In this document: one piece after another, positions 1-60,007 of the stretch
Numbering within the stretch: the stretch's first letter is position 1
Layout of the letters: every line of letters starts with the position of its first letter
NCBI GenBank assembly: GCA_023248995.1
Contig: JAHFDN010000019.1
Span: forward strand, 1-60,007
From: Candidatus Rokuibacteriota bacterium
Lineage (GTDB): Bacteria > Methylomirabilota > Methylomirabilia > Rokubacteriales > CSP1-6
Direction of reading: 5' to 3'
DNA length: 60,007 nucleotides
Made by a program: the position numbers and the translations under genes
Notes under the pieces: model-generated
Databases searched by the model: none
What the model was told of the DNA's origin: nothing
The model's input: the letters and a program-made list of their open reading frames with translations, nothing else

Positions 1-1953
1 CTTGATACCCGTTGCCCCCACCGCGGCCTGGAGGACGTAGTTGACCTCGATGGACTGGGTGCTGGCCGCGACGTCACCCGCCTCCGTCATTCCGGTGGGC
101 GGGGTCCACGTCCCGGCGGAGGCGTAGGTGTGGGAGGTGACGAGCATCGTGTTTGCCACGGTGGTGGTGAGGCTCGGCGTGTCGTGATTAAGGCCCGGAG
201 TATCACCAGTGGGCGAGGGGGTGACCTGGCCGCTCTCCACATCGATGGGGGTTGTGGTGTCCACGCCCGAGAACGACAGGATGCCCCCGACCAGGATTCC
301 GGAGGGCGAGGAGGTCCAGGTGTAGCTCGCCGGCTCGCTGGCTCCCGCCACCAGCCGGTAGACGGCGAGCGAGTTGGCGGCGCCCCCGTTAACGGTGTTC
401 GCGTTGTCGATCCGCCGGACGAGCGTCCAGCCGGCTGGCGGGGTGATCGTCAGCGTGTTCGGGCGGAAGCCGATCGAGGCGACCATGACGTCGTTCTGCG
501 CCGTGCCCGTCGGCTTGCTGATCGTAAGGCTCGGCTGCGTCGCGGGCCGGAGCGCCAAGAGGTGCGTGTTGCCGACATCGGCGTTTCCAGAGGCGGTGGC
601 CGTCTCCGAAATGCTCCCCGTCGGGCCCTGCGCCGCGTAGTACACCGCGGTGGACTGGCCATTCGCGCCCGCGGCCTGGCTCAAGACATCGACCGCCTCC
701 GTCATGCCGCTCCCCGTCGTCCAGGTGGCCGAGGAGCTGAAGGTGAACGAGGCCACGAGCATGACGTTGGCCGCCGACGGTGTAATGGCAGGCGTCGCGT
801 GCGTGAGGCTGGAGGCGGTGGTCTGCCCGTTCTCGGCGTTGATGGGGCTCCCCGTGTCCACGCCCGAGAAGGTCAGAATGCCTCCCGCCGAGCTGGTCGG
901 GGCCGAGAAGGTCCAGGTGTAGCTCGCAGGCTCGCTGGCCCCCGCCACCAGCCAATAGACCGCGAGCGAGTTGGCGTTGGCGGCAGTGTTGTTGAACTGT
1001 CCCACGGAAAGCGTCCAGCCGGCCGGCGCCGTGATCACCGGCGTGTTCGCGCTGATTCCGATCGCGGCGACCATGACGTCGTTCTGCGCCGTGCCCGTGG
1101 GCTTGTTGATCGTGAGACTGACTGCCCCGGGCCGGAGCGCAAGGATGTGCGCGTTGCCGAAGTCCGCGGCGTCAGGGCCCAAGTCGGTCGCCGTCTTCGT
1201 GCCCGTCGCCCCTATAGCAGCCTGAAGAGCCCTGCTCCCTTGAAGCATTATGGGGGCGACGCCGGCCCTCACCTGGAAGCTCTCAATCCCGCCTGTCCCG
1301 CTCCATGTCGGCGGACTCGCCCAGAGGTCTCTGTTAGGAATGCTATGCGAGGTGACCAGCATCGTGTTAGCCACCGTGGTGGTGACAGTCGGTGTCGCAG
1401 GAGTGGTCGTCGCGACAGTAGTAAACGCCCCGTTCTGCACGTCGATGGGCGTCGTCGTGTCTACGCCACTGAAGGTCTGAATGCCGCCAGCGGCACCGGT
1501 CGGTGCACCGCCCAGCGTCCATGAGTAGCTCGCTGGCTCGGAAGCGCCCGCGACCTTCTGGTAGACCGCGAGCGAGCTGGCGGTCGGGCCCGCGTTGTCG
1601 ATCCTCGTTCCCACTAACGTCCAGCCAGCCAGTAGGGTGATGGTCGCCGTGTTCGGGCGGATAGCAATGCTGGTAATCATCACGTCGTTCTGCACCGTGC
1701 CGGCCGGCTTGGGGATAGTGAGGGTCAGGACCCCCGAGTCCACCGCCGCCGAGGCCGCCGCTCGGAACGCAATCGTGCTGGAAGCCGGAGCCCCCGCCTG
1801 CGCGGCGGCCCGGAAGGCGATCGTTCCGGCAGCCGGTGCCCCCGCCTGCGCCCCGGCGCGGAAGGCGACCTGGGCCTCGGCCGGAGATGGCGCAAGCCAG
1901 GCCCCAAGGGCCAGGGCCAGGACAAGGATGGGAGGGCAGAGTTTCCGCCTCAT
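1..1953 (-). CDS. Secreted multi-domain repeat protein, partial (C terminus beyond left edge)
   Basis: The minus strand is open without a stop from an ATG at 1953 to base 1 (651 codons), so the protein continues past the window edge. The N terminus is a signal peptide (MRRKLCPPILVLALALGAW, then cleavage near AEA-QV). Three short direct repeats built on AFRAxAQAGAPA follow (about residues 29-70). After them come about three copies of a roughly 190-residue domain, each with the markers GTAQNDVMVAxIG, PAGWTL, ASEPASYTW, FSGVDT.PI and, near its end, a VGNTHLLALRP-like segment. The pattern suggests repeated beta-sandwich, adhesin- or surface-type modules. No catalytic motif is visible and I cannot name the family. 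AGGGGGC just upstream of the ATG may be the ribosome site. Antisense frames here are long only because of the base composition. Confidence 0.8.
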   Translation of the reverse strand, partial: MRRKLCPPILVLALALGAWLAPSPAEAQVAFRAGAQAGAPAAGTIAFRAAAQAGAPASSTIAFRAAASAAVDSGVLTLTIPKPAGTVQNDVMITSIAIRPNTATITLLAGWTLVGTRIDNAGPTASSLAVYQKVAGASEPASYSWTLGGAPTGAAGGIQTFSGVDTTTPIDVQNGAFTTVATTTPATPTVTTTVANTMLVTSHSIPNRDLWASPPTWSGTGGIESFQVRAGVAPIMLQGSRALQAAIGATGTKTATDLGPDAADFGNAHILALRPGAVSLTINKPTGTAQNDVMVAAIGISANTPVITAPAGWTLSVGQFNNTAANANSLAVYWLVAGASEPASYTWTFSAPTSSAGGILTFSGVDTGSPINAENGQTTASSLTHATPAITPSAANVMLVASFTFSSSATWTTGSGMTEAVDVLSQAAGANGQSTAVYYAAQGPTGSISETATASGNADVGNTHLLALRPATQPSLTISKPTGTAQNDVMVASIGFRPNTLTITPPAGWTLVRRIDNANTVNGGAANSLAVYRLVAGASEPASYTWTSSPSGILVGGILSFSGVDTTTPIDVESGQVTPSPTGDTPGLNHDTPSLTTTVANTMLVTSHTYASAGTWTPPTGMTEAGDVAASTQSIEVNYVLQAAVGATGIK

Positions 1954-2069
1954 GCCCCCTGGATGAAGCAAGGGGGGTGCCAGGGGCAAGGAAAGGGAAA
2001 CTACTTAGAAAATAGTGGGTTGGCTATGATTATCGGTGGGTTTCAAATGCCAAAAGGAGTATCGCGTTG

Positions 2070-3182
2070 TCAATGTGGCAGGGCCTTCCTGCAGACCCAC
2101 CAGCCCGGAGAGACCTCTTCGGCGCTGAGGCCAGCGGCCTCAATCTCCGCCCTGACCTGGGCGGCGCCGTCGAAATCGTGGAAGAAGCATGGCTCGCGGG
2201 GGTCGCTGGCTTTGGTGACATCGCGCATGTAGCCATCGCCCGCCTCGGAGAGGCGCCAGGGCCCTGACAGCCTTGTTCCCGCGCGGCGCAGGAGATCCAC
2301 GAGGCGGCTCCGGGAGACCAGCCCTCTCTTGCCGCGGTAGATCACCAGCAGGACCAGCAGACCGTCGGCCGTTAGCGCGCGCATGATCCGCCCGAGCGTC
2401 TGCACGCGGAGAGCGCGGCCGGGGACGTGATGGTAGGACGCGGCCCAGTAGGCGCCGTCGAAGGAGCCGGGCGGCGCGTCGAGCTCCGTGGCGCTCTGAA
2501 CCCTGAAGGTGATGTCGAGGCCTTCCCGGAGGGCGTGGGCACGAGCCAGCTCGATCATCCGGGGGGCTACGTCGATCCCCACGACCCGGAATCCGGCACG
2601 GGCCAAGCCGAGGGCCTCCCGGCCGGCGCCGCAGCCGATGTCCAGGATCCGGCCACCAGGCTTGACGTGCCGCTCGACGATCTCCCGCTCGAGGGGATCG
2701 AGGCCCGTGGGGGCAAGCCTCGCGTACTCCCGGGCCTCACCCTCCCGATCGTACTTGTCTCTCACCCCTGCCAGGCACGTCTGGGCGCTCCCCAGATAGA
2801 GCGACGGCGTCAAGGGATGCCGGAGCCTTCCGAGCACTTCGAGCGCGGCGAGCGCCCGGGGAAGCCAGGAGGGCGGCACGCGGGCGAGGAGCCCCTGATC
2901 CAGCGAGAAGGACACGCCCCCGCGCTCCACAGCGACGACCCGGCCCACAACTTCCCCGGCGGCGTCCGCCGTGGCAAGGCGGAAGGCGCCGCCGGCTCGG
3001 GAGAGGACTAGCTGGCCGGAGCGCCCACGCCCCGTGCCGGGCGGAGCGACGTGGATCACCTGACCGTCTCCGAAGGGAGCGGCGGCCTCCAGCAGCTTGA
3101 GGCGCGAAGTTCGAGCGGCGAGCGCCCGCCAGTTCCTCTCCGTGAGCTCCTCGCCCAGATCGAGGAGCACGAAGCGCGTCAT
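2070..3182 (-). CDS. Class I SAM-dependent methyltransferase with N-terminal peptidase-like remnant
   Basis: 370 residues. The C-terminal part (about 165-300) is a class I methyltransferase: the motif I glycine loop ILDIGCGAGREAL is followed by the acidic VVGIDVAPRM. The substrate is unknown. The first 150 residues are not methyltransferase. They contain GQVIHVAP, SGQLVLSRAGG and GEVVGRVVAVERGG, which resemble the beta-strands of S24/S26 peptidases, but without the SMxP serine motif. I infer a degenerate peptidase-like domain fused to the enzyme. The start ATG overlaps the stop of the PqqD-like gene (ATGA), which makes translational coupling likely. It is the last gene of a three-gene set. 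Confidence 0.8.
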   Translation of the reverse strand: MTRFVLLDLGEELTERNWRALAARTSRLKLLEAAAPFGDGQVIHVAPPGTGRGRSGQLVLSRAGGAFRLATADAAGEVVGRVVAVERGGVSFSLDQGLLARVPPSWLPRALAALEVLGRLRHPLTPSLYLGSAQTCLAGVRDKYDREGEAREYARLAPTGLDPLEREIVERHVKPGGRILDIGCGAGREALGLARAGFRVVGIDVAPRMIELARAHALREGLDITFRVQSATELDAPPGSFDGAYWAASYHHVPGRALRVQTLGRIMRALTADGLLVLLVIYRGKRGLVSRSRLVDLLRRAGTRLSGPWRLSEAGDGYMRDVTKASDPREPCFFHDFDGAAQVRAEIEAAGLSAEEVSPGWWVCRKALPH

Positions 3183-3442
3183 GAGACGCGCGTCACGAGG
3201 CTCTTGGCGAGAAGCTCCCGGACGAAGTCCCCCACGTCCCTCACCGCCGCCTCCTGGCTCACGTCGAACTCCAGGACGATGACCCCGACGATGTCGTCCA
3301 CGCTGCGCTGCCCGTCGATCAGCTCCCAGACCCGGCTCCCGACCGGGTTGAGCCCGCGCAGGATCTTCGTGTCCAGGGAGAGGATCACCGCCTCTCCCTC
3401 GATGACCCGCGACGCGGTCGCCGGGGCTTTGCTGACGATCAC
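3179..3442 (-). CDS. PqqD-family (RRE-like) small protein
   Basis: 87 residues, starting at a GTG that overlaps the upstream stop (GTGA) and ending in an ATGA overlap with the methyltransferase. The sequence has the PqqD pattern: a beta-rich N-terminal part (VIEGEAVILSLDT), then LNPVGSRVWELIDGQRSVDDI and a helical tail EAAVRDVGDFVRELLAKSLV. PqqD-like domains bind leader peptides in RiPP pathways, but many free-standing members sit beside S24/S26 peptidases, kinases or polysaccharide genes with no known peptide. No radical SAM gene and no obvious precursor peptide is seen here, so the substrate stays open. The GTG start is chosen for the overlap and for domain length. Confidence 0.82.
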   Translation of the reverse strand: MIVSKAPATASRVIEGEAVILSLDTKILRGLNPVGSRVWELIDGQRSVDDIVGVIVLEFDVSQEAAVRDVGDFVRELLAKSLVTRVS

Positions 3443-3951
3443 CGCAGGAGGAGCCTCGCGAGGTAGAAGGGGAGCCGGAGGGCCTTCCACGCGAGGCGCG
3501 AGAGGACCGGCGGCCTCGCCTCCCGGGAGCCTTCGCGGCAGAGGCGGCATGCGAGGAAGGCGAGCCCGCCCAGAAGGCGATTGACGAAGGGCCACGGGAA
3601 GACCTCGAGATCCACGAGCCGTCCCCCCGGCCGGCGAAGCGCCGCGACCCGGGCGACCACCTGGTCCCACGGGAGAGGGGCATCAGGGGAGACGAGGGCG
3701 TCTCCCTTCGCCACCACCCCGGCCCCGTCGCGGGCCAGGACGCGATGGATGACGAGTCGGGCGTCCCGCCGGTAGGCGATCAGCATCCCCGGAACGACCT
3801 GCTCGGGCTCGACGGGCGCGAGGCGAATCTCATCGCCCGGGCGGATCAGCGGCAGCATGCTGAGCGAGGCTTCCCGCACCCAGAGGGCGCCCTCTCGGGC
3901 CAGCACGTCGGGGGCGAAGGCAACGGCGAGATCCCTCCGAGCGGAGGGCAT
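3439..3951 (-). CDS. S24/S26-family (signal peptidase I-like) serine peptidase
   Basis: 170 residues. Residues 28-42 read REASLSMLPLIRPGD, the SMxP...GD serine motif of S26 signal peptidases and S24 LexA-type peptidases. VIHRVLARD and VVAKGDAL follow, the second carrying the likely catalytic lysine. The protein is short and has no N-terminal membrane anchor. The C terminus has a hydrophobic stretch (NRLLGGLAFLACRLC) that may associate with the membrane. It opens the overlapping set peptidase, PqqD-like, methyltransferase, so maturation or export of a peptide is an attractive but unproven role. It follows the cytidylate kinase-like gene by 4 bases. Confidence 0.78.
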   Translation of the reverse strand: MPSARRDLAVAFAPDVLAREGALWVREASLSMLPLIRPGDEIRLAPVEPEQVVPGMLIAYRRDARLVIHRVLARDGAGVVAKGDALVSPDAPLPWDQVVARVAALRRPGGRLVDLEVFPWPFVNRLLGGLAFLACRLCREGSREARPPVLSRLAWKALRLPFYLARLLLR

Positions 3952-3955
3952 CGGG

Positions 3956-4783
3956 TCACACCACGAACGGCGGGATCGGCGGAATCTCCAGCTGCTGGGT
4001 CTTCACCTCGCGCACGCCCCGAACCGAGCGCGCTACCAGGGCGGCCTCGTCCATGGCCGCCGTGCCCGCCAGGGTCACGACCCCGCGCTGCGCCTCCACC
4101 GTGATCTGGTACTTGCGCGTATCCGGGCTCGTCGCGAGGGCCACCTGCACCTGGGAGGCCAGCGCCCGGTCGGCGACGATCTGCCGGCCCGCGTCGGTAG
4201 TGGCGAAGTCGGCGCGGCCCGCGGACGCCGCGATCAGCTCCACCCCCGCCTCGATGGACATCTTTTCCGTGTTGATGACCAGGTCGTACAGGCTGGGATC
4301 GTTGAGGTCCGCTTCGTACAGGTAGCGCATCCGGCCCGACTTCTCCCTGTCATCCCGCCTGACCATGTCGGTGACGGTCCGGGGGTTCACCCCCTCGCTC
4401 ATCTGGCCCGCCAGCTTCTTGCCGATGCGCTTGACGCGCAGCTCGAAGGGCGCGATCACGCGGAGGCGGCACACGTGGGGAATGCCGCGGAGGAGCCACT
4501 GGCCCCCGCGCCCCATCAGCACGATGTTGTCCTGCTCGGCGAACTCGTAGAGCGCGGTCTGGATGACCGTGATGATGCGGCGGGTCTCGGTGTCGAAGCG
4601 CTCGAAGAGCGTCGGCCTGCTCTCGTCCAGGTGGGTGAGCTTCTCCTCGAGGAGCCCGTACCGCTGCGCCGCGTCGGAGATCAGCTCCTGATCCACATAG
4701 CGGTAGCCGAGGCGCTGGGCGACGACCATGCCGATCTCAGGCCCGCCCGCCCCCATTTCGTGCGAGATGGTCACGATGGCCAT
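3956..4783 (-). CDS. Cytidylate kinase-like protein with C-terminal BON domain
   Basis: 275 residues. The N-terminal 190 residues match the cytidylate kinase-like family: start MAIVTISHEMGAGGPEIG in place of a classical P-loop, then YVDQELISDAA, IVLMGRGGQWLL, a long arginine-rich lid (RVKRIGKK...DMVRRDDREKSG) and YDLVINTEKMSIE. Residues about 200-270 look like a BON domain (ASQVQVALATSP, ITVEAQRGVVTLAG, VRGVREVKTQQLEI). BON domains usually bind membranes or lipids in secreted proteins, so joining one to a cytoplasmic-looking nucleotide kinase is unusual. Four bases separate it from the peptidase-like gene, so it is probably in the same transcript. The true phosphate acceptor is unknown. Confidence 0.8.
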   Translation of the reverse strand: MAIVTISHEMGAGGPEIGMVVAQRLGYRYVDQELISDAAQRYGLLEEKLTHLDESRPTLFERFDTETRRIITVIQTALYEFAEQDNIVLMGRGGQWLLRGIPHVCRLRVIAPFELRVKRIGKKLAGQMSEGVNPRTVTDMVRRDDREKSGRMRYLYEADLNDPSLYDLVINTEKMSIEAGVELIAASAGRADFATTDAGRQIVADRALASQVQVALATSPDTRKYQITVEAQRGVVTLAGTAAMDEAALVARSVRGVREVKTQQLEIPPIPPFVV

Positions 4784-4801
4784 GCGGCGCCTTCTCCCGC
4801 C

Positions 4802-4999
4802 CTACGCCGGGCGGTACTTCTCCTTGAGCTGCGTGGGCGCGATGGCGATCCGCTTGCCGCTCACGTCGTCCAGGATGTACACCTCGTCGCTGAGGGAGCC
4901 GCTGGCGAAGACCTCGAAAACCTCCAGGACCTCCTCGAGCGTCGCGCCCGACGGTCGCTTCGCCATCATCTCTTCCACCGCCTCGCGCTTGAGCCGCAT
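4802..4999 (-). CDS. Small conserved-looking hypothetical protein
   Basis: 65 residues from an ATG at 4999. It begins with a charged helix (MRLKREAVEEMMAKRPSG), then LEEVLEVFEVFASG and a beta-like part ending IAIAPTQLKEKYRPA. I do not recognise a family. It sits 13 bases after the ACT gene and 18 before the kinase-like gene, in an unbroken minus-strand run, and codon composition matches its neighbours, so it is probably real. Confidence 0.6.
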   Translation of the reverse strand: MRLKREAVEEMMAKRPSGATLEEVLEVFEVFASGSLSDEVYILDDVSGKRIAIAPTQLKEKYRPA

Positions 5000-5012
5000 G
5001 CGAAGGGATCCG

Positions 5013-5405
5013 CTACCCTCCCACGACCGCCGCCGCCTTGTCCACGTTGGCCACGGAGACAACGACCATGGACGTTCCGCCCATCCCCCCGGTGGTCGCG
5101 TAGGCGCACTTGATGTTGATCTTGGCGGCGGCCAGCCTCTCGGCCACGCGCGCCAGGGCCCCCGGGCGATCCTCGAGCGTCAGCATCAAGACCTGCTCCT
5201 CGCCGCAGCGGAGCTTGGCGGCTTGGAGCGCCTCCTTGGCGCGCGCGGGATCGCTGACGACCAGGCGGAGCTTGCCGCGCCCCGCCGTCTCGGCCGCGCA
5301 GATGGCGGTGATGTTGACGCCGGCGCGGGCCAGCGCCTGGCAGACTTTCGCCAGGACTCCCGGCTTGGACTGGAGCGTGAGCGTGAGCTGGGTTGCCTTT
5401 GGCAT
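5013..5405 (-). CDS. Tandem ACT-domain protein
   Basis: 130 residues made of two ACT domains. The first is TLTLQSKPGVLAKVCQALARAGVNITAI, the second LMLTLEDRPGALARVAERLAAAKINI. Each shows the P-G-x-L-A loop that binds small ligands, usually amino acids. No catalytic domain is attached, so it is likely a stand-alone amino acid sensor. A strong ribosome site (AGGAGG) lies about 7 bases before the ATG. It heads the run that continues into the small hypothetical and kinase-like genes. The ligand cannot be told from sequence. Confidence 0.85.
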   Translation of the reverse strand: MPKATQLTLTLQSKPGVLAKVCQALARAGVNITAICAAETAGRGKLRLVVSDPARAKEALQAAKLRCGEEQVLMLTLEDRPGALARVAERLAAAKINIKCAYATTGGMGGTSMVVVSVANVDKAAAVVGG

Positions 5406-5475
5406 GATGCTCCTCCTCTCTCAGAGTGAGGGGATGCTACCACGGCGGAATCGGGACGACAAGCGACGCCCGGGG

Positions 5476-6066
5476 CTACCGGGAGGGCTTGTTCAGGGGG
5501 AAGAAGGGGCTGTTCGGGTTATTCGGGTTGAAGGGGTCGAACGGCCCGCCCGCACCGAAGGGATTGGAGCTGGTGTACGGAGCGAACGGGTTCCCCAGCT
5601 GGCCCGGCTGGAAGTTGGGAGTGGCGGAGCTGAACGGGGAGGATTGGGGGCTGTACGGGTTGAAGATCCCTTGGTTGACAAAGGGAGTGCCGGCGCCGTA
5701 GACGCTCCGAGGACCCGCACTCGAAAAGGGCGCGGAGGGGCCCGAAGGAGCGGTGGGGCTGGCCGGCAGAAAGGGGTTGCCCTGGGGAGCGTACGGGTTC
5801 CCCGCGCTGGAAGAGCCGAAGGGGTTGCCCTGGGGAGCGTACGGGTTCGTGGCGCTCGCCGGGCCGAAGGGACTCGCCTGCGGCCCGAAGGGGTTCGCCG
5901 GCGCCGGGGAAACGGTCGGAACTTGCTGAGGCATGAGGGGGTTCAGCGGGCGGTGGGGATCCGCGAGGGGCGGCGCCCCCGGGGCCTGTCCGCCGGCGTA
6001 CTGGGCGAAAGCCGGGGAGGCGACCAGGAGCCAGAGGAGGGTAACGAGCCGCGCGCGCGCGTGCAT
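5476..6066 (-). CDS. Secreted Asn-Pro-Phe/Tyr repeat protein
   Basis: 196 residues. A signal peptide (LVTLLWLLVASPAFA) starts from the ATG at 6066, which fits better than an earlier in-frame ATG. The mature chain is low complexity: proline, asparagine, serine, glycine and phenylalanine, with about ten NPF/NPY motifs, for example NPYAPQGNPF occurring twice. No cysteines and no folded domain are visible. It is probably an extracytoplasmic disordered protein. The repeats may have grown by slippage, because the DNA under the NPYAPQGNPF units is nearly identical. Confidence 0.7.
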   Translation of the reverse strand: MHARARLVTLLWLLVASPAFAQYAGGQAPGAPPLADPHRPLNPLMPQQVPTVSPAPANPFGPQASPFGPASATNPYAPQGNPFGSSSAGNPYAPQGNPFLPASPTAPSGPSAPFSSAGPRSVYGAGTPFVNQGIFNPYSPQSSPFSSATPNFQPGQLGNPFAPYTSSNPFGAGGPFDPFNPNNPNSPFFPLNKPSR

Positions 6067-6166
6067 AGCGTCTCCATCATAGCGCCTCGGCGACGGCACG
6101 GCAAAGACTTGAGGGAAACGACCAGGCGTGCTGGTATCCCGCCCCCGCTGACGAAAAGCGCGCGCG

Positions 6167-7342
6167 CTACTGGACCCGGCTGCGCATGGACGCCGGGTGG
6201 CCCGGCAGCTGAAGCCGCTTGCCGGTGTCGGTCACCTTCGTGCCCTCGACTTTTAGGATCGAGACGTCGCTGTCAATGAAGTTGCCGACGTAGAGGTACC
6301 TGCCGTCCGGGCTGAAGACCGCCCCTTCGGGGAGACCCCGCACTTCCACCTCACCGACCTTCGTCACCTTCTTCCCGTCAATCTTCAGCACCGCCAGCCA
6401 TCCGTTGCGGTGGTAGAACCATGCGTTCTTCGGCCCGTCGTTTCCGTTCAGCAAGGCCGCGATCGCGATCTCCCCTGTCGGGCTGATTGCCAGCCCCTCC
6501 GGCGCGTCCCCGACCACCACTCGATCGATCACCCGCGGCGGATTCGCCTCCAAGTCGATCACGCTCACGGTATCCACGTGGCCGTCCGACCGGCCGCTGT
6601 TGCCATTGTCCGCGGTAATCGCGAGCTTGCCGTTCGGCGTCACGCCGATGTTGTACGGCCAGAGCCCGACCGGCATGTCGTACTTGTTGTAGGTAACCTT
6701 CTGCCCCTCGATCTCGAGCACGGCCACCTTGTGGGCCGGGAACTTCACGGCCAGGGCCCGCTTGCCGTCAGGCGTGAACACGACGTGAGCCACCACGTCG
6801 CCCATCGGGATTGTGTCAATGAGCTTCACCTCGTCGTGCCGGATCGAGAGCACGCCGATCGAGTTGTCCGCCCGGTTGGTGACCAGCGCCAAGTCGCCCC
6901 GCGGGCTAATGGAGAGGCCCGAGGGCTGCTTGCCCACCTCGACGGTCGCGATGTGTTTCGGCGGCTTGGCCTTGAGGTCAATCACGTAGAGCTTGTTGTC
7001 GGGGACGGGCTTCCACGCGGTCCCCTCCTGCACCGTGTTCAGCGAGTTGGCGACGATCGCCAGCCTCTCGTCGGGGGTAATGGCCAAGTTCACCGGGGGA
7101 CCTACAATGGAGTTCGTCAGGGGCAGGTTGACGAGGATCTTCGGCGACTCCGGGTTCGTGCCGATGTCCACGATCGAGATCGTGTCCTTCCCCGCAGGAC
7201 CGAAAACGACCTTGCCGGCGTCGTCAAAGGTGACCTTCTCGTCGTTCCCGACGATCATCAGCTGGGCCCCGGCGGTGAAGGGGAACGCCGCCAGCGCCGC
7301 GACAAGGAAAGCCGTGAGGCCGAACCGCTGGTGTCGAGTCAT
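6167..7342 (-). CDS. Secreted YncE/YVTN-family beta-propeller protein
   Basis: 391 residues with a signal peptide (FGLTAFLVAALAAFPFTAGA). The mature part is a run of about 40-residue propeller blades with the typical endings: LAITPDERLAIVANS, LSISPRGDLALVTNR, VVFTPDGKRALAV, IGVTPNGKLAITADN, LAISPTGEIAIAALL, AVFSPDGRYLYVGN. Such YncE-like proteins are periplasmic or secreted seven-bladed propellers. Known roles range from binding to surface-layer functions and no enzyme motif is seen. It appears monocistronic with a good AGGAGAGGAG ribosome site, and lies next to the tRNA-flanked accessory strip. Confidence 0.85.
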   Translation of the reverse strand: MTRHQRFGLTAFLVAALAAFPFTAGAQLMIVGNDEKVTFDDAGKVVFGPAGKDTISIVDIGTNPESPKILVNLPLTNSIVGPPVNLAITPDERLAIVANSLNTVQEGTAWKPVPDNKLYVIDLKAKPPKHIATVEVGKQPSGLSISPRGDLALVTNRADNSIGVLSIRHDEVKLIDTIPMGDVVAHVVFTPDGKRALAVKFPAHKVAVLEIEGQKVTYNKYDMPVGLWPYNIGVTPNGKLAITADNGNSGRSDGHVDTVSVIDLEANPPRVIDRVVVGDAPEGLAISPTGEIAIAALLNGNDGPKNAWFYHRNGWLAVLKIDGKKVTKVGEVEVRGLPEGAVFSPDGRYLYVGNFIDSDVSILKVEGTKVTDTGKRLQLPGHPASMRSRVQ

Positions 7343-7485
7343 GTCAGTCTCCTCTCCTGGGTGTCTGGGGCGTGCTCTGGTCGGTTGGGCACCCCACGAT
7401 AGCGCACCTCCCCCGGAAAGGGAAGGGCGGGGCTAGAAGAAGAGCTTTCAGGTCAGAGCGTAGCGCAAGGCCGGCAAAGACCTAA

Positions 7486-7501
7486 AGCCGGCGGTGGGAC
7501 T
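7486..7501 (-). repeat. Copy of the tRNA-Thr 3' end (16 bp)
   Basis: These 16 bases are identical to 11148-11163, the 3' acceptor and T-stem part of tRNA-Thr. It is the outermost of three copies (also at 9490). Duplicated tRNA 3' ends are the usual trace of site-specific integration. No integrase gene remains nearby. Confidence 0.55.
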
Positions 7502-7537
7502 CGTACGAATACCTGATCCTCGATCTCTTCTCGCTCG

Positions 7538-8194
7538 CTAGTTCCAGGAGGCCCGTGCGTCCTCCAGCGTAGGATACACCGCGATGGCCTTGTTCAAGCC
7601 TGTGACCTCGAAGATGCGGAGGATCTCCCCTTGCAGGGCGCAGACTTTCACGTCGCCGCCGGCCTGGCGGGCCCGCTTCATGGCGCGCACGACCTCGCCC
7701 AGACCTCCACTGTCCATGTAGGTGACCTCTGCCAGGTCCAGGATAAACCGAGTCTCCCCCCCGTCGAGATACTCCTGGAGCTTCAAGCTGGCCGCCGAGA
7801 CCATGTCCAGGTCCCCCGTCGGGGCCAACTCGACGATGCTCGGCCGCGCCGGCTGAAGGCCGCGACCCCCCCGTTGGAGCTGCGCCGGGGCTTGCTCGGA
7901 GGCTTCGACCATCCCCTGCCGCCGCTCATTGTCGTCCGGCACCCCGTCGAGCATACGCAACAGAGACCGACCTTCCTCCATCCACTTGGCCCCTTCCTCG
8001 AACCATCGGAGGATTCGCTGCCGCGTGTCTGTCGCCGGTCGGTCCTTGATGCCGCTCCCGTTCGCTCTCGGAGCGGAGGCCGGTGCCGCCGGCTTGCCAG
8101 GTTGCCGAGACTCTCGCTCTCTCCTGACCTCCCACAGTCGCTCGGCCCATTCCGAAAAGCTCTCTCCCTCACGGAGTGAAATATCGCCGCTCAT
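7538..8194 (-). CDS. STAS-domain (anti-sigma factor antagonist-like) protein
   Basis: 218 residues. Residues about 115-215 are a STAS domain: IVELAPTGDLDMVSAASL, then FILDLAEVTYMDSGGLGEVVRAM, with the serine normally phosphorylated in SpoIIAA-type proteins (DSGG here, DSSG in classical members), then VKVCALQGEILRIFEVTGL. The first 110 residues are charged and probably helical, with no known domain. In characterised systems STAS proteins bind anti-sigma kinases to free a sigma factor. No kinase or phosphatase partner is adjacent. GGAGG lies 8 bases before the ATG. Confidence 0.8.
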   Translation of the reverse strand: MSGDISLREGESFSEWAERLWEVRRERESRQPGKPAAPASAPRANGSGIKDRPATDTRQRILRWFEEGAKWMEEGRSLLRMLDGVPDDNERRQGMVEASEQAPAQLQRGGRGLQPARPSIVELAPTGDLDMVSAASLKLQEYLDGGETRFILDLAEVTYMDSGGLGEVVRAMKRARQAGGDVKVCALQGEILRIFEVTGLNKAIAVYPTLEDARASWN

Positions 8195-8504
8195 TCCTTG
8201 GACCTCCCTCCCTCGCCGTTAAACTCCCTGCCCAGGACTCTGCCGTCCGACCCATGAGGGAGCAATACCGATGCCAGCCGACAGCCACGCCAAGATCCCA
8301 CACTTTACAAGGGCTTCCCGCGGCAGCTCTAACAAGTGGAGAGCCCCGACAGGACAGAATGTCACGGGAGTGTCAAACGCGCCGACACTGGGAGAAACAG
8401 ATCCGGCAAGCCGTAGCGGAGGCGATGGCGCTCCTGGTGTGCCCTGGCGCGGGGTGGTTCGGTAGCAGCGTTGAGCGGCGCCGGATGTACCACATACGAC
8501 ACGC
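8195..8504. other. Intergenic stretch with no recognised gene
   Basis: A 310-base gap between divergent genes (STAS on minus, coiled-coil on plus). Short frames cross it but none has a credible start or domain. Its one notable element is the 38-base segment at 8431-8468, which recurs at 11050-11087. Confidence 0.6.
8431..8468 (+). repeat. 38-bp dispersed segment, copy 1
   Basis: It matches 11050-11087 at 34 of 38 positions. All four differences are transitions, and all fall on third codon positions of one plus frame (LLVCPGAGWFGS) and of the opposite frame (LLPNHPAPGHTR). The second copy lies about 60 bases from tRNA-Thr, so the segment may be the worn end of an integrated element. Confidence 0.6.
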
Positions 8505-8807
8505 TTGACAGGAGCAGACGAGGCGAAGAGAGTACGAGCCGTGGCTCAGGACGCGGTAGAAGCCCGTTTTGATCGCCTTCGTCGAGAGCTCGGCCAGGAT
8601 ATCCAGGCCAGCGCGGCAGAGACTCGCCGACATTTCGAAGTCATTGCCGAAAGCGTGCGGTCAGAGATCCAGGTAGTGGCTGAAGGACTCAACACGCTGG
8701 ATGAAAAGGCTGAGCGCTTTCGCGAGGAGGTCCGGCAGGAGTTCAGCAAGGTTGACCGTCGGTTTCTGCACCTGGATGCGCGGATCTCCGTCTTGGAGCG
8801 CCATTAG
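8505..8807 (+). CDS. Coiled-coil hypothetical protein
   Basis: 100 residues. The whole chain is heptad-like and charged: RFDRLRRELGQDIQASAAE, RRHFEVIAESVRSEIQVVAE, FREEVRQEFSKVDRRFLHLD. It would form a long amphipathic helix or coiled coil. No catalytic or membrane part is seen. The TTG at 8505 gives the full frame, but a GTG at 8541 is an equally good start, because an AGGAG lies only just after the TTG. Function unknown. It is the first plus-strand gene of the accessory strip. Confidence 0.55.
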   Translation: MTGADEAKRVRAVAQDAVEARFDRLRRELGQDIQASAAETRRHFEVIAESVRSEIQVVAEGLNTLDEKAERFREEVRQEFSKVDRRFLHLDARISVLERH

Positions 8808-8986
8808 TCGCGCAACTCGCCATCACTTGAGGACAGGTGACGGGCTGGGCTCATCCAACAAGGACAAAACTCTAGGCACCCAAGAGCATCTATCCGCACA
8901 AGAATCCAAGGGCCAGAGCTAGGAGATGGATGGCATCTGCACCCCCCCTCTGGTACTATCTAATCAAGCGTCGCAGAGATTCAGCC

Positions 8987-9205
8987 ATGACCAAGGCGCT
9001 CAAGAAAGCCTTCGAAGCCGTCTCTCACCTCCCTGAGCGGGAGCAGGACGAGCTTGCCGCGGCCATCCTCGAAGAACTGGCTGCCGACGAGCGTTGGGAA
9101 GCCGCCTTCGCACAGTCCCAGGGCGCCCTGGAACGCCTCGCTGACGAAGCGCTCGCGGAGCATCGGGTGGGCCGTACCAAGGCCCTCGACCCCGATGCCC
9201 TTTGA
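8987..9205 (+). CDS. Putative type II antitoxin
   Basis: 72 residues from the ATG at 8987. It is short, acidic and helical (KAFEAVSHLPEREQDELAAAILEELAADERWEAAF) with the LPxxxQxELAxxIL pattern common to antitoxins that sit before RelE/ParE-like toxins. Its TGA stop overlaps the toxin TTG start (TTGA), the usual coupling in these modules. It probably neutralises the toxin and may repress the promoter, although no DNA-binding fold is evident. Confidence 0.7.
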   Translation: MTKALKKAFEAVSHLPEREQDELAAAILEELAADERWEAAFAQSQGALERLADEALAEHRVGRTKALDPDAL

Positions 9206-9471
9206 CCTCTAAGACAACCGACCGTTTTCGCAAGGCCTACGCGCAGCTCCCAGAACACGTCCGGCGACGCGCTCGTGAGGCCTACCGCCTCTTCCGCAAT
9301 AACCGGGAGCACCCCAGCCTTCGCTTCAAGCAAGTGCACGCCACCCGACCAATTTACTCGGCACGCGTCGGGCTCGGGTACCGCGCGCTCGCCGTACGGG
9401 ACGGTGACGTCGTCGTCTGGTTCTAGATCGGCACGCATGCCGACTACGATCAGCTGATACGGAGCCTCTGA
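9202..9471 (+). pseudogene. RelE/ParE-like toxin interrupted by an amber codon
   Basis: Frame from the TTG at 9202: FRKAYAQLPEHVRRRAREA, HPSLRFKQVH, YSARVGLGYRALAVRDGDVVVWF, typical of a RelE/ParE-superfamily toxin. A TAG at 9424-9426 ends it after 74 residues. The same frame continues as IGTHADYDQLIRSL to a TGA at 9469-9471. Relatives usually read WFWIGxHxxYD here, so the TAG sits exactly where a tryptophan (TGG) is expected. One G-to-A change would explain it. The lost tail includes the conserved H-x-x-Y-D strand, so the toxin is probably inactive unless the amber codon is read through. Confidence 0.7.
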
Positions 9472-9489
9472 GCCGGTGAAAGGAATTTG

Positions 9490-9509
9490 CTGGAGCCGGC
9501 GGTGGGACT
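9490..9509 (-). repeat. Copy of the tRNA-Thr 3' end (20 bp)
   Basis: These 20 bases are identical to 11144-11163, covering the CCA end, acceptor strand and part of the T stem of tRNA-Thr. Together with 7486-7501 and the intact tRNA it splits the region into two segments of about 2.0 and 1.65 kb. This looks like attachment-site duplication left by tandem insertions. Confidence 0.65.
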
Positions 9510-9511
9510 GA

Positions 9512-9772
9512 TCACCCCCCGCTTAACGCGCAGATGATGTGAATCACGCTTCCTTTGTCAAGAGGCGTTGAAAGCGTCGAGGCTAACTCTTGGTTCACGA
9601 AGATTTTGATGTGCTGGCGGATGCCGTCTTGCTCGTCGACGATGCGGAAGCGGAATCCAGGATAGCGTCGATCCAGGTCGGTGAGCAAGTCCTGAAGTGT
9701 CACCCCATCGGCTTCAATCAGGGCCTCGCCCTGCGTGTACGATCGCAGTGGCGTCGGTATGTGGATCTTCAG
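9512..9772 (-). CDS. MoaD/ThiS-family sulfur-carrier-like protein
   Basis: 86 residues ending in SGG, the diglycine tail of ubiquitin-like sulfur carriers (ALSGG). The fold pattern is LKIHIPTPLRSYT, VTLQDLLTDLDRRYPGF, IKIFVNQELA, LDKGSVIHIICALSGG. Such tails are adenylated and thiocarboxylated to donate sulfur to cofactors or metabolites. The start is unusual: the only sensible position is a CTG at 9772 that overlaps the TGA of the upstream propeller gene (CTGA), so coupling probably drives translation. The pairing with a BNR propeller suggests a shared, unknown pathway. Confidence 0.72.
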   Translation of the reverse strand: MKIHIPTPLRSYTQGEALIEADGVTLQDLLTDLDRRYPGFRFRIVDEQDGIRQHIKIFVNQELASTLSTPLDKGSVIHIICALSGG

Positions 9773-10890
9773 CGCGGGAACTCGGCGGTGTGGAGCGAAT
9801 AAATCTCTGGGAGACCCCGCACCAGACACGTCCACTTCTCGCCTTCGTTGCGACTTCCCCAAACGTCTCCAGTCGTCGTGCCGAAGTAGACCCCGACGGG
9901 ATCGTAGGTATCGACAGTCATGGCCTGGCGCTTCACGGTGTACCACGCACGTTCGGGCAAGCCATTGGCGAGTCGCTTCCACGTTTTTCCCGCATTGCGT
10001 GTAACGTACGCGGCGGGCTTACCATCCGGACTCGTGCGGGGCCAGACTGTGGTGCCGTCCATCGGGAATACCCAGACGGTGTTAGGATCGCGGGGATGTA
10101 ACGTCAACGGAAATCCGATGTCGCCGATCTTCTTCGGCATGTTCATGCCAATCCGAATCCAATGTCCTTCTGGTCGATCCATCCGATAAATGCCACAGTG
10201 GTTCTGCTGATAGAGCCGATCCGGCATCAGCGGATGCAGCTGCACACAGTGCGGGTCATGCCCGTACTCAGGATCGGGAACCGGCAGGAAATCCGCCGCG
10301 CAGCCTTTGTTCAGCGGCGCCCACGTCTTGCCCTTGTCCATCGATTCGAACACGCCGCCGCTGGACATCCCGATGTACATGTGCTCCGGATCGCGTGGGT
10401 CGATCAGGATCGAGTGCAGCTTCGGGCCGTCCGGCGTTCCGTCTTTTTCGCCGCCAGTCCAGGCGCCACGCATGGAATTTTCGTTGAAACCATCGACGCC
10501 TTCCCAGGTCTTGCCGTCATCCTCGGATCGGAACAATCCTTGCGGAGACGTACCCGCATACCAAACGCCTGACTCTTTCGGATGCCCTGGTGTCAGCCAG
10601 AAAACGTGGTCGACCACCAAGCCCCTTTGCCCTTCGGAGGCTCTCTTGAAGGCCGGTGGTCGTTCGGCTTCTTTCCATGTTTTACCGAAATCGGTCGACC
10701 GAAACACGGTTGGACCCAGATGACCCGTTCGCGCGGCCATTAGAATGGTCCGTCGATCTCTCGGGTCCATCACCAATTGATGAACAATGTGCCCCAAAAA
10801 GATCGGCTCCGACGACTTCCACGTCCTGCGTGCTTTGTCTGCACGCAGGATGAAGGCTCCTTTTCGTGTCCCGGTTAGAAGCGCAAGCAT
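9769..10890 (-). CDS. BNR/sialidase-like beta-propeller protein
   Basis: 373 residues from the ATG at 10890, chosen over a longer frame because a GGAGGGATAGGGAA leader precedes it. It has repeated Asp-box-like turns (FRSTDFGKTWKEAE, FRSEDDGKTWEGVD, FESMDKGKTWAPLN, TRNAGKTWKRLA) and blade ends such as LHSILIDPRDPEHMYIG. These mark a sialidase or VPS10-type propeller. No signal peptide is seen. Asp boxes are structural, so glycosidase activity should not be assumed. It overlaps the MoaD-like gene at its stop. No sialidase catalytic arginine triad could be assigned by eye. Confidence 0.8.
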   Translation of the reverse strand: MLALLTGTRKGAFILRADKARRTWKSSEPIFLGHIVHQLVMDPRDRRTILMAARTGHLGPTVFRSTDFGKTWKEAERPPAFKRASEGQRGLVVDHVFWLTPGHPKESGVWYAGTSPQGLFRSEDDGKTWEGVDGFNENSMRGAWTGGEKDGTPDGPKLHSILIDPRDPEHMYIGMSSGGVFESMDKGKTWAPLNKGCAADFLPVPDPEYGHDPHCVQLHPLMPDRLYQQNHCGIYRMDRPEGHWIRIGMNMPKKIGDIGFPLTLHPRDPNTVWVFPMDGTTVWPRTSPDGKPAAYVTRNAGKTWKRLANGLPERAWYTVKRQAMTVDTYDPVGVYFGTTTGDVWGSRNEGEKWTCLVRGLPEIYSLHTAEFPR

Positions 10891-11049
10891 TTCCCTATCC
10901 CTCCAGGAGCGTTGGCCGTCGGCCGTTTGCCGTTGGCGGTTGGCCGCCGACGCGGCATGGGAACCATTGATGGCCAGCGGCGACCGGCCAAGAATACCCC
11001 ACAAGACCTATCCCCGCAACAAACCCACGATTGGGGACCAACTGTCGAG

Positions 11050-11087
11050 CTCCTGGTATGCCCTGGTGCGGGATGGTTTGGTAGCAG
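11050..11087 (+). repeat. 38-bp dispersed segment, copy 2
   Basis: Partner of 8431-8468 (34 of 38 identical). It ends in GGTAGCAG, followed at once by a second GGTAGCA (11091-11097), and lies 58 bases before the 3' end of tRNA-Thr. Confidence 0.6.
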
Positions 11088-11144
11088 AATGGTAGCAATC
11101 GGCTGGTCGAACGGTTTTGGCGCTTCGGAACTCCTTGGGATGTC

Positions 11145-11219
11145 TGGAGCCGGCGGTGGGACTTGAACCCACGACCTGCTGATTACGAATCAGCTGCTCT
11201 GCCACTGAGCTACACCGGC
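11145..11219 (-). tRNA. tRNA-Thr (anticodon CGU)
   Basis: A full cloverleaf on the minus strand. The acceptor stem GCCGGTG pairs with CGCCGGC (one G-U), the D arm is GCTCAGTGGCAGAGC, the anticodon stem CTGAT/ATCAG carries the CGT loop, and the T arm GTGGGTTCAAGTCCCAC is followed by discriminator T and an encoded CCA. CGU reads ACG threonine codons. Its 3' end is duplicated at 9490 and 7486. Confidence 0.95.
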
Positions 11220-11334
11220 CCCGGGCACCTACGCTACCACCCATGCGCTGACGCGTCAACGAACCTGCGCCGGCGCGGCGCGCACTTGCCCTCCCCCGTC
11301 CCCGTCAGTATGATGGTGCCCGCGAGGTAACCTC

Positions 11335-11697
11335 ATGAGCGCTCTGAGCCAGGTCCAGGTGCGTCGGTTCACCCCCGGCCAGACCATCTTCAAGGAGGGC
11401 GACGACGCCCACAACGAGGCCTTCCTCATCCAATCCGGCCGCGTGACGATCAAGAAGCGCGTGGGGGGCGAGGAGCGGACGCTCCGCGTTCTGAGCGAGG
11501 GAGAGCTCCTGGGGGAGATCTCGCTCTTCCGCTCCGGGCCCCGGTCGGCGACGGCGGTGGCGGAAGCCGACGTCGCTCTCTGCGTGATCCCGGGCGATCG
11601 CCTGGAGCACTTCGTCCGAACCAATCCCCGGCTGGCCGTCGAGATCGTCAAGCGGCTCACCCAGCTCCTCCACGAAGCCGAGGAGCGCGCCCGATGA
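11335..11697 (+). CDS. Single-domain cyclic nucleotide-binding (CRP-like effector) protein
   Basis: 120 residues forming one cNMP-binding beta-roll: [41 protein letters not shown] (the GELxGE phosphate-binding loop) and PRSATAVAEADV. No helix-turn-helix or output domain follows, so it is a stand-alone sensor. It is coupled to the next gene by an ATGA overlap, which suggests the two proteins act together. Confidence 0.85.
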   Translation: MSALSQVQVRRFTPGQTIFKEGDDAHNEAFLIQSGRVTIKKRVGGEERTLRVLSEGELLGEISLFRSGPRSATAVAEADVALCVIPGDRLEHFVRTNPRLAVEIVKRLTQLLHEAEERAR

Positions 11698-12194
11698 AAT
11701 TCCTCTGCATCGAGTGCGACGAGCCGATGCGGCTCGAGAAAAGCCAGGGACCGGACGAGGGCTCGCTCACCGTCACCTTCGGCTGCCCCCGGTGCGGCCG
11801 CCGCGTCGCGATGCTCACCAACCCGTTCGAAACCCAGCTGATCCGGAGCCTCGGCGTCAAGGTGGGCGGCCGCGCGGAGCCCGCGGTCCCCTTCGAGCAC
11901 CTCCGCTCGTCGCTCGCGCACCAGCGCCCGGAGGCCTTCGAAGAGGCGGAGGGCGCCGGCCAGACGGAAGGCAGCGGGCCGGGCTGCCCGTTCGCGGGGA
12001 TGATCACCGATCAGGAGGCTCTGGCCCAAGACGGCATGGCATGGAGCGCGGAGGCCCAAGCGCGCGTGGAGCGGATTCCCGCCTTCATCCGTCCCATGGC
12101 CAGGAAAGCGATCGAGCGCTACGCCCTGGGCAAGGGCTACGGCACGATCACCGAGGAGGTCATGGACGAGGCGCGCGCCGCCTTAGGCATGTAG
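11694..12194 (+). CDS. Zinc-ribbon protein with C-terminal PCP_red domain
   Basis: 166 residues. The N terminus has two cysteine pairs (FLCIECDE and FGCPRCGR), a zinc ribbon. Residues about 115-165 (WSAEAQARVERIPAFIRPMA, then RKAIERYALGKGYGTITEEV) match the PCP_red module found at the C terminus of light-independent protochlorophyllide reductase subunit B. No chlorophyll genes are present, so the module is used outside photosynthesis, as in other heterotrophs. It overlaps the cNMP-binding gene at its start and the convergent glutaredoxin-like gene by 12 bases at its end. Confidence 0.8.
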   Translation: MKFLCIECDEPMRLEKSQGPDEGSLTVTFGCPRCGRRVAMLTNPFETQLIRSLGVKVGGRAEPAVPFEHLRSSLAHQRPEAFEEAEGAGQTEGSGPGCPFAGMITDQEALAQDGMAWSAEAQARVERIPAFIRPMARKAIERYALGKGYGTITEEVMDEARAALGM

Positions 12195-12422
12195 GAGCGG
12201 CTCGATCGCCTCCCGGTTGGCCGCGAACCCGAAGAAGACGCGCCCGTCGATCACGACCGTCGGCACGGCGAGCCGCCCCGCCACGGTGAAGCACTCGAGC
12301 GTCGCCTCTCCGTCCCGCCCCACGTCGCGCACGTCCACCCGCATGCCGCGCGCCTGAAAGAATACCAGCGCGGCTTCGCCGTCGGCGTTCCCCTCCATGG
12401 TGTAGAGCAGCACCTTCTTCAC
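12183..12422 (-). CDS. Glutaredoxin-like protein lacking the CxxC motif
   Basis: 79 residues from a GTG at 12422 that overlaps the upstream stop (GTGA). The thioredoxin-fold pattern is clear: KKVLLYTMEGNADGEAALVFF, VDVRDVGRDGEA and VAGRLAVPTVVIDGRVFFGF with the cis-proline VPT. The active-site position reads GNADGE instead of CPYC, so ordinary dithiol exchange is not possible. It may bind a ligand or partner instead. Confidence 0.75.
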   Translation of the reverse strand: MKKVLLYTMEGNADGEAALVFFQARGMRVDVRDVGRDGEATLECFTVAGRLAVPTVVIDGRVFFGFAANREAIEPLLHA

Positions 12423-12610
12423 GGGCGGGCCTTGGGGTGGCGGCCGTACTGGCGGTGACACCGAGGGCAGCGGAGCCAGGCGGACCGGACGCGCTGGACG
12501 ATCCACCCGCAGTGAGGACACAACTGAAGCGCCCGGCGCGCCACCTGCCACCCGCCGAGAGCGGCCAGGAGGACGGCCGCCAGAACCAGGAACCCCCACA
12601 CCCACTCCAT
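12419..12610 (-). CDS. Membrane-anchored zinc-ribbon mini-protein
   Basis: 63 residues from the ATG at 12610: an N-terminal transmembrane helix (WVWGFLVLAAVLLAALGGW), then a zinc ribbon CPHC...CPRC and a basic tail. No family name. The GTGA overlap with the glutaredoxin-like gene suggests co-translation and perhaps joint function at the membrane. Confidence 0.65.
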   Translation of the reverse strand: MEWVWGFLVLAAVLLAALGGWQVARRALQLCPHCGWIVQRVRSAWLRCPRCHRQYGRHPKARP

Positions 12611-12697
12611 CAGGAACCTCGTCGCGGTGGCGCTCAGCATAGCACGGGTGTTTTTCCTTGACGCCACCGCTCGGCCTCTCAAGTAGAATGTGACCCA

Positions 12698-13612
12698 GTG
12701 CGCCTCAAGTCGGCAACAATTTCCCTCGGGCTTCTCGCTGCGCACCTCTGCCTCGGGCCGGCGGCGGCGACAGCCGAAAACGGCCGGGCTCCGATGCTGA
12801 CCGCCGAATCGGTGCTACTGCTCGACGCGCAGGGGAACGTGCTCTTCGCCAAGAACCCGGAGGAGGAGCACGCCCCGGCGAGCCTCGTCAAGCTGATGAC
12901 TCTCTACCTCGCCTACGAGGACCTCGACGGCGGACGAGTGACCTGGGAGGAGCCGGTCACGGTGAGTCTCCGGGCGGCCCGGACGCCGCGCTTCCGGATG
13001 GGGGTTCGCGCGGGCGAGACGGTGCCCTTCGGCGTGCTCCTCGAGGGCGTCGCCATCGCGTCCGCCAACGACGCGGCCACCGCCGTCGCCGAGCACCTCG
13101 GCGGCGACGAGGAGAGCTTCGTGGCGCGGATGAACGCCAGGGCGCAGGACCTCGGCCTCGCCGCCACCCGCTTCGCGAATCCGCACGGCCTTCCCGACGC
13201 GACCCAGCGGAGCACCGCCCGGGACATCGCGGTCCTCACCGACCACCTCCTCCGCGAGCGTCCCGCGGTCCGCACGCTCCTCGGCGGGAAGTCCTTCGTC
13301 TACCGGGGCCGCCTGTACACCCGCCGGGTGCCGCCCTTCATCGAGGCCGGAGGGGTACAGGCCTTCAAGACGGGCTTCACCCATGAGGCGGGCTACAACC
13401 TGGCCGTGGCGGCCTGGCTGGACGGCCAGCGCTTTCTCGGCATCGTCCTCGGCGCGCCGACCCGCGGCCTGTCCTTCCTCGACGCGCAGAAGCTGCTCCG
13501 GTACGGCGCCATCCAATCGGGCCTCGAACCGCCGGGAGAGGACGGTCGTCCCTCGCTCCCGCGCCGGGGCCACGGCCGCCAGTCCCGGGCCTCCGTCCCC
13601 ACCCTCAACTGA
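12698..13612 (+). CDS. D-alanyl-D-alanine carboxypeptidase (PBP5/6-type)
   Basis: 304 residues with a signal peptide (SLGLLAAHLCLGPAAATA). All three penicillin-binding motifs are present: SxxK in APASLVKLMT, SxN in IASANDAATAV and KTG in AFKTGFTHEAG. It removes the terminal D-alanine from peptidoglycan stem peptides in the periplasm. The chain ends soon after the catalytic domain, in a basic tail, without the amphipathic anchor of E. coli PBP5, so it may be soluble. It starts at a GTG. A TAGAAT hexamer ends only 8 bases before it, which hints at a nearly leaderless message. Confidence 0.9.
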   Translation: MRLKSATISLGLLAAHLCLGPAAATAENGRAPMLTAESVLLLDAQGNVLFAKNPEEEHAPASLVKLMTLYLAYEDLDGGRVTWEEPVTVSLRAARTPRFRMGVRAGETVPFGVLLEGVAIASANDAATAVAEHLGGDEESFVARMNARAQDLGLAATRFANPHGLPDATQRSTARDIAVLTDHLLRERPAVRTLLGGKSFVYRGRLYTRRVPPFIEAGGVQAFKTGFTHEAGYNLAVAAWLDGQRFLGIVLGAPTRGLSFLDAQKLLRYGAIQSGLEPPGEDGRPSLPRRGHGRQSRASVPTLN

Positions 13613-13651
13613 CCGACCCAGAGGAGCATCCGCACGAAGCGGCTCTGAGCG

Positions 13652-13993
13652 TTAGGGAAGGAACTCGTTCGGCCGGTCGAAGATAGCCAGGAGGACGCAC
13701 CCGTCAGGGCTCCAGGCGTGGTGGACAGAGCCGGGCCGGCGCCAGACGAAGTTCCCCGCCGTGCAGGTTCCCTCCTCGTCCGCGAGCGCGCCCTCGAGGA
13801 CGAAGCTCTGCTCCACGCCGACGTGCCGGTGGTCGGGGAGCCGGGCGCCGGGGGCCAGGCGGAGGAGCACCGTCTGACGCCCCGAAGCCTCTGCATAGAG
13901 GGTCTTCGTCTCGACCCCTGGGAAGCGCGTCGGTTCCCAGGCGATCCGAGACACGTCGAGGTACACGGACCGCGCGGTCTCCTTCAGGATCAT
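13652..13993 (-). CDS. Cupin-domain protein
   Basis: 113 residues. The cupin motif 1 reads GARLPDHRHVGVEQSFVLEG, with the metal-ligand pattern HxH...E, followed by AGNFVWRRPGSVHHAW carrying the distal histidine. It resembles the ChrR-type cupin, which senses oxidants or metals in anti-sigma factors, but no sigma-binding domain is attached. It lies 27 bases after the selenoprotein stop, with AAGGAG before its ATG, so the two probably form one operon. Confidence 0.82.
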   Translation of the reverse strand: MILKETARSVYLDVSRIAWEPTRFPGVETKTLYAEASGRQTVLLRLAPGARLPDHRHVGVEQSFVLEGALADEEGTCTAGNFVWRRPGSVHHAWSPDGCVLLAIFDRPNEFLP

Positions 13994-14020
13994 GCACTCA
14001 CTCCTTTCGGGGCACTCGGG

Positions 14021-14368
14021 TCATGGCTTTCCGAGCGCCTCCCGGTAGAGCTCCTCGGTGTACCCCCGCACCAGGAGATCGCCCATGTGGAGCACCGGCA
14101 CTCGGAGGAACCCGTCGTCGTGGACGAGGTAGGACGCGATTTGCCCCTCGGTGATCGGGTTCGTCGCCGAATGGAACCGGAGCGTATCCTGGCCCACCTT
14201 GATCAGGAGGTGCCGCGCCCCCCGCGCCAGCTCCAGGGTCTGGGCGCGATCCACCGGCCGCGCCTCCACGAGGCGGCTCTCGTAGGCGATGCCGTGCCGC
14301 GAGAGAAACTCCCTCGCCTTCTCGCAGGTGGGTCAGTTTCCCCGGTTGTAGAGGATCGCCCGGACCAT
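14021..14368 (-). CDS. Selenoprotein: glutaredoxin/ArsC-like with Sec-Pro-Thr-Cys motif
   Basis: From the ATG at 14368 (GGGAG about 9 bases upstream) the frame runs 115 residues, interrupted only by a TGA at codon 12 (14333-14335). On both sides it reads as one protein: MVRAILYNRGN, then the TGA, then PTCEKAREFLSRHG, and on to LRVPVLHMGDLLVRGYTEEL, the C-terminal pattern of ArsC/Spx-like and glutaredoxin-like proteins. The TGA sits where homologues carry the first cysteine of CPTC, so it should encode selenocysteine, giving UPTC. selA, selB and tRNA-Sec are in this window and a SECIS-like hairpin follows. It is probably a thiol oxidoreductase with a selenolate nucleophile. Plain annotation would start at the GTG at 14269 and lose the active site. 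Confidence 0.85.
14300..14316 (-). promoter_or_regulatory. SECIS-like hairpin for UGA recoding
   Basis: On the minus strand CGAGGG and CTCTCG pair (6 bp, one G-U) around the loop AGTTT. The stem begins 17 bases, and the loop about 22 bases, after the UGA. Bacterial SECIS elements lie at this spacing and have a G in the first two loop positions, as here. A competing stem, GCGAGA with TCTCGC, is also possible. Folding was judged by eye. Confidence 0.6.
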
Positions 14369-14430
14369 CTTCGCTCTCCCCGTCGAGCAGGGAGATTGTA
14401 GTGGTCGAGGGCAGGTCTGTCCAGAGGGGG

Positions 14431-14476
14431 AGAAAAAGAAAGAGAGGCCCGCGACGAGGACACCGCGCTCCTCTCT
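14431..14476 (-). terminator. Possible intrinsic terminator after the SWIB-like gene
   Basis: On the minus strand AGAGAGG and CCTCTCT form a 7-bp outer stem with a short inner GCG/CGC pairing, followed by TTCTTTTTC. It lies between the SWIB-like gene and the selenoprotein gene, so the selenoprotein may have its own promoter. Confidence 0.45.
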
Positions 14477-14564
14477 CCCCTAGGGAGTGCGACGGGAACT
14501 CAAAGGAGACCGGGAAATCCGGGAGACGCCGGGCGGGTCAGAACGTACCGGTCCCTGCTCGGGC

Positions 14565-14723
14565 CTACCGCTTCCCGAGCCTCTTCCGCTTGACGTAGGA
14601 CCACAGCTTTTTTGTCATGACGGAAGGGCCGATCGGTTTCGAGCCGAAAATCGATTCGGCCGAGTCCTTGCAGCCCTTGAAACTGATGGAGTAGCCGCCA
14701 AACGCTACCTTCTTCTTCGCCAT
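14565..14723 (-). CDS. Basic mini-protein resembling half a SWIB domain
   Basis: 52 residues, from an ATG at 14723 with AGGAGAGGGC before it to a TAG at 14565. It begins MAKKKVAFGGYSISFKGCKD. The part FGSKPIGPSVMTKKLWSYVK resembles the first half of a SWIB/MDM2 domain, whose typical form is GxxxMxRxEVxKKxWEYIK. It ends basic (KRKRLGKR). SWIB-like proteins in bacteria are often small and may bind nucleic acid or chromatin proteins, but the role here is unknown. Confidence 0.65.
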   Translation of the reverse strand: MAKKKVAFGGYSISFKGCKDSAESIFGSKPIGPSVMTKKLWSYVKRKRLGKR

Positions 14724-14884
14724 GCCCTCTCCTCCCTCGAGGAAGCTCCTCGAGTGCGAAAGGAACCGCGTTGACCTGCCTCACCCAACGCCGAAGTGGA
14801 GCCTCGCCGCCCGGCGTCTCCCAATCCGGCCGAGGGTATTATCCCCGGTTTACGAGGGGGAAAAAAGGAAAAAATACTACCCCT

Positions 14885-14925
14885 GGGGGGGAGGCCCTAG
14901 AGGGGGAACGAGGGGGTGTGGGGGG
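14885..14925 (+). other. G-rich tract with G-quadruplex potential
   Basis: Four G runs (14885-14891, 14902-14906, 14912-14916, 14920-14925) stand on the plus strand directly before the thiC -35 box, with short gaps that allow a quadruplex. A fifth run (14939-14945) is inside the promoter spacer. Apart from this the 247-base gap before the riboswitch shows nothing. Confidence 0.5.
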
Positions 14926-14954
14926 TTGACGCGCTCCCGGGGGGGAGGTAGAGT
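14926..14954 (+). promoter_or_regulatory. Sigma70-type promoter of thiC
   Basis: TTGACG at 14926-14931, a 17-base spacer and TAGAGT at 14949-14954. Transcription would begin near 14962, just ahead of the TPP riboswitch. Confidence 0.6.
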
Positions 14955-14970
14955 ACGAGCGTCCTTTCAC

Positions 14971-16777
<1,807 letters not shown>

Positions 16778-16788
16778 AGCGTCGCTCG

Positions 16789-17247
16789 CTAGCCCTTGAG
16801 CAGCTCCTCGGCGATGCGCTTGACGTCGGCGGCCTCGACCTGACCCTTATGCGTCTTCATGACGTCGCCGACGAGGCGTCCGACCTGCTTCGGGTCGGTG
16901 ATGCCGAGCGCGCCGAGCCGTTCCCGGACCAGCGCTCGCAGCGCCTCCTCGTCGAGGCGCCGCGGGAGGTAGCGCTCGCAGAACTCCACCTCGAAGCGGA
17001 GCTGAGCGGTCTGGGCGGCCCCGCGCTCGCCGGCCTTTTCGAACTCCACGAGCGCCTTCTGGAGCTGCTTGCGGTAGGCGCCGATCACGTCCAGGACGAG
17101 CGCGTCGTCCACCTGGCCCGCGAAGCCTTTGGCCGTGCGCCGCTCGGCGAGCCGCGTCTTGATCATGCGCAGCACGTCGACCGTGTGCTGGTTCTTCTCC
17201 TTCATGGCCCGCTTCAGCGTCTCGTTGAGATCCTGCTCGAGTCCCAT
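16789..17247 (-). CDS. GatB/YqeY-domain protein
   Basis: 152 residues matching the YqeY family: LEQDLNETLKRAMKEKN, VDVLRMIKTRLAERRTAKG, FCERYLPRRLDEEALRALV and GDVMKTHKGQVEAADVKRIA. The fold is shared with the tail of GatB. Free-standing YqeY proteins are linked to aminoacyl-tRNA handling, although the exact activity is unsettled. It ends 11 bases past the convergent thiC stop and follows the response regulator gene by 10 bases. Confidence 0.9.
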   Translation of the reverse strand: MGLEQDLNETLKRAMKEKNQHTVDVLRMIKTRLAERRTAKGFAGQVDDALVLDVIGAYRKQLQKALVEFEKAGERGAAQTAQLRFEVEFCERYLPRRLDEEALRALVRERLGALGITDPKQVGRLVGDVMKTHKGQVEAADVKRIAEELLKG

Positions 17248-17257
17248 GGGCGCCCAG

Positions 17258-18694
17258 TCACTCCGCCCCGAGGGCGTCGGGGTCGATGCCGTGCTCCTTC
17301 AGCTTCTTCCGGAGCGTGTTGCGGTTGATCCCGAGGAGCGCAGCCGCCTTGACCTGGTTGCCGGCCGTCTCCCGGAGCACCGCCCGGAGCAACGGCTTCT
17401 CCACCAGGCCGACCACCAGCTCGTAGAGGTTGGCGCCCGGGCGGGCGCCGAGGCCCCGCACGCACTCGCCGAGCTTCTTCTCGATCACCTCTTCGAGGGT
17501 CGCGCCCGCGGTGACCGTGGCGCGCGCCGAGACCGGCCCGATGGGCAGGTGCTCGGGGAGGATGACGTCGCCTCCCGCCATCACCATGGCGCGCTGGATC
17601 ACGTTCTCAAGTTCGCGCACGTTGCCCGGCCAGTCGTACCCCACCAGCCGGTCGAGGGCCTCCGGAGCGAGGACGCGCTGGCCGAGCTCTCCCGCGTACT
17701 TGGCGAGGAAGTGATCCGCCAGGAGCGGGATGTCCTCCCGCCGGTCCCGGAGCGGCGGGAGCGTCACCGTGACCACGTTCAGGCGGTAGAAGAGATCTTC
17801 CCGGAAGCTCCCCTCGCCCATCATCACCTCCAGGTCGCGGTTCGTCGCCGCGAGCACCCGGAAGTCCACCCGGATCGGGTCGTGACCGCCCACCCGCTCG
17901 AAGGCGCGCTCCTGGAGCGCCCGGAGGAGCTTGGCCTGCAGGTCGAGCGGCATGTCGCCGACTTCGTCCAGGTAGAGGGTGCCCCCGTGGGCCAGCTCCA
18001 GCTTGCCGAGCTTGCGCTCCTTGGCGTCGGTGAAGGCGCCGCGCTCGTGGCCGAACAGCTCGGTCTCGAGGAGGTTCGCGGGGATGGCGGCGCCGGACAC
18101 CGCCACGAAGGGGTGGCCCGCCCGGCGGCTATAGTGGTGGATGGCCCGTGCCACGAGCTCCTTGCCGGTGCCCGACTCGCCGCGCAGGAGCACCGTGACG
18201 TCGCTCGCCGCGACGCGGCCGATCGTCTTGTAGACTTCCTGCATCCGCGGGTGACGGCCCACGAGGGCCCCGAACTCCCACACCTCCTTGAGCCCGGTCT
18301 TGAGGCGCGACACCTCCTGGGTGAGGCGCCGGGCCGAGAGCGCCCGCTCGGCGAGCAGCAGCACCTCGTCCATGTCGAACGGCTTGGCGAGGTAATCGTA
18401 GGCCCCGCGCTGCATCGCCTGGATGGCGGTCTCCATGGTCCCGTGGGCGGTCATGATGACGACCTGGGCGTCGGGGCGTGCCTCCCGGATCTTCTGGAGC
18501 AGGCTGAGGCCGTCGAGCCCCGGCATCCGGATGTCCAGAAAGATGAGGTCAAAGGGCTCCGCCTCGACCTCCTGCAGGGCCAGCGTCCCGTCCTTGACCG
18601 CCGCGACGCTGTAGCCCGCCTGCTTGAGCCCCTTCTCCAGGACCCAGCGGAGCCCGTCCTCGTCATCGGCGATCAGGAGGCGGCCTTCAGGCAT
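17258..18694 (-). CDS. NtrC-family sigma-54-dependent response regulator
   Basis: 478 residues in three domains. The receiver (1-120) has the acidic pocket IADDED, the phosphorylation site FLDIRMP and the lysine in AKPFD. The AAA+ domain (about 140-380) has Walker A GESGTGKE, GGTLYLDEVGDMP as Walker B and R fingers near FREDLFYRLNV. A Fis-type helix-turn-helix ends it (NQVKAAALLGINRNTLRKKL). The sigma-54 contact loop reads GAFTDA instead of the canonical GAFTGA, a variant seen in some regulators. The upstream kinase gene is its likely partner. Nitrogen control is inferred from architecture only. Confidence 0.93.
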   Translation of the reverse strand: MPEGRLLIADDEDGLRWVLEKGLKQAGYSVAAVKDGTLALQEVEAEPFDLIFLDIRMPGLDGLSLLQKIREARPDAQVVIMTAHGTMETAIQAMQRGAYDYLAKPFDMDEVLLLAERALSARRLTQEVSRLKTGLKEVWEFGALVGRHPRMQEVYKTIGRVAASDVTVLLRGESGTGKELVARAIHHYSRRAGHPFVAVSGAAIPANLLETELFGHERGAFTDAKERKLGKLELAHGGTLYLDEVGDMPLDLQAKLLRALQERAFERVGGHDPIRVDFRVLAATNRDLEVMMGEGSFREDLFYRLNVVTVTLPPLRDRREDIPLLADHFLAKYAGELGQRVLAPEALDRLVGYDWPGNVRELENVIQRAMVMAGGDVILPEHLPIGPVSARATVTAGATLEEVIEKKLGECVRGLGARPGANLYELVVGLVEKPLLRAVLRETAGNQVKAAALLGINRNTLRKKLKEHGIDPDALGAE

Positions 18695-18710
18695 GTGACC
18701 CTGCCTCTCT

Positions 18711-18754
18711 CCTCACCCTACCTCTCCCCAGTGGGGAGAGGAGAAGAGGTGAGG
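18711..18754. repeat. Palindromic repeat, copy 1
   Basis: An inner stem CCTCTCCCC/GGGGAGAGG with loop AGT and an outer CCTCACC/GGTGAGG pair, in the 67-base gap between the kinase and regulator genes. The same core occurs at 28490-28533. Confidence 0.75.
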
Positions 18755-18761
18755 GGGCGCA

Positions 18762-19844
18762 TTATTTGGCGATCGGCAGAAAGCACGAGACCGTAGTCCC
18801 CTTGCCCGGCGCGCTCTCGATCTGGATGGCGCCCCGGTGCTCCTCCAGGATGCGGTGGCAGAGCGCCAGGCCGAGCCCGAGCCCTCGCTGCTTGGTCGTG
18901 ACGAACGGATCGAAGATCTTGGCGCGCAGGGCCTCGGGAATCCCCTCGCCCTCGTCGGAGACCTGCACCTCGACCAGCTGCCGCGTGCCGGTCCCGAGGT
19001 CCACCTTGGCGAAGAGCGGGTTCATGCTGACGCGGGTGGTCAGCGTGACGCGCCCGCCGCGGGGCATCGCCTCGATGGCGTTGCGGACGAGGTTGTGGAA
19101 GACCGAAACGACCCGGTCCTCGTCGGCCAGGATCGGCGGCAGGCTCGGGTCGTACCGTCTCACGATGCGGACGCCCTGGCTCGCCGCCATCTCCTCGGCC
19201 AAGAGCGCCACGCGTTCCAGGAGCTGGTGAAGGTTCACCGGCCGGGGCTTGAGCTGCACCGGCCGGCCGAGGTCGAGGAGGGCTTCGAGGATCCGGTTGA
19301 CCCGGTCCACCTCCTTGAGCAGCACGTCGGTGTACTCTCCCCAGCGCGCCTCGTCGCCGAGCTCGTTCTTCAGCAGCTGCACGGCGCCTCGAATCGCGGT
19401 CAACGGATTGCGGATCTCGTGCGCCAGCCCCACGGCCATCCGCCCCACGGCCGCCAGGGTCTGCCCCCGCTGGACCTCCTCCTCGAGCTGGCGGATCCGG
19501 GAGAGATCGCGGAGCACGGCGACCGCGGCCTCGACGTTGCCGCTTCCCCTTGCCAGCGGGGCGGTGACGATGCTCACCGCCACGAGGCGGCCGTCCGTCC
19601 CGTCGATCATGGCCTCGGCCTCGGACCGGCTCTCGCCCGTCCGGAGGGTTTCGGCCAGGTGCCGGGCCAGCGACGAGTCGGGCGGAAACACCTCCTTCAA
19701 CGTCCGTCCCTGGACTCGACGGGCGGATTTCCCGGTCAGCGCCTCGGCGGCGGCGTTCCAGAGGATGATCCGGAAGGCCTCGTCCACGCCGACCACGGCG
19801 TCGGGCAGCCCCGAGAGGAACGTCTCGTAATCTAGCCTGGCCAC
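18762..19844 (-). CDS. PAS-domain sensor histidine kinase (NtrB-type)
   Basis: 360 residues from a GTG at 19844 with TAGGAGG upstream. The PAS domain (FLSGLPDAVVGVDEAFRI, WNAAAEALTGKSA) is followed by HisKA with the phospho-accepting histidine in GLAHEIRNPLTAIRG, then the ATPase with N box HNLVRNAIEAMP, G1 VSDEGEGIP and G2 GLGLGLALC. No transmembrane segment is seen, so it is a soluble sensor like NtrB. It starts 8 bases after tsaD and feeds the NtrC-type regulator, with a palindromic repeat between the two genes. Confidence 0.93.
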   Translation of the reverse strand: MARLDYETFLSGLPDAVVGVDEAFRIILWNAAAEALTGKSARRVQGRTLKEVFPPDSSLARHLAETLRTGESRSEAEAMIDGTDGRLVAVSIVTAPLARGSGNVEAAVAVLRDLSRIRQLEEEVQRGQTLAAVGRMAVGLAHEIRNPLTAIRGAVQLLKNELGDEARWGEYTDVLLKEVDRVNRILEALLDLGRPVQLKPRPVNLHQLLERVALLAEEMAASQGVRIVRRYDPSLPPILADEDRVVSVFHNLVRNAIEAMPRGGRVTLTTRVSMNPLFAKVDLGTGTRQLVEVQVSDEGEGIPEALRAKIFDPFVTTKQRGLGLGLALCHRILEEHRGAIQIESAPGKGTTVSCFLPIAK

Positions 19845-19852
19845 GCGTCCTC

Positions 19853-20854
19853 CTAGGCCAGCCGCAGATCCGGGAGCGCGTTCATGGTGAGGGAGGCGCG
19901 CTCGCCCGCCTGGAGGCGCGCGTGGCCGGCGGCGGCGATCATCGCGGCGTTGTCCGTGCAGAGCGCCGGCGGCGGGATGAAGAGCTCCCACTCGCGCTCC
20001 GTCGCCTCGGCCTGGAGCGCCTCCCGGAGCGCCCGGTTCGCCGCGACCCCTCCCGTCAGGACGAGGCGGCGGATGCCCAGGCTGAGGGCGGCACGGACGC
20101 ACTGGCGCACCAGCATCTTGACCACGGTGGCCTGGAACGAGGCCGCGATGTCAGCCACAGCCGCCGAGGATAGCCGACCGGCGCGCTTCACGTGGAGCGC
20201 CACCGCGGTCTTGACGCCGCTGAAGGAGAAATCCGGCGCGCCGTCGGTCATCTGGGCCATGGGAAGGGCGATCGCCCTTGGATCGCCGGATTTCGCCGTC
20301 AGCTCGATGCTCGGCCCGCCGGGATACCCCAGCCCGAGGAGCTTGGCCACCTTGTCGAACGCCTCGCCGGCGGCGTCATCCCGCGTCTGCCCGATCAAGG
20401 CGTAGCGGAGGGGCTCCGGCGCCAGGTAGAGCGCGGTGTGCCCGCCCGAGACCACGAGGGCCAGGAACGGATGGGTCGGGCTCGGCTCCTGGAGGAACGC
20501 GGCGAAGATGTGCCCCTCGAGATGGTTCACGCCCACGAGGGGGCAGCGCGTGACGTACGCCAGCGCCTTGGCCACCGAGCAACCCACGAGCAGCGATCCC
20601 ACGAGCCCGGGGCCCTGGGTCACCGCGATCCCGTCGAGGTCGCCGAGGCGAAGTCCGGCGTCCCCGAGCGCCTTCTGAATCACGGGGACGATGGTCTCGA
20701 CGTGGCGGCGAGAGGCGAGCTCAGGAACGATGCCGCCGTAGGGCGCGTGGACTTGGTCCTGCGAGGCCACGACGGAGGCCAGGATCTTGGCCCCGTCGGC
20801 CAGGACCGCCGCCGCGGTTTCGTCGCACGAGGTCTCAATCCCCAGAACGATCAT
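19853..20854 (-). CDS. tsaD: tRNA N6-threonylcarbamoyladenosine transferase TsaD
   Basis: 333 residues, the usual bacterial length. It transfers the threonylcarbamoyl group to A37 of tRNAs that read ANN codons. Seen: MIVLGIETSCDETAAAV, the metal-binding histidines in VNHLEGHIFAAF, VSGGHTALYL, DFSFSGVKTA and LTGGVAANRALRE. It is co-oriented with the kinase gene, probably in one transcript. Confidence 0.97.
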   Translation of the reverse strand: MIVLGIETSCDETAAAVLADGAKILASVVASQDQVHAPYGGIVPELASRRHVETIVPVIQKALGDAGLRLGDLDGIAVTQGPGLVGSLLVGCSVAKALAYVTRCPLVGVNHLEGHIFAAFLQEPSPTHPFLALVVSGGHTALYLAPEPLRYALIGQTRDDAAGEAFDKVAKLLGLGYPGGPSIELTAKSGDPRAIALPMAQMTDGAPDFSFSGVKTAVALHVKRAGRLSSAAVADIAASFQATVVKMLVRQCVRAALSLGIRRLVLTGGVAANRALREALQAEATEREWELFIPPPALCTDNAAMIAAAGHARLQAGERASLTMNALPDLRLA

Positions 20855-20948
20855 CGTCCGAGCCCGGAAATCGACAACGGGGCGCGCCGGAGAACCTTCC
20901 CGACGGAGAGGGCGAGCGGGAGGGCGCCGGCGCGCCCTCCCGCAACGG

Positions 20949-22229
20949 CTATTTCGCTTGAGCCTGCGGCTGCGGCGGCGCCGGTCGGGTCTTCTCCAAA
21001 ATCCGCATGGCCTTCAAGAGGTCCACCGCCCGCTGGAGCTGAACGTCCTTCTTCATCTCCTCCTCGGGGGAGAGCGACGCCACGGCCTTCGCCTCCTCAC
21101 CGGCCTGGGCGGCGCCCACCACCTTGGGCAGCTCCACCACGATGTCGGGCGCGATCCCCTTGCCGTGGATGCTCCGTCCCTTGGGCGTGAAGTACTTGGC
21201 GGTGGTCAGGCGGAGGCCCGAGCCATCGGAGAGCGGGATGATGGTCTGGACCGACCCCTTGCCGAAGGTCTGGGTGCCGAGCACGACGCCCCGGCCCCAG
21301 TCCTGGAGCGCCCCCGCCACGATCTCCGAGGCCGAGGCACTCCCCTGGTTGACCAGCACCACGATCGGGAAGTCCAGGAAGGGCTTCTTCGCGTGAGCGG
21401 TAAAGCGCATGCTCTGGTTCCGGACCCGGCCCTCGGTGTAGACGACCAGCCTGCCGTCCTCGAGGAACTTCTCCGTGACCTCCACCGCGGCCGTCAGGAG
21501 CCCGCCTGGATCGTTCCGGAGGTCGAGGATCAGCCCCTGGAGCTTCGCGCCGTTCTTGGTCAGCTTTTCGAGCGCCCCGTCCAGGTCGTTGGGGGTCTGC
21601 TCTTGGAACTGGCGCAGCCGGATGTAGCCGATCCCGGGCTGGAGCTCCTGGGTCCGAACGGACTGGACGTGAATCTGCTCCCGGGTGAGGGTGAAGTCCC
21701 GGGCCTCGGGCCAGCCTTCCCGCATGATCGAGATCGTCACCTTGGTCCCGGGCTTCCCGCGCATCCGCTTGACCGCGTCCACGAGCGGCATGTCCTTGGT
21801 CGAGATGCCCTCGATCTTGACGATCCTGTCGCCCGAATGCAGACCCGCCCGCTGAGCCGGGGTCCCGTCGATGGGCGACACGACGGTCAGGACGTCGTCC
21901 TTCAGCGTGATCTCGATCCCGAGGCCGCCGAAGGTCCCGGTCGTCTCGACCTGCATCTCCCGGTACATGTCCGGGTCCAGGAACGAGCTGTGGGGATCCA
22001 GGCCGCGGAGCGTCCCCCGGATCGCGCTGTAGATCAGATCCCTCGGGGGGACCTCGTCCACGTACTGGCTCTGGACGATCGAGAGCACCTCCGTGAAGAG
22101 CCGGAGGTTCTCGTAGGTCGCTCCCGCGTCCGTGCTCTTGCTGGCCACCGTGCCCCCGAGGGAGAGCGTGAGCACGAGCAGCAACCCGGTGATGAGGACT
22201 GCCTTCTTCGCCTGGCGGATGGGACCCAT
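20949..22229 (-). CDS. ctpA: S41-family C-terminal processing protease
   Basis: 426 residues from the ATG at 22229 (GGAGG 8 bases before). An N-terminal membrane anchor (AVLITGLLLVLTLSLGG) precedes a PDZ domain (GLGIEITLKDDVLTVVSPIDG, HSGDRIVKIEG). The catalytic S41 core has LDLRNDPGGLL, the nucleophile serine in NQGSASASEIVAGAL and the lysine in FGKGSVQ. It would cut exported proteins or hydrolase regulators in the envelope. It lies just after envC and ftsEX, a common arrangement in peptidoglycan-control clusters. Confidence 0.95.
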   Translation of the reverse strand: MGPIRQAKKAVLITGLLLVLTLSLGGTVASKSTDAGATYENLRLFTEVLSIVQSQYVDEVPPRDLIYSAIRGTLRGLDPHSSFLDPDMYREMQVETTGTFGGLGIEITLKDDVLTVVSPIDGTPAQRAGLHSGDRIVKIEGISTKDMPLVDAVKRMRGKPGTKVTISIMREGWPEARDFTLTREQIHVQSVRTQELQPGIGYIRLRQFQEQTPNDLDGALEKLTKNGAKLQGLILDLRNDPGGLLTAAVEVTEKFLEDGRLVVYTEGRVRNQSMRFTAHAKKPFLDFPIVVLVNQGSASASEIVAGALQDWGRGVVLGTQTFGKGSVQTIIPLSDGSGLRLTTAKYFTPKGRSIHGKGIAPDIVVELPKVVGAAQAGEEAKAVASLSPEEEMKKDVQLQRAVDLLKAMRILEKTRPAPPQPQAQAK

Positions 22230-22252
22230 CGGAGGAGCCTCCTCGGCTGAAT

Positions 22253-23449
22253 TTACCCGCGTCGCCTGAGCCACTCGGCTGGATCCTGGGGCCGGCCCTG
22301 GTAGCGCACCTCAAAGTACAGGCGCGGGCCCGCCAGCGAACCGGTATCCCCGACTGTGCCGATCATCTGCCCCTGTCGCACGTCGTCCCCTTCCTGGACG
22401 CGGATCTCGGCGGCATGGGCGTAGAGCGTGTAGTAGTCGTTGCCGTGATCGAGAATGATCAAGTTGCCGTACCCCTTGAACCAGCCCGTATAGACCACGT
22501 GGCCGGCGTACACGGCGACGATCCCCGACCCGTCGCCGGCCTCGATGTCAATTCCGCGCTTGAACGTCCGGGTGCCGAAGCGCGGGTGCACCTGCTCGCC
22601 GAACTCCCCGACGACCCGCCCCTCGGTCGGCCAGGGGAGCGAGCCCCGGAGCGCGCCGAACCCCACGGCCGGCGGCTCGACGGCCTTGCCCGGCGGCAGC
22701 TTCGCCACGCGGCGCTGGCGGGCCTGGAGGTCCCGGATCAGCGCCTCGAGCCGCCTGGCGGCCTCGGTGAGCTCGCCCGCCATCCGCTCGTGGTAGGCGC
22801 GCTCTTCCTGGACCTTCGCCAGCAGCACGCGGCGCCGCGTGGCCTCCCGGTCCACCGCGTGCCGCTCCTCCTCGACCCGTGCCCGCAGGGAGGACAGCTC
22901 CTGCCGCTGCTCCTCCACGCGCCCCTTGCGCTCCCCGAGGCTTTCTCCCGTTCCACGATACTCCCGAATGAGCCGGGCGTCCACCACCGCCAGCGTGGTG
23001 AGGTGGCGGAGTTGAACCGCCTGGGCCATGGGGTCGTCGCCGGCGAAAATCACCGGGAGCACCCCGCCCTGGTTCTGCAGCTTGTACATCGCCCTGAGCC
23101 GGCGAGAGAGGAGCTCTTCCTGGCCCGCGCGGTGGGCTTCGAGCCGGCGGATCTCGCCCTCCAGGCGTCGGATCTCGGTCTGGGCCTTCACGATCCGGGC
23201 GTTGAGCGCCCCCAGTTCCCGTCGCTTGCCGCCGAGCGCCTGCTCGATGGCCTCGAGCTCGGAGAGGAGGCTCGTCTCCCGCCGCTTGGCCTCGGCGGCT
23301 TTGGCCCGCTCCTCACGGAGCTGCTTCTGCGTCTGCTCCAAAGACTGCTCCTTCTGGCGGAGCGCCTGCTCGTCGCGCCGCTGAGCCGCCGCCGGCGCTG
23401 CCAGGAGCAGGGCCGCGACGAGGCCGAGCGCGACCCGTCGGGCGGTCAT
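22253..23449 (-). CDS. envC: EnvC-like murein hydrolase activator (coiled coil plus LytM)
   Basis: 398 residues with a signal peptide (VALGLVAALLLAAPAAAQ). A long coiled coil (about 25-230) is followed by a LytM/M23 domain (FGTRTFKRGIDIEAGDGSG, VVYTGWFKGYGNLIILDHG, YTLYAHAAEIRVQEGD). Several M23 zinc ligands are altered (RGIDIE where active enzymes have HxGxD), so it is a hydrolase activator, not an enzyme. Its ATGA overlap with ftsX fits the known FtsEX-EnvC complex at the divisome. Confidence 0.92.
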   Translation of the reverse strand: MTARRVALGLVAALLLAAPAAAQRRDEQALRQKEQSLEQTQKQLREERAKAAEAKRRETSLLSELEAIEQALGGKRRELGALNARIVKAQTEIRRLEGEIRRLEAHRAGQEELLSRRLRAMYKLQNQGGVLPVIFAGDDPMAQAVQLRHLTTLAVVDARLIREYRGTGESLGERKGRVEEQRQELSSLRARVEEERHAVDREATRRRVLLAKVQEERAYHERMAGELTEAARRLEALIRDLQARQRRVAKLPPGKAVEPPAVGFGALRGSLPWPTEGRVVGEFGEQVHPRFGTRTFKRGIDIEAGDGSGIVAVYAGHVVYTGWFKGYGNLIILDHGNDYYTLYAHAAEIRVQEGDDVRQGQMIGTVGDTGSLAGPRLYFEVRYQGRPQDPAEWLRRRG

Positions 23450-24330
23450 GCCGGGCGACCTCCCTTGGCCAGGAGCCCGCCGAAGGCGCCGAGGAGGGCG
23501 CCGCCCCCGAGGAGCACCGCGACCTCGCTCGGGGAAAAGAACGTGGCCCGGGGCAACCCGAGCGTGAAGGAGAGGAGCGGCTCGAGGGCGGGAAGGGCCA
23601 GACGATAGGCGGCATAGAGCCCCCCCACCGCCACCGCCGCGCCCGCCAGGCCCTGGGCCAGGCCCTGGAGGAAGAGCGGCAGACGGATGACCATCTCGGA
23701 GGCGCCCACCAGCCGCATGATCTCCATCTCCTGCCGCCGCGCGTGGAGGACGAGCGTCGTGGCCGTCGTCACCGCGAGAATCGCCGCGAGGGCCAGCACG
23801 GCGCCCACCGCGAGCCCGATCCGCTGAAGGAGCCGCTGGAATTCGGCCAGCCGCTCCACCCACTCGGTCCCCCCCTGCACCTCTTCCACCTCCGGCAGCG
23901 TCGAGAGCCGCTGGACCAGGGCGCGCGTGCCCGCCGGCGTGGAGGCCTCCGGCGCGGGTGTCACTTCGACCGAGGGCGGCAGCGGGTTGGTCGCGAGCTC
24001 CGCCACGAGGCTCGCCTGACCGCCCAGCTGGCGCCTCAAGGTCTGGAGCGCCTCGGCTTTGGAGACGTAGCGCATCCGCTGGATGCCGCCGACGGCCTCC
24101 AGCTTCGCCAGGAGCTCATCCGCCGTCCCCGGCGCCGGCTCCTCCCGCAGATACACGACGACGCGCAGGCGGTCGCGCCACTGGGCCACCACCCGGCCGA
24201 GGTTCAGCGACAGCACCCAGAACGCGCCGAGTGCGGCCAGGGAGAGCGTGATCAGCAGCACCGCGCTCGCGGCCACGCGCCCGCCGCGCCTCAGATCGCG
24301 GACTGCCTCCTCGATCAGGAACAAGAACAT
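23446..24330 (-). CDS. ftsX: Cell-division ABC transporter permease FtsX
   Basis: 294 residues with four transmembrane segments (near 22-45, 170-195, 215-240 and 270-290) and a large periplasmic loop after the first (RLRVVVYLREEPAP, ALQTLRRQLGG, LPPSVEVTPAPEAST). It couples cytoplasmic ATP hydrolysis by FtsE to periplasmic hydrolase activation through EnvC, which is encoded by the overlapping next gene. Confidence 0.94.
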   Translation of the reverse strand: MFLFLIEEAVRDLRRGGRVAASAVLLITLSLAALGAFWVLSLNLGRVVAQWRDRLRVVVYLREEPAPGTADELLAKLEAVGGIQRMRYVSKAEALQTLRRQLGGQASLVAELATNPLPPSVEVTPAPEASTPAGTRALVQRLSTLPEVEEVQGGTEWVERLAEFQRLLQRIGLAVGAVLALAAILAVTTATTLVLHARRQEMEIMRLVGASEMVIRLPLFLQGLAQGLAGAAVAVGGLYAAYRLALPALEPLLSFTLGLPRATFFSPSEVAVLLGGGALLGAFGGLLAKGGRPA

Positions 24331-24336
24331 GTGGCG

Positions 24337-25008
24337 TCAGTCCTTGTCCTTCAGGAGGCGTCCCCTCTCCAGCACGAGCGTCCGGCGCTTCAGCTGATCC
24401 GCCAGCGTCGCCCGGTGCGTCGCCAGGAGAATCGTCGTCCCGCGGTTCCAGATCTCTCTCAGGAGGTCCAAGATCTCCTCCGCGATGCCCTCGTCGAGAT
24501 TCCCCGTCGGCTCGTCGGCCAGGAGCAGGGCAGGCTCCTTGACCAGCGCCCGCGCCAGCGACGCCCGTTGCTGCTCTCCGAGCGAGAGCTGGGCCGGCAG
24601 CGCCTGCGCCCTCGCCGAGAGCCCCACCGCCTTGAGGGCCTGCATCACCCGCGGGGCGATCTCCCGCCGGGGCGTGCCGAGGACCCGGAGGACGAAAACG
24701 ATGTTCTCGTAGACGTTCCGACCGGGCAGGAGCTTGGCATCCTGGAAGACCATGCCGATGGCCCGTCGGAGCTGGGGGATATTGGACCGGCGGAGGCGCG
24801 TCACCTCGTAGCCGGCCACCCGGATCTCCCCTTCCGTCGGCACCTCGTCCCGGTACAGGAGCCTGAGGAGCGTCGTCTTGCCCGAGCCGCTGGGTCCGGC
24901 CAGGACCGTGAACTCGCCCTTGTCGATTTCGAACGAGACGTCGGCCAGAGCGGTCACCTTCACCGGCCCCACGCGATACTCCTTGAACACGTGCTGGAGC
25001 TGAATCAT
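24337..25008 (-). CDS. ftsE: Cell-division ATP-binding protein FtsE
   Basis: 223 residues. The ABC ATPase motifs are complete: Walker [14 protein letters not shown]-loop MVFQDAKLL, the signature [15 protein letters not shown] (LSGGQ variant with E), Walker [15 protein letters not shown] and the H-loop LLATHRATL. It pairs with FtsX, whose gene starts 6 bases later. Confidence 0.95.
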
Positions 25009-25071
25009 GTAACGATTGCGCCATTATACGCTTGGGAGCAGAGGCCCACCAAGGAATGCCGGGCCCCTAGC

Positions 25072-26532
25072 TCAGGGCTCTTTGGGGAGGCGTTCGAGGA
25101 GGAGCTGGTTGACGAGCGCCGGGTTGGCCTTCCCCTGGGTCGCCTTCATCACCTGGCCGACCAGAAAACCGAGGCTCTGCTTTTTGCCCTTCTTCCAGTC
25201 CTCCACGGCCCCCGGGTTCGAGGCCAGCACCTGGCCGACCACGGCGCCGAGGGCGCCGGCGTCGGCCACCTGGACGAGCCCCTCGCGCCTGACGATCGTC
25301 TCGGCATCCTCGCCCGAGCGGTACATCTTCTCGAAGACATCCTTGGCGATCTTCCCGCTGATCGTCCCGTCCTCGATCAGGGCGAGGAGCCGGGCCAGGT
25401 TCCGGGGCGGGATCGGACTCTTCGAGATGGCAGCCTCATCATCCCCGAGCAATTCCCGAAGGAGCTCCGACATCACCCAGTTCGAGACGACCTTGGGCTT
25501 GGGGTACTCCCTCACCGCCGCCTCGTAGTAGTCGGCCAGGGCGCGGCTCTGGGTGAGGAGGTCCGCGTCGTAGGCGGGCAGCCCGTACTGGGAGACGAAG
25601 CGCCGCTGGCGCTCGACAGGGAGCTCGGGGAGCGTGGTCCGGAGCTGATCGGCCCAGCGCTGCTCCACCTTGAGCGGGACCAGATCGGGCTCGGGGAAGT
25701 AGCGGTAGTCGTGGGCGTACTCCTTCGAGCGCATGGAGAGCGTGTAACTCCTGTCGGCCTCCCACAGGCGCGTCTCCTGCACAATGGTTTGCCCGGAGGT
25801 GATCGCCATGCGCTGGCGTTCCCCCTCGTATGCGGTCGCTTGCTGGACATTCTTAAAAGAGTTCAGGTTTTTAACCTCAACCTTCGTCCCCAACTCGCTC
25901 GAGCCTCTGGGTCGAATCGAAACGTTTGTGTCGCACCGGAGTGACCCTTCTTCCATGTTCCCGTCGCAGACGCCCAGGTAAATCAGGATCGCACGGAGCG
26001 CCTTAAAGTAGACGGCTGCCTCCTCCGGAGAGCGGATGTCGGGCTTGGAGACGATCTCCATGAGCGGGACGCCGGAGCGGTTGAAGTCCACGAGGCTCGC
26101 CCGCGCTGTCTCGAGCGTCCCCTCGTGGACGAGCTTCCCCACGTCCTCCTCCAAGTGCACCCGCTGGATCCCTATCCGCTTTACCTGTCCACCGACTTCA
26201 ATCTCGAGCCATCCTTCCACCGCCAGCGGCTCCTCGTACTGGCTGATCTGGTAGTTCTTCGGCATGTCCGGGTAGTAGTAGTGCTTGCGGGCGAAGCGGC
26301 AGCCAGAATTGATCGTGCAGTGTAGCGCGAGCGCGGTCCTCATGGCGAACTCGACGGCGCGACGGTTGATCACCGGCAGCACCCCCGGCATTCCCTGGCA
26401 GATGGGACAGGTCTGGGAGTTCGGCGCGCCGCCGAACGTAGTGGGGCAGCCGCAGAACATCTTCGAGCGCGTCAAGAGCTGCGCGTGCACCTCGAGCCCG
26501 ATGACGTCCTCGTAGTCCGCCGCACGGCTCAT
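25072..26532 (-). CDS. gatB: Aspartyl/glutamyl-tRNA amidotransferase subunit B
   Basis: 486 residues. GatB holds the kinase-like site that activates misacylated Glu-tRNA(Gln) or Asp-tRNA(Asn) for amidation. Seen: [14 protein letters not shown], the zinc-type CGCPTTFGG...[45 protein letters not shown] and a C-terminal YqeY-like tail. The start overlaps the gatA stop (ATGA). Confidence 0.97.
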
Positions 26533-27977
26533 GCGAGCTCCGGGGCGCGGGTGTGCCAGGGCGTGACCTGCTCGTAGGCGTACGCCGCCGAGAGGAGCGT
26601 GGCCTCGTCAAAGGGCTTGCCGATCAGCTGGAGCCCGATGGGGAGCCCGGTCGCCGTGAAGCCGCCGGGCAGGGAGAGGCCGGGGAGCCCGGCCAGGTTG
26701 ACGGGGATCGTGAAGACGTCGCAGAGGTACATCTGGAGCGGGTCCTCTTTGTCGCCGAGCTTGAAGGCGACGCTTGGCGCTGTGGGGCAGACGAGCAGGT
26801 CCACGCGCTCGAAGGCCTGCTGGAAGTCGCGCCGCACGAGCGTCCTCACCCGCTGGGCCTTCCCGTAGTACGCCTCGTAATACCCGGCGCTCAGCGCGTA
26901 TGTCCCCAGCATGATCCGGCGCTTCACCTCAGCGCCGAAGCCCTCGGCGCGCGTCCGGCCGTACATCTGGATCAGGTCCTTCCCGCCAGCGGCGCGATAG
27001 CCGTACTTGACGCCGTCGTAGCGCGCCAGGTTGGAGGAGGCCTCCGCCGGGGCAATCAGGTAGTAGGCCGCGAGCGCGTAGTCGGTGTGGGGGAGCGAGA
27101 CCTTTTCGGTCCGAGCCCCGAGGCCTTTCAGCACGTCGATGGCGGCCCGCACCGCCGCCTCCACCTCGGGGTCCATCCCCTCGATGAAGTACTCGGCCGG
27201 GACCCCGACCCGCAACCCCTCGATCCCCCGCCCCAGCGCCGCCGTGTAGTCCGGCACCGGAACCTCGGTAGAGGTCGAGTCGAGCGGGTCGTGGCCGGCG
27301 ATAGCCTGGAGGATGAGCGCCGCGCCGCGCACGTCCCGGGCGAAGGGACCGATCTGATCGAGCGAGGAGGCGAAGGCCACGAGCCCGTACCGCGACACCC
27401 GGCCGTACGTGGGCTTGAGCCCCACCGTCCCGCAGAACGCCGCGGGCTGACGGATCGAGCCGCCCGTGTCGCTGCCGAGGGCGCCTAGAGCCAGGTCGGC
27501 GGCCACCGCGGCGGCGGAGCCGCCGGAGGAGCCGCCGGGCACGCGCCCGAGGTCCCACGGATTGCGCGTCGGGAAGAAGGCCGAGTTCTCCGTGGAGGAG
27601 CCCATCGCGAACTCGTCCATGTTGGTCTTGCCGAGGATGATCGCGCCGGCGGCCCCGAGCCGCGCGATCACGGTCGCGTCGTAGGGCGGGACGAAGGGCT
27701 CCAGGATCTTGGACCCGCAGGCGGTCCTGATCCCTTTCGTGCAGATCACGTCCTTGATGGCCAGGGGGATGCCGTCGAGGAGGCCCAGGGGCGCGCCGGC
27801 CTTCAGGCGCTTCTCCGCGGCTTCCGCCTGGGCCAGGGCAGTGTCCCGCGTCACGGTGAAGTAGGCGCGCACCTGGGGGTTCAGCGCTTCGATGCGTTCC
27901 AGGTAGGCCCGGACCACCCCGGTAGGCGTCGCCTCCCCGCTCCGGTACCGGATCCCCAGCTCGGCGATCGTCGCCAC
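26529..27977 (-). CDS. gatA: Aspartyl/glutamyl-tRNA amidotransferase subunit A
   Basis: 482 residues from a GTG at 27977, two bases after the gatC stop. It is an amidase-signature glutaminase that supplies ammonia to GatB. Seen: the lysine in [32 protein letters not shown] and [16 protein letters not shown] with the Ser-cis-Ser-Lys triad residues, and [10 protein letters not shown]. Confidence 0.97.
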
Positions 27978-27979
27978 GG

Positions 27980-28279
27980 CTACTCCTCGATGATCCGCGG
28001 TACCCGCACGAAATCCCCTTCGCGCTCGGGAGCGTTGGCGAGCATCTCCTCGGTCGGCAGGCACGGCCGCACCTCGTCCTCCCGCATCACGTTCACCATG
28101 GGGATCGCGTGAGAGGTCGGCTCGACGTCGTCGGTGTCGAGCCGCCGGAGCTTGTCGATGTAAGTGAGGATGGCGTCGAGCTGGAAGCGCATCCGCTTCT
28201 TCTCGGGTTCCGAGAGGTCGAGCCGCGCCAGGCGCGCCACGTGCTCCACCTCTGCAAGCGTAATCTTGGGCTCGGCCAT
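27980..28279 (-). CDS. gatC: Aspartyl/glutamyl-tRNA amidotransferase subunit C
   Basis: 99 residues, the typical small belt subunit: [57 protein letters not shown] and [14 protein letters not shown]. First gene of the gatCAB set, starting 3 bases after the helicase stop. Confidence 0.95.
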
Positions 28280-28282
28280 TGT

Positions 28283-30508
28283 TTAAATCTCCTCGAGCTG
28301 AGCGTACTGGAGCGACAGGCGCTTGCGCCCCACGCTGGCGAAGTTCACGGTCACGATCACATCCTCGCCCTGGCGCTCAATCCCCACCAGGAGCCCTTCT
28401 CCCCAGCGGGCGTGCCGGAGCCTCGCTCCCACCCGGTACGGCAGGTCCTCGTCCGGCTCGTCCCCCCTCACCCCACCCTGCTCAATGCCCCTCACCTCTT
28501 CCCCTCTCCCCAGCGGGGAGAGGCAGGGTGAGGGGAGAGGATCAAGGTGAGGGGGAGTGCCCCCGCGTGAATTCAAGAGCGCGAGCTGCTCCTCCGCGAT
28601 CTCCAGGAGAAAACGCGACGGCTCGCCCAGCCCCCCGCCGTGAAGCCGACGGCGGAGTGCGTACGACAGATAGAGCTCCCGCTTGGCGCGTGTGAGCCCC
28701 ACGTAACAGAGTCGCCGCTCTTCCTCCAGCTCCTCGACGTCGTTCATGGAGCGGATGTGCGGGAAGACGCCCTCCTCCATGCCGGTAAGGAAGACCACCG
28801 GGAACTCGAGCCCCTTGGCGGAATGGAGTGTCATGAGAGTGACCGCGCCGCGCTCGGCTTTCCACTCGTCCACGGCCGACAGGAGCACGACCGTGTCGAG
28901 GAAGTCCTCGAGCGTGGCGGACTCTCGGGAGCGCTGGAACTCCTCCGCCGCCGCCACGAGCTCCTCCAGGTTCTCCAGGCGCCCCTCGGCGTCCTCGGTC
29001 CGCTCCTGGCGGAGTGCTTCCCGGTAGGCCGAGCGGCCGAGCACCTCGTCGCACAGGGCCGGCAGCGGGACGGTCGTCCGCAGTCCCCGCAGGTCCACGA
29101 TCAAGGCGGCGAACTCCTCGAGCGCCCGTCGCGCCTTGTCCGCGACCTCGCCGCCGAGCCGCCCGCACGTCTCCAGCAGCGGCAGCTTCTCCCGCCGGGC
29201 CGCTTCCTCGAGGCGGGCCAGCGTGGCCCGGCCGATACCCCGCGACGGCGCGGCGATCGCGCGCTTGAAGGCCACGTCGTCCGCCGGGTTAACAACCAGC
29301 CGCAGGTACGCCAGGACATCCTTCACTTCGCGCCGCTCGTAGAAGCGGACGCCCCCGACGATCACGTAGGGGATCGTGCTCCGCCGGAGGGCGTCCTCCA
29401 GGACCCGCGACTGCGCGTTGGTCCGGTAGAAGACCGCGACGTCCCCGTCGCCCAGCCCGTCGGCTCGGAGGCGCTCGATGGTACGGGCGACGAAGGCCGC
29501 CTCCTCGCTCTCGTCCCAGGCGCGGTAGACCCGCGCCCGCTCGCCCTCGGCGTTCTCGGTCCAGAGGGTTTTGCCCTTGCGCCCGGCGTTGTGAGCGATG
29601 ACGGTGGAGGCGATCGCCAGGATCCGCTTCGTCGAGCGGTAGTTCTGCTCGAGCCGGATCACCCGGGTGCCCGCGAAGTCATGCTCGAAGTCCAGGATGT
29701 TCCGAAGGCTGGCGCCCCGGAAGCGGTAGATGGACTGATCATCATCGCCGACGACGCAGAGGTTCCGGTGCTCTCCGGTCAGGAGCTGGATGAGCCGGTA
29801 CTGGACCCGGTTCGTGTCCTGGTACTCGTCCACCAGCACGTACTTCCAGAGACCCCGGTACCAGGCGAGCACCTCCGGCACTTGCTCCCACAGGCGCACC
29901 GTCACGAGCAGGAGGTCGTCGAAGTCCAGCGCGCCGGCTTGCTTGAGCCGCTCCTGGTAGCGGCGGTACACGGCCGCGATCCGGTCCTCGCGGGGCCCTC
30001 GCGCCAGCCGCTCCACCTCGTCCGGGGAGAGCATCTGATTCTTCGCGTGGCTGATCCGGTGGACCACGGCCGCCGGCGGGAGCGCCCGCTCCTCCACCTC
30101 CGCCTCGCGCAGGCACTCCTTCACCAGACCCAACCGGTCTTCCTCGTCGTAGATGACGAAGTGGGGAGACACGCCGAGGTGCCGGACGTGCTCCCGGAGG
30201 ATCCGCACGCAGGCGGAGTGGAAGGTCGCGATGAGCGGCGGGCGAATCCCCGCCGGGAGGAGGAGGTCCTGGACGCGCCGGGCCATCTCCTCGGCGGCCT
30301 TGTTGGTGAACGTGACGGCGAGGACGTTCTTCGGGTGGACCTCCTTGATCCCGAGCAGATAGGCGATCCGGTGGGCGATGACTCGCGTCTTCCCGCTCCC
30401 CGCGCCGGCCAGGACGAGGAGCGGTCCCTCCGTGTGGGTCACGGCGTCACGCTGGGGTGGGTTCAAGTCACGGAGGAACAGGTCAGGGGCCAGGCGGGCG
30501 GCAAGCAA
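28283..30508 (-). CDS. UvrD/PcrA-type superfamily 1 DNA helicase with an in-frame palindromic repeat
   Basis: About 741 residues with all SF1A motifs: LNPPQRDAV, Walker [69 protein letters not shown] and [11 protein letters not shown]. It would unwind DNA in repair and replication restart. The C-terminal linker holds a palindromic repeat translated as [10 protein letters not shown]...[11 protein letters not shown], before the conserved Tudor-like end ([19 protein letters not shown]). The start is uncertain: I use the TTG at 30508, 5 bases after the previous stop. No clear ribosome site is seen. Confidence 0.93.
28490..28533. repeat. Palindromic repeat, copy 2 (inside the helicase gene)
   Basis: The inner stem CCTCTCCCC/GGGGAGAGG has loop AGC, with outer CCTCACC/GGTGAGG, identical in core to 18711-18754. 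It keeps the reading frame of the helicase and encodes an inserted, proline- and glycine-rich peptide between the helicase core and the C-terminal domain. Confidence 0.8.
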
Positions 30509-30513
30509 ACTGG

Positions 30514-30945
30514 CTACTTGGGCTGGAATTGTTGCGGAACCCTCACCCACTGGTAGACGCCCGGCGTCACCTCCTGGAGGCTCACACGCTCCGGGTAGAT
30601 ATACCCCGTCGTGGTCTCGGTGATCACGTAGCCGGGAATCTCGACGACCTGCTGCTGATACTCTCCCGGGAGGCTCCCCGGCGCCGGCACGTACACGGGG
30701 ACCACCACCTGCTGCGGCGGGACTTCGATCTGCCGGATCACGCTGCCCTGGATCGCCCGATTCGGGGCCGGCAGCCCGTACCACGGCTGAACCGGGGTGG
30801 GAAAGTCGTTGGGGACGTTGGTGATGTTGCTCTGGCTCGGGGGCGTGTTGCCCCCGCTGGGCGGCGGGGGCGCCTGGGCCGGCCCCGTCACCGCCAGAAG
30901 AAGGACCAGCGCCAGTCCCGTGACAGCGAGTGCGTTCCGCATCAT
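30514..30945 (-). CDS. Secreted hypothetical protein
   Basis: 143 residues with a signal peptide (ALAVTGLALVLLLAVTGPAQA). A proline-rich segment follows, then a beta-type domain: VIRQIEVPPQQVVVPVYVPA, QQVVEIPGYVITETTTG, ERVSLQEVTPGVYQWVRVP. No known domain or cysteines. It sits between glmS and the helicase on the same strand, and may share their transcript. Confidence 0.65.
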   Translation of the reverse strand: MMRNALAVTGLALVLLLAVTGPAQAPPPPSGGNTPPSQSNITNVPNDFPTPVQPWYGLPAPNRAIQGSVIRQIEVPPQQVVVPVYVPAPGSLPGEYQQQVVEIPGYVITETTTGYIYPERVSLQEVTPGVYQWVRVPQQFQPK

Positions 30946-30955
30946 GACGACTCGG

Positions 30956-32793
<1,838 letters not shown>

Positions 32794-32794
<1 letters not shown>

Positions 32795-34185
32795 CAGTCG
32801 TCACCCGCCTGCTGCTGCTGCTTGCGCCGGGCCACCCACCCTTCCTTGGTCACCTGCGGGGCGCGCCCCAGGGCGAGGGCTCCCGGCGGGACATCCTCGG
32901 TCACCGTCGAGCCAGCCCCCACATAGGCGCCCTCCCCGATCGTGATGGGAGCCACCAGGCTCGTGTTGGTCCCGATGAATGCGCCCCTGCCGATCCGGGT
33001 CTCGTGTTTCTTGACCCCGTCGTAGTTGCAGGTGATTGTGCCCGCGCCGATGTTGACGTCCTCCGCGACGGTCGCGTCCCCCACGTAGGACAGGTGCGGG
33101 ACCTTCGAGCCGCGGCCGATCCGGGACTTCTTCAGCTCGACGAAGTTGCCGACCTTCGCCCGCGCGCCCACGTGGGAGAGCGGGCGGAGGTGACAGAAGG
33201 GGCCGAGCGTGGCCTCGTCCTCCACGATCGCCTGGCTCAGGACGCAGTAGGGCTTGAGCGTCACCCGGTCCCCCAGCCGGCTGTCCGAGACGTGGCAGCC
33301 CAGGCCGATCGTGCACTCGGCGCCGATGGCCGTCGCGCCTTCCAGCACGACGCCCGGGGCGAGCACGCTGTCGGCGCCGACGGTGACCGTGTCGTCCACG
33401 TACGTCGTGGCGGGATCGAGCACGGTGACTCCCTCGAACATGAGCCGCTCGAGCGCCCGCGCGCGCAGGAGCGCCGCGACCCGGGCGAGCTGCTTCCGGT
33501 CGTTGATCCCCAGGCATTCGGCCGGATCCTCCGCCATCACGGCCTCGATGGGCTGGCCCTGGCGCCCCAGGATGGCGATGACGTCGGTCAGGTAGTACTC
33601 CCCCTGGTCGTTGTCGGCGCGCACCTGGTCGAGAGCCGGCCAGAGCCGGCGCGCGTCGAAGGCGTAGACGCTGGTGGCGACCTCGCGGATCTGCTTCTGC
33701 TCGGGCGAGGCGTCGCGGTCCTCGACGATGGCCCTGACGCGCCCCGCGTCGCGGACGATCCGGCCGTAGCCCTCGGGAGCGTCCAGCACCGCCGTGAGGA
33801 GCGTCGCAGCCGCGCCGCTCCCCCGGTGCCGCTCCACGAGGCGCTCGAGCGTCAGGGCGCTGAGGAGCGGTGTGTCGGCCGGGAGGACCAGCACGGTCCC
33901 GGAGCCGTTCCCGCAGGCGCTCCGGGCCTGCTGCAGCGCGTGGCCCGTCCCGAGGCGCTCCTTCTGCTCGATGAAGTGGACGCTCGGCCCCTCCCCCACC
34001 GCCTGCCGGACCTCTTCGCTGCCCCGGCCCACCACGAGGACGAGCCGGCCGCCCAGCTGCCGCGCGAGGCGGACAGGATAGGCGATGAGGGGGCGGCCCC
34101 CGATGCGGTGAAGCGCCTTGGGAAGACGCGAGCGCATGCGCGTCCCCTCGCCCGCCGCAAGGACCACGGTCGTGAGGGCACTCAT
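32794..34185 (-). CDS. glmU: Bifunctional UDP-GlcNAc pyrophosphorylase / GlcN-1-P acetyltransferase GlmU
   Basis: 463 residues from the ATG at 34185. The N-terminal uridylyltransferase has VVLAAGEGTRMRSRLPKALH and EQKERLGTGHAL. The C-terminal left-handed beta-helix carries hexapeptide repeats and the acetyltransferase sites KVGNFVELKKSRIG and NIGAGTITCNYDG. It completes UDP-GlcNAc synthesis with GlmS, which is encoded next. A tyrosine/asparagine site typical of GlmU is intact. Confidence 0.97.
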
Positions 34186-34248
34186 GATACTGGCAATTGT
34201 AGCACGACCCGCAAAGGCGGCTCGCCTCCGCTCGCGCATCCCTCCAAC

Positions 34249-35226
34249 TTATGTGGCGCGAGTCGTGCGGAGATGAGACAGGAGGCGCTCGATCCTATAG
34301 GGAAGAGGGGACGTGAGCTCGAGGCGCGCCCCGGTCGCCGGGTGGATGAAGGCGAGGATCGAGGCGTGGAGAGCGACGCCGTCGAGCCCTTCGACGAGAG
34401 CCGCCAGGGTCGGATCGGCGATCCGCGGCGTGGAGCGGAGCCGGTAGGTCTGGTCGCCCACCACCGGGTGGCCGAGCGAGGCCAGGTGGACACGGATCTG
34501 GTGGGTCCGGCCCGTCTCGAGCCGCGCCTCGAGGTACGTGAACCCCCCGAGCCGCTCCAGGACCCTGTAGTGCGTGACCGCGCGCTTGCCGCGGCCGAGC
34601 GGAAGAACGGCCATCCGGGTCCGGTGGCGGGGATGCCTTCCGATAGCGGCGTCAATCACGCCCTCCGATCGGGGGACCTTGCCGTGGACGAGAGCCAGGT
34701 AGCGCCGCATCACCTGCCGGGCCGCGAGCTGCTTGGTAAGTCCAGCGTACGCCCCGGGCCGCTTGGCCACCACGAGGAGGCCGGAGGTGCCTTTGTCGAG
34801 GCGGTGGACGATGCCGGGCCTCCCCGCCCCGCCAACCCCCGCCGTGGATGGGGCGTGGGCCAGGAGGGCATGCGCGAGCGTGCCGCTCCGCCGGCCCACC
34901 CCGGGGTGGACGACCATCTGCGCGGGCTTGTCCACGACGAGCACGTCGGCGTCCTCGTAGACCACGCTGAGAGGGATGGCCTCGGGGATCAGCGCCTGCG
35001 GTGGGGCGGGCGGCACCGTCACGACGACCTGCTGGCCTGCCTTGAGCCTGACCGACGGCTTCACCGCTCGTCCGTCCACCCTGACGCGCCCCTCGCCGAC
35101 GAGCGCCTTGAGACGCGCGCGCGAGAGGTCGGGGAGCTTCTCTACGAGCCACAGGTCCAGACGACGGCCCGCCGCACCGGGCCCGACGGAAACCCGCTCG
35201 ACGCGATCGGCGACCAGGGACACCAC
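34249..35226 (-). CDS. RluD-family 23S rRNA pseudouridine synthase
   Basis: 325 residues. An N-terminal S4 RNA-binding domain (RLDLWLVEKLPDLSRARLKA, GEGRVRVDGR) is followed by the synthase domain with the catalytic aspartate in GIVHRLDKGTSGLLVVAK and the ETGRTHQIRVHLASLGHPVVG block. The architecture matches RluD, which modifies helix 69. Two adjacent GTG codons (35226, 35223) can start it. It follows lspA closely. Confidence 0.9.
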   Translation of the reverse strand: MVSLVADRVERVSVGPGAAGRRLDLWLVEKLPDLSRARLKALVGEGRVRVDGRAVKPSVRLKAGQQVVVTVPPAPPQALIPEAIPLSVVYEDADVLVVDKPAQMVVHPGVGRRSGTLAHALLAHAPSTAGVGGAGRPGIVHRLDKGTSGLLVVAKRPGAYAGLTKQLAARQVMRRYLALVHGKVPRSEGVIDAAIGRHPRHRTRMAVLPLGRGKRAVTHYRVLERLGGFTYLEARLETGRTHQIRVHLASLGHPVVGDQTYRLRSTPRIADPTLAALVEGLDGVALHASILAFIHPATGARLELTSPLPYRIERLLSHLRTTRAT

Positions 35227-35237
35227 CGGCGGACGGC

Positions 35238-35714
35238 TCAGGCGGGGCGGGCGGGATGGGGGCTCAGGAGGCGAAAGGCCAGGAGCGCGACCCCGACGCT
35301 GATGGCCGAGTCGGCCACGTTGAAGGCGGGCCAGTGATAAGTCTTCCAGTACACGTCGATGAAATCCACCACGGCGCCGAAGCGCCACCGGTCGAACAGA
35401 TTGCCCACGGCGCCGCCGAAGATGAGCCCGAGGGCAAAGGCCGCGCCCCAGCCACCTCCGGGGAGCAGTTGGAGCGCGAGCACTCCGAGCGCGCAGAGGG
35501 CGCCGAGCGACAGGAGCGCGACGACCCAGCGCCAGCCGGGGGGAACCGTGCCGAGCATGCCGAAGGCGAGGCCGGGGTTCAGCACCAGGGTGAGAGCGAG
35601 GACGCCGTCCACCACCGACACCGGCAGGCCGGGAGACAGCCGCGCCAGAGCCAGGAGCTTGGTCACCTGGTCCAGAGCCAGGACGACCGCCCCCACCGCG
35701 AGCGTGAGCCTCAT
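35238..35714 (-). CDS. lspA: Lipoprotein signal peptidase LspA
   Basis: 158 residues, four transmembrane helices. The two catalytic aspartates are in GAVGNLFDRWRFGAVVDFID and FNVADSAISVG, and the conserved N-terminal ALDQVTKL and VLNPGLAFG are present. It cleaves prolipoproteins before the lipidated cysteine. It overlaps the ileS stop (ATGA), the usual ileS-lspA arrangement. Confidence 0.96.
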   Translation of the reverse strand: MRLTLAVGAVVLALDQVTKLLALARLSPGLPVSVVDGVLALTLVLNPGLAFGMLGTVPPGWRWVVALLSLGALCALGVLALQLLPGGGWGAAFALGLIFGGAVGNLFDRWRFGAVVDFIDVYWKTYHWPAFNVADSAISVGVALLAFRLLSPHPARPA

Positions 35715-38557
35715 CCCAGAGCGCGGACGACGGGGGCGCAGCGCTCGCAGAGGTCGGGGTGACTCCGGTCTTCCCCGACCCGCGGGCTCCACATCCAGCA
35801 CCGTACGCACTTCCTCCACCCGAGCGCCTGAGCCGGAGCCACCAGGAGCCCCAGACCCGGGATCTCCTGACTCTCGTAGGCGACGCCGACGCCCACGGGG
35901 GGGCGCTCGCGGAGCCGCACCCCCGAGACGTTGAAGAGCGTCGTCAGCAGTGGCTCACCCTTGGCCGCCAGGAGCGGCATCCACTGCTCCTGGGGCGCGC
36001 TCGTGACGAACACGACGGCGTCGAGCGCCTTGCCGATGCGCCCCTCTCGCCGCGAAGCCTCGAGCGCCCGCGAGACCTCCCCCCGCACCTCGAGGAGGCG
36101 GTCCCACTCCGCCCGGAGCCGCTCGTTCACCCACTCGCCGCGCTCCTCCGGGAACATCACGAGGTGGACGCTCTCGGGCTTGCCGCTGCCGGGAATGTGC
36201 GACCACACCTCCTCCGCCGTGAAGGTCAGGATTGGAGCCAGGAGCCGCGACAGCGCCGTCAGGACCTCGAAGCAGACCGTCTGGGCGGCGCGGCGCTTGG
36301 GATCGTTCGCCGCCGAGACGTAGAGCCGATCCTTGATGAGGTCCAGGTAGAGCGCGGAGAGATCCACCGCGCAGAAATTGTGCGCCGCGTGGAAGACCAC
36401 GTGGAACTGGTACTCGTCGTAGGCCTTCCGGATGCGCGCGATGAACTCGCCCAGGCGGAGGAGCGCCCAGTGGTCGAGCTCCTCCATCCGGGCGTAGGAC
36501 ACGCGGTCCCGATCGGGATCGAAGTCCGCCAGCGCGCCCAGGAGGAAGCGGCAGGTGTTCCGGATACGCCGGTAGGCGTCGGCCAGGCGATTGAGGATCT
36601 CCTCGGAGAGCCGGATGTCCTCGGTGTAGTCCTCGGCCGCCACCCAGAGGCGCAGCACCTCGGCGCCGTACCTCGGGATCAGCTCCTCGGGGGCCACGTA
36701 GTTGCCCTGGGACTTCGACATCTTCCGTCCTTCGCCGTCCACGACGAAGCCGTGAGTGAGGACCGCCCGGTAGGGGGGCTTGTCCCGCGTTCCGACGGAT
36801 TCGAGGAGGGACGAATGAAACCAGCCGCGGTGCTGATCCGAGCCTTCGAGGTACATGTCCGACGGCCACCGGAGGTCCGGCCGCGTCTCGAGCACGGCGG
36901 CGTGACTGCACCCCGAATCGAACCAGACGTCGAGAATGTCCGTCTCCTTCCGGAAGGCGGACCCGCCGCACTTGGGGCAACGGGTGCCGACGGGCAGGAG
37001 GGCCTCGGCGTCCCGCACGTGCCACTCCTCCACCCCCGCGCCCCGTTTCATGATCGCCGCCACGTGCTCGACCAGACGCTCTTCCAGGAGGAGCGTCTCG
37101 CAGGCTGTGCAGTAGAACGCCGCGATGGGCACGCCCCAGACCCGCTGACGCGAGATGACCCACTCCGGCCGGTGCGCGACCATGCTCCAGATGCGCTCTT
37201 CGCCCCAGTCCGGGATCCAGCGCACGTCGTGCCGGATGGCGTCGAGCGCTTTCTGGCGCAGGCCGTTCTTGTCGAGCGCGATGAACCACTGCTCGGTGGC
37301 CCGGAAGAGGGTGGCGTTCTTGCAGCGCCAGCAGTGCGGATAGGTGTGGGTGAGCAGGACCGACGCGACCAGGGCCCCGACGCGCCCCAGGTGCTCGATG
37401 ATCTTCGGATTGGCCTCCCACACCGTGAGCCCCGCGAAGTGCGCGACCTCGGGGACGAACCGCCCGTTGTCGTCCACCGGGTTGTAGATCTTGAGCCCCG
37501 CCTTCCGCCCGAGCTCGTAGTCCTCCTCGCCGTGGCCGGGCGCTATGTGCACGACGCCGGTCCCCGTGTCCATGGCCACGAAGTCCGCCGCCACCACCGG
37601 GATATCGCGCTCGATCCACGGATGCCGGCACACCGTACCGGCAAGGTCGGCGCCGGCCAGCGCGAGCCCGGTGGGCTGGGCCCGCCCCCGGACGCCGTCG
37701 AGCCCGCCGACGGCGTCGGCGAGCGCCCGGGCCACGACGAGCGCCTCGCCGTCCAGCTCGAGCGCGGTGTAGGTCTCGCCCGGATGCACGGCGAGAGCCA
37801 GGTTGGCCGGAAGTGTCCAGGGCGTCGTCGTCCAGATGACGACGGAGGCGGGGCGGCCGCCCAGCGCCCGCGCCAGCGCCGGAGCGGCAGTCTTCACGGG
37901 GAACTTCACGTACACCGACGGCGTGGTCTGCTCCTCGTACTCGACCTCCGCCTGGGCGAGCGCCGTCTTGCAGTGCATGCACCAGTGCACGGGCTTGAGC
38001 CCCTTGTACACGAGGCCGCGCCCGACGAAGCGCCCGAACTCCCGCGCGATCGTGGCCTGGTAGGCCGGCTCCATCGTGATGTACGGGTTCTTCCAGTCCC
38101 CGAACACGCCGAGCCGCTGGAACTCCTCCCGCTGCACGTCCACGAACTTCCGGGCGTACTCGCGGCAGCGGCGGAGCTTCTCCACGGGGTCCATGGCGCG
38201 GCGGACGTCCACGAGAGCCGTGTCGAGGCCGAGCTCCTTGTCCACCTGGTGCTCGATGGGGAGCCCGTGGCAGTCCCAGCCGGGCACGTAGACGGCGTTG
38301 TGCCCGAGCATGGTGCGCGACTTGACGATGAAGTCCTTGAGGACCTTGTTCAGCACGTGCCCCATGTGGATGTGGCCGTTGGCGTACGGGGGACCGTCGT
38401 GGAGGATCCAGAGCGGGCGTTTCAGAGAGGCCTTGCGGATCCTGCCATAGACGTCCATCGCCTCCCAGCGCTCCAGGATCTCGGGCTCGAGCTTCGGGAG
38501 GTTCGCCTTCATCGGGAAGCTCGTCTTCGGCAGGTTCAGCGTGGCTTTGTAGTCCAT
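35711..38557 (-). CDS. ileS: Isoleucyl-tRNA synthetase
   Basis: 948 residues from the ATG at 38557 (MDYKATLNLPKTSFPMKANL). HIGH motif in DGPPYANGHIHMGHVLN, editing domain with TTPWTLPANLA, KMSKS in DGEGRKMSKSQGN and a C-terminal zinc site (CVRCWMWSPRVG...LCERC). Length and motifs match bacterial-type IleRS. It heads the ileS-lspA-pseudouridine synthase run. Confidence 0.98.
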   Translation of the reverse strand: MDYKATLNLPKTSFPMKANLPKLEPEILERWEAMDVYGRIRKASLKRPLWILHDGPPYANGHIHMGHVLNKVLKDFIVKSRTMLGHNAVYVPGWDCHGLPIEHQVDKELGLDTALVDVRRAMDPVEKLRRCREYARKFVDVQREEFQRLGVFGDWKNPYITMEPAYQATIAREFGRFVGRGLVYKGLKPVHWCMHCKTALAQAEVEYEEQTTPSVYVKFPVKTAAPALARALGGRPASVVIWTTTPWTLPANLALAVHPGETYTALELDGEALVVARALADAVGGLDGVRGRAQPTGLALAGADLAGTVCRHPWIERDIPVVAADFVAMDTGTGVVHIAPGHGEEDYELGRKAGLKIYNPVDDNGRFVPEVAHFAGLTVWEANPKIIEHLGRVGALVASVLLTHTYPHCWRCKNATLFRATEQWFIALDKNGLRQKALDAIRHDVRWIPDWGEERIWSMVAHRPEWVISRQRVWGVPIAAFYCTACETLLLEERLVEHVAAIMKRGAGVEEWHVRDAEALLPVGTRCPKCGGSAFRKETDILDVWFDSGCSHAAVLETRPDLRWPSDMYLEGSDQHRGWFHSSLLESVGTRDKPPYRAVLTHGFVVDGEGRKMSKSQGNYVAPEELIPRYGAEVLRLWVAAEDYTEDIRLSEEILNRLADAYRRIRNTCRFLLGALADFDPDRDRVSYARMEELDHWALLRLGEFIARIRKAYDEYQFHVVFHAAHNFCAVDLSALYLDLIKDRLYVSAANDPKRRAAQTVCFEVLTALSRLLAPILTFTAEEVWSHIPGSGKPESVHLVMFPEERGEWVNERLRAEWDRLLEVRGEVSRALEASRREGRIGKALDAVVFVTSAPQEQWMPLLAAKGEPLLTTLFNVSGVRLRERPPVGVGVAYESQEIPGLGLLVAPAQALGWRKCVRCWMWSPRVGEDRSHPDLCERCAPVVRALG

Positions 38558-38644
38558 AGAGCGAAACCTGATGCTAGCATCCGCTCGGGGGAGCGTCAAG
38601 GAACCGGCCCCCCCTTGCGGGGAATCCGCGAGGAGCGGTGAGGA

Positions 38645-39241
38645 TCAGCGAGGCGTGAGCGTGACGACGCCGGCCGCGGCGTCAATGTTCACGCTGAAGT
38701 GATTCAGGAAATCCCGTCCGAGCAGCCCGTCCATCTCTTTCATCTCGACGTCGTGAGCGATGATCGTGAGCGGCCCGGCCTTGGCCCCGCCCACCTCGAT
38801 GGAGTCCACGCGCACCACGTCCACCCGGCTGGTGCCGGTGGCGCCGCGGATCTCGGCGCGCGGGGCGAACCACGTGGAGATCCCCAGCCGCCAGAGCGCG
38901 AGGGGATTCACCACGGTCGTGTCGGCGCCGGTGTCGAGCATGAGCGTCACCGGGCCGCCACCGTTGATCTTCGCGCTCACGATGATGGGCGAGCCTGGCT
39001 TGAACGGGATCTTCGCGCCGCCGGCCGGCCCCGCGGCCGCCTCGCGGGTCTCGGGGGAGGCCGGCCCGGGCTGGTACGGGAGCGGGCGCGCGGCGGCTCG
39101 GAAGCGCTCCGGGACGCTGTCCAGGCCTTGGGAGTAATGGACCTGCCCCCGGTCGTCAGTCCACTGGACCATCTGGGCTAGGCCGGGAAGCGGTCCCGCC
39201 AGGAGGGTGACGAGCGCCAGCAGAAATCCGAGCCGCTTCAT
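38645..39241 (-). CDS. Secreted retropepsin-like aspartic protease with DUF4124 region
   Basis: 198 residues with a signal peptide (LGFLLALVTLLAGPLPGLAQ). Residues 24-40 (VQWTDDRGQVHYSQ) match the DUF4124 motif found at the N terminus of many envelope proteins. The C-terminal 120 residues are a single-lobe aspartic protease with VTLMLDTGADTTVVNP and GLLGRDFLNHFSV. It should work as a dimer in the periplasm. Substrate unknown. Confidence 0.85.
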   Translation of the reverse strand: MKRLGFLLALVTLLAGPLPGLAQMVQWTDDRGQVHYSQGLDSVPERFRAAARPLPYQPGPASPETREAAAGPAGGAKIPFKPGSPIIVSAKINGGGPVTLMLDTGADTTVVNPLALWRLGISTWFAPRAEIRGATGTSRVDVVRVDSIEVGGAKAGPLTIIAHDVEMKEMDGLLGRDFLNHFSVNIDAAAGVVTLTPR

Positions 39242-39284
39242 GGCTTGACGCCCTTTCTGGCCGGCTTCTTCTCCGCACTGGCTA

Positions 39285-40811
39285 TCATGCCCCTATTGTA
39301 GCCCGGCGGCCGGAAATTCCACACTTCGCTGGCTCCCGGCCCCACCGGCTCCAGACCGTCTCGTACACCACCATCTCGTCGGCCCCCGCCACGGTGTTGT
39401 GCTCGAGCTTGACCCGGTAGAGGGGAGAAAAGCGGTCGGTCAGGACGGCGAGCCGGGGGAACCACGCCGGAAAGATGATCAGGTAGTCGGGGCAGGCCCG
39501 CTCCAGGTAGCGGAGGATCCCGGCTTCGCCCTCGCGGCGGTAGGCGATGATCTCCGGGGTGACGAGACCCATGAGATCGATCACCTCGCGGCGCGAGATG
39601 AAGGCGATGGCGCCCACGTCGTTGAGGGCCAGACGCGCCTCCCGGGGGAGAGTCCGGCTGACCCACCGGCCCAGGTGGACCTGCATGGCGTTGATGTTCT
39701 CGACGGCCCAGCCGTAGCGGAGGCTCGCCGGCCAGAGCGAAAACCCGGCGACGACGAGCCAGAGCGCCACGACCCAGGCGCGCCGCCGCTCCCAGAGCGC
39801 CGGGAGACGGGCGAGCCCGACCGCCGCCACGACGACGAGGAGCGGCACGAGGTGGGCGGAGTAGCGCCCCTCCTGGAAGGACGGCCCGCGATACGGCGCC
39901 AGGAGCGCCATGCCGAGCGGGTGGGCGACCAGCACGCCGGCGGGCCAGACGATCGCGCGCGAGCCCCGCAGGAGGAGCCAGACGAGGCCCACGGGAATCA
40001 AGAAGAGGAGGAGTGCCTGCTGAGCCCATACGAACCCGAGCCACTCCGCCAGAAAGTGCCCAGGCCGGCTGAGAAAGGTCGTGGTCCAGGGCTCCCGGGC
40101 TCCCAGAAGAAGGCCGAGGAGGCCGCCCTCCACCTTGGCCGCGGCAGTCGCGGGCACGGGCGCGCCGACGGTCGCCAGGCTGAAGGCGACCGCCGGGGCC
40201 AGAAGGAGCGCCACGGGGCCGAGGAGCCTCCCGGCGCGCCGCCACGACAACGCCCGGGAGCAGAGGATCAGGGGAACCAGGAGGAGCGCTTCGGGGCGCG
40301 CCAGGACGGCCAGGCCGAGCAGTACCGCGGTCGTCCACTCTCGCGCCGAAACGTGGGCCAGGAGCGTCCCGGTGACGAGGAGGGCCGCGAGCGGGACCTC
40401 CATCCCGGAAAGGGCGCCCCAGGCGAGCGCCGGCGAGAGCAGAACACCGAAGCCGGCGGCGACCCCGAGGACGGCGTCGCCGGTGAGGGCCAGGGCCAAC
40501 CGCCGGGTGACAAGGGCTGTCCCCAGCGTGACAAGCGCGCCAAGCACCTTCGCGACCCAGGGCGCCGCGCCAGCGACGAAAAAGCCGGCGGCGAGGAGGA
40601 GCGTCCAGAGCGGCGCGGTGGAGCCCGCGACGGGATGCCCGGGGTTATACGAAAAGCCTAGGCCCTCGGCGAGATTCCGGGCGAAGTGCAGATGGATCCA
40701 GCTGTCATCCAGGGGGAACCCGGCGGCCCCGGCGATCCTCGCCTCCTGGATCACGAACAGCGCGAGGACGCCCAGCGCTACCAGCCCCAGCAGACCATCT
40801 TCCCTGTCCAC
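39285..40811 (-). CDS. Multi-spanning glycosyltransferase 39-like membrane protein
   Basis: About 508 residues from a GTG at 40811 (an ATG at 40847 is the alternative). The first helix (LLGLVALGVLALFVIQ) is followed by the loop DDSWIHLHFARNLAEG, the acidic DDxW pair typical of ArnT/PMT-type lipid-linked sugar transferases, then ten or so further helices and a soluble C-terminal tail. The gene overlaps the preceding membrane gene by about 107 bases, unusually long. The sugar and acceptor are unknown. Confidence 0.75.
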   Translation of the reverse strand: MDREDGLLGLVALGVLALFVIQEARIAGAAGFPLDDSWIHLHFARNLAEGLGFSYNPGHPVAGSTAPLWTLLLAAGFFVAGAAPWVAKVLGALVTLGTALVTRRLALALTGDAVLGVAAGFGVLLSPALAWGALSGMEVPLAALLVTGTLLAHVSAREWTTAVLLGLAVLARPEALLLVPLILCSRALSWRRAGRLLGPVALLLAPAVAFSLATVGAPVPATAAAKVEGGLLGLLLGAREPWTTTFLSRPGHFLAEWLGFVWAQQALLLFLIPVGLVWLLLRGSRAIVWPAGVLVAHPLGMALLAPYRGPSFQEGRYSAHLVPLLVVVAAVGLARLPALWERRRAWVVALWLVVAGFSLWPASLRYGWAVENINAMQVHLGRWVSRTLPREARLALNDVGAIAFISRREVIDLMGLVTPEIIAYRREGEAGILRYLERACPDYLIIFPAWFPRLAVLTDRFSPLYRVKLEHNTVAGADEMVVYETVWSRWGREPAKCGISGRRATIGA

Positions 40812-42432
40812 GCGGCTCCCTCTCCTTGACGAAGGTATAGCCCGCATACGTGACGGGACCCCGCCCGATGGGAAGGGCGTAGAGCCAGCGCCCGTAAGGC
40901 AGGGCGATCTCCACAAGCCCTCGGGGCCGCCGGGTCGCGGGATCCCAGTGGTCCACGAACCATACGAGACGCCTGACGCGCGACGGGAGCGCGATGCGCG
41001 CCCCCTGGGTGAGCCTCATCGTCGCCGCCGACTGCGGCGCGTAGTACCCGCGGGGAGCCTCTCCGACCCGGAGCTCGTACAGGGGATACTCGGGGAGGTA
41101 GAACATCGCGTGGCGGAGCCACGGGTAGGAGCGCGGGTTCCCCAGCTCGGTGATGACGACGGTCTCCGCTGGATCGTAGAGGGCGCGGATGGTGCCGACG
41201 TAGCCCCCGAGCACCGCTTCGTGCTCCCGGAGGGCCGCCGCGGTGCGGCTCCAAAGCCACTGCTGCGCGTCCTCCTTCACCCGGCCGACCAGCCCTTGGC
41301 GCGGCACCTCGTAGTCCACGGGGAGCGGGCGCGCGCTCACGAAGAAGGCGCCGGTGGCGAAGACGAGGACCGTGAGCGTGGCGGCGACGAACCCCCACCG
41401 CCACTGGGGCCGGGCCAGGCAGAGCGCCGCGCGCTCGAGGGTCGCGAGCAGCACGCGGCTCAGCAGGATGACCAGCGCCGGCAGGAACGTCAGGACGTAG
41501 CCCGCCTGGCCGAAGTGCACGAACGTGTAGACGAGGACGGGCGGGACGACCCAGGCGAGCAGGAACCACTCGGCCCGTCCCCACGTGCCCGCGCGCCAGT
41601 AGACGGGCAGCGCCAGAGCCGCGAGCGCGAGCGGGCCGAGCCCCACGAGGGTGGACTCCAGGACAAAGCGGAGCTGGCTCAGAGTGCCCTCCAGGGGACT
41701 CGCGCCGAAGACGGACGTGGGTCTGACGACGGAGGCGTAGAGCTCGTTGGAGGCCAGCAGGTAGCGCTCGAGCCCGCCCGTGAGCCAGATCATCGGCAGA
41801 AACCAGGAGAGCACGACGAGGGCCAGGAGTCCCAGCGCGAGCCCGATCCTCCGGAGCGAGCGGATCCCCAAGGCCGCGCTCCCGAGCCAGAGCGGGAAGA
41901 GCAGGAGCAGGACCGACTGCCGCATCCCGCCGGCCAGGCCGAGGGCCACGGCCGAGAGAAAGAGATACCGCTCACTTCCCAGGAGCGTTTGGTAGGCAAG
42001 GTACGCCACGAGACAGGCGAAGAGCGCCTCGCCCGCGTAGGTGAGCCCGACCGAGCCGTAGAACCAGAAGAGGGGGCTCACTGCCAGGAGGCTCGCCGCC
42101 GCGAGCGCCGTCAGGCGGTCGTAAAGGGCGAGCGCCAGGAAGTACACGACGAGCGTCGCCCCGGCGCTTGCCAGCATCGCCAGGGCAACGTAGGACAGGG
42201 TCGGGTCGTGGAGGAAGGCATTCAGGAGGCGCCCCGCCGCGACGTAGAGGATGTACCCCGGCGGATGGGGCTGGTGCTTGGCGACGTCGTACTCCTTGAG
42301 AGCGAGGGCGAACTGGACCGCGTCCCAGTTGTAGAGCATCCGGGCGCGGTAGGGCCAGCGCGAGAGGAGGGTCAGGGCAGAGAGAGAAAGCGCCAGGATC
42401 AGATCGCGTCGCGTCCCTTCCTGGCGCTCCAT
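40705..42432 (-). CDS. Multi-spanning glycosyltransferase-like membrane protein
   Basis: 575 residues with about eleven hydrophobic segments. The first loop YNWDAVQFALALKEYDVAKH and HQPHPPGYILYVAAGRL resemble family-39-type transferases, which use polyprenyl-phosphate sugars and place the active acidic residue in that loop. The C-terminal 200 residues are soluble (LREHEAVLGGYVG, VITELGNPRSYPWLRH). The last 40 residues, rich in Arg/Gly/Pro, are coded over the start of the next gene and may not matter to function. It lies 18 bases after tatA. Confidence 0.75.
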   Translation of the reverse strand: MERQEGTRRDLILALSLSALTLLSRWPYRARMLYNWDAVQFALALKEYDVAKHQPHPPGYILYVAAGRLLNAFLHDPTLSYVALAMLASAGATLVVYFLALALYDRLTALAAASLLAVSPLFWFYGSVGLTYAGEALFACLVAYLAYQTLLGSERYLFLSAVALGLAGGMRQSVLLLLFPLWLGSAALGIRSLRRIGLALGLLALVVLSWFLPMIWLTGGLERYLLASNELYASVVRPTSVFGASPLEGTLSQLRFVLESTLVGLGPLALAALALPVYWRAGTWGRAEWFLLAWVVPPVLVYTFVHFGQAGYVLTFLPALVILLSRVLLATLERAALCLARPQWRWGFVAATLTVLVFATGAFFVSARPLPVDYEVPRQGLVGRVKEDAQQWLWSRTAAALREHEAVLGGYVGTIRALYDPAETVVITELGNPRSYPWLRHAMFYLPEYPLYELRVGEAPRGYYAPQSAATMRLTQGARIALPSRVRRLVWFVDHWDPATRRPRGLVEIALPYGRWLYALPIGRGPVTYAGYTFVKEREPRGQGRWSAGAGSAGRPRAVRDPGGEDRRGRRVPPG

Positions 42433-42450
42433 GGGAAACGGGGCGGGATT

Positions 42451-42639
42451 CTAGGCCTTCTTTTCCTCTTCCTTCTTGGCTTGAGAGGTGCCTTCGTCCT
42501 TCACCTCGGTGACCCCCTTCTTGAACTCCCGGACGCTCGAGCCCAGAGAGCGCGCCAGATCGGGCAGCCGCTGAGCCCCGAAGAGAATCAGGACAATCAC
42601 CAGGATCAGGAGAAGCTCTTGGTATCCCAGACCGAACAT
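42451..42639 (-). CDS. tatA: Sec-independent translocase TatA/TatE
   Basis: 62 residues from the ATG at 42639 with GAGG upstream: a short N-terminal helix (YQELLLILVIVLILFG), the hinge with FG, an amphipathic helix (RLPDLARSLGSSVREFKKGV) and a charged tail. This is the Tat pore-forming subunit. No tatC is seen nearby. Confidence 0.93.
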   Translation of the reverse strand: MFGLGYQELLLILVIVLILFGAQRLPDLARSLGSSVREFKKGVTEVKDEGTSQAKKEEEKKA

Positions 42640-42780
42640 GACCTCAACCCCTTTCCGCTTCCGACGCCCCCTTACGTTACGCTGGCCCCGCGCCGGTGTC
42701 AACAGGGTTCGCCTTAAGCGCGAGGGGAGGCGAGCCCTGGTAGAGGGCGTCAGCCGGCGTGGTTGGGCACCCACGCCACT

Positions 42781-44694
42781 TTAGGTGGCGTGGATCGTCC
42801 CGCGGAGGACGCGCCTGTCGCCGACCCGCGTCGTGATCCGCTGGCCGTCGAAGTACTCCATGAGCGGGATGGCGTACTTCCGGGAGATCCCGAGCAGCGC
42901 CTTCACGTCGGCCGGGGTCAGTTCCTTCTTCTCCTTGAGGAAGGCCACGACCTTGTCTTCGATGATTTTCAGAATGTCGGCGTGGAAGAAGAGCGACTCC
43001 TTGATCCTCACGAGACGCTTGCCGTCAAGCAGGAGTTGGAACAACTCATTTTCCTCCGATCCCCCGAGCCCGGCTTTGGCCAGCGCCTCCTCAGGGCTGG
43101 GCGGTGACGCGCCCGCGCTTCGGAAAAGCGCCTCCATCGTGTCCACCGCCGCCCGCTGAGCCGACGAGAGCCGGATCTGGTGCGCCGCGAGCCTCACCTT
43201 GTCCCGCTCGGCCTTGACGAGCCCTTCCGTCTCCAGCGCCTCCAGCATGTGGGCGAAAAAGCGCTCCTCCGCCGAGCCGGCGCGCCGTCGGAGCTCCTCG
43301 CGCGAGATGCCTGACCGGAGCGGGAACTTGACGTGGAAGGCCTCGAGCACGCGGAGGATCTGCTCCCGGAGCCGCGCCCGGGCCTCCGCGTGGACGAACC
43401 ACTCCCGGTCCACCGCGACGATCTTCCCGGCCGTCCTCAGAGCCTCGAGCAACCCCTTGAGCCGCTCGGGGGCGAAGGGCGTCCGGGCTCTCAGGTCCGC
43501 TGTCCTGAGGCCGAGCGGGCCCGCCTGGCGCAGGTGCTCCTCGAGCACCTCTTCCGGCGCCCCGCGCTCGAGAACGGCCAGATGCGCCGGGAGGGCGGGG
43601 GCCTTCCTCTTGAAGCGAGGTGGCGCAACATCTAGAAGAGTCCCCCCTCCGATGGTGATGATCGGCGAGTAGGACCGGACCACGTAGCGGTCTCCCGGGA
43701 GCGCGACGACGGGGGCCTCGAGCCTGAAGCGCGCGTAGGCCGTGTCGCCGGGTTCGAGCGCGGGCCGATCCAAGAGGAGCACGCGCGCCATGACCTCGCT
43801 CGTCCCGACGTGGAAACGGACGCGGTCCCGCGCCTTGAGCGGCCGCGGCGCGTCCCCGAGGAGCTCGAGGGTCCCGTCCACCAGGAGCGCCGGGAGAAGC
43901 GCGCCGGGAAGCCCGAGGACGTCGCCCCGCTCGATCGCGGCCCGCTCCACGCCCTGGAGGTTCACCGCGGTCCGCTGCCCCGCCACCGTCTCCGTCACGG
44001 GACGGCCGTGGCACTGAAGCCCTCTCACCTTGGCGACGGCTCCCTTCGGATAGATCTCGACGCGCTCGTCGAGCGCTAGGCGGCCGGCGGTGAGGGTGCC
44101 GGTGACGACGGTGCCGAAGCCCTTGACCGTGAAGACCCGGTCGATGGGAAGGCGCGGCGACTGGTCGGCGGCCTTGGGGGGGACTTTCTCGGCCAGCGCC
44201 CTGAGCGCGGCGCGCAATTCGTCGAGCCCCTCGCCGGTCTTGGCCGAGACGGGGACGATCGGGCAACCCTCGAGGAAGGTGCCACGGAGGAGCCGCCCCA
44301 CGTCGTCCTTGACGAGCTCCACCCACTCTTCCTCGGCCAGGTCGCGCTTGGTGAGAGCGACAAGCCCGGCCTTGATGTGGAGAAGCCGGCAGATCGCGAG
44401 GTGCTCGCGCGTCTGGGGCATCACCCCCTCGTCGGCGGCGATCACCAGGAGCACGAGGTCGATCCCGCCCACCCCGGCCAGCATGTTCTTCACGAAGCGC
44501 TCGTGGCCCGGGACGTCCACGATCTCGATCGTGAGGCCGCCGGGCTCCTCCAGGTAGGCGAAGCCCAGGTCGATCGTGATCCCCCGGGCCTTCTCCTCGG
44601 GGAGGCGGTCGGTGTCGATGCCGGTCAGCGCCTTGACGAGCGCGGTCTTGCCGTGATCGATGTGCCCCGCCGTCCCGGCCACCACATGCTTCAT
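42781..44694 (-). CDS. selB: Selenocysteine-specific elongation factor SelB
   Basis: 637 residues. GTPase domain: [17 protein letters not shown] (G1), [13 protein letters not shown] (G3), TKRDL (the NKxD-type G4). The EF-Tu-like domains II and III follow ([15 protein letters not shown]), then about 250 residues of C-terminal winged helices, ending [20 protein letters not shown], that bind the SECIS hairpin. It delivers Sec-tRNA to UGA codons. It begins 6 bases after selA. It and the selenoprotein at 14021-14368 imply active recoding in this organism. Confidence 0.97.
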
Positions 44695-44700
44695 AGTGGA

Positions 44701-46113
44701 TCAGGCTAGGCGAGAGAGCGCTTGTGCCAGGGCGGGGATGTCGGAGTTGAGGACGGTGCGGCAGTCGAGGAGCAGGCGATCGTCGGCGATCCGGCCGATG
44801 ACGGGGGGCTCACCGGCCCTGAGCGCCTGGTCGAGCTCGTGGGCGGGGCGCCCGGGCATGCCAACGCCGAGCGCCACCGTCGGAAGCTCGACGAGCGGCA
44901 GCGAACCCCCACCAACCTGGGCGCGCCCTTCCACCAGCGTCGCCCCCAGCGCGGCCTCAACCCTCGGAGAGAGCCGGCGCAGCAGGCGACGGGCGCGGCG
45001 GCGCACCGCGGCGAGAGGCTCGGTGAGCATCCGGAGCGTCGGCATCGTCTCGAGGGCGTTGCCCGCCTCGTAGGCGTACAGCGTCGCCTCGAGGGCGGCG
45101 AGCGTGAGCTTGTCGATCCGGAGCGCGCGGTTCAGCGGGTTCGTCCTGAGGCGCTCCACAAGCCCGGCCTTGCCGACCACGATCCCCGCCTGGGGGCCGC
45201 CCAGGAGCTTGTCGCCCGAGAAGGAGACAAGGTCCACGCCCGCGGCCACCACGTCCGGCACCGTGGGCTCGTAGGGGAAGCCGTAGGGGCGGAGGTCCAC
45301 GAAGCAGCCCGAGCCCAGGTCCTCCATGACCGGAATCCCGCGCGAGTGCCCGAGCTCGACGAGCTCGCGCGTCGAGACCTGGGCGGTGAAGCCCAGCACC
45401 CGGTAGTTGGACGTGTGGACCTTGAGCAGAAGCGCGGTCTCGGGGCCGATCGCGTCGGCGTAGTCCTTGAGATGGGTGCGGTTGGTCGTGCCGATCTCGC
45501 GGAGGAGCGCGCCGGAGCGCCGCATGATGTCGGGGATCCTGAACTCGCCCCCGATCTCGATCAGCTCGCCCCGGGAGACCACCACTTCCTTGCCGCGCGC
45601 CAGGCTCTCGAGGGCCAGGAGCACGGCGGCCGCGTTGTTGTTGACGACCAGCGAGGCCTCGGCGCCCGTCAGTCGGCGGAGAAGGCCGTCCACGTGGGCG
45701 TAGCGCGAGCCGCGCTCCTTCGACCGGAGATCCATTTCGAGGTTGGAGTAGGCGGCGCCGACGCGGTGGAGGCGCTCGATGGCCAGGGGAGAAAGGAGCG
45801 CGCGCCCGAGGTTCGTGTGGAGCACCACGCCCGTGGCGTTGATGACCGGCGCGAGCGAGAAGGCGCCCGCGCGCGAGAGCTCCGCCACTACCCGGCGGGC
45901 CAGCGCGTCGGGATCGGGAGGCACAACCGCGCCGGCCCGCTTCAGCCCGTCCATGAGACGGCCGCGCTCGCCCGCGAGCACTTCACGGACCGCCTGGACG
46001 ATCCGTGCCCGCGGAATGTCGGAGAGCGCGGGCTCCCCCTGGACCCGCTGGAGCAACTGGTCCACCGAGGGAAGCGACCGGAGCGCCGACTTCCGTGCCT
46101 CAGATTTGCTCAT
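44701..46113 (-). CDS. selA: L-seryl-tRNA(Sec) selenium transferase SelA
   Basis: 470 residues, a PLP fold-type I enzyme that converts Ser-tRNA(Sec) to Sec-tRNA using selenophosphate. Seen: the N-terminal tRNA-binding helices (LRSLPSVDQLLQRVQGEPAL), NATGVVLHTNLGRALLSP, VVNNNAAAVLL and the PLP lysine in SFSGDKLLGGPQAGI. It shares an operon with selB. The selenophosphate synthase gene selD is not in the window. Confidence 0.97.
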   Translation of the reverse strand: MSKSEARKSALRSLPSVDQLLQRVQGEPALSDIPRARIVQAVREVLAGERGRLMDGLKRAGAVVPPDPDALARRVVAELSRAGAFSLAPVINATGVVLHTNLGRALLSPLAIERLHRVGAAYSNLEMDLRSKERGSRYAHVDGLLRRLTGAEASLVVNNNAAAVLLALESLARGKEVVVSRGELIEIGGEFRIPDIMRRSGALLREIGTTNRTHLKDYADAIGPETALLLKVHTSNYRVLGFTAQVSTRELVELGHSRGIPVMEDLGSGCFVDLRPYGFPYEPTVPDVVAAGVDLVSFSGDKLLGGPQAGIVVGKAGLVERLRTNPLNRALRIDKLTLAALEATLYAYEAGNALETMPTLRMLTEPLAAVRRRARRLLRRLSPRVEAALGATLVEGRAQVGGGSLPLVELPTVALGVGMPGRPAHELDQALRAGEPPVIGRIADDRLLLDCRTVLNSDIPALAQALSRLA

Positions 46114-46133
46114 GCCCAGACCCGGGGAGGCCC

Positions 46134-46415
46134 CTATGGGGCAAGCTCCGCGGCCACGCGCTCGCGCACCCGACCGATCACGAGGGCGGCCTCCCGTCTC
46201 ACGGCCTCGACGGGCCACCGGCCGTTGCCCGAGCGCTGCAGCCGGCGGACCGCCTCCTCGGTGAGGCCGGCCCACAGCTCCTCCAGATCCCGAGGCGAGA
46301 GGGGCTGGCCCCGGAGGGCCTGGCTCCACTCGCGCGCCAGCCTATCCACGAGGCGGTCGCGCTCGCCCGAGAGGCGCCGGGCCCGGCGGATCAGGGTGGC
46401 GAGGCGCCTAGCCAC
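46134..46415 (-). CDS. Helical hypothetical protein
   Basis: 93 residues from a GTG at 46415, overlapping the lipoprotein stop by 8 bases and ending 20 bases before selA. Arg/Glu-rich and helical (LIRRARRLSGERDRLVDRLA, RREAALVIGRVRERVAAEL). No known domain. The position between envelope genes and selA suggests it is co-transcribed with them. Confidence 0.55.
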   Translation of the reverse strand: MARRLATLIRRARRLSGERDRLVDRLAREWSQALRGQPLSPRDLEELWAGLTEEAVRRLQRSGNGRWPVEAVRREAALVIGRVRERVAAELAP

Positions 46416-46893
46416 GCGAGTCCCTCACCAGCGCCCGTACGGCATCCAGCAGGTTGGACTCCCAGCGCCCCGTCGAGGCGCACTGGAAGACGGGCTGGGG
46501 CTTGAGGCTTCCCGAGGGGCCCTTTCTGTGGGCCTGGGTGCGCATCTTGGCGTTGATCTGGACCTCCGTCCCGTTCGAGCCCGCCGAGTTCACGAACACC
46601 GTGAACGTGATGAGTGCCTCCCCTTCCAGCCGGGCGTCGCCGAAGCGGCCGCAGTCGGCGTAGACCCCGATCGTCGTCACGAAGTCGTCGGAGGCGATGA
46701 CGCCAGAGTCCTTTGCCACCACCCGGAGCGGGATGTTCTCCTTGGCGAGCGCTTCGATCAGCGCCTTCCAGGTGGCGCTGTACGCGGCCGCCACCTGCTC
46801 CCGGTGCGGCGGCGGCAGGAGCGGCGCGATGTACGGCCCCGTGCACCCGGCCAGGAGCCCGAGGAGAAGGACGCTCGCTCGGCTACCTCGCAT
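46408..46893 (-). CDS. Putative lipoprotein
   Basis: 161 residues from the ATG at 46893. The lipobox LLAGC follows a signal stretch (ASVLLLGLLAGC). The mature domain is alpha/beta (ATWKALIEALAKENIPLRVV, AKDSGVIASDDFVTTIG, ALITFTVFVNSAGSNGTEVQ), similar in plan to small outer-membrane NlpB/BamC-like or CsgG-adjacent proteins, but no family can be named. It overlaps the DUF3105 gene by 11 bases. Confidence 0.7.
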   Translation of the reverse strand: MRGSRASVLLLGLLAGCTGPYIAPLLPPPHREQVAAAYSATWKALIEALAKENIPLRVVAKDSGVIASDDFVTTIGVYADCGRFGDARLEGEALITFTVFVNSAGSNGTEVQINAKMRTQAHRKGPSGSLKPQPVFQCASTGRWESNLLDAVRALVRDSRG

Positions 46894-47422
46894 GATGGTC
46901 GATCCCGCGGTACGCCCTGATGAACCGGACGATCCGCGCCTCGTCGAACTCGTCGAAAGCGTCAATGCGCGTCCACGCCGTCAAGGCAATTTTACTCTTC
47001 ATCCCCGGATAGGGCGCAAGGAGCACGCCGTGGTCGTAGCGCTTGACGACGGCGGCGAGCTTGTCCACCAGTTCGGGGCAGTCGCAATTGTACTGGACCA
47101 CGACCCCGCCGTCTTCCAGGTTGTGGACCTGGAGCTCCTTCGGGATCGGCCGGGTATGGACCCCCCACGGCGCCAGGTACGGCAGGTGCGGCCCCGAGGT
47201 GGGTGGGTCCGAGTTGTACGGCGGATGCGGATCGGTGACGAGCTGGATGTGGTCGTTGCCCAAGGACGACATGAAGGTCCCCGGCAGGTCGGCGGCCTGC
47301 CACGCGAAGTAGCCCACCCCCGCGGCGACGACGAGGACCACGGCGATGCCCACGCCGAGCCGGTGACGCCGCCGCGTCTTGCGCGGGGGGTCTTCCTTCT
47401 GGACCCGATTTCCTTTCCCCAT
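46883..47422 (-). CDS. DUF3105 membrane-anchored protein
   Basis: 179 residues. A basic N terminus and one transmembrane helix (LGVGIAVVLVVAAGVGYFAW) lead to an extracytoplasmic domain with the DUF3105 signature: YNSDPPTSGPHLPYLAPWG, VHNLEDGGVVVQYNC and GVLLAPYPGM. The conserved histidines and tyrosines suggest metal or haem binding, but the function is unknown. It starts 20 bases after tRNA-Sec. Confidence 0.85.
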   Translation of the reverse strand: MGKGNRVQKEDPPRKTRRRHRLGVGIAVVLVVAAGVGYFAWQAADLPGTFMSSLGNDHIQLVTDPHPPYNSDPPTSGPHLPYLAPWGVHTRPIPKELQVHNLEDGGVVVQYNCDCPELVDKLAAVVKRYDHGVLLAPYPGMKSKIALTAWTRIDAFDEFDEARIVRFIRAYRGIDHHAR

Positions 47423-47442
47423 CTCGTCTCCCCCGGACGGTC

Positions 47443-47540
47443 TGGCGGAAGCGTGTGGGAGTCGAACCCACCTCCAGCTTGTCTAGAGCCGGACGCCGGA
47501 TTTGAAGTCCGGGAGGCCCACCGGGATCCTAGACGCTTCC
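47443..47540 (-). tRNA. selC: tRNA-Sec (anticodon UCA)
   Basis: 98 bases including CCA, much longer than an ordinary tRNA. The acceptor GGAAGCGT pairs with ACGCTTCC (8 bp). The anticodon arm CCGGACTTCAAATCCGG carries TCA, which reads UGA. A long variable arm (CGTCCGGCTCTAGACAAGCTGGAGG region) and T arm GTGGGTTCGACTCCCAC follow, with discriminator G. These are the hallmarks of bacterial selenocysteine tRNA. It is 1.3 kb upstream of selA on the same strand. Confidence 0.95.
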
Positions 47541-47622
47541 CTGCGCTAAGTCCGCTCAGATCAAGGAATTCGAGTGTAGCACTGGGTCGCACCGCCGACA
47601 ACTTTCGGCGGCAGCGGGGAGG

Positions 47623-47865
47623 CTAGAGGCCGCCAGCCAGAGGGGGGAAGAGCGAGAGCACGTCTCCGTCGCCCAGGGGTTGTTCCGGGGTGGCGTCCCG
47701 GCCGTTGACCATGGTGAGGAAGGAGACTTCTTCGGGAATGTGAAACGCGCGGACGACGTCGGCGACCGTGCTGCCTAGGACGACCTCCAGGGCGGCGGTC
47801 CGGCCATCGCTCTCCTCGGGAAGATAGGCGGCGAGCGTGGCGAAGAGCCGGACCTCGATCTTCAC
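47623..47865 (-). CDS. MoaD/ThiS-family sulfur carrier
   Basis: 80 residues from a GTG at 47865 that overlaps the mltD stop (GTGA). KIEVRLFATLAAYLPEE, LGSTVADVVRAFHIPEE, TMVNGRDATPEQPLGDGD and LSLFPPLAGGL show the ubiquitin-like fold with a GG near the end, here followed by one extra leucine (GGL). Molybdopterin MoaD normally ends in free GG, so the tail may need trimming, or this is a different carrier. No moaE is adjacent. Confidence 0.8.
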   Translation of the reverse strand: MKIEVRLFATLAAYLPEESDGRTAALEVVLGSTVADVVRAFHIPEEVSFLTMVNGRDATPEQPLGDGDVLSLFPPLAGGL

Positions 47866-49127
47866 CAGGCTGGCTCGCGCTCCGACGGAAGGACCGAGAC
47901 GGCGAGGCGGATCTGATCGCCCGGGTAGATCCGGGCTTCCGAATCCAGGCCGTTGAGCCGGACCAGCTCGGTCACGGAAACGCCGTAGCGCTTGGCGATG
48001 TCGGAGAGAGTGTCCCGCGGCTGGACCACGTGGACGTGGGCAGCGCCACGATGAGAGCCCGCCGCCGTGACAGTTCTGACTTTCGACAGCTTGGCCTGAG
48101 CCCTCTGGATGCTCCACCGTTCCAGGGCGCCGGCCACGGCGCCTGCGCCTCCGGCAGGGACCTTCAGGGCGTACGGCCCCCCGGGCGGTGTCACGCCCCG
48201 ACGGAGCTCCGGGTTCAGGTCGCGGAGGGCCTCGGGAGCCAGGCCCGCCGCCTGCGCTAGGTGCTTCAGGTCAATGGACAACGGCGCGCTCACGACCTCG
48301 TAGACCACCGGCTCCTCGGGGCTGACCTGAAAGCCGTAGCGCTCCGGCGCGCGCGCGATCAGCGCGGCGGCTTGGATCTGAGGAACGAACTGCTTGGTCT
48401 CCTCGCGGAGCCAACGGCCGCGGGCGATGGTCCAGAAATCGTCGCTTCGCGCGCGCTCGACCGCACGCGCCACCTTCACCTCGCCGGCGTTGTAAGCAGC
48501 CTGAGCGAGGAACCAGTGGCCGAACTGGCCGAAGAGGTCTTTCAGGTAGTCGGCGGCGGCGTGGGTGGACTTCTCCGGGTCCAGACGCTCGTCCACCCAG
48601 CGGTCCACCCTGAGCCCGTACCGGCGTGCGGTGGGCTCCATGAACTGCCAGAGCCCCTTGGCCCCTGCCCGGGAGACCGCCAGGGGGTTGAAGCCGCTCT
48701 CGACCATGGCCGTGAAGGCCAGATCCTCCGGGAGCCCCTTGTCTCTAAACACCTGGCGGATCATCTCGAGATAGCGCGTCGAGCGGTCGAGCCACCGGCC
48801 TACCACCTCACGCTTACTGGGGCTCTGAAAGCGCTCGACGAAGCGCTCGACCGCCGGGTTCACCTCGAGGGGATAGCCCGGCAGAGTCGCCCGCTCGGGC
48901 TCAATCGCCGGGGCGCCGGGAAGGTTAACCTGAATCCGGTCGGAGACCGGCGGCGGCTCGGTTTCGAAATCCTCCACGGGTATCGGGAGGACGGCCGGAA
49001 GGCCTGCCTCGGACGGCTCTCCAGAGGGAGGAAGGAGTCGTTCCGCTTCACCGGCCTCCCCTAACCCGAGGAGGCCGAGGAAGAAGAGGGAGAAGGCAAG
49101 AAGCCCGAGACCTTGTCGGAGCAGCAT
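47862..49127 (-). CDS. mltD: Membrane-bound lytic murein transglycosylase D-like
   Basis: 421 residues. A hydrophobic N terminus is followed by an SLT domain with the catalytic glutamate in FTAMVESGFNPLAVSRAGA, KGLWQFMEPTARRYGL and FLAQAAYNAGEVKVARA. A LysM domain ends it (HVVQPRDTLSDIAKRYGVS). It cleaves peptidoglycan glycan strands in the periplasm. Confidence 0.93.
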   Translation of the reverse strand: MLLRQGLGLLAFSLFFLGLLGLGEAGEAERLLPPSGEPSEAGLPAVLPIPVEDFETEPPPVSDRIQVNLPGAPAIEPERATLPGYPLEVNPAVERFVERFQSPSKREVVGRWLDRSTRYLEMIRQVFRDKGLPEDLAFTAMVESGFNPLAVSRAGAKGLWQFMEPTARRYGLRVDRWVDERLDPEKSTHAAADYLKDLFGQFGHWFLAQAAYNAGEVKVARAVERARSDDFWTIARGRWLREETKQFVPQIQAAALIARAPERYGFQVSPEEPVVYEVVSAPLSIDLKHLAQAAGLAPEALRDLNPELRRGVTPPGGPYALKVPAGGAGAVAGALERWSIQRAQAKLSKVRTVTAAGSHRGAAHVHVVQPRDTLSDIAKRYGVSVTELVRLNGLDSEARIYPGDQIRLAVSVLPSEREPAW

Positions 49128-49191
49128 GAGGACAGGTACGACACTCGTTTTGTATCACACGGGGTTTGGCCCAGTCAACCAAACAAACCGC

Positions 49192-49220
49192 TTGACAGCC
49201 GAACCCACGGGAATTAGTGT
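49192..49220 (+). promoter_or_regulatory. Possible promoter of the secreted-protein pair
   Basis: A perfect TTGACA (49192-49197), a 17-base spacer and a weak TAGTGT (49215-49220), about 55 bases before the first gene. GAGGAGG at 49259-49265 supplies its ribosome site. Confidence 0.45.
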
Positions 49221-49276
49221 GATGCGCGGCTGTTCGGGCCTGATTTGACAATCACTTAGAGGAGGAGGCGCGGAAG

Positions 49277-49660
49277 ATGACGAGGGCCAAGAAGGTGTTC
49301 GTCCTGATCCTCAGCGCGGCGTTCCTGCTGGGGACGGGGGCGCTGGTCGGCGCCCAGGAGAAGAAGGCGGCCAATCCCTGTGCGGCGAAGCCAATGGCGA
49401 AGAGCAAGACCGCCGAGGGGACGGTCAAGTCCGTCTCCGGCACGACCATCGTCATCGAAGGGAAGGATAAAAAGGAGTGGACGTTCGCCATCAGCGGCAA
49501 GGTGGCCGAAGCGGTGAAGAAGCTGAAGGCCGGTGATGCGGTGACGGTCTCTTTCGTCGAGGGCGAGGGCAAGATGACGGCCACCCAGGTGGCGATGACC
49601 AAGATGAAGAAGGCGGCCAACCCGTGCGCCGCCAAGAACCCCTGCGCGGCTAAGTACTAA
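49277..49660 (+). CDS. Secreted small beta-domain protein with NPCAAK repeats
   Basis: 127 residues with a signal peptide (VFVLILSAAFLLGTGALVGAQ). A beta domain (GTVKSVSGTTIVIEGKDKKE, LKAGDAVTVSFVEGEGKMTA) lies between cysteine-containing repeats: KKAANPCAAKPMAK at the N-terminal side and KKAANPCAAKNPCAAKY at the end. The three NPCAAK units may bind metal or link to other chains. The fold resembles DUF5666-type OB domains. It is followed by a perfect terminator and by a paralogue lacking the cysteines. Confidence 0.75.
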   Translation: MTRAKKVFVLILSAAFLLGTGALVGAQEKKAANPCAAKPMAKSKTAEGTVKSVSGTTIVIEGKDKKEWTFAISGKVAEAVKKLKAGDAVTVSFVEGEGKMTATQVAMTKMKKAANPCAAKNPCAAKY

Positions 49661-49685
49661 AACTCCTAACGACTCCAGAAAGTTC

Positions 49686-49717
49686 CTCAGGGCGCCTCCT
49701 GGCGCCCTGAGTTCTTT
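49686..49717 (+). terminator. Intrinsic terminator
   Basis: A perfect 11-bp stem CTCAGGGCGCC/GGCGCCCTGAG around TCCT, followed by TTCTTT. Confidence 0.85.
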
Positions 49718-49783
49718 CCGGAAACGGAGTGAAGAATCCACACCGAGACACCGTCTCATGCTTCAGAAAGGAGGTGATAGCCC

Positions 49784-50173
49784 ATGACAGCCAAGAAACT
49801 CTTCGTCCTCATCCTGAGCGTGGCCATCCTCATCGGCCCCGCCGGGATCGTGGTCGCCCAGGAAAAGAAGGCGGATGATGCGAAGGCCGCCGAGACGACC
49901 CCGAGCAAGGCGGTCAGCAAGGCAAAGACCGCCAACGGGACCGTCAAGGCCGCTACCCCGGACAGCGTGACCGTGGTCGGCAAGGGCGACAGGGAGTGGA
50001 CCTTCTCGGTGGACCCCAAGACCTCCATCAAGAAAGCCGGCAAGGCCGTGGTGCCCGCGGATCTCAAAGCGGGCGATGCGGTCCACGTCCAGTTCCACGA
50101 GGTCGAGGGCAAGCTCATCGCCAAGTCCATCACCGTCAGGGCCGGCGGGACCGCCAAGAAGGAGCAGAAGTAG
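49784..50173 (+). CDS. Secreted small beta-domain protein, paralogue
   Basis: 129 residues, similar to its neighbour throughout: signal peptide KLFVLILSVAILIGPAGIVV, then GTVKAATPDSVTVVGKGDRE and LKAGDAVHVQFHEVEGKLIA. The NPCAAK cysteine repeats are missing. The pair arose by tandem duplication. AAAGGAGGTG precedes the ATG. Its own terminator has the same CTCAGGGCG core as that of the first gene. Confidence 0.75.
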   Translation: MTAKKLFVLILSVAILIGPAGIVVAQEKKADDAKAAETTPSKAVSKAKTANGTVKAATPDSVTVVGKGDREWTFSVDPKTSIKKAGKAVVPADLKAGDAVHVQFHEVEGKLIAKSITVRAGGTAKKEQK

Positions 50174-50198
50174 CCTGCTCGACTCGAGGCGAGCACCA

Positions 50199-50240
50199 CT
50201 CAGGGCGTCTTTTTCTCGGGGACGCCCTGAGTTCTTTCTT
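50199..50240. terminator. Bidirectional intrinsic terminator
   Basis: The stem CTCAGGGCGTC/GACGCCCTGAG (11 bp) has an 11-base loop and TTCTTTCTT on the plus side. It lies where two convergent genes meet and covers the stop codon of the minus gene. Confidence 0.8.
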
Positions 50241-50877
50241 CCTCGATCACCGTCAGCCAGCCATTCCGGTCGTGGAGTTCCACGCTCATCTCCTCGCGGG
50301 CCCCGACCTTCCATGTCAGCAGCCAGAACGTCACCGCGCGGTAGCCGCTGGGCGGCGGCTCCAGGAGGAACTTCCCCCGCGCGTCCCGCGGGGAGACCCT
50401 GGGGGACGCCTTGTGGTAGAGCTGCTCGTGCCGACCGAGCAGCACCCATTCCCCCGTCGGAAGCCCGGGCACCTCGAAGCGTCCATCCGCATCGGTCGCG
50501 GCGGTGAACACGAGATCGCCAGCCCCGGCTTCGTAGAGCGCCAGTTCGTAGGCCTCCTTGATCTTCCGAACCCCGCCGGCGGCTTCCAGGTAGTGCCGTG
50601 CGGAGTCCCGGGCGTGGGTCTTGACCGCTTCGAGGTCGGCGAGCAAGCGCGGCGAGGGCGGGAACACGACGATGGTGACGCCGCCCAGCGGTGTCACCGT
50701 CCCCTCAGGCCTGCGCGGCTCCAGAAAGGCCGCCCCCCTCAGGGTGCCGGTCTGGCCGCGCTCGCTGGCGATCCGGTAGGGGGCGAGGAACGCTCCCCAA
50801 TCCTGGCCGCCCGCGATGCCCTGAAAGAGGACGAGTGCGAGGATCGCCACCGGGCTCGGCCGCCCAGTTCGCCTCAC
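50200..50877 (-). CDS. Exported protein with carboxypeptidase-regulatory-like domains
   Basis: 225 residues from a GTG at 50877 overlapping the acyltransferase stop (GTGA). Signal-type N terminus (SPVAILALVLFQGIAGG). Two beta domains of transthyretin-like type: GVTIVVFPPSPRL, then TAATDADGRFEVPGLPTGEW, the second with the classic DxxGxFxxxxLPxGxY motif. Such domains stabilise or bind carbohydrates at the surface. Function unknown. Confidence 0.72.
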   Translation of the reverse strand: MRRTGRPSPVAILALVLFQGIAGGQDWGAFLAPYRIASERGQTGTLRGAAFLEPRRPEGTVTPLGGVTIVVFPPSPRLLADLEAVKTHARDSARHYLEAAGGVRKIKEAYELALYEAGAGDLVFTAATDADGRFEVPGLPTGEWVLLGRHEQLYHKASPRVSPRDARGKFLLEPPPSGYRAVTFWLLTWKVGAREEMSVELHDRNGWLTVIEEERTQGVPEKKTP

Positions 50878-51767
50878 TGAGCCGGGGGGCGCGTTTTCCA
50901 GCGCCGATGCATCCAGAGCCATTGCTCGGGCCATTGCCGGATCGTGGATTCCATGATCCGGGCGAACGCGGCCGTGAAGGCGCGGATGTCCTGCTCGCGG
51001 TCTCCCGTGACAGGCGGCGGGACCGCCGGCTCGATCACGATCCGATGGCGCCCCCCGGCCTCGCGATGAATGAAGACGGGGAGCACTGGAGCCCCGGACG
51101 AGAGCGCCAGAACCGCGAGGCTCCGCGAGGTGCAGGCCAGCTCTCCAAAGAACGGGACGAACACACCCTCGCGGCGGGAGGCGTTCTGGTCGAGCAGAAT
51201 CCCGACCATCCCGCCGCGGCGGAGCGCCTCCAAGACGCGCCGAGCCGCGTGACGCTTGGCAATCACCTCGAGGCCGCCTCCCTCCCGGAAACGCGTCACG
51301 AACCGGTCCAGGAGTGGCGAGTCCAGCGGCCGCGCGACTACGCTCAGGAGATAGCCCGTCTGGACGTGCGCAGCGGCCAGGAGTTCCCAGTTCCCGAAGT
51401 GGGCGGTCAAGAGCAGGGCCCCGCGCCCCTGCGCCATCGCGGCCTTGAGGTGGTCCGTCCCCTCCGCGTCCACGCGGGAGAGCAGGATCGCCGGGGGACG
51501 GAAGAAAAAGGTGGACGCCTCGACGAGCGTCATCCCGAGATGCCGAAAACTCTCCCGGCAGAGTCGGCGGCGCTCCCGGTGGGTGCGTGCCCGCCCGAAG
51601 GCGCGCGCCAGGTTCTCGAGCGCCACGGCACGGCGCCTGGGCAAGAGCCAGTAGGCCAGGTCGCCCAGCCGCCGCCCCACCCAGAGCCCCGGGCGGTGCG
51701 GGAGGTGAGCCAGCGCCCAGCCGAGCGCCGCGAGCGGCCCCACGGCGAGCCGATAGAGCACCCTCAC
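50874..51767 (-). CDS. LpxL/HtrB-family lipid A biosynthesis acyltransferase
   Basis: 297 residues from a GTG at 51767. The active-site motif is HFGNWEL in LLLTAHFGNWELLAAAH. RPLDSPLLDRFVTRFREG and GILLDQNASRREGVFVPFFG are other LpxL blocks. QWPEQWLWMHRRWKTRP closes it, as in HtrB/LpxL. It adds secondary acyl chains to lipid A at the inner membrane, which supports a Gram-negative envelope. Confidence 0.9.
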   Translation of the reverse strand: MRVLYRLAVGPLAALGWALAHLPHRPGLWVGRRLGDLAYWLLPRRRAVALENLARAFGRARTHRERRRLCRESFRHLGMTLVEASTFFFRPPAILLSRVDAEGTDHLKAAMAQGRGALLLTAHFGNWELLAAAHVQTGYLLSVVARPLDSPLLDRFVTRFREGGGLEVIAKRHAARRVLEALRRGGMVGILLDQNASRREGVFVPFFGELACTSRSLAVLALSSGAPVLPVFIHREAGGRHRIVIEPAVPPPVTGDREQDIRAFTAAFARIMESTIRQWPEQWLWMHRRWKTRPPAQ

Positions 51768-52756
51768 CGCGGCAGGATCAGCCAGGTCAGAGCGGCCAGG
51801 AGCGCGGAGAGCGGGATCGTGAGGATCCAGGCCCAGAGGATTCGCCCGGCTACCCCCCACCGCACCGCCGAGAGGCGCTGGGTGGCACCGATCCCCACGA
51901 TGGAACCGGTGATGGTGTGGGTCGTGCTCACCGGGATGCCGCCGACCGCTGTGCCGATGAGCATCAGGGCGGCGGCCCCCTCGGCGCAGAAGCCCCCCAC
52001 CGGGCGCAGCTTTGTGATCCGCATGCCCATCGTCCTGACGATGCGCCAGCCGCCGGCCAGGGTCCCAAGGCTGATGGCCGCGTGCGCCGCGAGAATGACC
52101 CAGATCGGGACGTAGAAGTCCGACCCGAGGTGGCCCGCGGAAAAGAGGAGGATGGCGATGATCCCCATGGTCTTCTGGGCGTCGTTGGTGCCGTGGCCCA
52201 GGCTGTACGCGGCCGCCGAGACGAGCTGCAGGCGCCGGAACAGCCAGTCCACCCGGCTCGGGCGCGCGCGACGAAAGATCCAAAAGACGCTCACCATGAA
52301 GGAAAAGCCGAGCGCCAGGCCGAGCAGGGGGGCGACGATCATGAACACGATGATCTTGCCCAGGCCCGAGGGAATCAGAGATCCGAAGCCCGCTTTGACG
52401 ACGGCCGCGCCCGCGAACCCGCCGATGAGCGCGTGGGAGGAGCTGGTGGGGATCCCGTAGTACCAGGTGATGAGGTCCCAGACGATCGCCCCCGTGAGCC
52501 CGGCCAGGATCACCCAGTGATCCACCACGGCCGCCTCCACCACGCCCTTGCCGACCGTCCTGGCGACGTTCACGCCGAAGCCGAAGGCGGCCACGAAATT
52601 GAAGAAAGCGGCCCACGCCACCGCCTGCATCGGGGAGAGCACGCGGGTCGAGACGACGGTGGCGATGGAGTTGGCAGCGTCGTGAAACCCGTTGATGAAA
52701 TCGAACACGAGGGCCACCAGGATGATGAAGCCGACGAGCAGGAGCGACCCCGACAT
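51764..52756 (-). CDS. PiT-family inorganic phosphate transporter
   Basis: 330 residues with about ten transmembrane segments. The two inverted PiT repeats show FDFINGFHDAANSIATVV and GHGTNDAQKTMGIIAILL, with GIPTSSSHALIGG and GIPVSTTHTITGSIVG. It moves phosphate with H+ or Na+. Paired with the DUF47 regulator gene upstream, as is usual. Confidence 0.95.
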   Translation of the reverse strand: MSGSLLLVGFIILVALVFDFINGFHDAANSIATVVSTRVLSPMQAVAWAAFFNFVAAFGFGVNVARTVGKGVVEAAVVDHWVILAGLTGAIVWDLITWYYGIPTSSSHALIGGFAGAAVVKAGFGSLIPSGLGKIIVFMIVAPLLGLALGFSFMVSVFWIFRRARPSRVDWLFRRLQLVSAAAYSLGHGTNDAQKTMGIIAILLFSAGHLGSDFYVPIWVILAAHAAISLGTLAGGWRIVRTMGMRITKLRPVGGFCAEGAAALMLIGTAVGGIPVSTTHTITGSIVGIGATQRLSAVRWGVAGRILWAWILTIPLSALLAALTWLILPR

Positions 52757-52760
52757 GCCG

Positions 52761-53378
52761 CTACGCCATCTTCAACACGATACCCTCGATGACGTTCACC
52801 ACGTCCTCGCAGCGGTCGGTGACCGACTCCATGGTCTCGTAGAGCTCCTTCCACTTGATGACCTCGATCGGGTCACTCCCCTCGAACAGGCCGGCCAGGA
52901 GGTCACGGAGCAGGCGGTCCGCCTCGTTCTCGAGCCGATTCACCTCGATGCAATGCTTGTGGTAGTAGGGCGAGAGGGTCCGGAGACAGCGCACGGCCCG
53001 GTCCGTCGCCTCGGCCGTCTTGACGATCACCTTCGCCATGTCCACGCAGCCGTCGGTGGGCTTGGTGATCTTGTAGATCAGGAGCCGATCGGCCACCGCG
53101 TCAATCAGGTCCAGCACGTCGTCCAGGCGGCTCGCGAGCGCGTAGATGTCTTCCCGGTCGATCGGCGTGATGAACGTCGTGTTGAGCCGCTTGACGAGCT
53201 CGTGGGTGAGGGTGTCGCCGGCATGCTCCAGGTCCTTGACGTGTTCGGCCTTGGCCTTGGCGTTTCCGTACTCGTGCACGAGCTCCTCGAGCACTCGCGC
53301 CGCCGCCACGATGTTCGTACCCTGCTGTTCGAACAGGTCGAAAAATTTCTCTTCACGCGGGATCAGGCTGAAGCCCAT
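52761..53378 (-). CDS. DUF47/PhoU-like pit accessory protein
   Basis: 205 residues, all helical: EEKFFDLFEQQGTNIVAAAR, KDLEHAGDTLTHELVKRLNT and FITPIDREDIYALASRLDDV. These are the E/DxxxD metal-binding patterns of PhoU-like bundles. It regulates the adjacent PiT transporter. A GAGGGAGGA ribosome site precedes the ATG. Confidence 0.95.
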   Translation of the reverse strand: MGFSLIPREEKFFDLFEQQGTNIVAAARVLEELVHEYGNAKAKAEHVKDLEHAGDTLTHELVKRLNTTFITPIDREDIYALASRLDDVLDLIDAVADRLLIYKITKPTDGCVDMAKVIVKTAEATDRAVRCLRTLSPYYHKHCIEVNRLENEADRLLRDLLAGLFEGSDPIEVIKWKELYETMESVTDRCEDVVNVIEGIVLKMA

Positions 53379-53391
53379 CGAGGGTCCTCCC

Positions 53392-54036
53392 TCACGGCGC
53401 CGAGGCGGGCGTGACCCGCCTCTTCCTCCGCGCTTTGATGACTTCCAGGCCGATCGGAACCACCGAGAGGACCACGACGACGATCACGATCACGTGCACG
53501 TGTTGCTCGACGTTGGGGATCGTCTGGCCGAGCAGGTACCCGGCCCACGTCAGGCTGGCCACCCACCCGATCCCGCCGAACACGTTGAAAAAAAGAAACC
53601 GCCGGTACGCCATCTGCCCGACACCGGCCACGACGGGGGCGAACGTGCGGAAGATGGGGATGAAGCGGGCGAGCACGATGGTCTTCCCGCCGTAGCGCTC
53701 GTAGAAGTCGCGGGTGCGGACGAGGTGACGACGGCTGAAGAGCAGCGATTCCTCGCGCGTGAAGATCCGCGGTCCCGTCCTGAAGCCGATGGCGTACCCG
53801 ACGCTGTCGCCGACGATCGCGGCCCCCATCAGGAGGACGTTGAGCCACCAGATGTTGAGGACGCCCGTCCCCGCAAGCAACCCGGCCGTCACGAGCAGCG
53901 AATCCCCCGGCAGGAAGAGGCCGACCAAGAGACCCGTCTCCGTGAAAACGATGGCCGCGAGGACGGCGTACCCGCCCCAGCGGATGAGGTCGTCGAGCGC
54001 GTAGTTCCCCGTGAGGAGGTCGAGCAGAAACTCCAC
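53392..54036 (-). CDS. DedA-family membrane protein
   Basis: 214 residues. FTETGLLVGLFLPGDSLLVT, RFIPIFRTFAPVVAGVGQM and FNVFGGIGWV are DedA motifs, including the essential arginine-rich amphipathic part. DedA proteins act in lipid (undecaprenyl phosphate or phospholipid) flipping and membrane homeostasis. Same strand as pit and DUF47, 13 bases away. Confidence 0.93.
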   Translation of the reverse strand: MEFLLDLLTGNYALDDLIRWGGYAVLAAIVFTETGLLVGLFLPGDSLLVTAGLLAGTGVLNIWWLNVLLMGAAIVGDSVGYAIGFRTGPRIFTREESLLFSRRHLVRTRDFYERYGGKTIVLARFIPIFRTFAPVVAGVGQMAYRRFLFFNVFGGIGWVASLTWAGYLLGQTIPNVEQHVHVIVIVVVVLSVVPIGLEVIKARRKRRVTPASAP

Positions 54037-54042
54037 CGGCCC

Positions 54043-56547
<2,505 letters not shown>

Positions 56548-56710
56548 ACCCCTTGGCTCCCCGAAAGAATGGTTGGTTGACCCCTTGAGATCGGAAATGG
56601 ACCGCCACGACTTTACCGGATGGAGGACAGAGTGTCAACGGGAAACGTTTCTCAAGCACGGGAAATCCACCAACGTTGACAGAAGTTAGGGGGCTCTATA
56701 GGATGAAGCC

Positions 56711-56947
56711 GTGACGACGGACCTCAGAATGGTGCGCCCTGATCCTGATTCGCCTTCGCGCCCTCCCCGCTGTCCGACATGTCGGCGCCCGTTCGTGTGG
56801 CAGGAGAATCCCCACCGCCCCTTCTGCTCCATCACGTGCCGCCTCATCGATCTCGGCGTGTGGCTCGACGAAGGGTATCGGATCGCCGGCGAAGCGACCG
56901 CATCCGATCTCGCTCTCGACGACCGCAGCCCCCACGGTGAGGGATGA
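56711..56947 (+). CDS. yacG: DNA gyrase inhibitor YacG-like zinc protein
   Basis: 78 residues from a GTG. The zinc site is CPTCRRPFVW...FCSITCRLIDLG, the YacG signature, with WLDEGYRI. YacG binds GyrB and a zinc ion in E. coli. The first of three plus-strand genes, overlapping the next start (ATGA). Confidence 0.88.
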   Translation: MTTDLRMVRPDPDSPSRPPRCPTCRRPFVWQENPHRPFCSITCRLIDLGVWLDEGYRIAGEATASDLALDDRSPHGEG

Positions 56948-57594
56948 CCGATCTCTTCGGCGATCCGGCAGTATTCGTCCAGACCCTCGTCTTGAAAGTT
57001 CCGGCGCTCCTCGTGGCGGTGACGGTTCACGAGGTGGCGCACGGGCTCGTGGCCGAGCGACTGGGCGATCCCACGGCCAGGCTCCAGGGCCGGATCACGC
57101 TGAATCCTCTGCCGCACATCGACCCCATCGGCGCGCTCGCATTCGTGCTCGCCGGCTTCGGCTGGGCCAAACCCGTTCCGGTAAATGGAGCCAATCTCCG
57201 GCGTCCCGTGCGGGACATGGCGTGCGTCGCGGCCGCCGGCCCGGCCTCCAACCTCATCGTCGCTTTCCTCGGCCTCGTCCTCTTCGTCCTCCTGCGACGG
57301 ACGGCCAGCGCCTCGTTCATTGCCGTGCCGCTCGCCGGCGTGTTGTTCTACGTCTACCAGTTCAACCTCGTCCTGGCCATCTTCAATCTGATCCCCGTGC
57401 CGCCGCTGGATGGCGGACACTTCCTCCCGTACCTGCTGCCGCGTGGCTCGTGGTCGCTCATATCCCAGCTGGAGCAGTACGGCCCGTTCATCCTGCTCCT
57501 GCTGGTGCTGACAGACGCCACGCGCTTCGTGATCGGCCCCGCAGTGCAATTCGTCAGCGGAATTTATATCGCCATCGTCGGGCTCATCCTGTAG
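56944..57594 (+). CDS. Site-2 protease-family (M50) membrane metalloprotease
   Basis: 216 residues. HEVAH in VAVTVHEVAHGLVAERLGDP is the zinc motif and NLIPVPPLDGGHFLPYL is the NPxDG-type third ligand motif. Several transmembrane segments. The compact form, without a PDZ domain, resembles Rip3-like peptidases. It could process a membrane regulator. No CBS domain is present. Confidence 0.92.
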   Translation: MTDLFGDPAVFVQTLVLKVPALLVAVTVHEVAHGLVAERLGDPTARLQGRITLNPLPHIDPIGALAFVLAGFGWAKPVPVNGANLRRPVRDMACVAAAGPASNLIVAFLGLVLFVLLRRTASASFIAVPLAGVLFYVYQFNLVLAIFNLIPVPPLDGGHFLPYLLPRGSWSLISQLEQYGPFILLLLVLTDATRFVIGPAVQFVSGIYIAIVGLIL

Positions 57595-57596
57595 CC

Positions 57597-58553
57597 GTGT
57601 CGCGCCGCGCAGCCGGCACCGCCATCTTCCTGGGAGCGCTATGGCTGAGCACCTCTTCCTCCACGACTGACAGGACCATCGTGACCCTCGGCACGGCGAC
57701 GCCCGGCGGCGGATTTCCCGTGTACGGGCAGGCAGTGGCCGAGACCGTCAACCAGATCGACCGCTCGCTCGACGTCCGGCCCCGGAACACCAAGGGAAGC
57801 ACCGAGAACGTACCCATGCTCGAGGCCGGCCAGCTCGACCTCGGTCTGGTCCAGGGCGAAGTGGCCCACGAGGCGCTCAATGGGATCGGCCGGGCTCCGG
57901 CGGACCTCCGCGTCGTGGCCGCCATGTACTCGACGCCCGGAATGTTCGTCGTCCGCGGGGATTCGACGTACCGGACGATCGAAGATCTGAAGGCGAAGCC
58001 CGTCGCGTTCGGCGCCCGGGGCTCCGGGCTCGTGATCCTCGCGCGCTACGTTCTCGACGGGCTCGGCCTGGACCGAGATCGAGACTTCCAGGCCGTCTTC
58101 CTCGAGCAAGCGGGGGACGGACCCACGATGGTGATAGACGGTCGGGTCGCGGCGCTGTGGGGTGGCGGGATCGGATGGCCAGGGTTCGCGGCGGTGGCCC
58201 GTGGTCCTGCAGGCGCCCGCTTCATCGTGCCGGACTCGGAAGGCATCCGGCGCATCCAGGCCAAGCATCCGTTTCTCGCGACGATGACAGTCCCGGCCCG
58301 CTCCTATCCTGGGCAGGACGCGCCCATCGTCTCGGTCGGGTCGTGGAGCCTCATCCTGGCGCGACCGACGCTGCCCGACGATGTGGCCTACCGGCTAGCG
58401 CGGGCGCTGCACCGCGGCGAGGCCGCCCTGGCTCAGCGCCTTCCCCAGGCGCGGGAGACCACCGCTGCGAATACGGTCCGAGCCGCGCCGCGCGCGGAGC
58501 TACTCCACCCTGGCGTCCTGCGTTACCTCCGCGAGGTCGGGCTCGTCCCTTGA
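57597..58553 (+). CDS. TAXI-family TRAP transporter solute-binding protein
   Basis: 318 residues from a GTG at 57597, two bases after the protease stop. A signal-like N terminus is followed by LGTATPGGGFPVYGQAVAET, ENVPMLEAGQLDLGLVQGEV, VRGDSTYRTIEDLKAKPVAFG and FLEQAGDGPTMVIDGRVAAL. This is the TAXI pattern (periplasmic binding of dicarboxylates or related acids). No TRAP membrane subunit adjoins it, so it may be an orphan. Confidence 0.88.
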   Translation: MSRRAAGTAIFLGALWLSTSSSTTDRTIVTLGTATPGGGFPVYGQAVAETVNQIDRSLDVRPRNTKGSTENVPMLEAGQLDLGLVQGEVAHEALNGIGRAPADLRVVAAMYSTPGMFVVRGDSTYRTIEDLKAKPVAFGARGSGLVILARYVLDGLGLDRDRDFQAVFLEQAGDGPTMVIDGRVAALWGGGIGWPGFAAVARGPAGARFIVPDSEGIRRIQAKHPFLATMTVPARSYPGQDAPIVSVGSWSLILARPTLPDDVAYRLARALHRGEAALAQRLPQARETTAANTVRAAPRAELLHPGVLRYLREVGLVP

Positions 58554-58583
58554 TGGAGCATGCGGGCTCGCATCGCGGCGCGA

Positions 58584-58667
58584 AACGCCTTACGGCGCTC
58601 AGACCCCGAGCCTATCAACCTCGTCATCTGAGAGGGGCCTTCAGAGGGCTTACGCCCTAGGAGATCT
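58584..58667 (-). pseudogene. Fragment of 23S rRNA 3' region
   Basis: 84 bases match 59552-59635, part of the 3' end of the 23S rRNA, at 76 positions with no gap. The eight differences are scattered. The copy lies 0.9 kb beyond the rrn operon end, on the same strand, with the Cache gene and 5S rRNA between. It is too short to be functional. Confidence 0.8.
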
Positions 58668-58708
58668 TGGAGCACTCCACCTTCATGCACGACGGCACGG
58701 AAGGGGAG

Positions 58709-59164
58709 TTACTTGTAATAGCCGACCGCACAGACCTGGTCGCCGATCTTGGTGACGAAGGTAACCTTCTGAACCGGCTCGGTGCTGCCGGGCCGCGGCC
58801 ACATGTAGCTGACTTCGCTGATCTTGCCCTCCTGGGCGACCTTGTAGATCTCCTCACCGAGCGGCTTGCCGGCCTTGTCCCTCAGTCCTTTGAGGCTCTT
58901 CCCGACGAGCGTCGGATGGGCGGTGAAATTGCCGTCGGAGGCGCCGCAGAACGGATACAGATCCCGGTCCTTGAACCCCCCTTCGCCCTTGGCGAACATT
59001 GCCAGGGCCTTGGCCTTGTCCGCCTTGACCGCGGCCACCGCCCGCTCCAGCATGGCTTTGGCCTCGGCCGCGGTGCCAAATTCGGCGGCGACTGCCGTCG
59101 CGACACCGGCCACGGCCATGAAAAACAGGGCGGCAGTAAAAACGAAGTTGAGCTTCTTCATCAT
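58709..59164 (-). CDS. Secreted single-Cache-domain protein
   Basis: 151 residues with a signal peptide (FVFTAALFFMAVAGVATAVAA). The rest is a Cache type 2 sensing domain: FGTAAEAKAMLERAVAAVKA, FKDRDLYPFCGASDGNFTAH, GKSLKGLRDKAGKPLGEEI and SYMWPRPGSTEPVQKVTFV. It has no transmembrane or signalling output. It probably binds a small ligand in the periplasm. AAGGGGGTAAACG precedes the start. Confidence 0.85.
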   Translation of the reverse strand: MMKKLNFVFTAALFFMAVAGVATAVAAEFGTAAEAKAMLERAVAAVKADKAKALAMFAKGEGGFKDRDLYPFCGASDGNFTAHPTLVGKSLKGLRDKAGKPLGEEIYKVAQEGKISEVSYMWPRPGSTEPVQKVTFVTKIGDQVCAVGYYK

Positions 59165-59299
59165 CGTTTACCCCCTTGGTCTTGCGTTGATTTTAGCGGG
59201 TTGTCGTGGATGGTTCCTACCAAGCCGCGCAGAGGTTGTCAAGGGGACATAACACCCCCCTTGAGAAGGTCGAGCTTCCTTCCGCCAGCACACAAAAGA

Positions 59300-59329
59300 A
59301 AAAGCCCGGGCTGTTTGGCCCGGGCTTTT
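59300..59329 (-). terminator. rrn operon terminator
   Basis: An 11-bp stem AAAAGCCCGGG/CCCGGGCTTTT with an 8-base loop sits 8 bases past the 5S rRNA, followed on the minus strand by TTCTTTTG. Confidence 0.9.
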
Positions 59330-59337
59330 GGGGTTTA

Positions 59338-59454
59338 CCCCGGCGGCGACCTACTCTCCCACACCGTTACCAGTGCAGTACCATCGGCCCTGGAGGGCTT
59401 AACTGCCGTGTTCGGGATGGGAACGGGTGTGGCCCCTCCGGCAATGCCACCGGG
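59338..59454 (-). rRNA. rrf: 5S ribosomal RNA
   Basis: 117 bases on the minus strand. It begins CCCGGTGGCATTGCCGG and ends GGTCGCCGCCGGG, which pair as helix I. Internal GTTCCCATCCCGAACACGG and TAAGCCCTCCAGGG are conserved 5S parts. Confidence 0.96.
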
Positions 59455-59515
59455 ATTTTTTATGACAACCGGGACGATTCTCGGGACAGCGAAGCGGGAT
59501 AAATAAGGAATCCGT

Positions 59516-60007
<492 letters not shown>

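Follow-up and report, generated by a model that had tools for sequence, protein, structure and literature searches.

The operon at positions 2070–3951 of the window, which is the entire 60,007-nucleotide contig G000:C51 of a Candidatus Rokuibacteriota bacterium, encodes an S26-type peptidase, a PqqD-family protein and a class I SAM methyltransferase (MTase). Residues ~26–97 of the MTase descend from an S26 peptidase, as profile comparison and predicted strand order show, and are catalytically dead; they are referred to below as the pseudo-S26 domain. The trio probably belongs, as its proximal part, to a RiPP-type cluster that works through an RRE. In this cluster the S26 peptidase would remove the leader and the pseudo-S26 domain would dock the precursor on the MTase; the product of the cluster is probably a chemically modified small peptide. 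An earlier note on this DNA had described the three genes as an operon holding one active and one degenerate copy of the peptidase fold. That observation is confirmed, and its interpretation is supported and extended: the trio appears to be the front of a RiPP-type cluster, not an isolated set.

The three-gene operon

The window ends within the gene that follows the MTase. The features of the operon and of this neighbouring gene are listed below.

3439..3951, minus strand: S26 (SEC11/archaeal signal-peptidase-like) peptidase, 170 aa; Ser31 (SMLP), His69 (HRV), Gly83-Asp84
3179..3442, minus strand: PqqD-family (RiPP recognition element) protein, 87 aa, GTG start; PF05402, E 3e-16
2070..3182, minus strand: class I SAM MTase with predicted N-terminal pseudo-S26 domain, 370 aa; PF13649
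2892..3107, minus strand: predicted pseudo-S26 domain, MTase residues ~26–97, from hhalign and strand order
2361..2648, minus strand: SAM-binding Methyltransf_25 domain, MTase residues 179–274; PF13649
1..1953, minus strand: truncated secreted protein with a signal peptide and three ~200-aa repeats, cut by the contig end

The three genes do overlap as the earlier note had described, but by four nucleotides (GTGA at 3442–3439 between S26 and PqqD, ATGA at 3182–3179 between PqqD and MTase) rather than by one codon each. Gene order and 4-nt overlaps are kept in all seven loci that carry the three together (G000, G072, G073, G050, G075, G074 and G047), while the genes upstream vary; the trio is thus not one of genes that rarely meet, which would have spoken against the idea. 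When the N-terminal 176 residues of the MTase were used as query in 95 same-phylum genomes, five clear relatives, a truncated one and a divergent one were found, and the S26 peptidase query led to the same contigs. Scanning the genome contigs with the whole MTase returned generic MTases only and was uninformative. Weak N-terminal matches in G045, G068:C194 and G069 were rejected as MTase relatives, as the MTase profile finds at most a SAM domain there. Five bases upstream of the S26 gene, a gene at 3956–4783 encodes a cytidylate-kinase-like domain (PF13189) fused to a BON domain; it was placed outside the system because it adjoins the S26 gene in G000, G072 and G073 only.

The product of 3439..3951 is an S26 peptidase of the SEC11/archaeal branch, with the SMxP serine, the HR histidine, the Gly-Asp pair and the same fold. 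It matches TIGR02228 with an E value of 1.6e-9, which lies under the family cut-off, and a homologue in locus L096 scores above the PF10502 cut-off (26.4 vs 22.9). The catalytic Ser, His and Gly-Asp positions are kept in 15–16 of 16 cluster homologues. The nearest solved structures are SEC11A/C (E ~1e-8), and the AF2 model (pLDDT 85) gives VIA Z values of 9.1 (SipA) and 9.0 (E. coli signal peptidase). The PqqD protein scores 59.9 bits against PF05402, for which the cut-off is 23.4, and belongs to a family whose members bind RiPP leaders (PMC7470986).

The predicted pseudo-S26 domain of the methyltransferase

The C-terminal part of the MTase matches PF13649 (E 7.5e-20, 71.9 bits), and its SAM motif LDIGCGAGREA is conserved. 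A Foldseek search with the AF2 model of the whole protein returned class I MTases and was silent on the N-terminal domain because its matches are filled by MTases. Among the top structural matches are the RiPP MTases CypM (cypemycin) and CgnL (crocagin), in which no pseudo-peptidase domain has been reported; the likeness is a generic one of class I MTase fold and does not imply a target.

In the alignment, residues 76–89 of the MTase (GEVVGRVVAVERGG) fall on the final long S26 strand (DQVVARVAALRRPGG), and N-terminal to GEVVGRVVAVERGG there is no SMxP serine, so that the peptidase strand motifs without the serine, as first read from the sequence, are borne out. An hhalign comparison of the MTase N-terminal domain alone (8 sequences, A4) with 16 cluster S26 proteins (A3) gave a probability of 96.2, an E value of 2.7e-9 and a score of 57.1 over 93 columns. 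By comparison, the highest scores were 21.8 among 400 column shuffles and 19.4 among the cluster's other protein families, and the reversed profile reached 13.0; when G066, the most informative sequence, was left out, the score was still 50.5. The match is also seen from both sides: the S26 profile matches the N terminus of the G066 MTase (E 9e-6), and the MTase profile matches several S26 proteins at its positions ~20–122. A blind query of 347 Acidobacteriota genomes with the pseudo-S26 domain returned S26/S24-type peptidases; in the 12 loci read, the SMxP-type region was present in every one and the His-Arg and Gly-Asp motifs in nearly all. A sequence search of the PDB with the MTase N terminus gave nothing reliable (best E 0.03).

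The strands predicted by AF2 agree. They lie at residues 23–26, 41–45, 57–62, 65–74, (78–82), 98–106 and 112–114 of the S26 peptidase, and at 26–30, 42–46, 58–63, 66–71, 77–87 and 90–93 of the MTase, in the same register and order. The catalytic Ser and Gly-Asp are missing from the MTase domains: the serine position is occupied by E, D, A or P, the Gly-Asp (KGDA) segment is deleted or reads ARDEPS, and the catalytic histidine is found in G072 and G073 only. By these residues the domain shares a homologous fold with S26 enzymes but is not a peptidase. The degenerate copy proposed earlier is therefore upheld by the controlled profile comparison, the strand order and the blind Acidobacteriota query, and S26 homology is found where an unrelated fold would have told against it; the extent proposed, residues 1–150, has to be narrowed to ~26–97.

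The pseudo-S26 domain scores 58.5 with the S26 proteins of other cluster types vs 37.3 with the S26 peptidase of its own operon, and is therefore not a fresh duplicate of the latter. The fused form was seen in the window's own family only. No match at 1e-4 was obtained in 264 Myxococcota genomes, a negative that proves little because the set contained no positive control. In three Acidobacteriota loci (L153, L156 and L159), frames of 364–444 aa apparently combine an S26-type domain, its SMAP intact, with a GNAT-like acetyltransferase at the C terminus, which would be a second instance of the fold on a group-transfer enzyme.

The precursor peptide and the cluster in relatives

In those relatives whose contigs extend further, the MTase gene is followed by genes for a secreted PQQ-type propeller, a small secreted protein, an ORF of 53–57 aa, an HprK-like P-loop protein, a radical SAM/SPASM protein with an intact CxxxCxxC and an NTP_transf_5 protein. 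The short ORF, a candidate precursor, is conserved in six same-phylum relatives, beside the radical SAM, kinase and nucleotidyltransferase genes; that of G074 reads MDSEQAGRSEQAGAPTRRSYEPPRITFEEDFQPYAFSTCGKMAGQGGICNVHRNS. It features YxxP, two core Cys, an A-x-A/S site resembling those of signal peptidases just before the first of these and usually a C-terminal Ser, and four of the precursors share an invariant CGKM.GQG..C and the final Ser. Scanning the 95 genomes with a profile of these four ORFs found further precursors, several of them on contigs independently matched by the S26 query; precursor types beyond the profile were read by eye. A short leader/core ORF beside modifying enzymes, the arrangement of a RiPP cluster, is thus present in L034–L037, L085, L086 and other relatives. 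The "unrecognised peptide" that had been proposed as the target finds a counterpart in this ORF of the relatives' clusters and is absent from the window, where the contig ends first. The conserved short ORFs and radical SAM genes looked for in the neighbourhood do occur in those clusters, and kinase and nucleotidyltransferase genes occur with them.

Among 45 precursors, a strict A-x-[AS] stands before the first core Cys in 29 (mean of 2000 shuffles 2.2, maximum 9) and a looser A-x-A-like site in all 45 (shuffle mean 15.7, maximum 27), a statistic inflated by common ancestry among the precursors and by the use, for finding most of them, of a profile containing the motif. The C-terminal residue is Ser in 35 of the 45, at a Ser frequency of 9%. 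None of seven precursors scanned against NCBIfam and none of three scanned against Pfam had a match, and the motif search did not find a precursor in G066. Same-phylum clusters with the same enzymes also encode a third precursor type, YxxPxlxxvxLxxEqAvLxxCk with at least three Cys (L098 7895–8092, L099 3854–4051, L101 1124–1324, L102 5521–5769 and L097 7573–7740).

Gene content varies among the clusters. In G067 the peptide directly follows the MTase, L036 has no propeller match, and the two halves of the G047 cluster lie on two contigs (L038 and L086). Full sets of S26, PqqD, HprK, radical SAM and precursor genes also occur in Acidobacteriota. In Myxococcota, S26 and radical SAM genes are present in 8/8 loci fetched around precursor matches. 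Three Acidobacteriota loci with similar enzymes contained no recognised S26 gene, and their peptide lacks A-L-A/A-F-S and CGK. Queries of the window's own assembly for precursor, radical SAM and HprK genes found none, and neither did those of G072 for precursor and HprK genes; loss and missing assembly are inseparable in the two because both contigs end here.

The product of 1..1953 matches the profile of propeller proteins of 735–870 aa and occupies the slot after the MTase, as in the relatives; the DNA repeats of its gene are spaced ~600 nt. The large secreted protein after the fused MTase (L034 13296–15503, L035 10819–13128, L037 7386–9998) has a C-terminal PQQ-type beta-propeller in the relatives, and the window copy shows the ~200-aa repeats before the contig end. 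The small secreted protein has ~160 aa and no Pfam match. In most clusters its gene immediately precedes that of the precursor (L036 13067–13555, L037 6894–7370), and it is also encoded in some Acidobacteriota clusters in which no S26 gene was recognised (L125, L130 and L134).

A proposed pathway and its alternatives

In lasso clusters, PqqD-type B1 proteins recognise the YxxP of the leader. In the proposed pathway, the PqqD protein would bind the YxxP leader and present the 53–57 aa precursor to the radical SAM/SPASM enzyme, which would modify the two-Cys core (CGK..GQGG..C); its likely target is the pair of Cys on either side of GK..GQGG. The HprK-like kinase would phosphorylate the C-terminal Ser, and the NTP_transf_5 enzyme may extend this phosphate. 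Such chemistry is known from lasso precursors, whose C-terminal Ser is phosphorylated by HPr-kinase homologues, and from pseudomycoidin, in which a nucleotidyltransferase adds hexoses to the Ser phosphate (PMC8498205). Leader removal would fall to the S26 peptidase, cutting at the A-x-A/S site that abuts the first core Cys; with the S26 gene adjacent, this is the simplest reading. The pseudo-S26 domain would hold the precursor by this same stretch around the cleavage site, in extended form, and set a neighbouring group in the MTase active site. This pathway assigns no step to the propeller or the small secreted protein.

The docking role of the pseudo-S26 domain is judged about as probable as all its rivals together; the KGDA strand has been lost, and a working peptide cleft is therefore not assured. 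It is possible, though we would not expect it, that within the same RiPP-type cluster the domain instead pairs with the active S26 peptidase and couples methylation to leader removal without itself binding the precursor. The MTase shares a translationally coupled operon with an intact S26 homologue of its N-terminal domain, the missing KGDA belongs to the substrate site, and the S26/S24 fold tends to dimerise, as in LexA and UmuD of the S24 family; however, the better fit of the domain to the S26 proteins of other cluster types speaks against a recent copy kept as a partner. It is rather improbable that the S26 peptidase matures the propeller or the small secreted protein while another protease removes the precursor leader. 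S26 enzymes normally act on secreted proteins, and two of these accompany the cluster in many loci, but the S26 gene is at most ~130 nt from the precursor in five Myxococcota loci (L166–L169 and L172), the eight Myxococcota loci gave no propeller or small-secreted-protein match, and AXA-like sites stand at the core Cys of the precursors. Least probable is a structural relic without a role on a general housekeeping MTase: related MTases without the domain do adjoin other cluster types, but domain and operon order are kept across eight genomes, down to 38% identity (G066), where a useless extension of ~100 residues should decay.

Returning to docking and leader removal by the S26 fold, we tentatively propose an uncharacterised RiPP class. 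Its members, from three phyla or more, would have their leader removed by an S26 relative, and one lineage would have reused the dead fold as a precursor-docking domain of its MTase. On this proposal, the predicted product would be a radical-SAM-modified, methylated peptide with a phosphate, perhaps phosphoglycosylated, on its C-terminal Ser.

Several known systems share parts of this set. Sactipeptides and ranthipeptides are marked by Cys thioether cross-links made by radical SAM/SPASM enzymes, with which the two core Cys and the SPASM enzyme are compatible. Kinase- and nucleotidyltransferase-tailored lasso peptides (paeninodin and pseudomycoidin) have in common with it a PqqD-family leader binder, an HPr-kinase homologue, a nucleotidyltransferase and, on the precursor, a YxxP-type leader and a C-terminal Ser (PMC8498205). 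The B2 transglutaminase-like protease and the Asn-synthetase-like C cyclase of lasso clusters have no room in the complete, compact clusters L036 and L096, which are tiled by other families, with radical SAM/SPASM and S26 genes instead. SynChlorMet (ScmC, ScmD, ScmE/F) and GeoRSP likewise join HprK-like, PqqD and radical SAM/SPASM proteins in one cassette, and their profiles match weakly (ScmC 1.6e-11, ScmD 2.6e-10, GeoRSP_rSAM 4.9e-36), far below the NCBIfam cut-offs (44 vs 125, 40 vs 100 and 125 vs 400 bits). In contrast to these cassettes, there is usually one radical SAM enzyme here, an S26 peptidase and NTP_transf_5 are added, and none of the seven precursors scanned has an NCBIfam match. 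SipA, which acts in pilus assembly in Streptococcus pyogenes, is a signal-peptidase fold without catalytic residues whose peptide cleft is intact, proposed to bind peptide without cutting it (PMC4049620); it is free-standing and membrane-anchored, whereas the dead fold here is fused to an MTase in a putative peptide-maturation operon.

In the open-licence literature, this gene combination was not found described, including the pseudo-peptidase–methyltransferase fusion. A text search of a 2023 review of RiPP leader-peptide proteases found no S26 or signal peptidases (PMC10885120), so an S26 leader peptidase, if true, would be an added RiPP protease type, with a cut site both simple and predictable. 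Recruitment of a peptidase fold for substrate docking on an MTase would, if true, illustrate an origin of peptide readers that do not depend on an RRE. The precursor profile makes a widespread and apparently unnamed peptide family searchable.

One further gene of this cluster kind is an apparent pseudo-enzyme. In G066 (L039 4466–5152), a second HprK-like gene has lost its P-loop, with MPPDRGEAT where GPSGSGKT is expected, and directly precedes the intact HprK gene.

Follow-up and report, generated by a model that had tools for sequence, protein, structure and literature searches.

A single TGA interrupts an otherwise open minus-strand frame in the window (the whole stretch of 60,007 nucleotides that was analysed), which raises the question whether this codon ends translation or is read as selenocysteine (Sec), and what kind of protein would result. 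It was concluded, with a probability of about 0.9, that the frame 14368-14021 encodes a SelB-decoded selenoprotein of the Spx/YffB/ArsC branch, which is most likely a thiol-disulphide (or related) reductase and represents a sister family of NF041106.

The reading frame and its in-frame TGA

The gene at 14021-14368 (minus strand) corresponds to a protein of 115 aa followed by a stop codon (MVRAILYNRGN-U-PTCEKAREFL...LRVPVLHMGDLLVRGYTEELYREALGKP). As the initial annotation had claimed, the frame was interrupted solely by the TGA at codon 12, counted from the ATG at 14368, and the frame translation placed this codon (14333-14335, minus strand), the catalytic position, at the first cysteine of a CPTC-type motif. 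Cys15 (14324-14326, minus strand), the resolving cysteine of the UxxC motif, was nearly invariant across the family. The ribosome site proposed upstream was also found, a likely Shine-Dalgarno GGGGAG being recognized by sequence at 14376-14381 (minus strand), 7 nt upstream of the ATG. No other TGA read-through candidate with comparable support was seen by eye when the window was surveyed by composition and folding.

The conservation of the TGA was investigated in 95 genomes of Methylomirabilota/Rokubacteria, where 38 family members were counted from the match list. The TGA occurred at the same codon in 36 of the 38 members, three of these 36 being cut by contig ends. The TGA-bearing members came from many genera of Methylomirabilota/Rokubacteria, and identity went down to 37%. 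Since the same TGA was kept in 36 of 38 members across many genera, chance was excluded. A one-genome-per-species scan, which covered close relatives only, recovered six Rokubacteria, all six with the TGA, and one partial match from Alphaproteobacteria with cysteine in the TGA column. A nonsense mutation or an assembly error in a single genome, which would turn the gene into a pseudogene, has in its favour that single-base differences are always possible in MAG sequences; the presence of the same TGA in 36 genomes, however, makes this explanation exceedingly improbable.

The remaining two members, L026 (genome G012) and L047 (genome G084), carried cysteine instead of Sec and ran uninterrupted through the TGA position. 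Their motif was Y-D-[RK]-x-C-D-C-P-[SA]-S (CPSS and CPAS), with a cysteine aligned to Sec, a one-residue insertion and serine where the family has Cys15, and the hairpin was missing. In both proteins an additional cysteine was located two residues before the one in the Sec column (C-D-C-P), and the second active-site cysteine was lost. Both were nested among the Sec members in the tree, and selB scored above the cut-off in both genomes. Because both Cys-form genomes retained selB, a natural replacement of Sec by Cys appears to have taken place inside the family, to judge from the sequences, with the motif changing from UPTC to CDCP[SA]S. Cysteine was also found in the Sec column of all ten aligned distant YffB/ArsC-type relatives from proteobacteria.

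Standard ORF calling yielded only 82 aa from the GTG at 14269, an ORF without the catalytic residue, just as had been anticipated. If the TGA were a true stop, this listing would be the real gene and the upstream part would be untranslated. However, the upstream part, holding strand 1 and the catalytic helix, ranked with the most conserved segments of the family, coding composition was present on both sides of the TGA in the 14368-14021 frame, and the Cys forms L026 and L047 read through the position. None of the homologues started after the TGA, and in all the intact ones the strand-helix segment with LY...UP[TAS]C preceded and spanned this position. A start at the GTG was thus judged very improbable, and both this and the pseudogene explanation were rejected on the conservation of the upstream part and of the TGA and on the Cys forms.

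The family was found here only in Methylomirabilota, among the genomes searched. A tblastn search of a plasmid collection gave zero matches to the family, and the family was not found in a 398-genome sample of the phylum of L007, an Alphaproteobacteria MAG, where only distant Cys relatives scoring at most 45 bits were recovered.

The selenocysteine machinery and the SECIS-like hairpin

The initial annotation had located selA, selB and tRNA-Sec within the same 60 kb, and all three were confirmed by models. The Sec-specific elongation factor gene selB (42781-44694, minus strand) matched TIGR00475 with 380 bits and the selenocysteine synthase gene selA (44713-46083, minus strand) matched TIGR00474 with 593 bits, both above the cut-offs, and tRNA-Sec with the anticodon TCA (47443-47540, minus strand) was detected by ARAGORN and by Rfam RF01852 with 70.9 bits. 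The selD gene, for which a genome search had been suggested, was present on a different contig of the same genome (G000:C22:271492-272433) with 347 bits. The machinery of selA, selB, selD and tRNA-Sec is therefore complete in the genome. This selD itself carried one in-frame TGA and so is probably a selenoprotein too, as is known for selD from other bacteria. The idea of a hidden selenoprotein was supported by sequence comparison, since none of the three observations named beforehand as speaking against it (homologues lacking Cys in the TGA column, homologues beginning after the TGA, or a genome lacking selD) was made.

A SECIS-like hairpin, CGAGGGA-GTT-TCTCTCG, was located at 14300-14316 (minus strand), 16 nt 3' of the UGA, with G at the first loop position. 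The pattern G[CT]GAG[AG]GAG-NNN-CTCTCG was found 15-16 nt after the UGA in 33 of the 33 TGA loci examined, of which only the four fetched later check it independently, because it was written with most of the loci already seen and drawn from them. When the hairpin region of the window was folded alone, it was no better than shuffled sequences (z = 0.10) and its single-sequence MFE favoured another pairing. The earlier claim of a hairpin at the expected place therefore held in the cross-species comparison, on which the case rests, and was weak when the window sequence was folded on its own.

The comparison was extended to related families. The NF041106 paralogues had a stem in the same columns formed by other letters, for example CGCAAGA-GTT-TCTTGCG, and the stem letters differed again in a third, Spx-like UxxC family, GGAGGGC-GGT-GCTCTCC. 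Pairs were counted in 34 distinct sequences from the three UxxC families. It was found that 96.2% of the stem cells were paired, the best slid register giving at most 74.8%, and that 30 cells showed double changes versus a shuffled mean of 8.8, with none of 500 shuffles as high, although related sequences may exceed shuffles even when no structure exists, and these same sequences had served to pick the stem. Joint changes between the families were seen at pair 22-34 (A-U to C-G) and at pair 23-33 (G-C to A-U). The hairpin lies inside a conserved coding stretch, so its conservation is partly that of the protein. Its Arg codon was AGR in every TGA member, AGR making up only 11% of the Arg codons in eight genes of the window, and its Phe codon TTT represented 8% of the Phe codons in the same genes; the hairpin codons thus run counter to local usage.

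Fold, family and proposed function

With cysteine placed at codon 12, the protein passed the Pfam Glutaredoxin model (PF00462) with 29.9 bits versus a cut-off of 22.9, over residues 5-48 only, and just missed Pfam ArsC (22.9 versus 24 bits). It scored 56.8 bits on NF041106 (ArsC_rel_Se_1), where the cut-off is 85 and other members of the family reached 54.8, 53.5 and 33.3 bits. The true NF041106 paralogues, which several genomes carry alongside a gene of the UPTC family, gave 129.6 and 138.6 bits. In the tree the NF041106 proteins formed a separate, fully supported group from the UPTC family, the deep branching order being unsure because the tree has few columns and long branches. Due to the scores below the cut-off, the paralogues in the same genomes and the separate tree group, the UPTC family was taken as a sister of NF041106 rather than a part of it, and it apparently lacks a model of its own while belonging to a kind already known, the ArsC-type UxxC selenoproteins.

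An AlphaFold2 model obtained from the family alignment had a pLDDT of 95.2 and the glutaredoxin-type order E-H-E-H-E-E-H-E-E-H. The top folds among solved structures were Spx, YffB and ArsC-related proteins with moderate TM-scores of about 0.5-0.6, and the top match of the family profile against the PDB was YffB 1rw1 with 41.5 bits. Sequence, tree and predicted model together assign the protein to the Spx/YffB/ArsC-glutaredoxin superfamily. The description "glutaredoxin/ArsC-like" given in the initial annotation was thus correct and could be refined, the closest folds and full-length profiles being Spx/YffB/ArsC and not classical glutaredoxin. The positions invariant in 33 members include Y7, Sec/Cys12, P13, R19, L22, P38, K57, H83, D85, G86, P91, V92, R101, G102 and Y108, and P91 likely occupies the cis-Pro place of thioredoxin folds, beside the active site.

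We propose that SelB would recognise the hairpin 16 nt past the UGA and deliver Sec-tRNA(Sec), as in established bacterial Sec biology. The product is predicted to be a one-domain thioredoxin-fold protein with a UPTC active site. Judging from the fold and the motif, Sec12, located where helix 1 begins, would attack an oxidised substrate; the intermediate would be resolved by Cys15 with formation of a selenylsulphide, and the enzyme would be regenerated by a cellular thiol.

Two other functions were weighed against that of a reductase. The selenoprotein might have no enzymatic role and act instead as a regulator like Spx, which senses redox state as a partner of RNA polymerase; the Spx structures were the best fold matches, the CxxC switch of Spx is established to lie at the same place, and the Spx/MgsR model TIGR01617 was matched with 36.1 bits. 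However, this score is far under the cut-off of 75 bits, the family profile fits YffB and glutaredoxins equally well or better, and Sec is usually reserved for catalysis, and a regulator is therefore unlikely. A role as an arsenate reductase would agree with the ArsC superfamily fold, with the Pfam ArsC score slightly below its cut-off, and with the existence of UxxS arsenate reductases as selenoproteins, which are tabulated in PMC13188914. On the other hand, TIGR00014 arsC (cut-off 106 bits) gave no match at E up to 1, the motif is UxxC and not UxxS, and genes of an arsenic operon were not seen in the inspected, partly annotated neighbourhoods, so that arsenate reduction was regarded as an unlikely function. 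A thiol-disulphide (or related) reductase was retained as the most likely assignment.

The companion gene had been described as a cupin, and a ChrR-type cupin was indeed found as the next gene on the same strand and a probable operon partner (13652-13993, minus strand; Pfam Cupin_7, 75.5 bits). The cupin directly followed the selenoprotein gene in nine genomes, the surroundings in G017 being otherwise different. The two proteins might form a functional pair in which a Sec-based redox relay would read out or repair a cupin sensor that binds metal, or else feed electrons to a cupin enzyme, a proposal that we hold to be doubtful. The adjacency in nine genomes would agree with such a pair, as would the Cys form of G084, which was at the same locus with no adjacent cupin. 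Family members occurred in other genomes without an adjacent cupin, and no common partner was seen for members outside the cupin group in the neighbourhoods inspected, which were partly annotated. To our knowledge, no such use of selenocysteine, as a redox relay to a cupin, has been described.

Other features were recorded around the locus. The upstream neighbour is a small conserved ORF of 52 aa (14565-14723, minus strand), with 71-92% identity at the same locus in close relatives. An ordinary TPP riboswitch (14964-15077, plus strand) is situated immediately 5' of thiC, the gene that flanks this locus in divergent orientation. A short glutaredoxin-like protein (12183-12425, minus strand) scored 19.6 bits on Pfam Glutaredoxin, below the cut-off; it had YTMEGNADGE in the place of CxxC and no catalytic cysteine there, and its sequence was 88-91% conserved near the same locus in close relatives.

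Related UxxC proteins and known systems

A third selenoprotein of the ArsC superfamily, with the motif YQKPT-U-TSC and its own hairpin, was observed at L051 (genome G001) and L081 (genome G033). L051 passed the Spx/MgsR model TIGR01617 with 83.3 versus 75.05 bits, and Sec forms above the cut-off of this model were not found in the available parts of the selenoprotein reviews. Together with NF041106 and the Spx-like group, the UPTC family brings the UxxC branches of the ArsC superfamily in this single phylum to three. As two genomes have swapped to Cys while keeping selB, these branches are suited to asking what advantage Sec has over Cys.

The UPTC family adds a conserved selenoprotein family to Methylomirabilota, one whose start and active site would be lost in standard gene calling. 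Selenoproteins have reportedly been predicted in groundwater MAGs by Deng et al. in 2026 (Cell Rep), and the UPTC family may be among those candidates. The UPTC family was not named in the available parts of the selenoprotein reviews or of the deep-Sep paper. In PMC13188914, with reference to another paper, one Methylomirabilota MAG is reported to have 63 predicted selenoprotein genes, the largest such set in bacteria. NF041106 (ArsC_rel_Se_1) corresponds to the UxxC "Arsenate reductase-like protein" listed in PMC9312934 and PMC13188914. The gene therefore appears less singular than first thought, since ArsC-type UxxC selenoproteins have already been described.

Among the known systems, NF041106 shares with the UPTC family the superfamily, the length, the UxxC position and the distance between the hairpin and the UGA. 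It differs in an identity of only about 21-31%, in forming a separate clade and in co-occurring as a paralogue. NF041106 has W.YHR..U, where the UPTC family has LYN..UP[TAS]C; the VGF of YffB and NF041106 is replaced by VRG[YFW]. The YffB/ArsC-family reductase (1rw1; NCBIfam PRK10853), the best PDB profile match, has its Cys in the Sec column; however, it uses Cys and not Sec, its CDTM-type motif is devoid of a second Cys, and no SECIS is expected. Spx (PDB 3gfk and 1z3e) provides the best fold matches and has its CxxC switch at the same place, but contains Cys and not Sec, and the UPTC protein is sub-threshold on the Spx models. The UxxC glutaredoxin of the Clostridium oremlandii type (PF00462) likewise has UxxC at the N-terminus of helix 1, and the Pfam cut-off is passed by the UPTC protein; that glutaredoxin is about 80 aa long, whereas the UPTC protein has 115 aa and an extra middle segment typical of ArsC/Spx.
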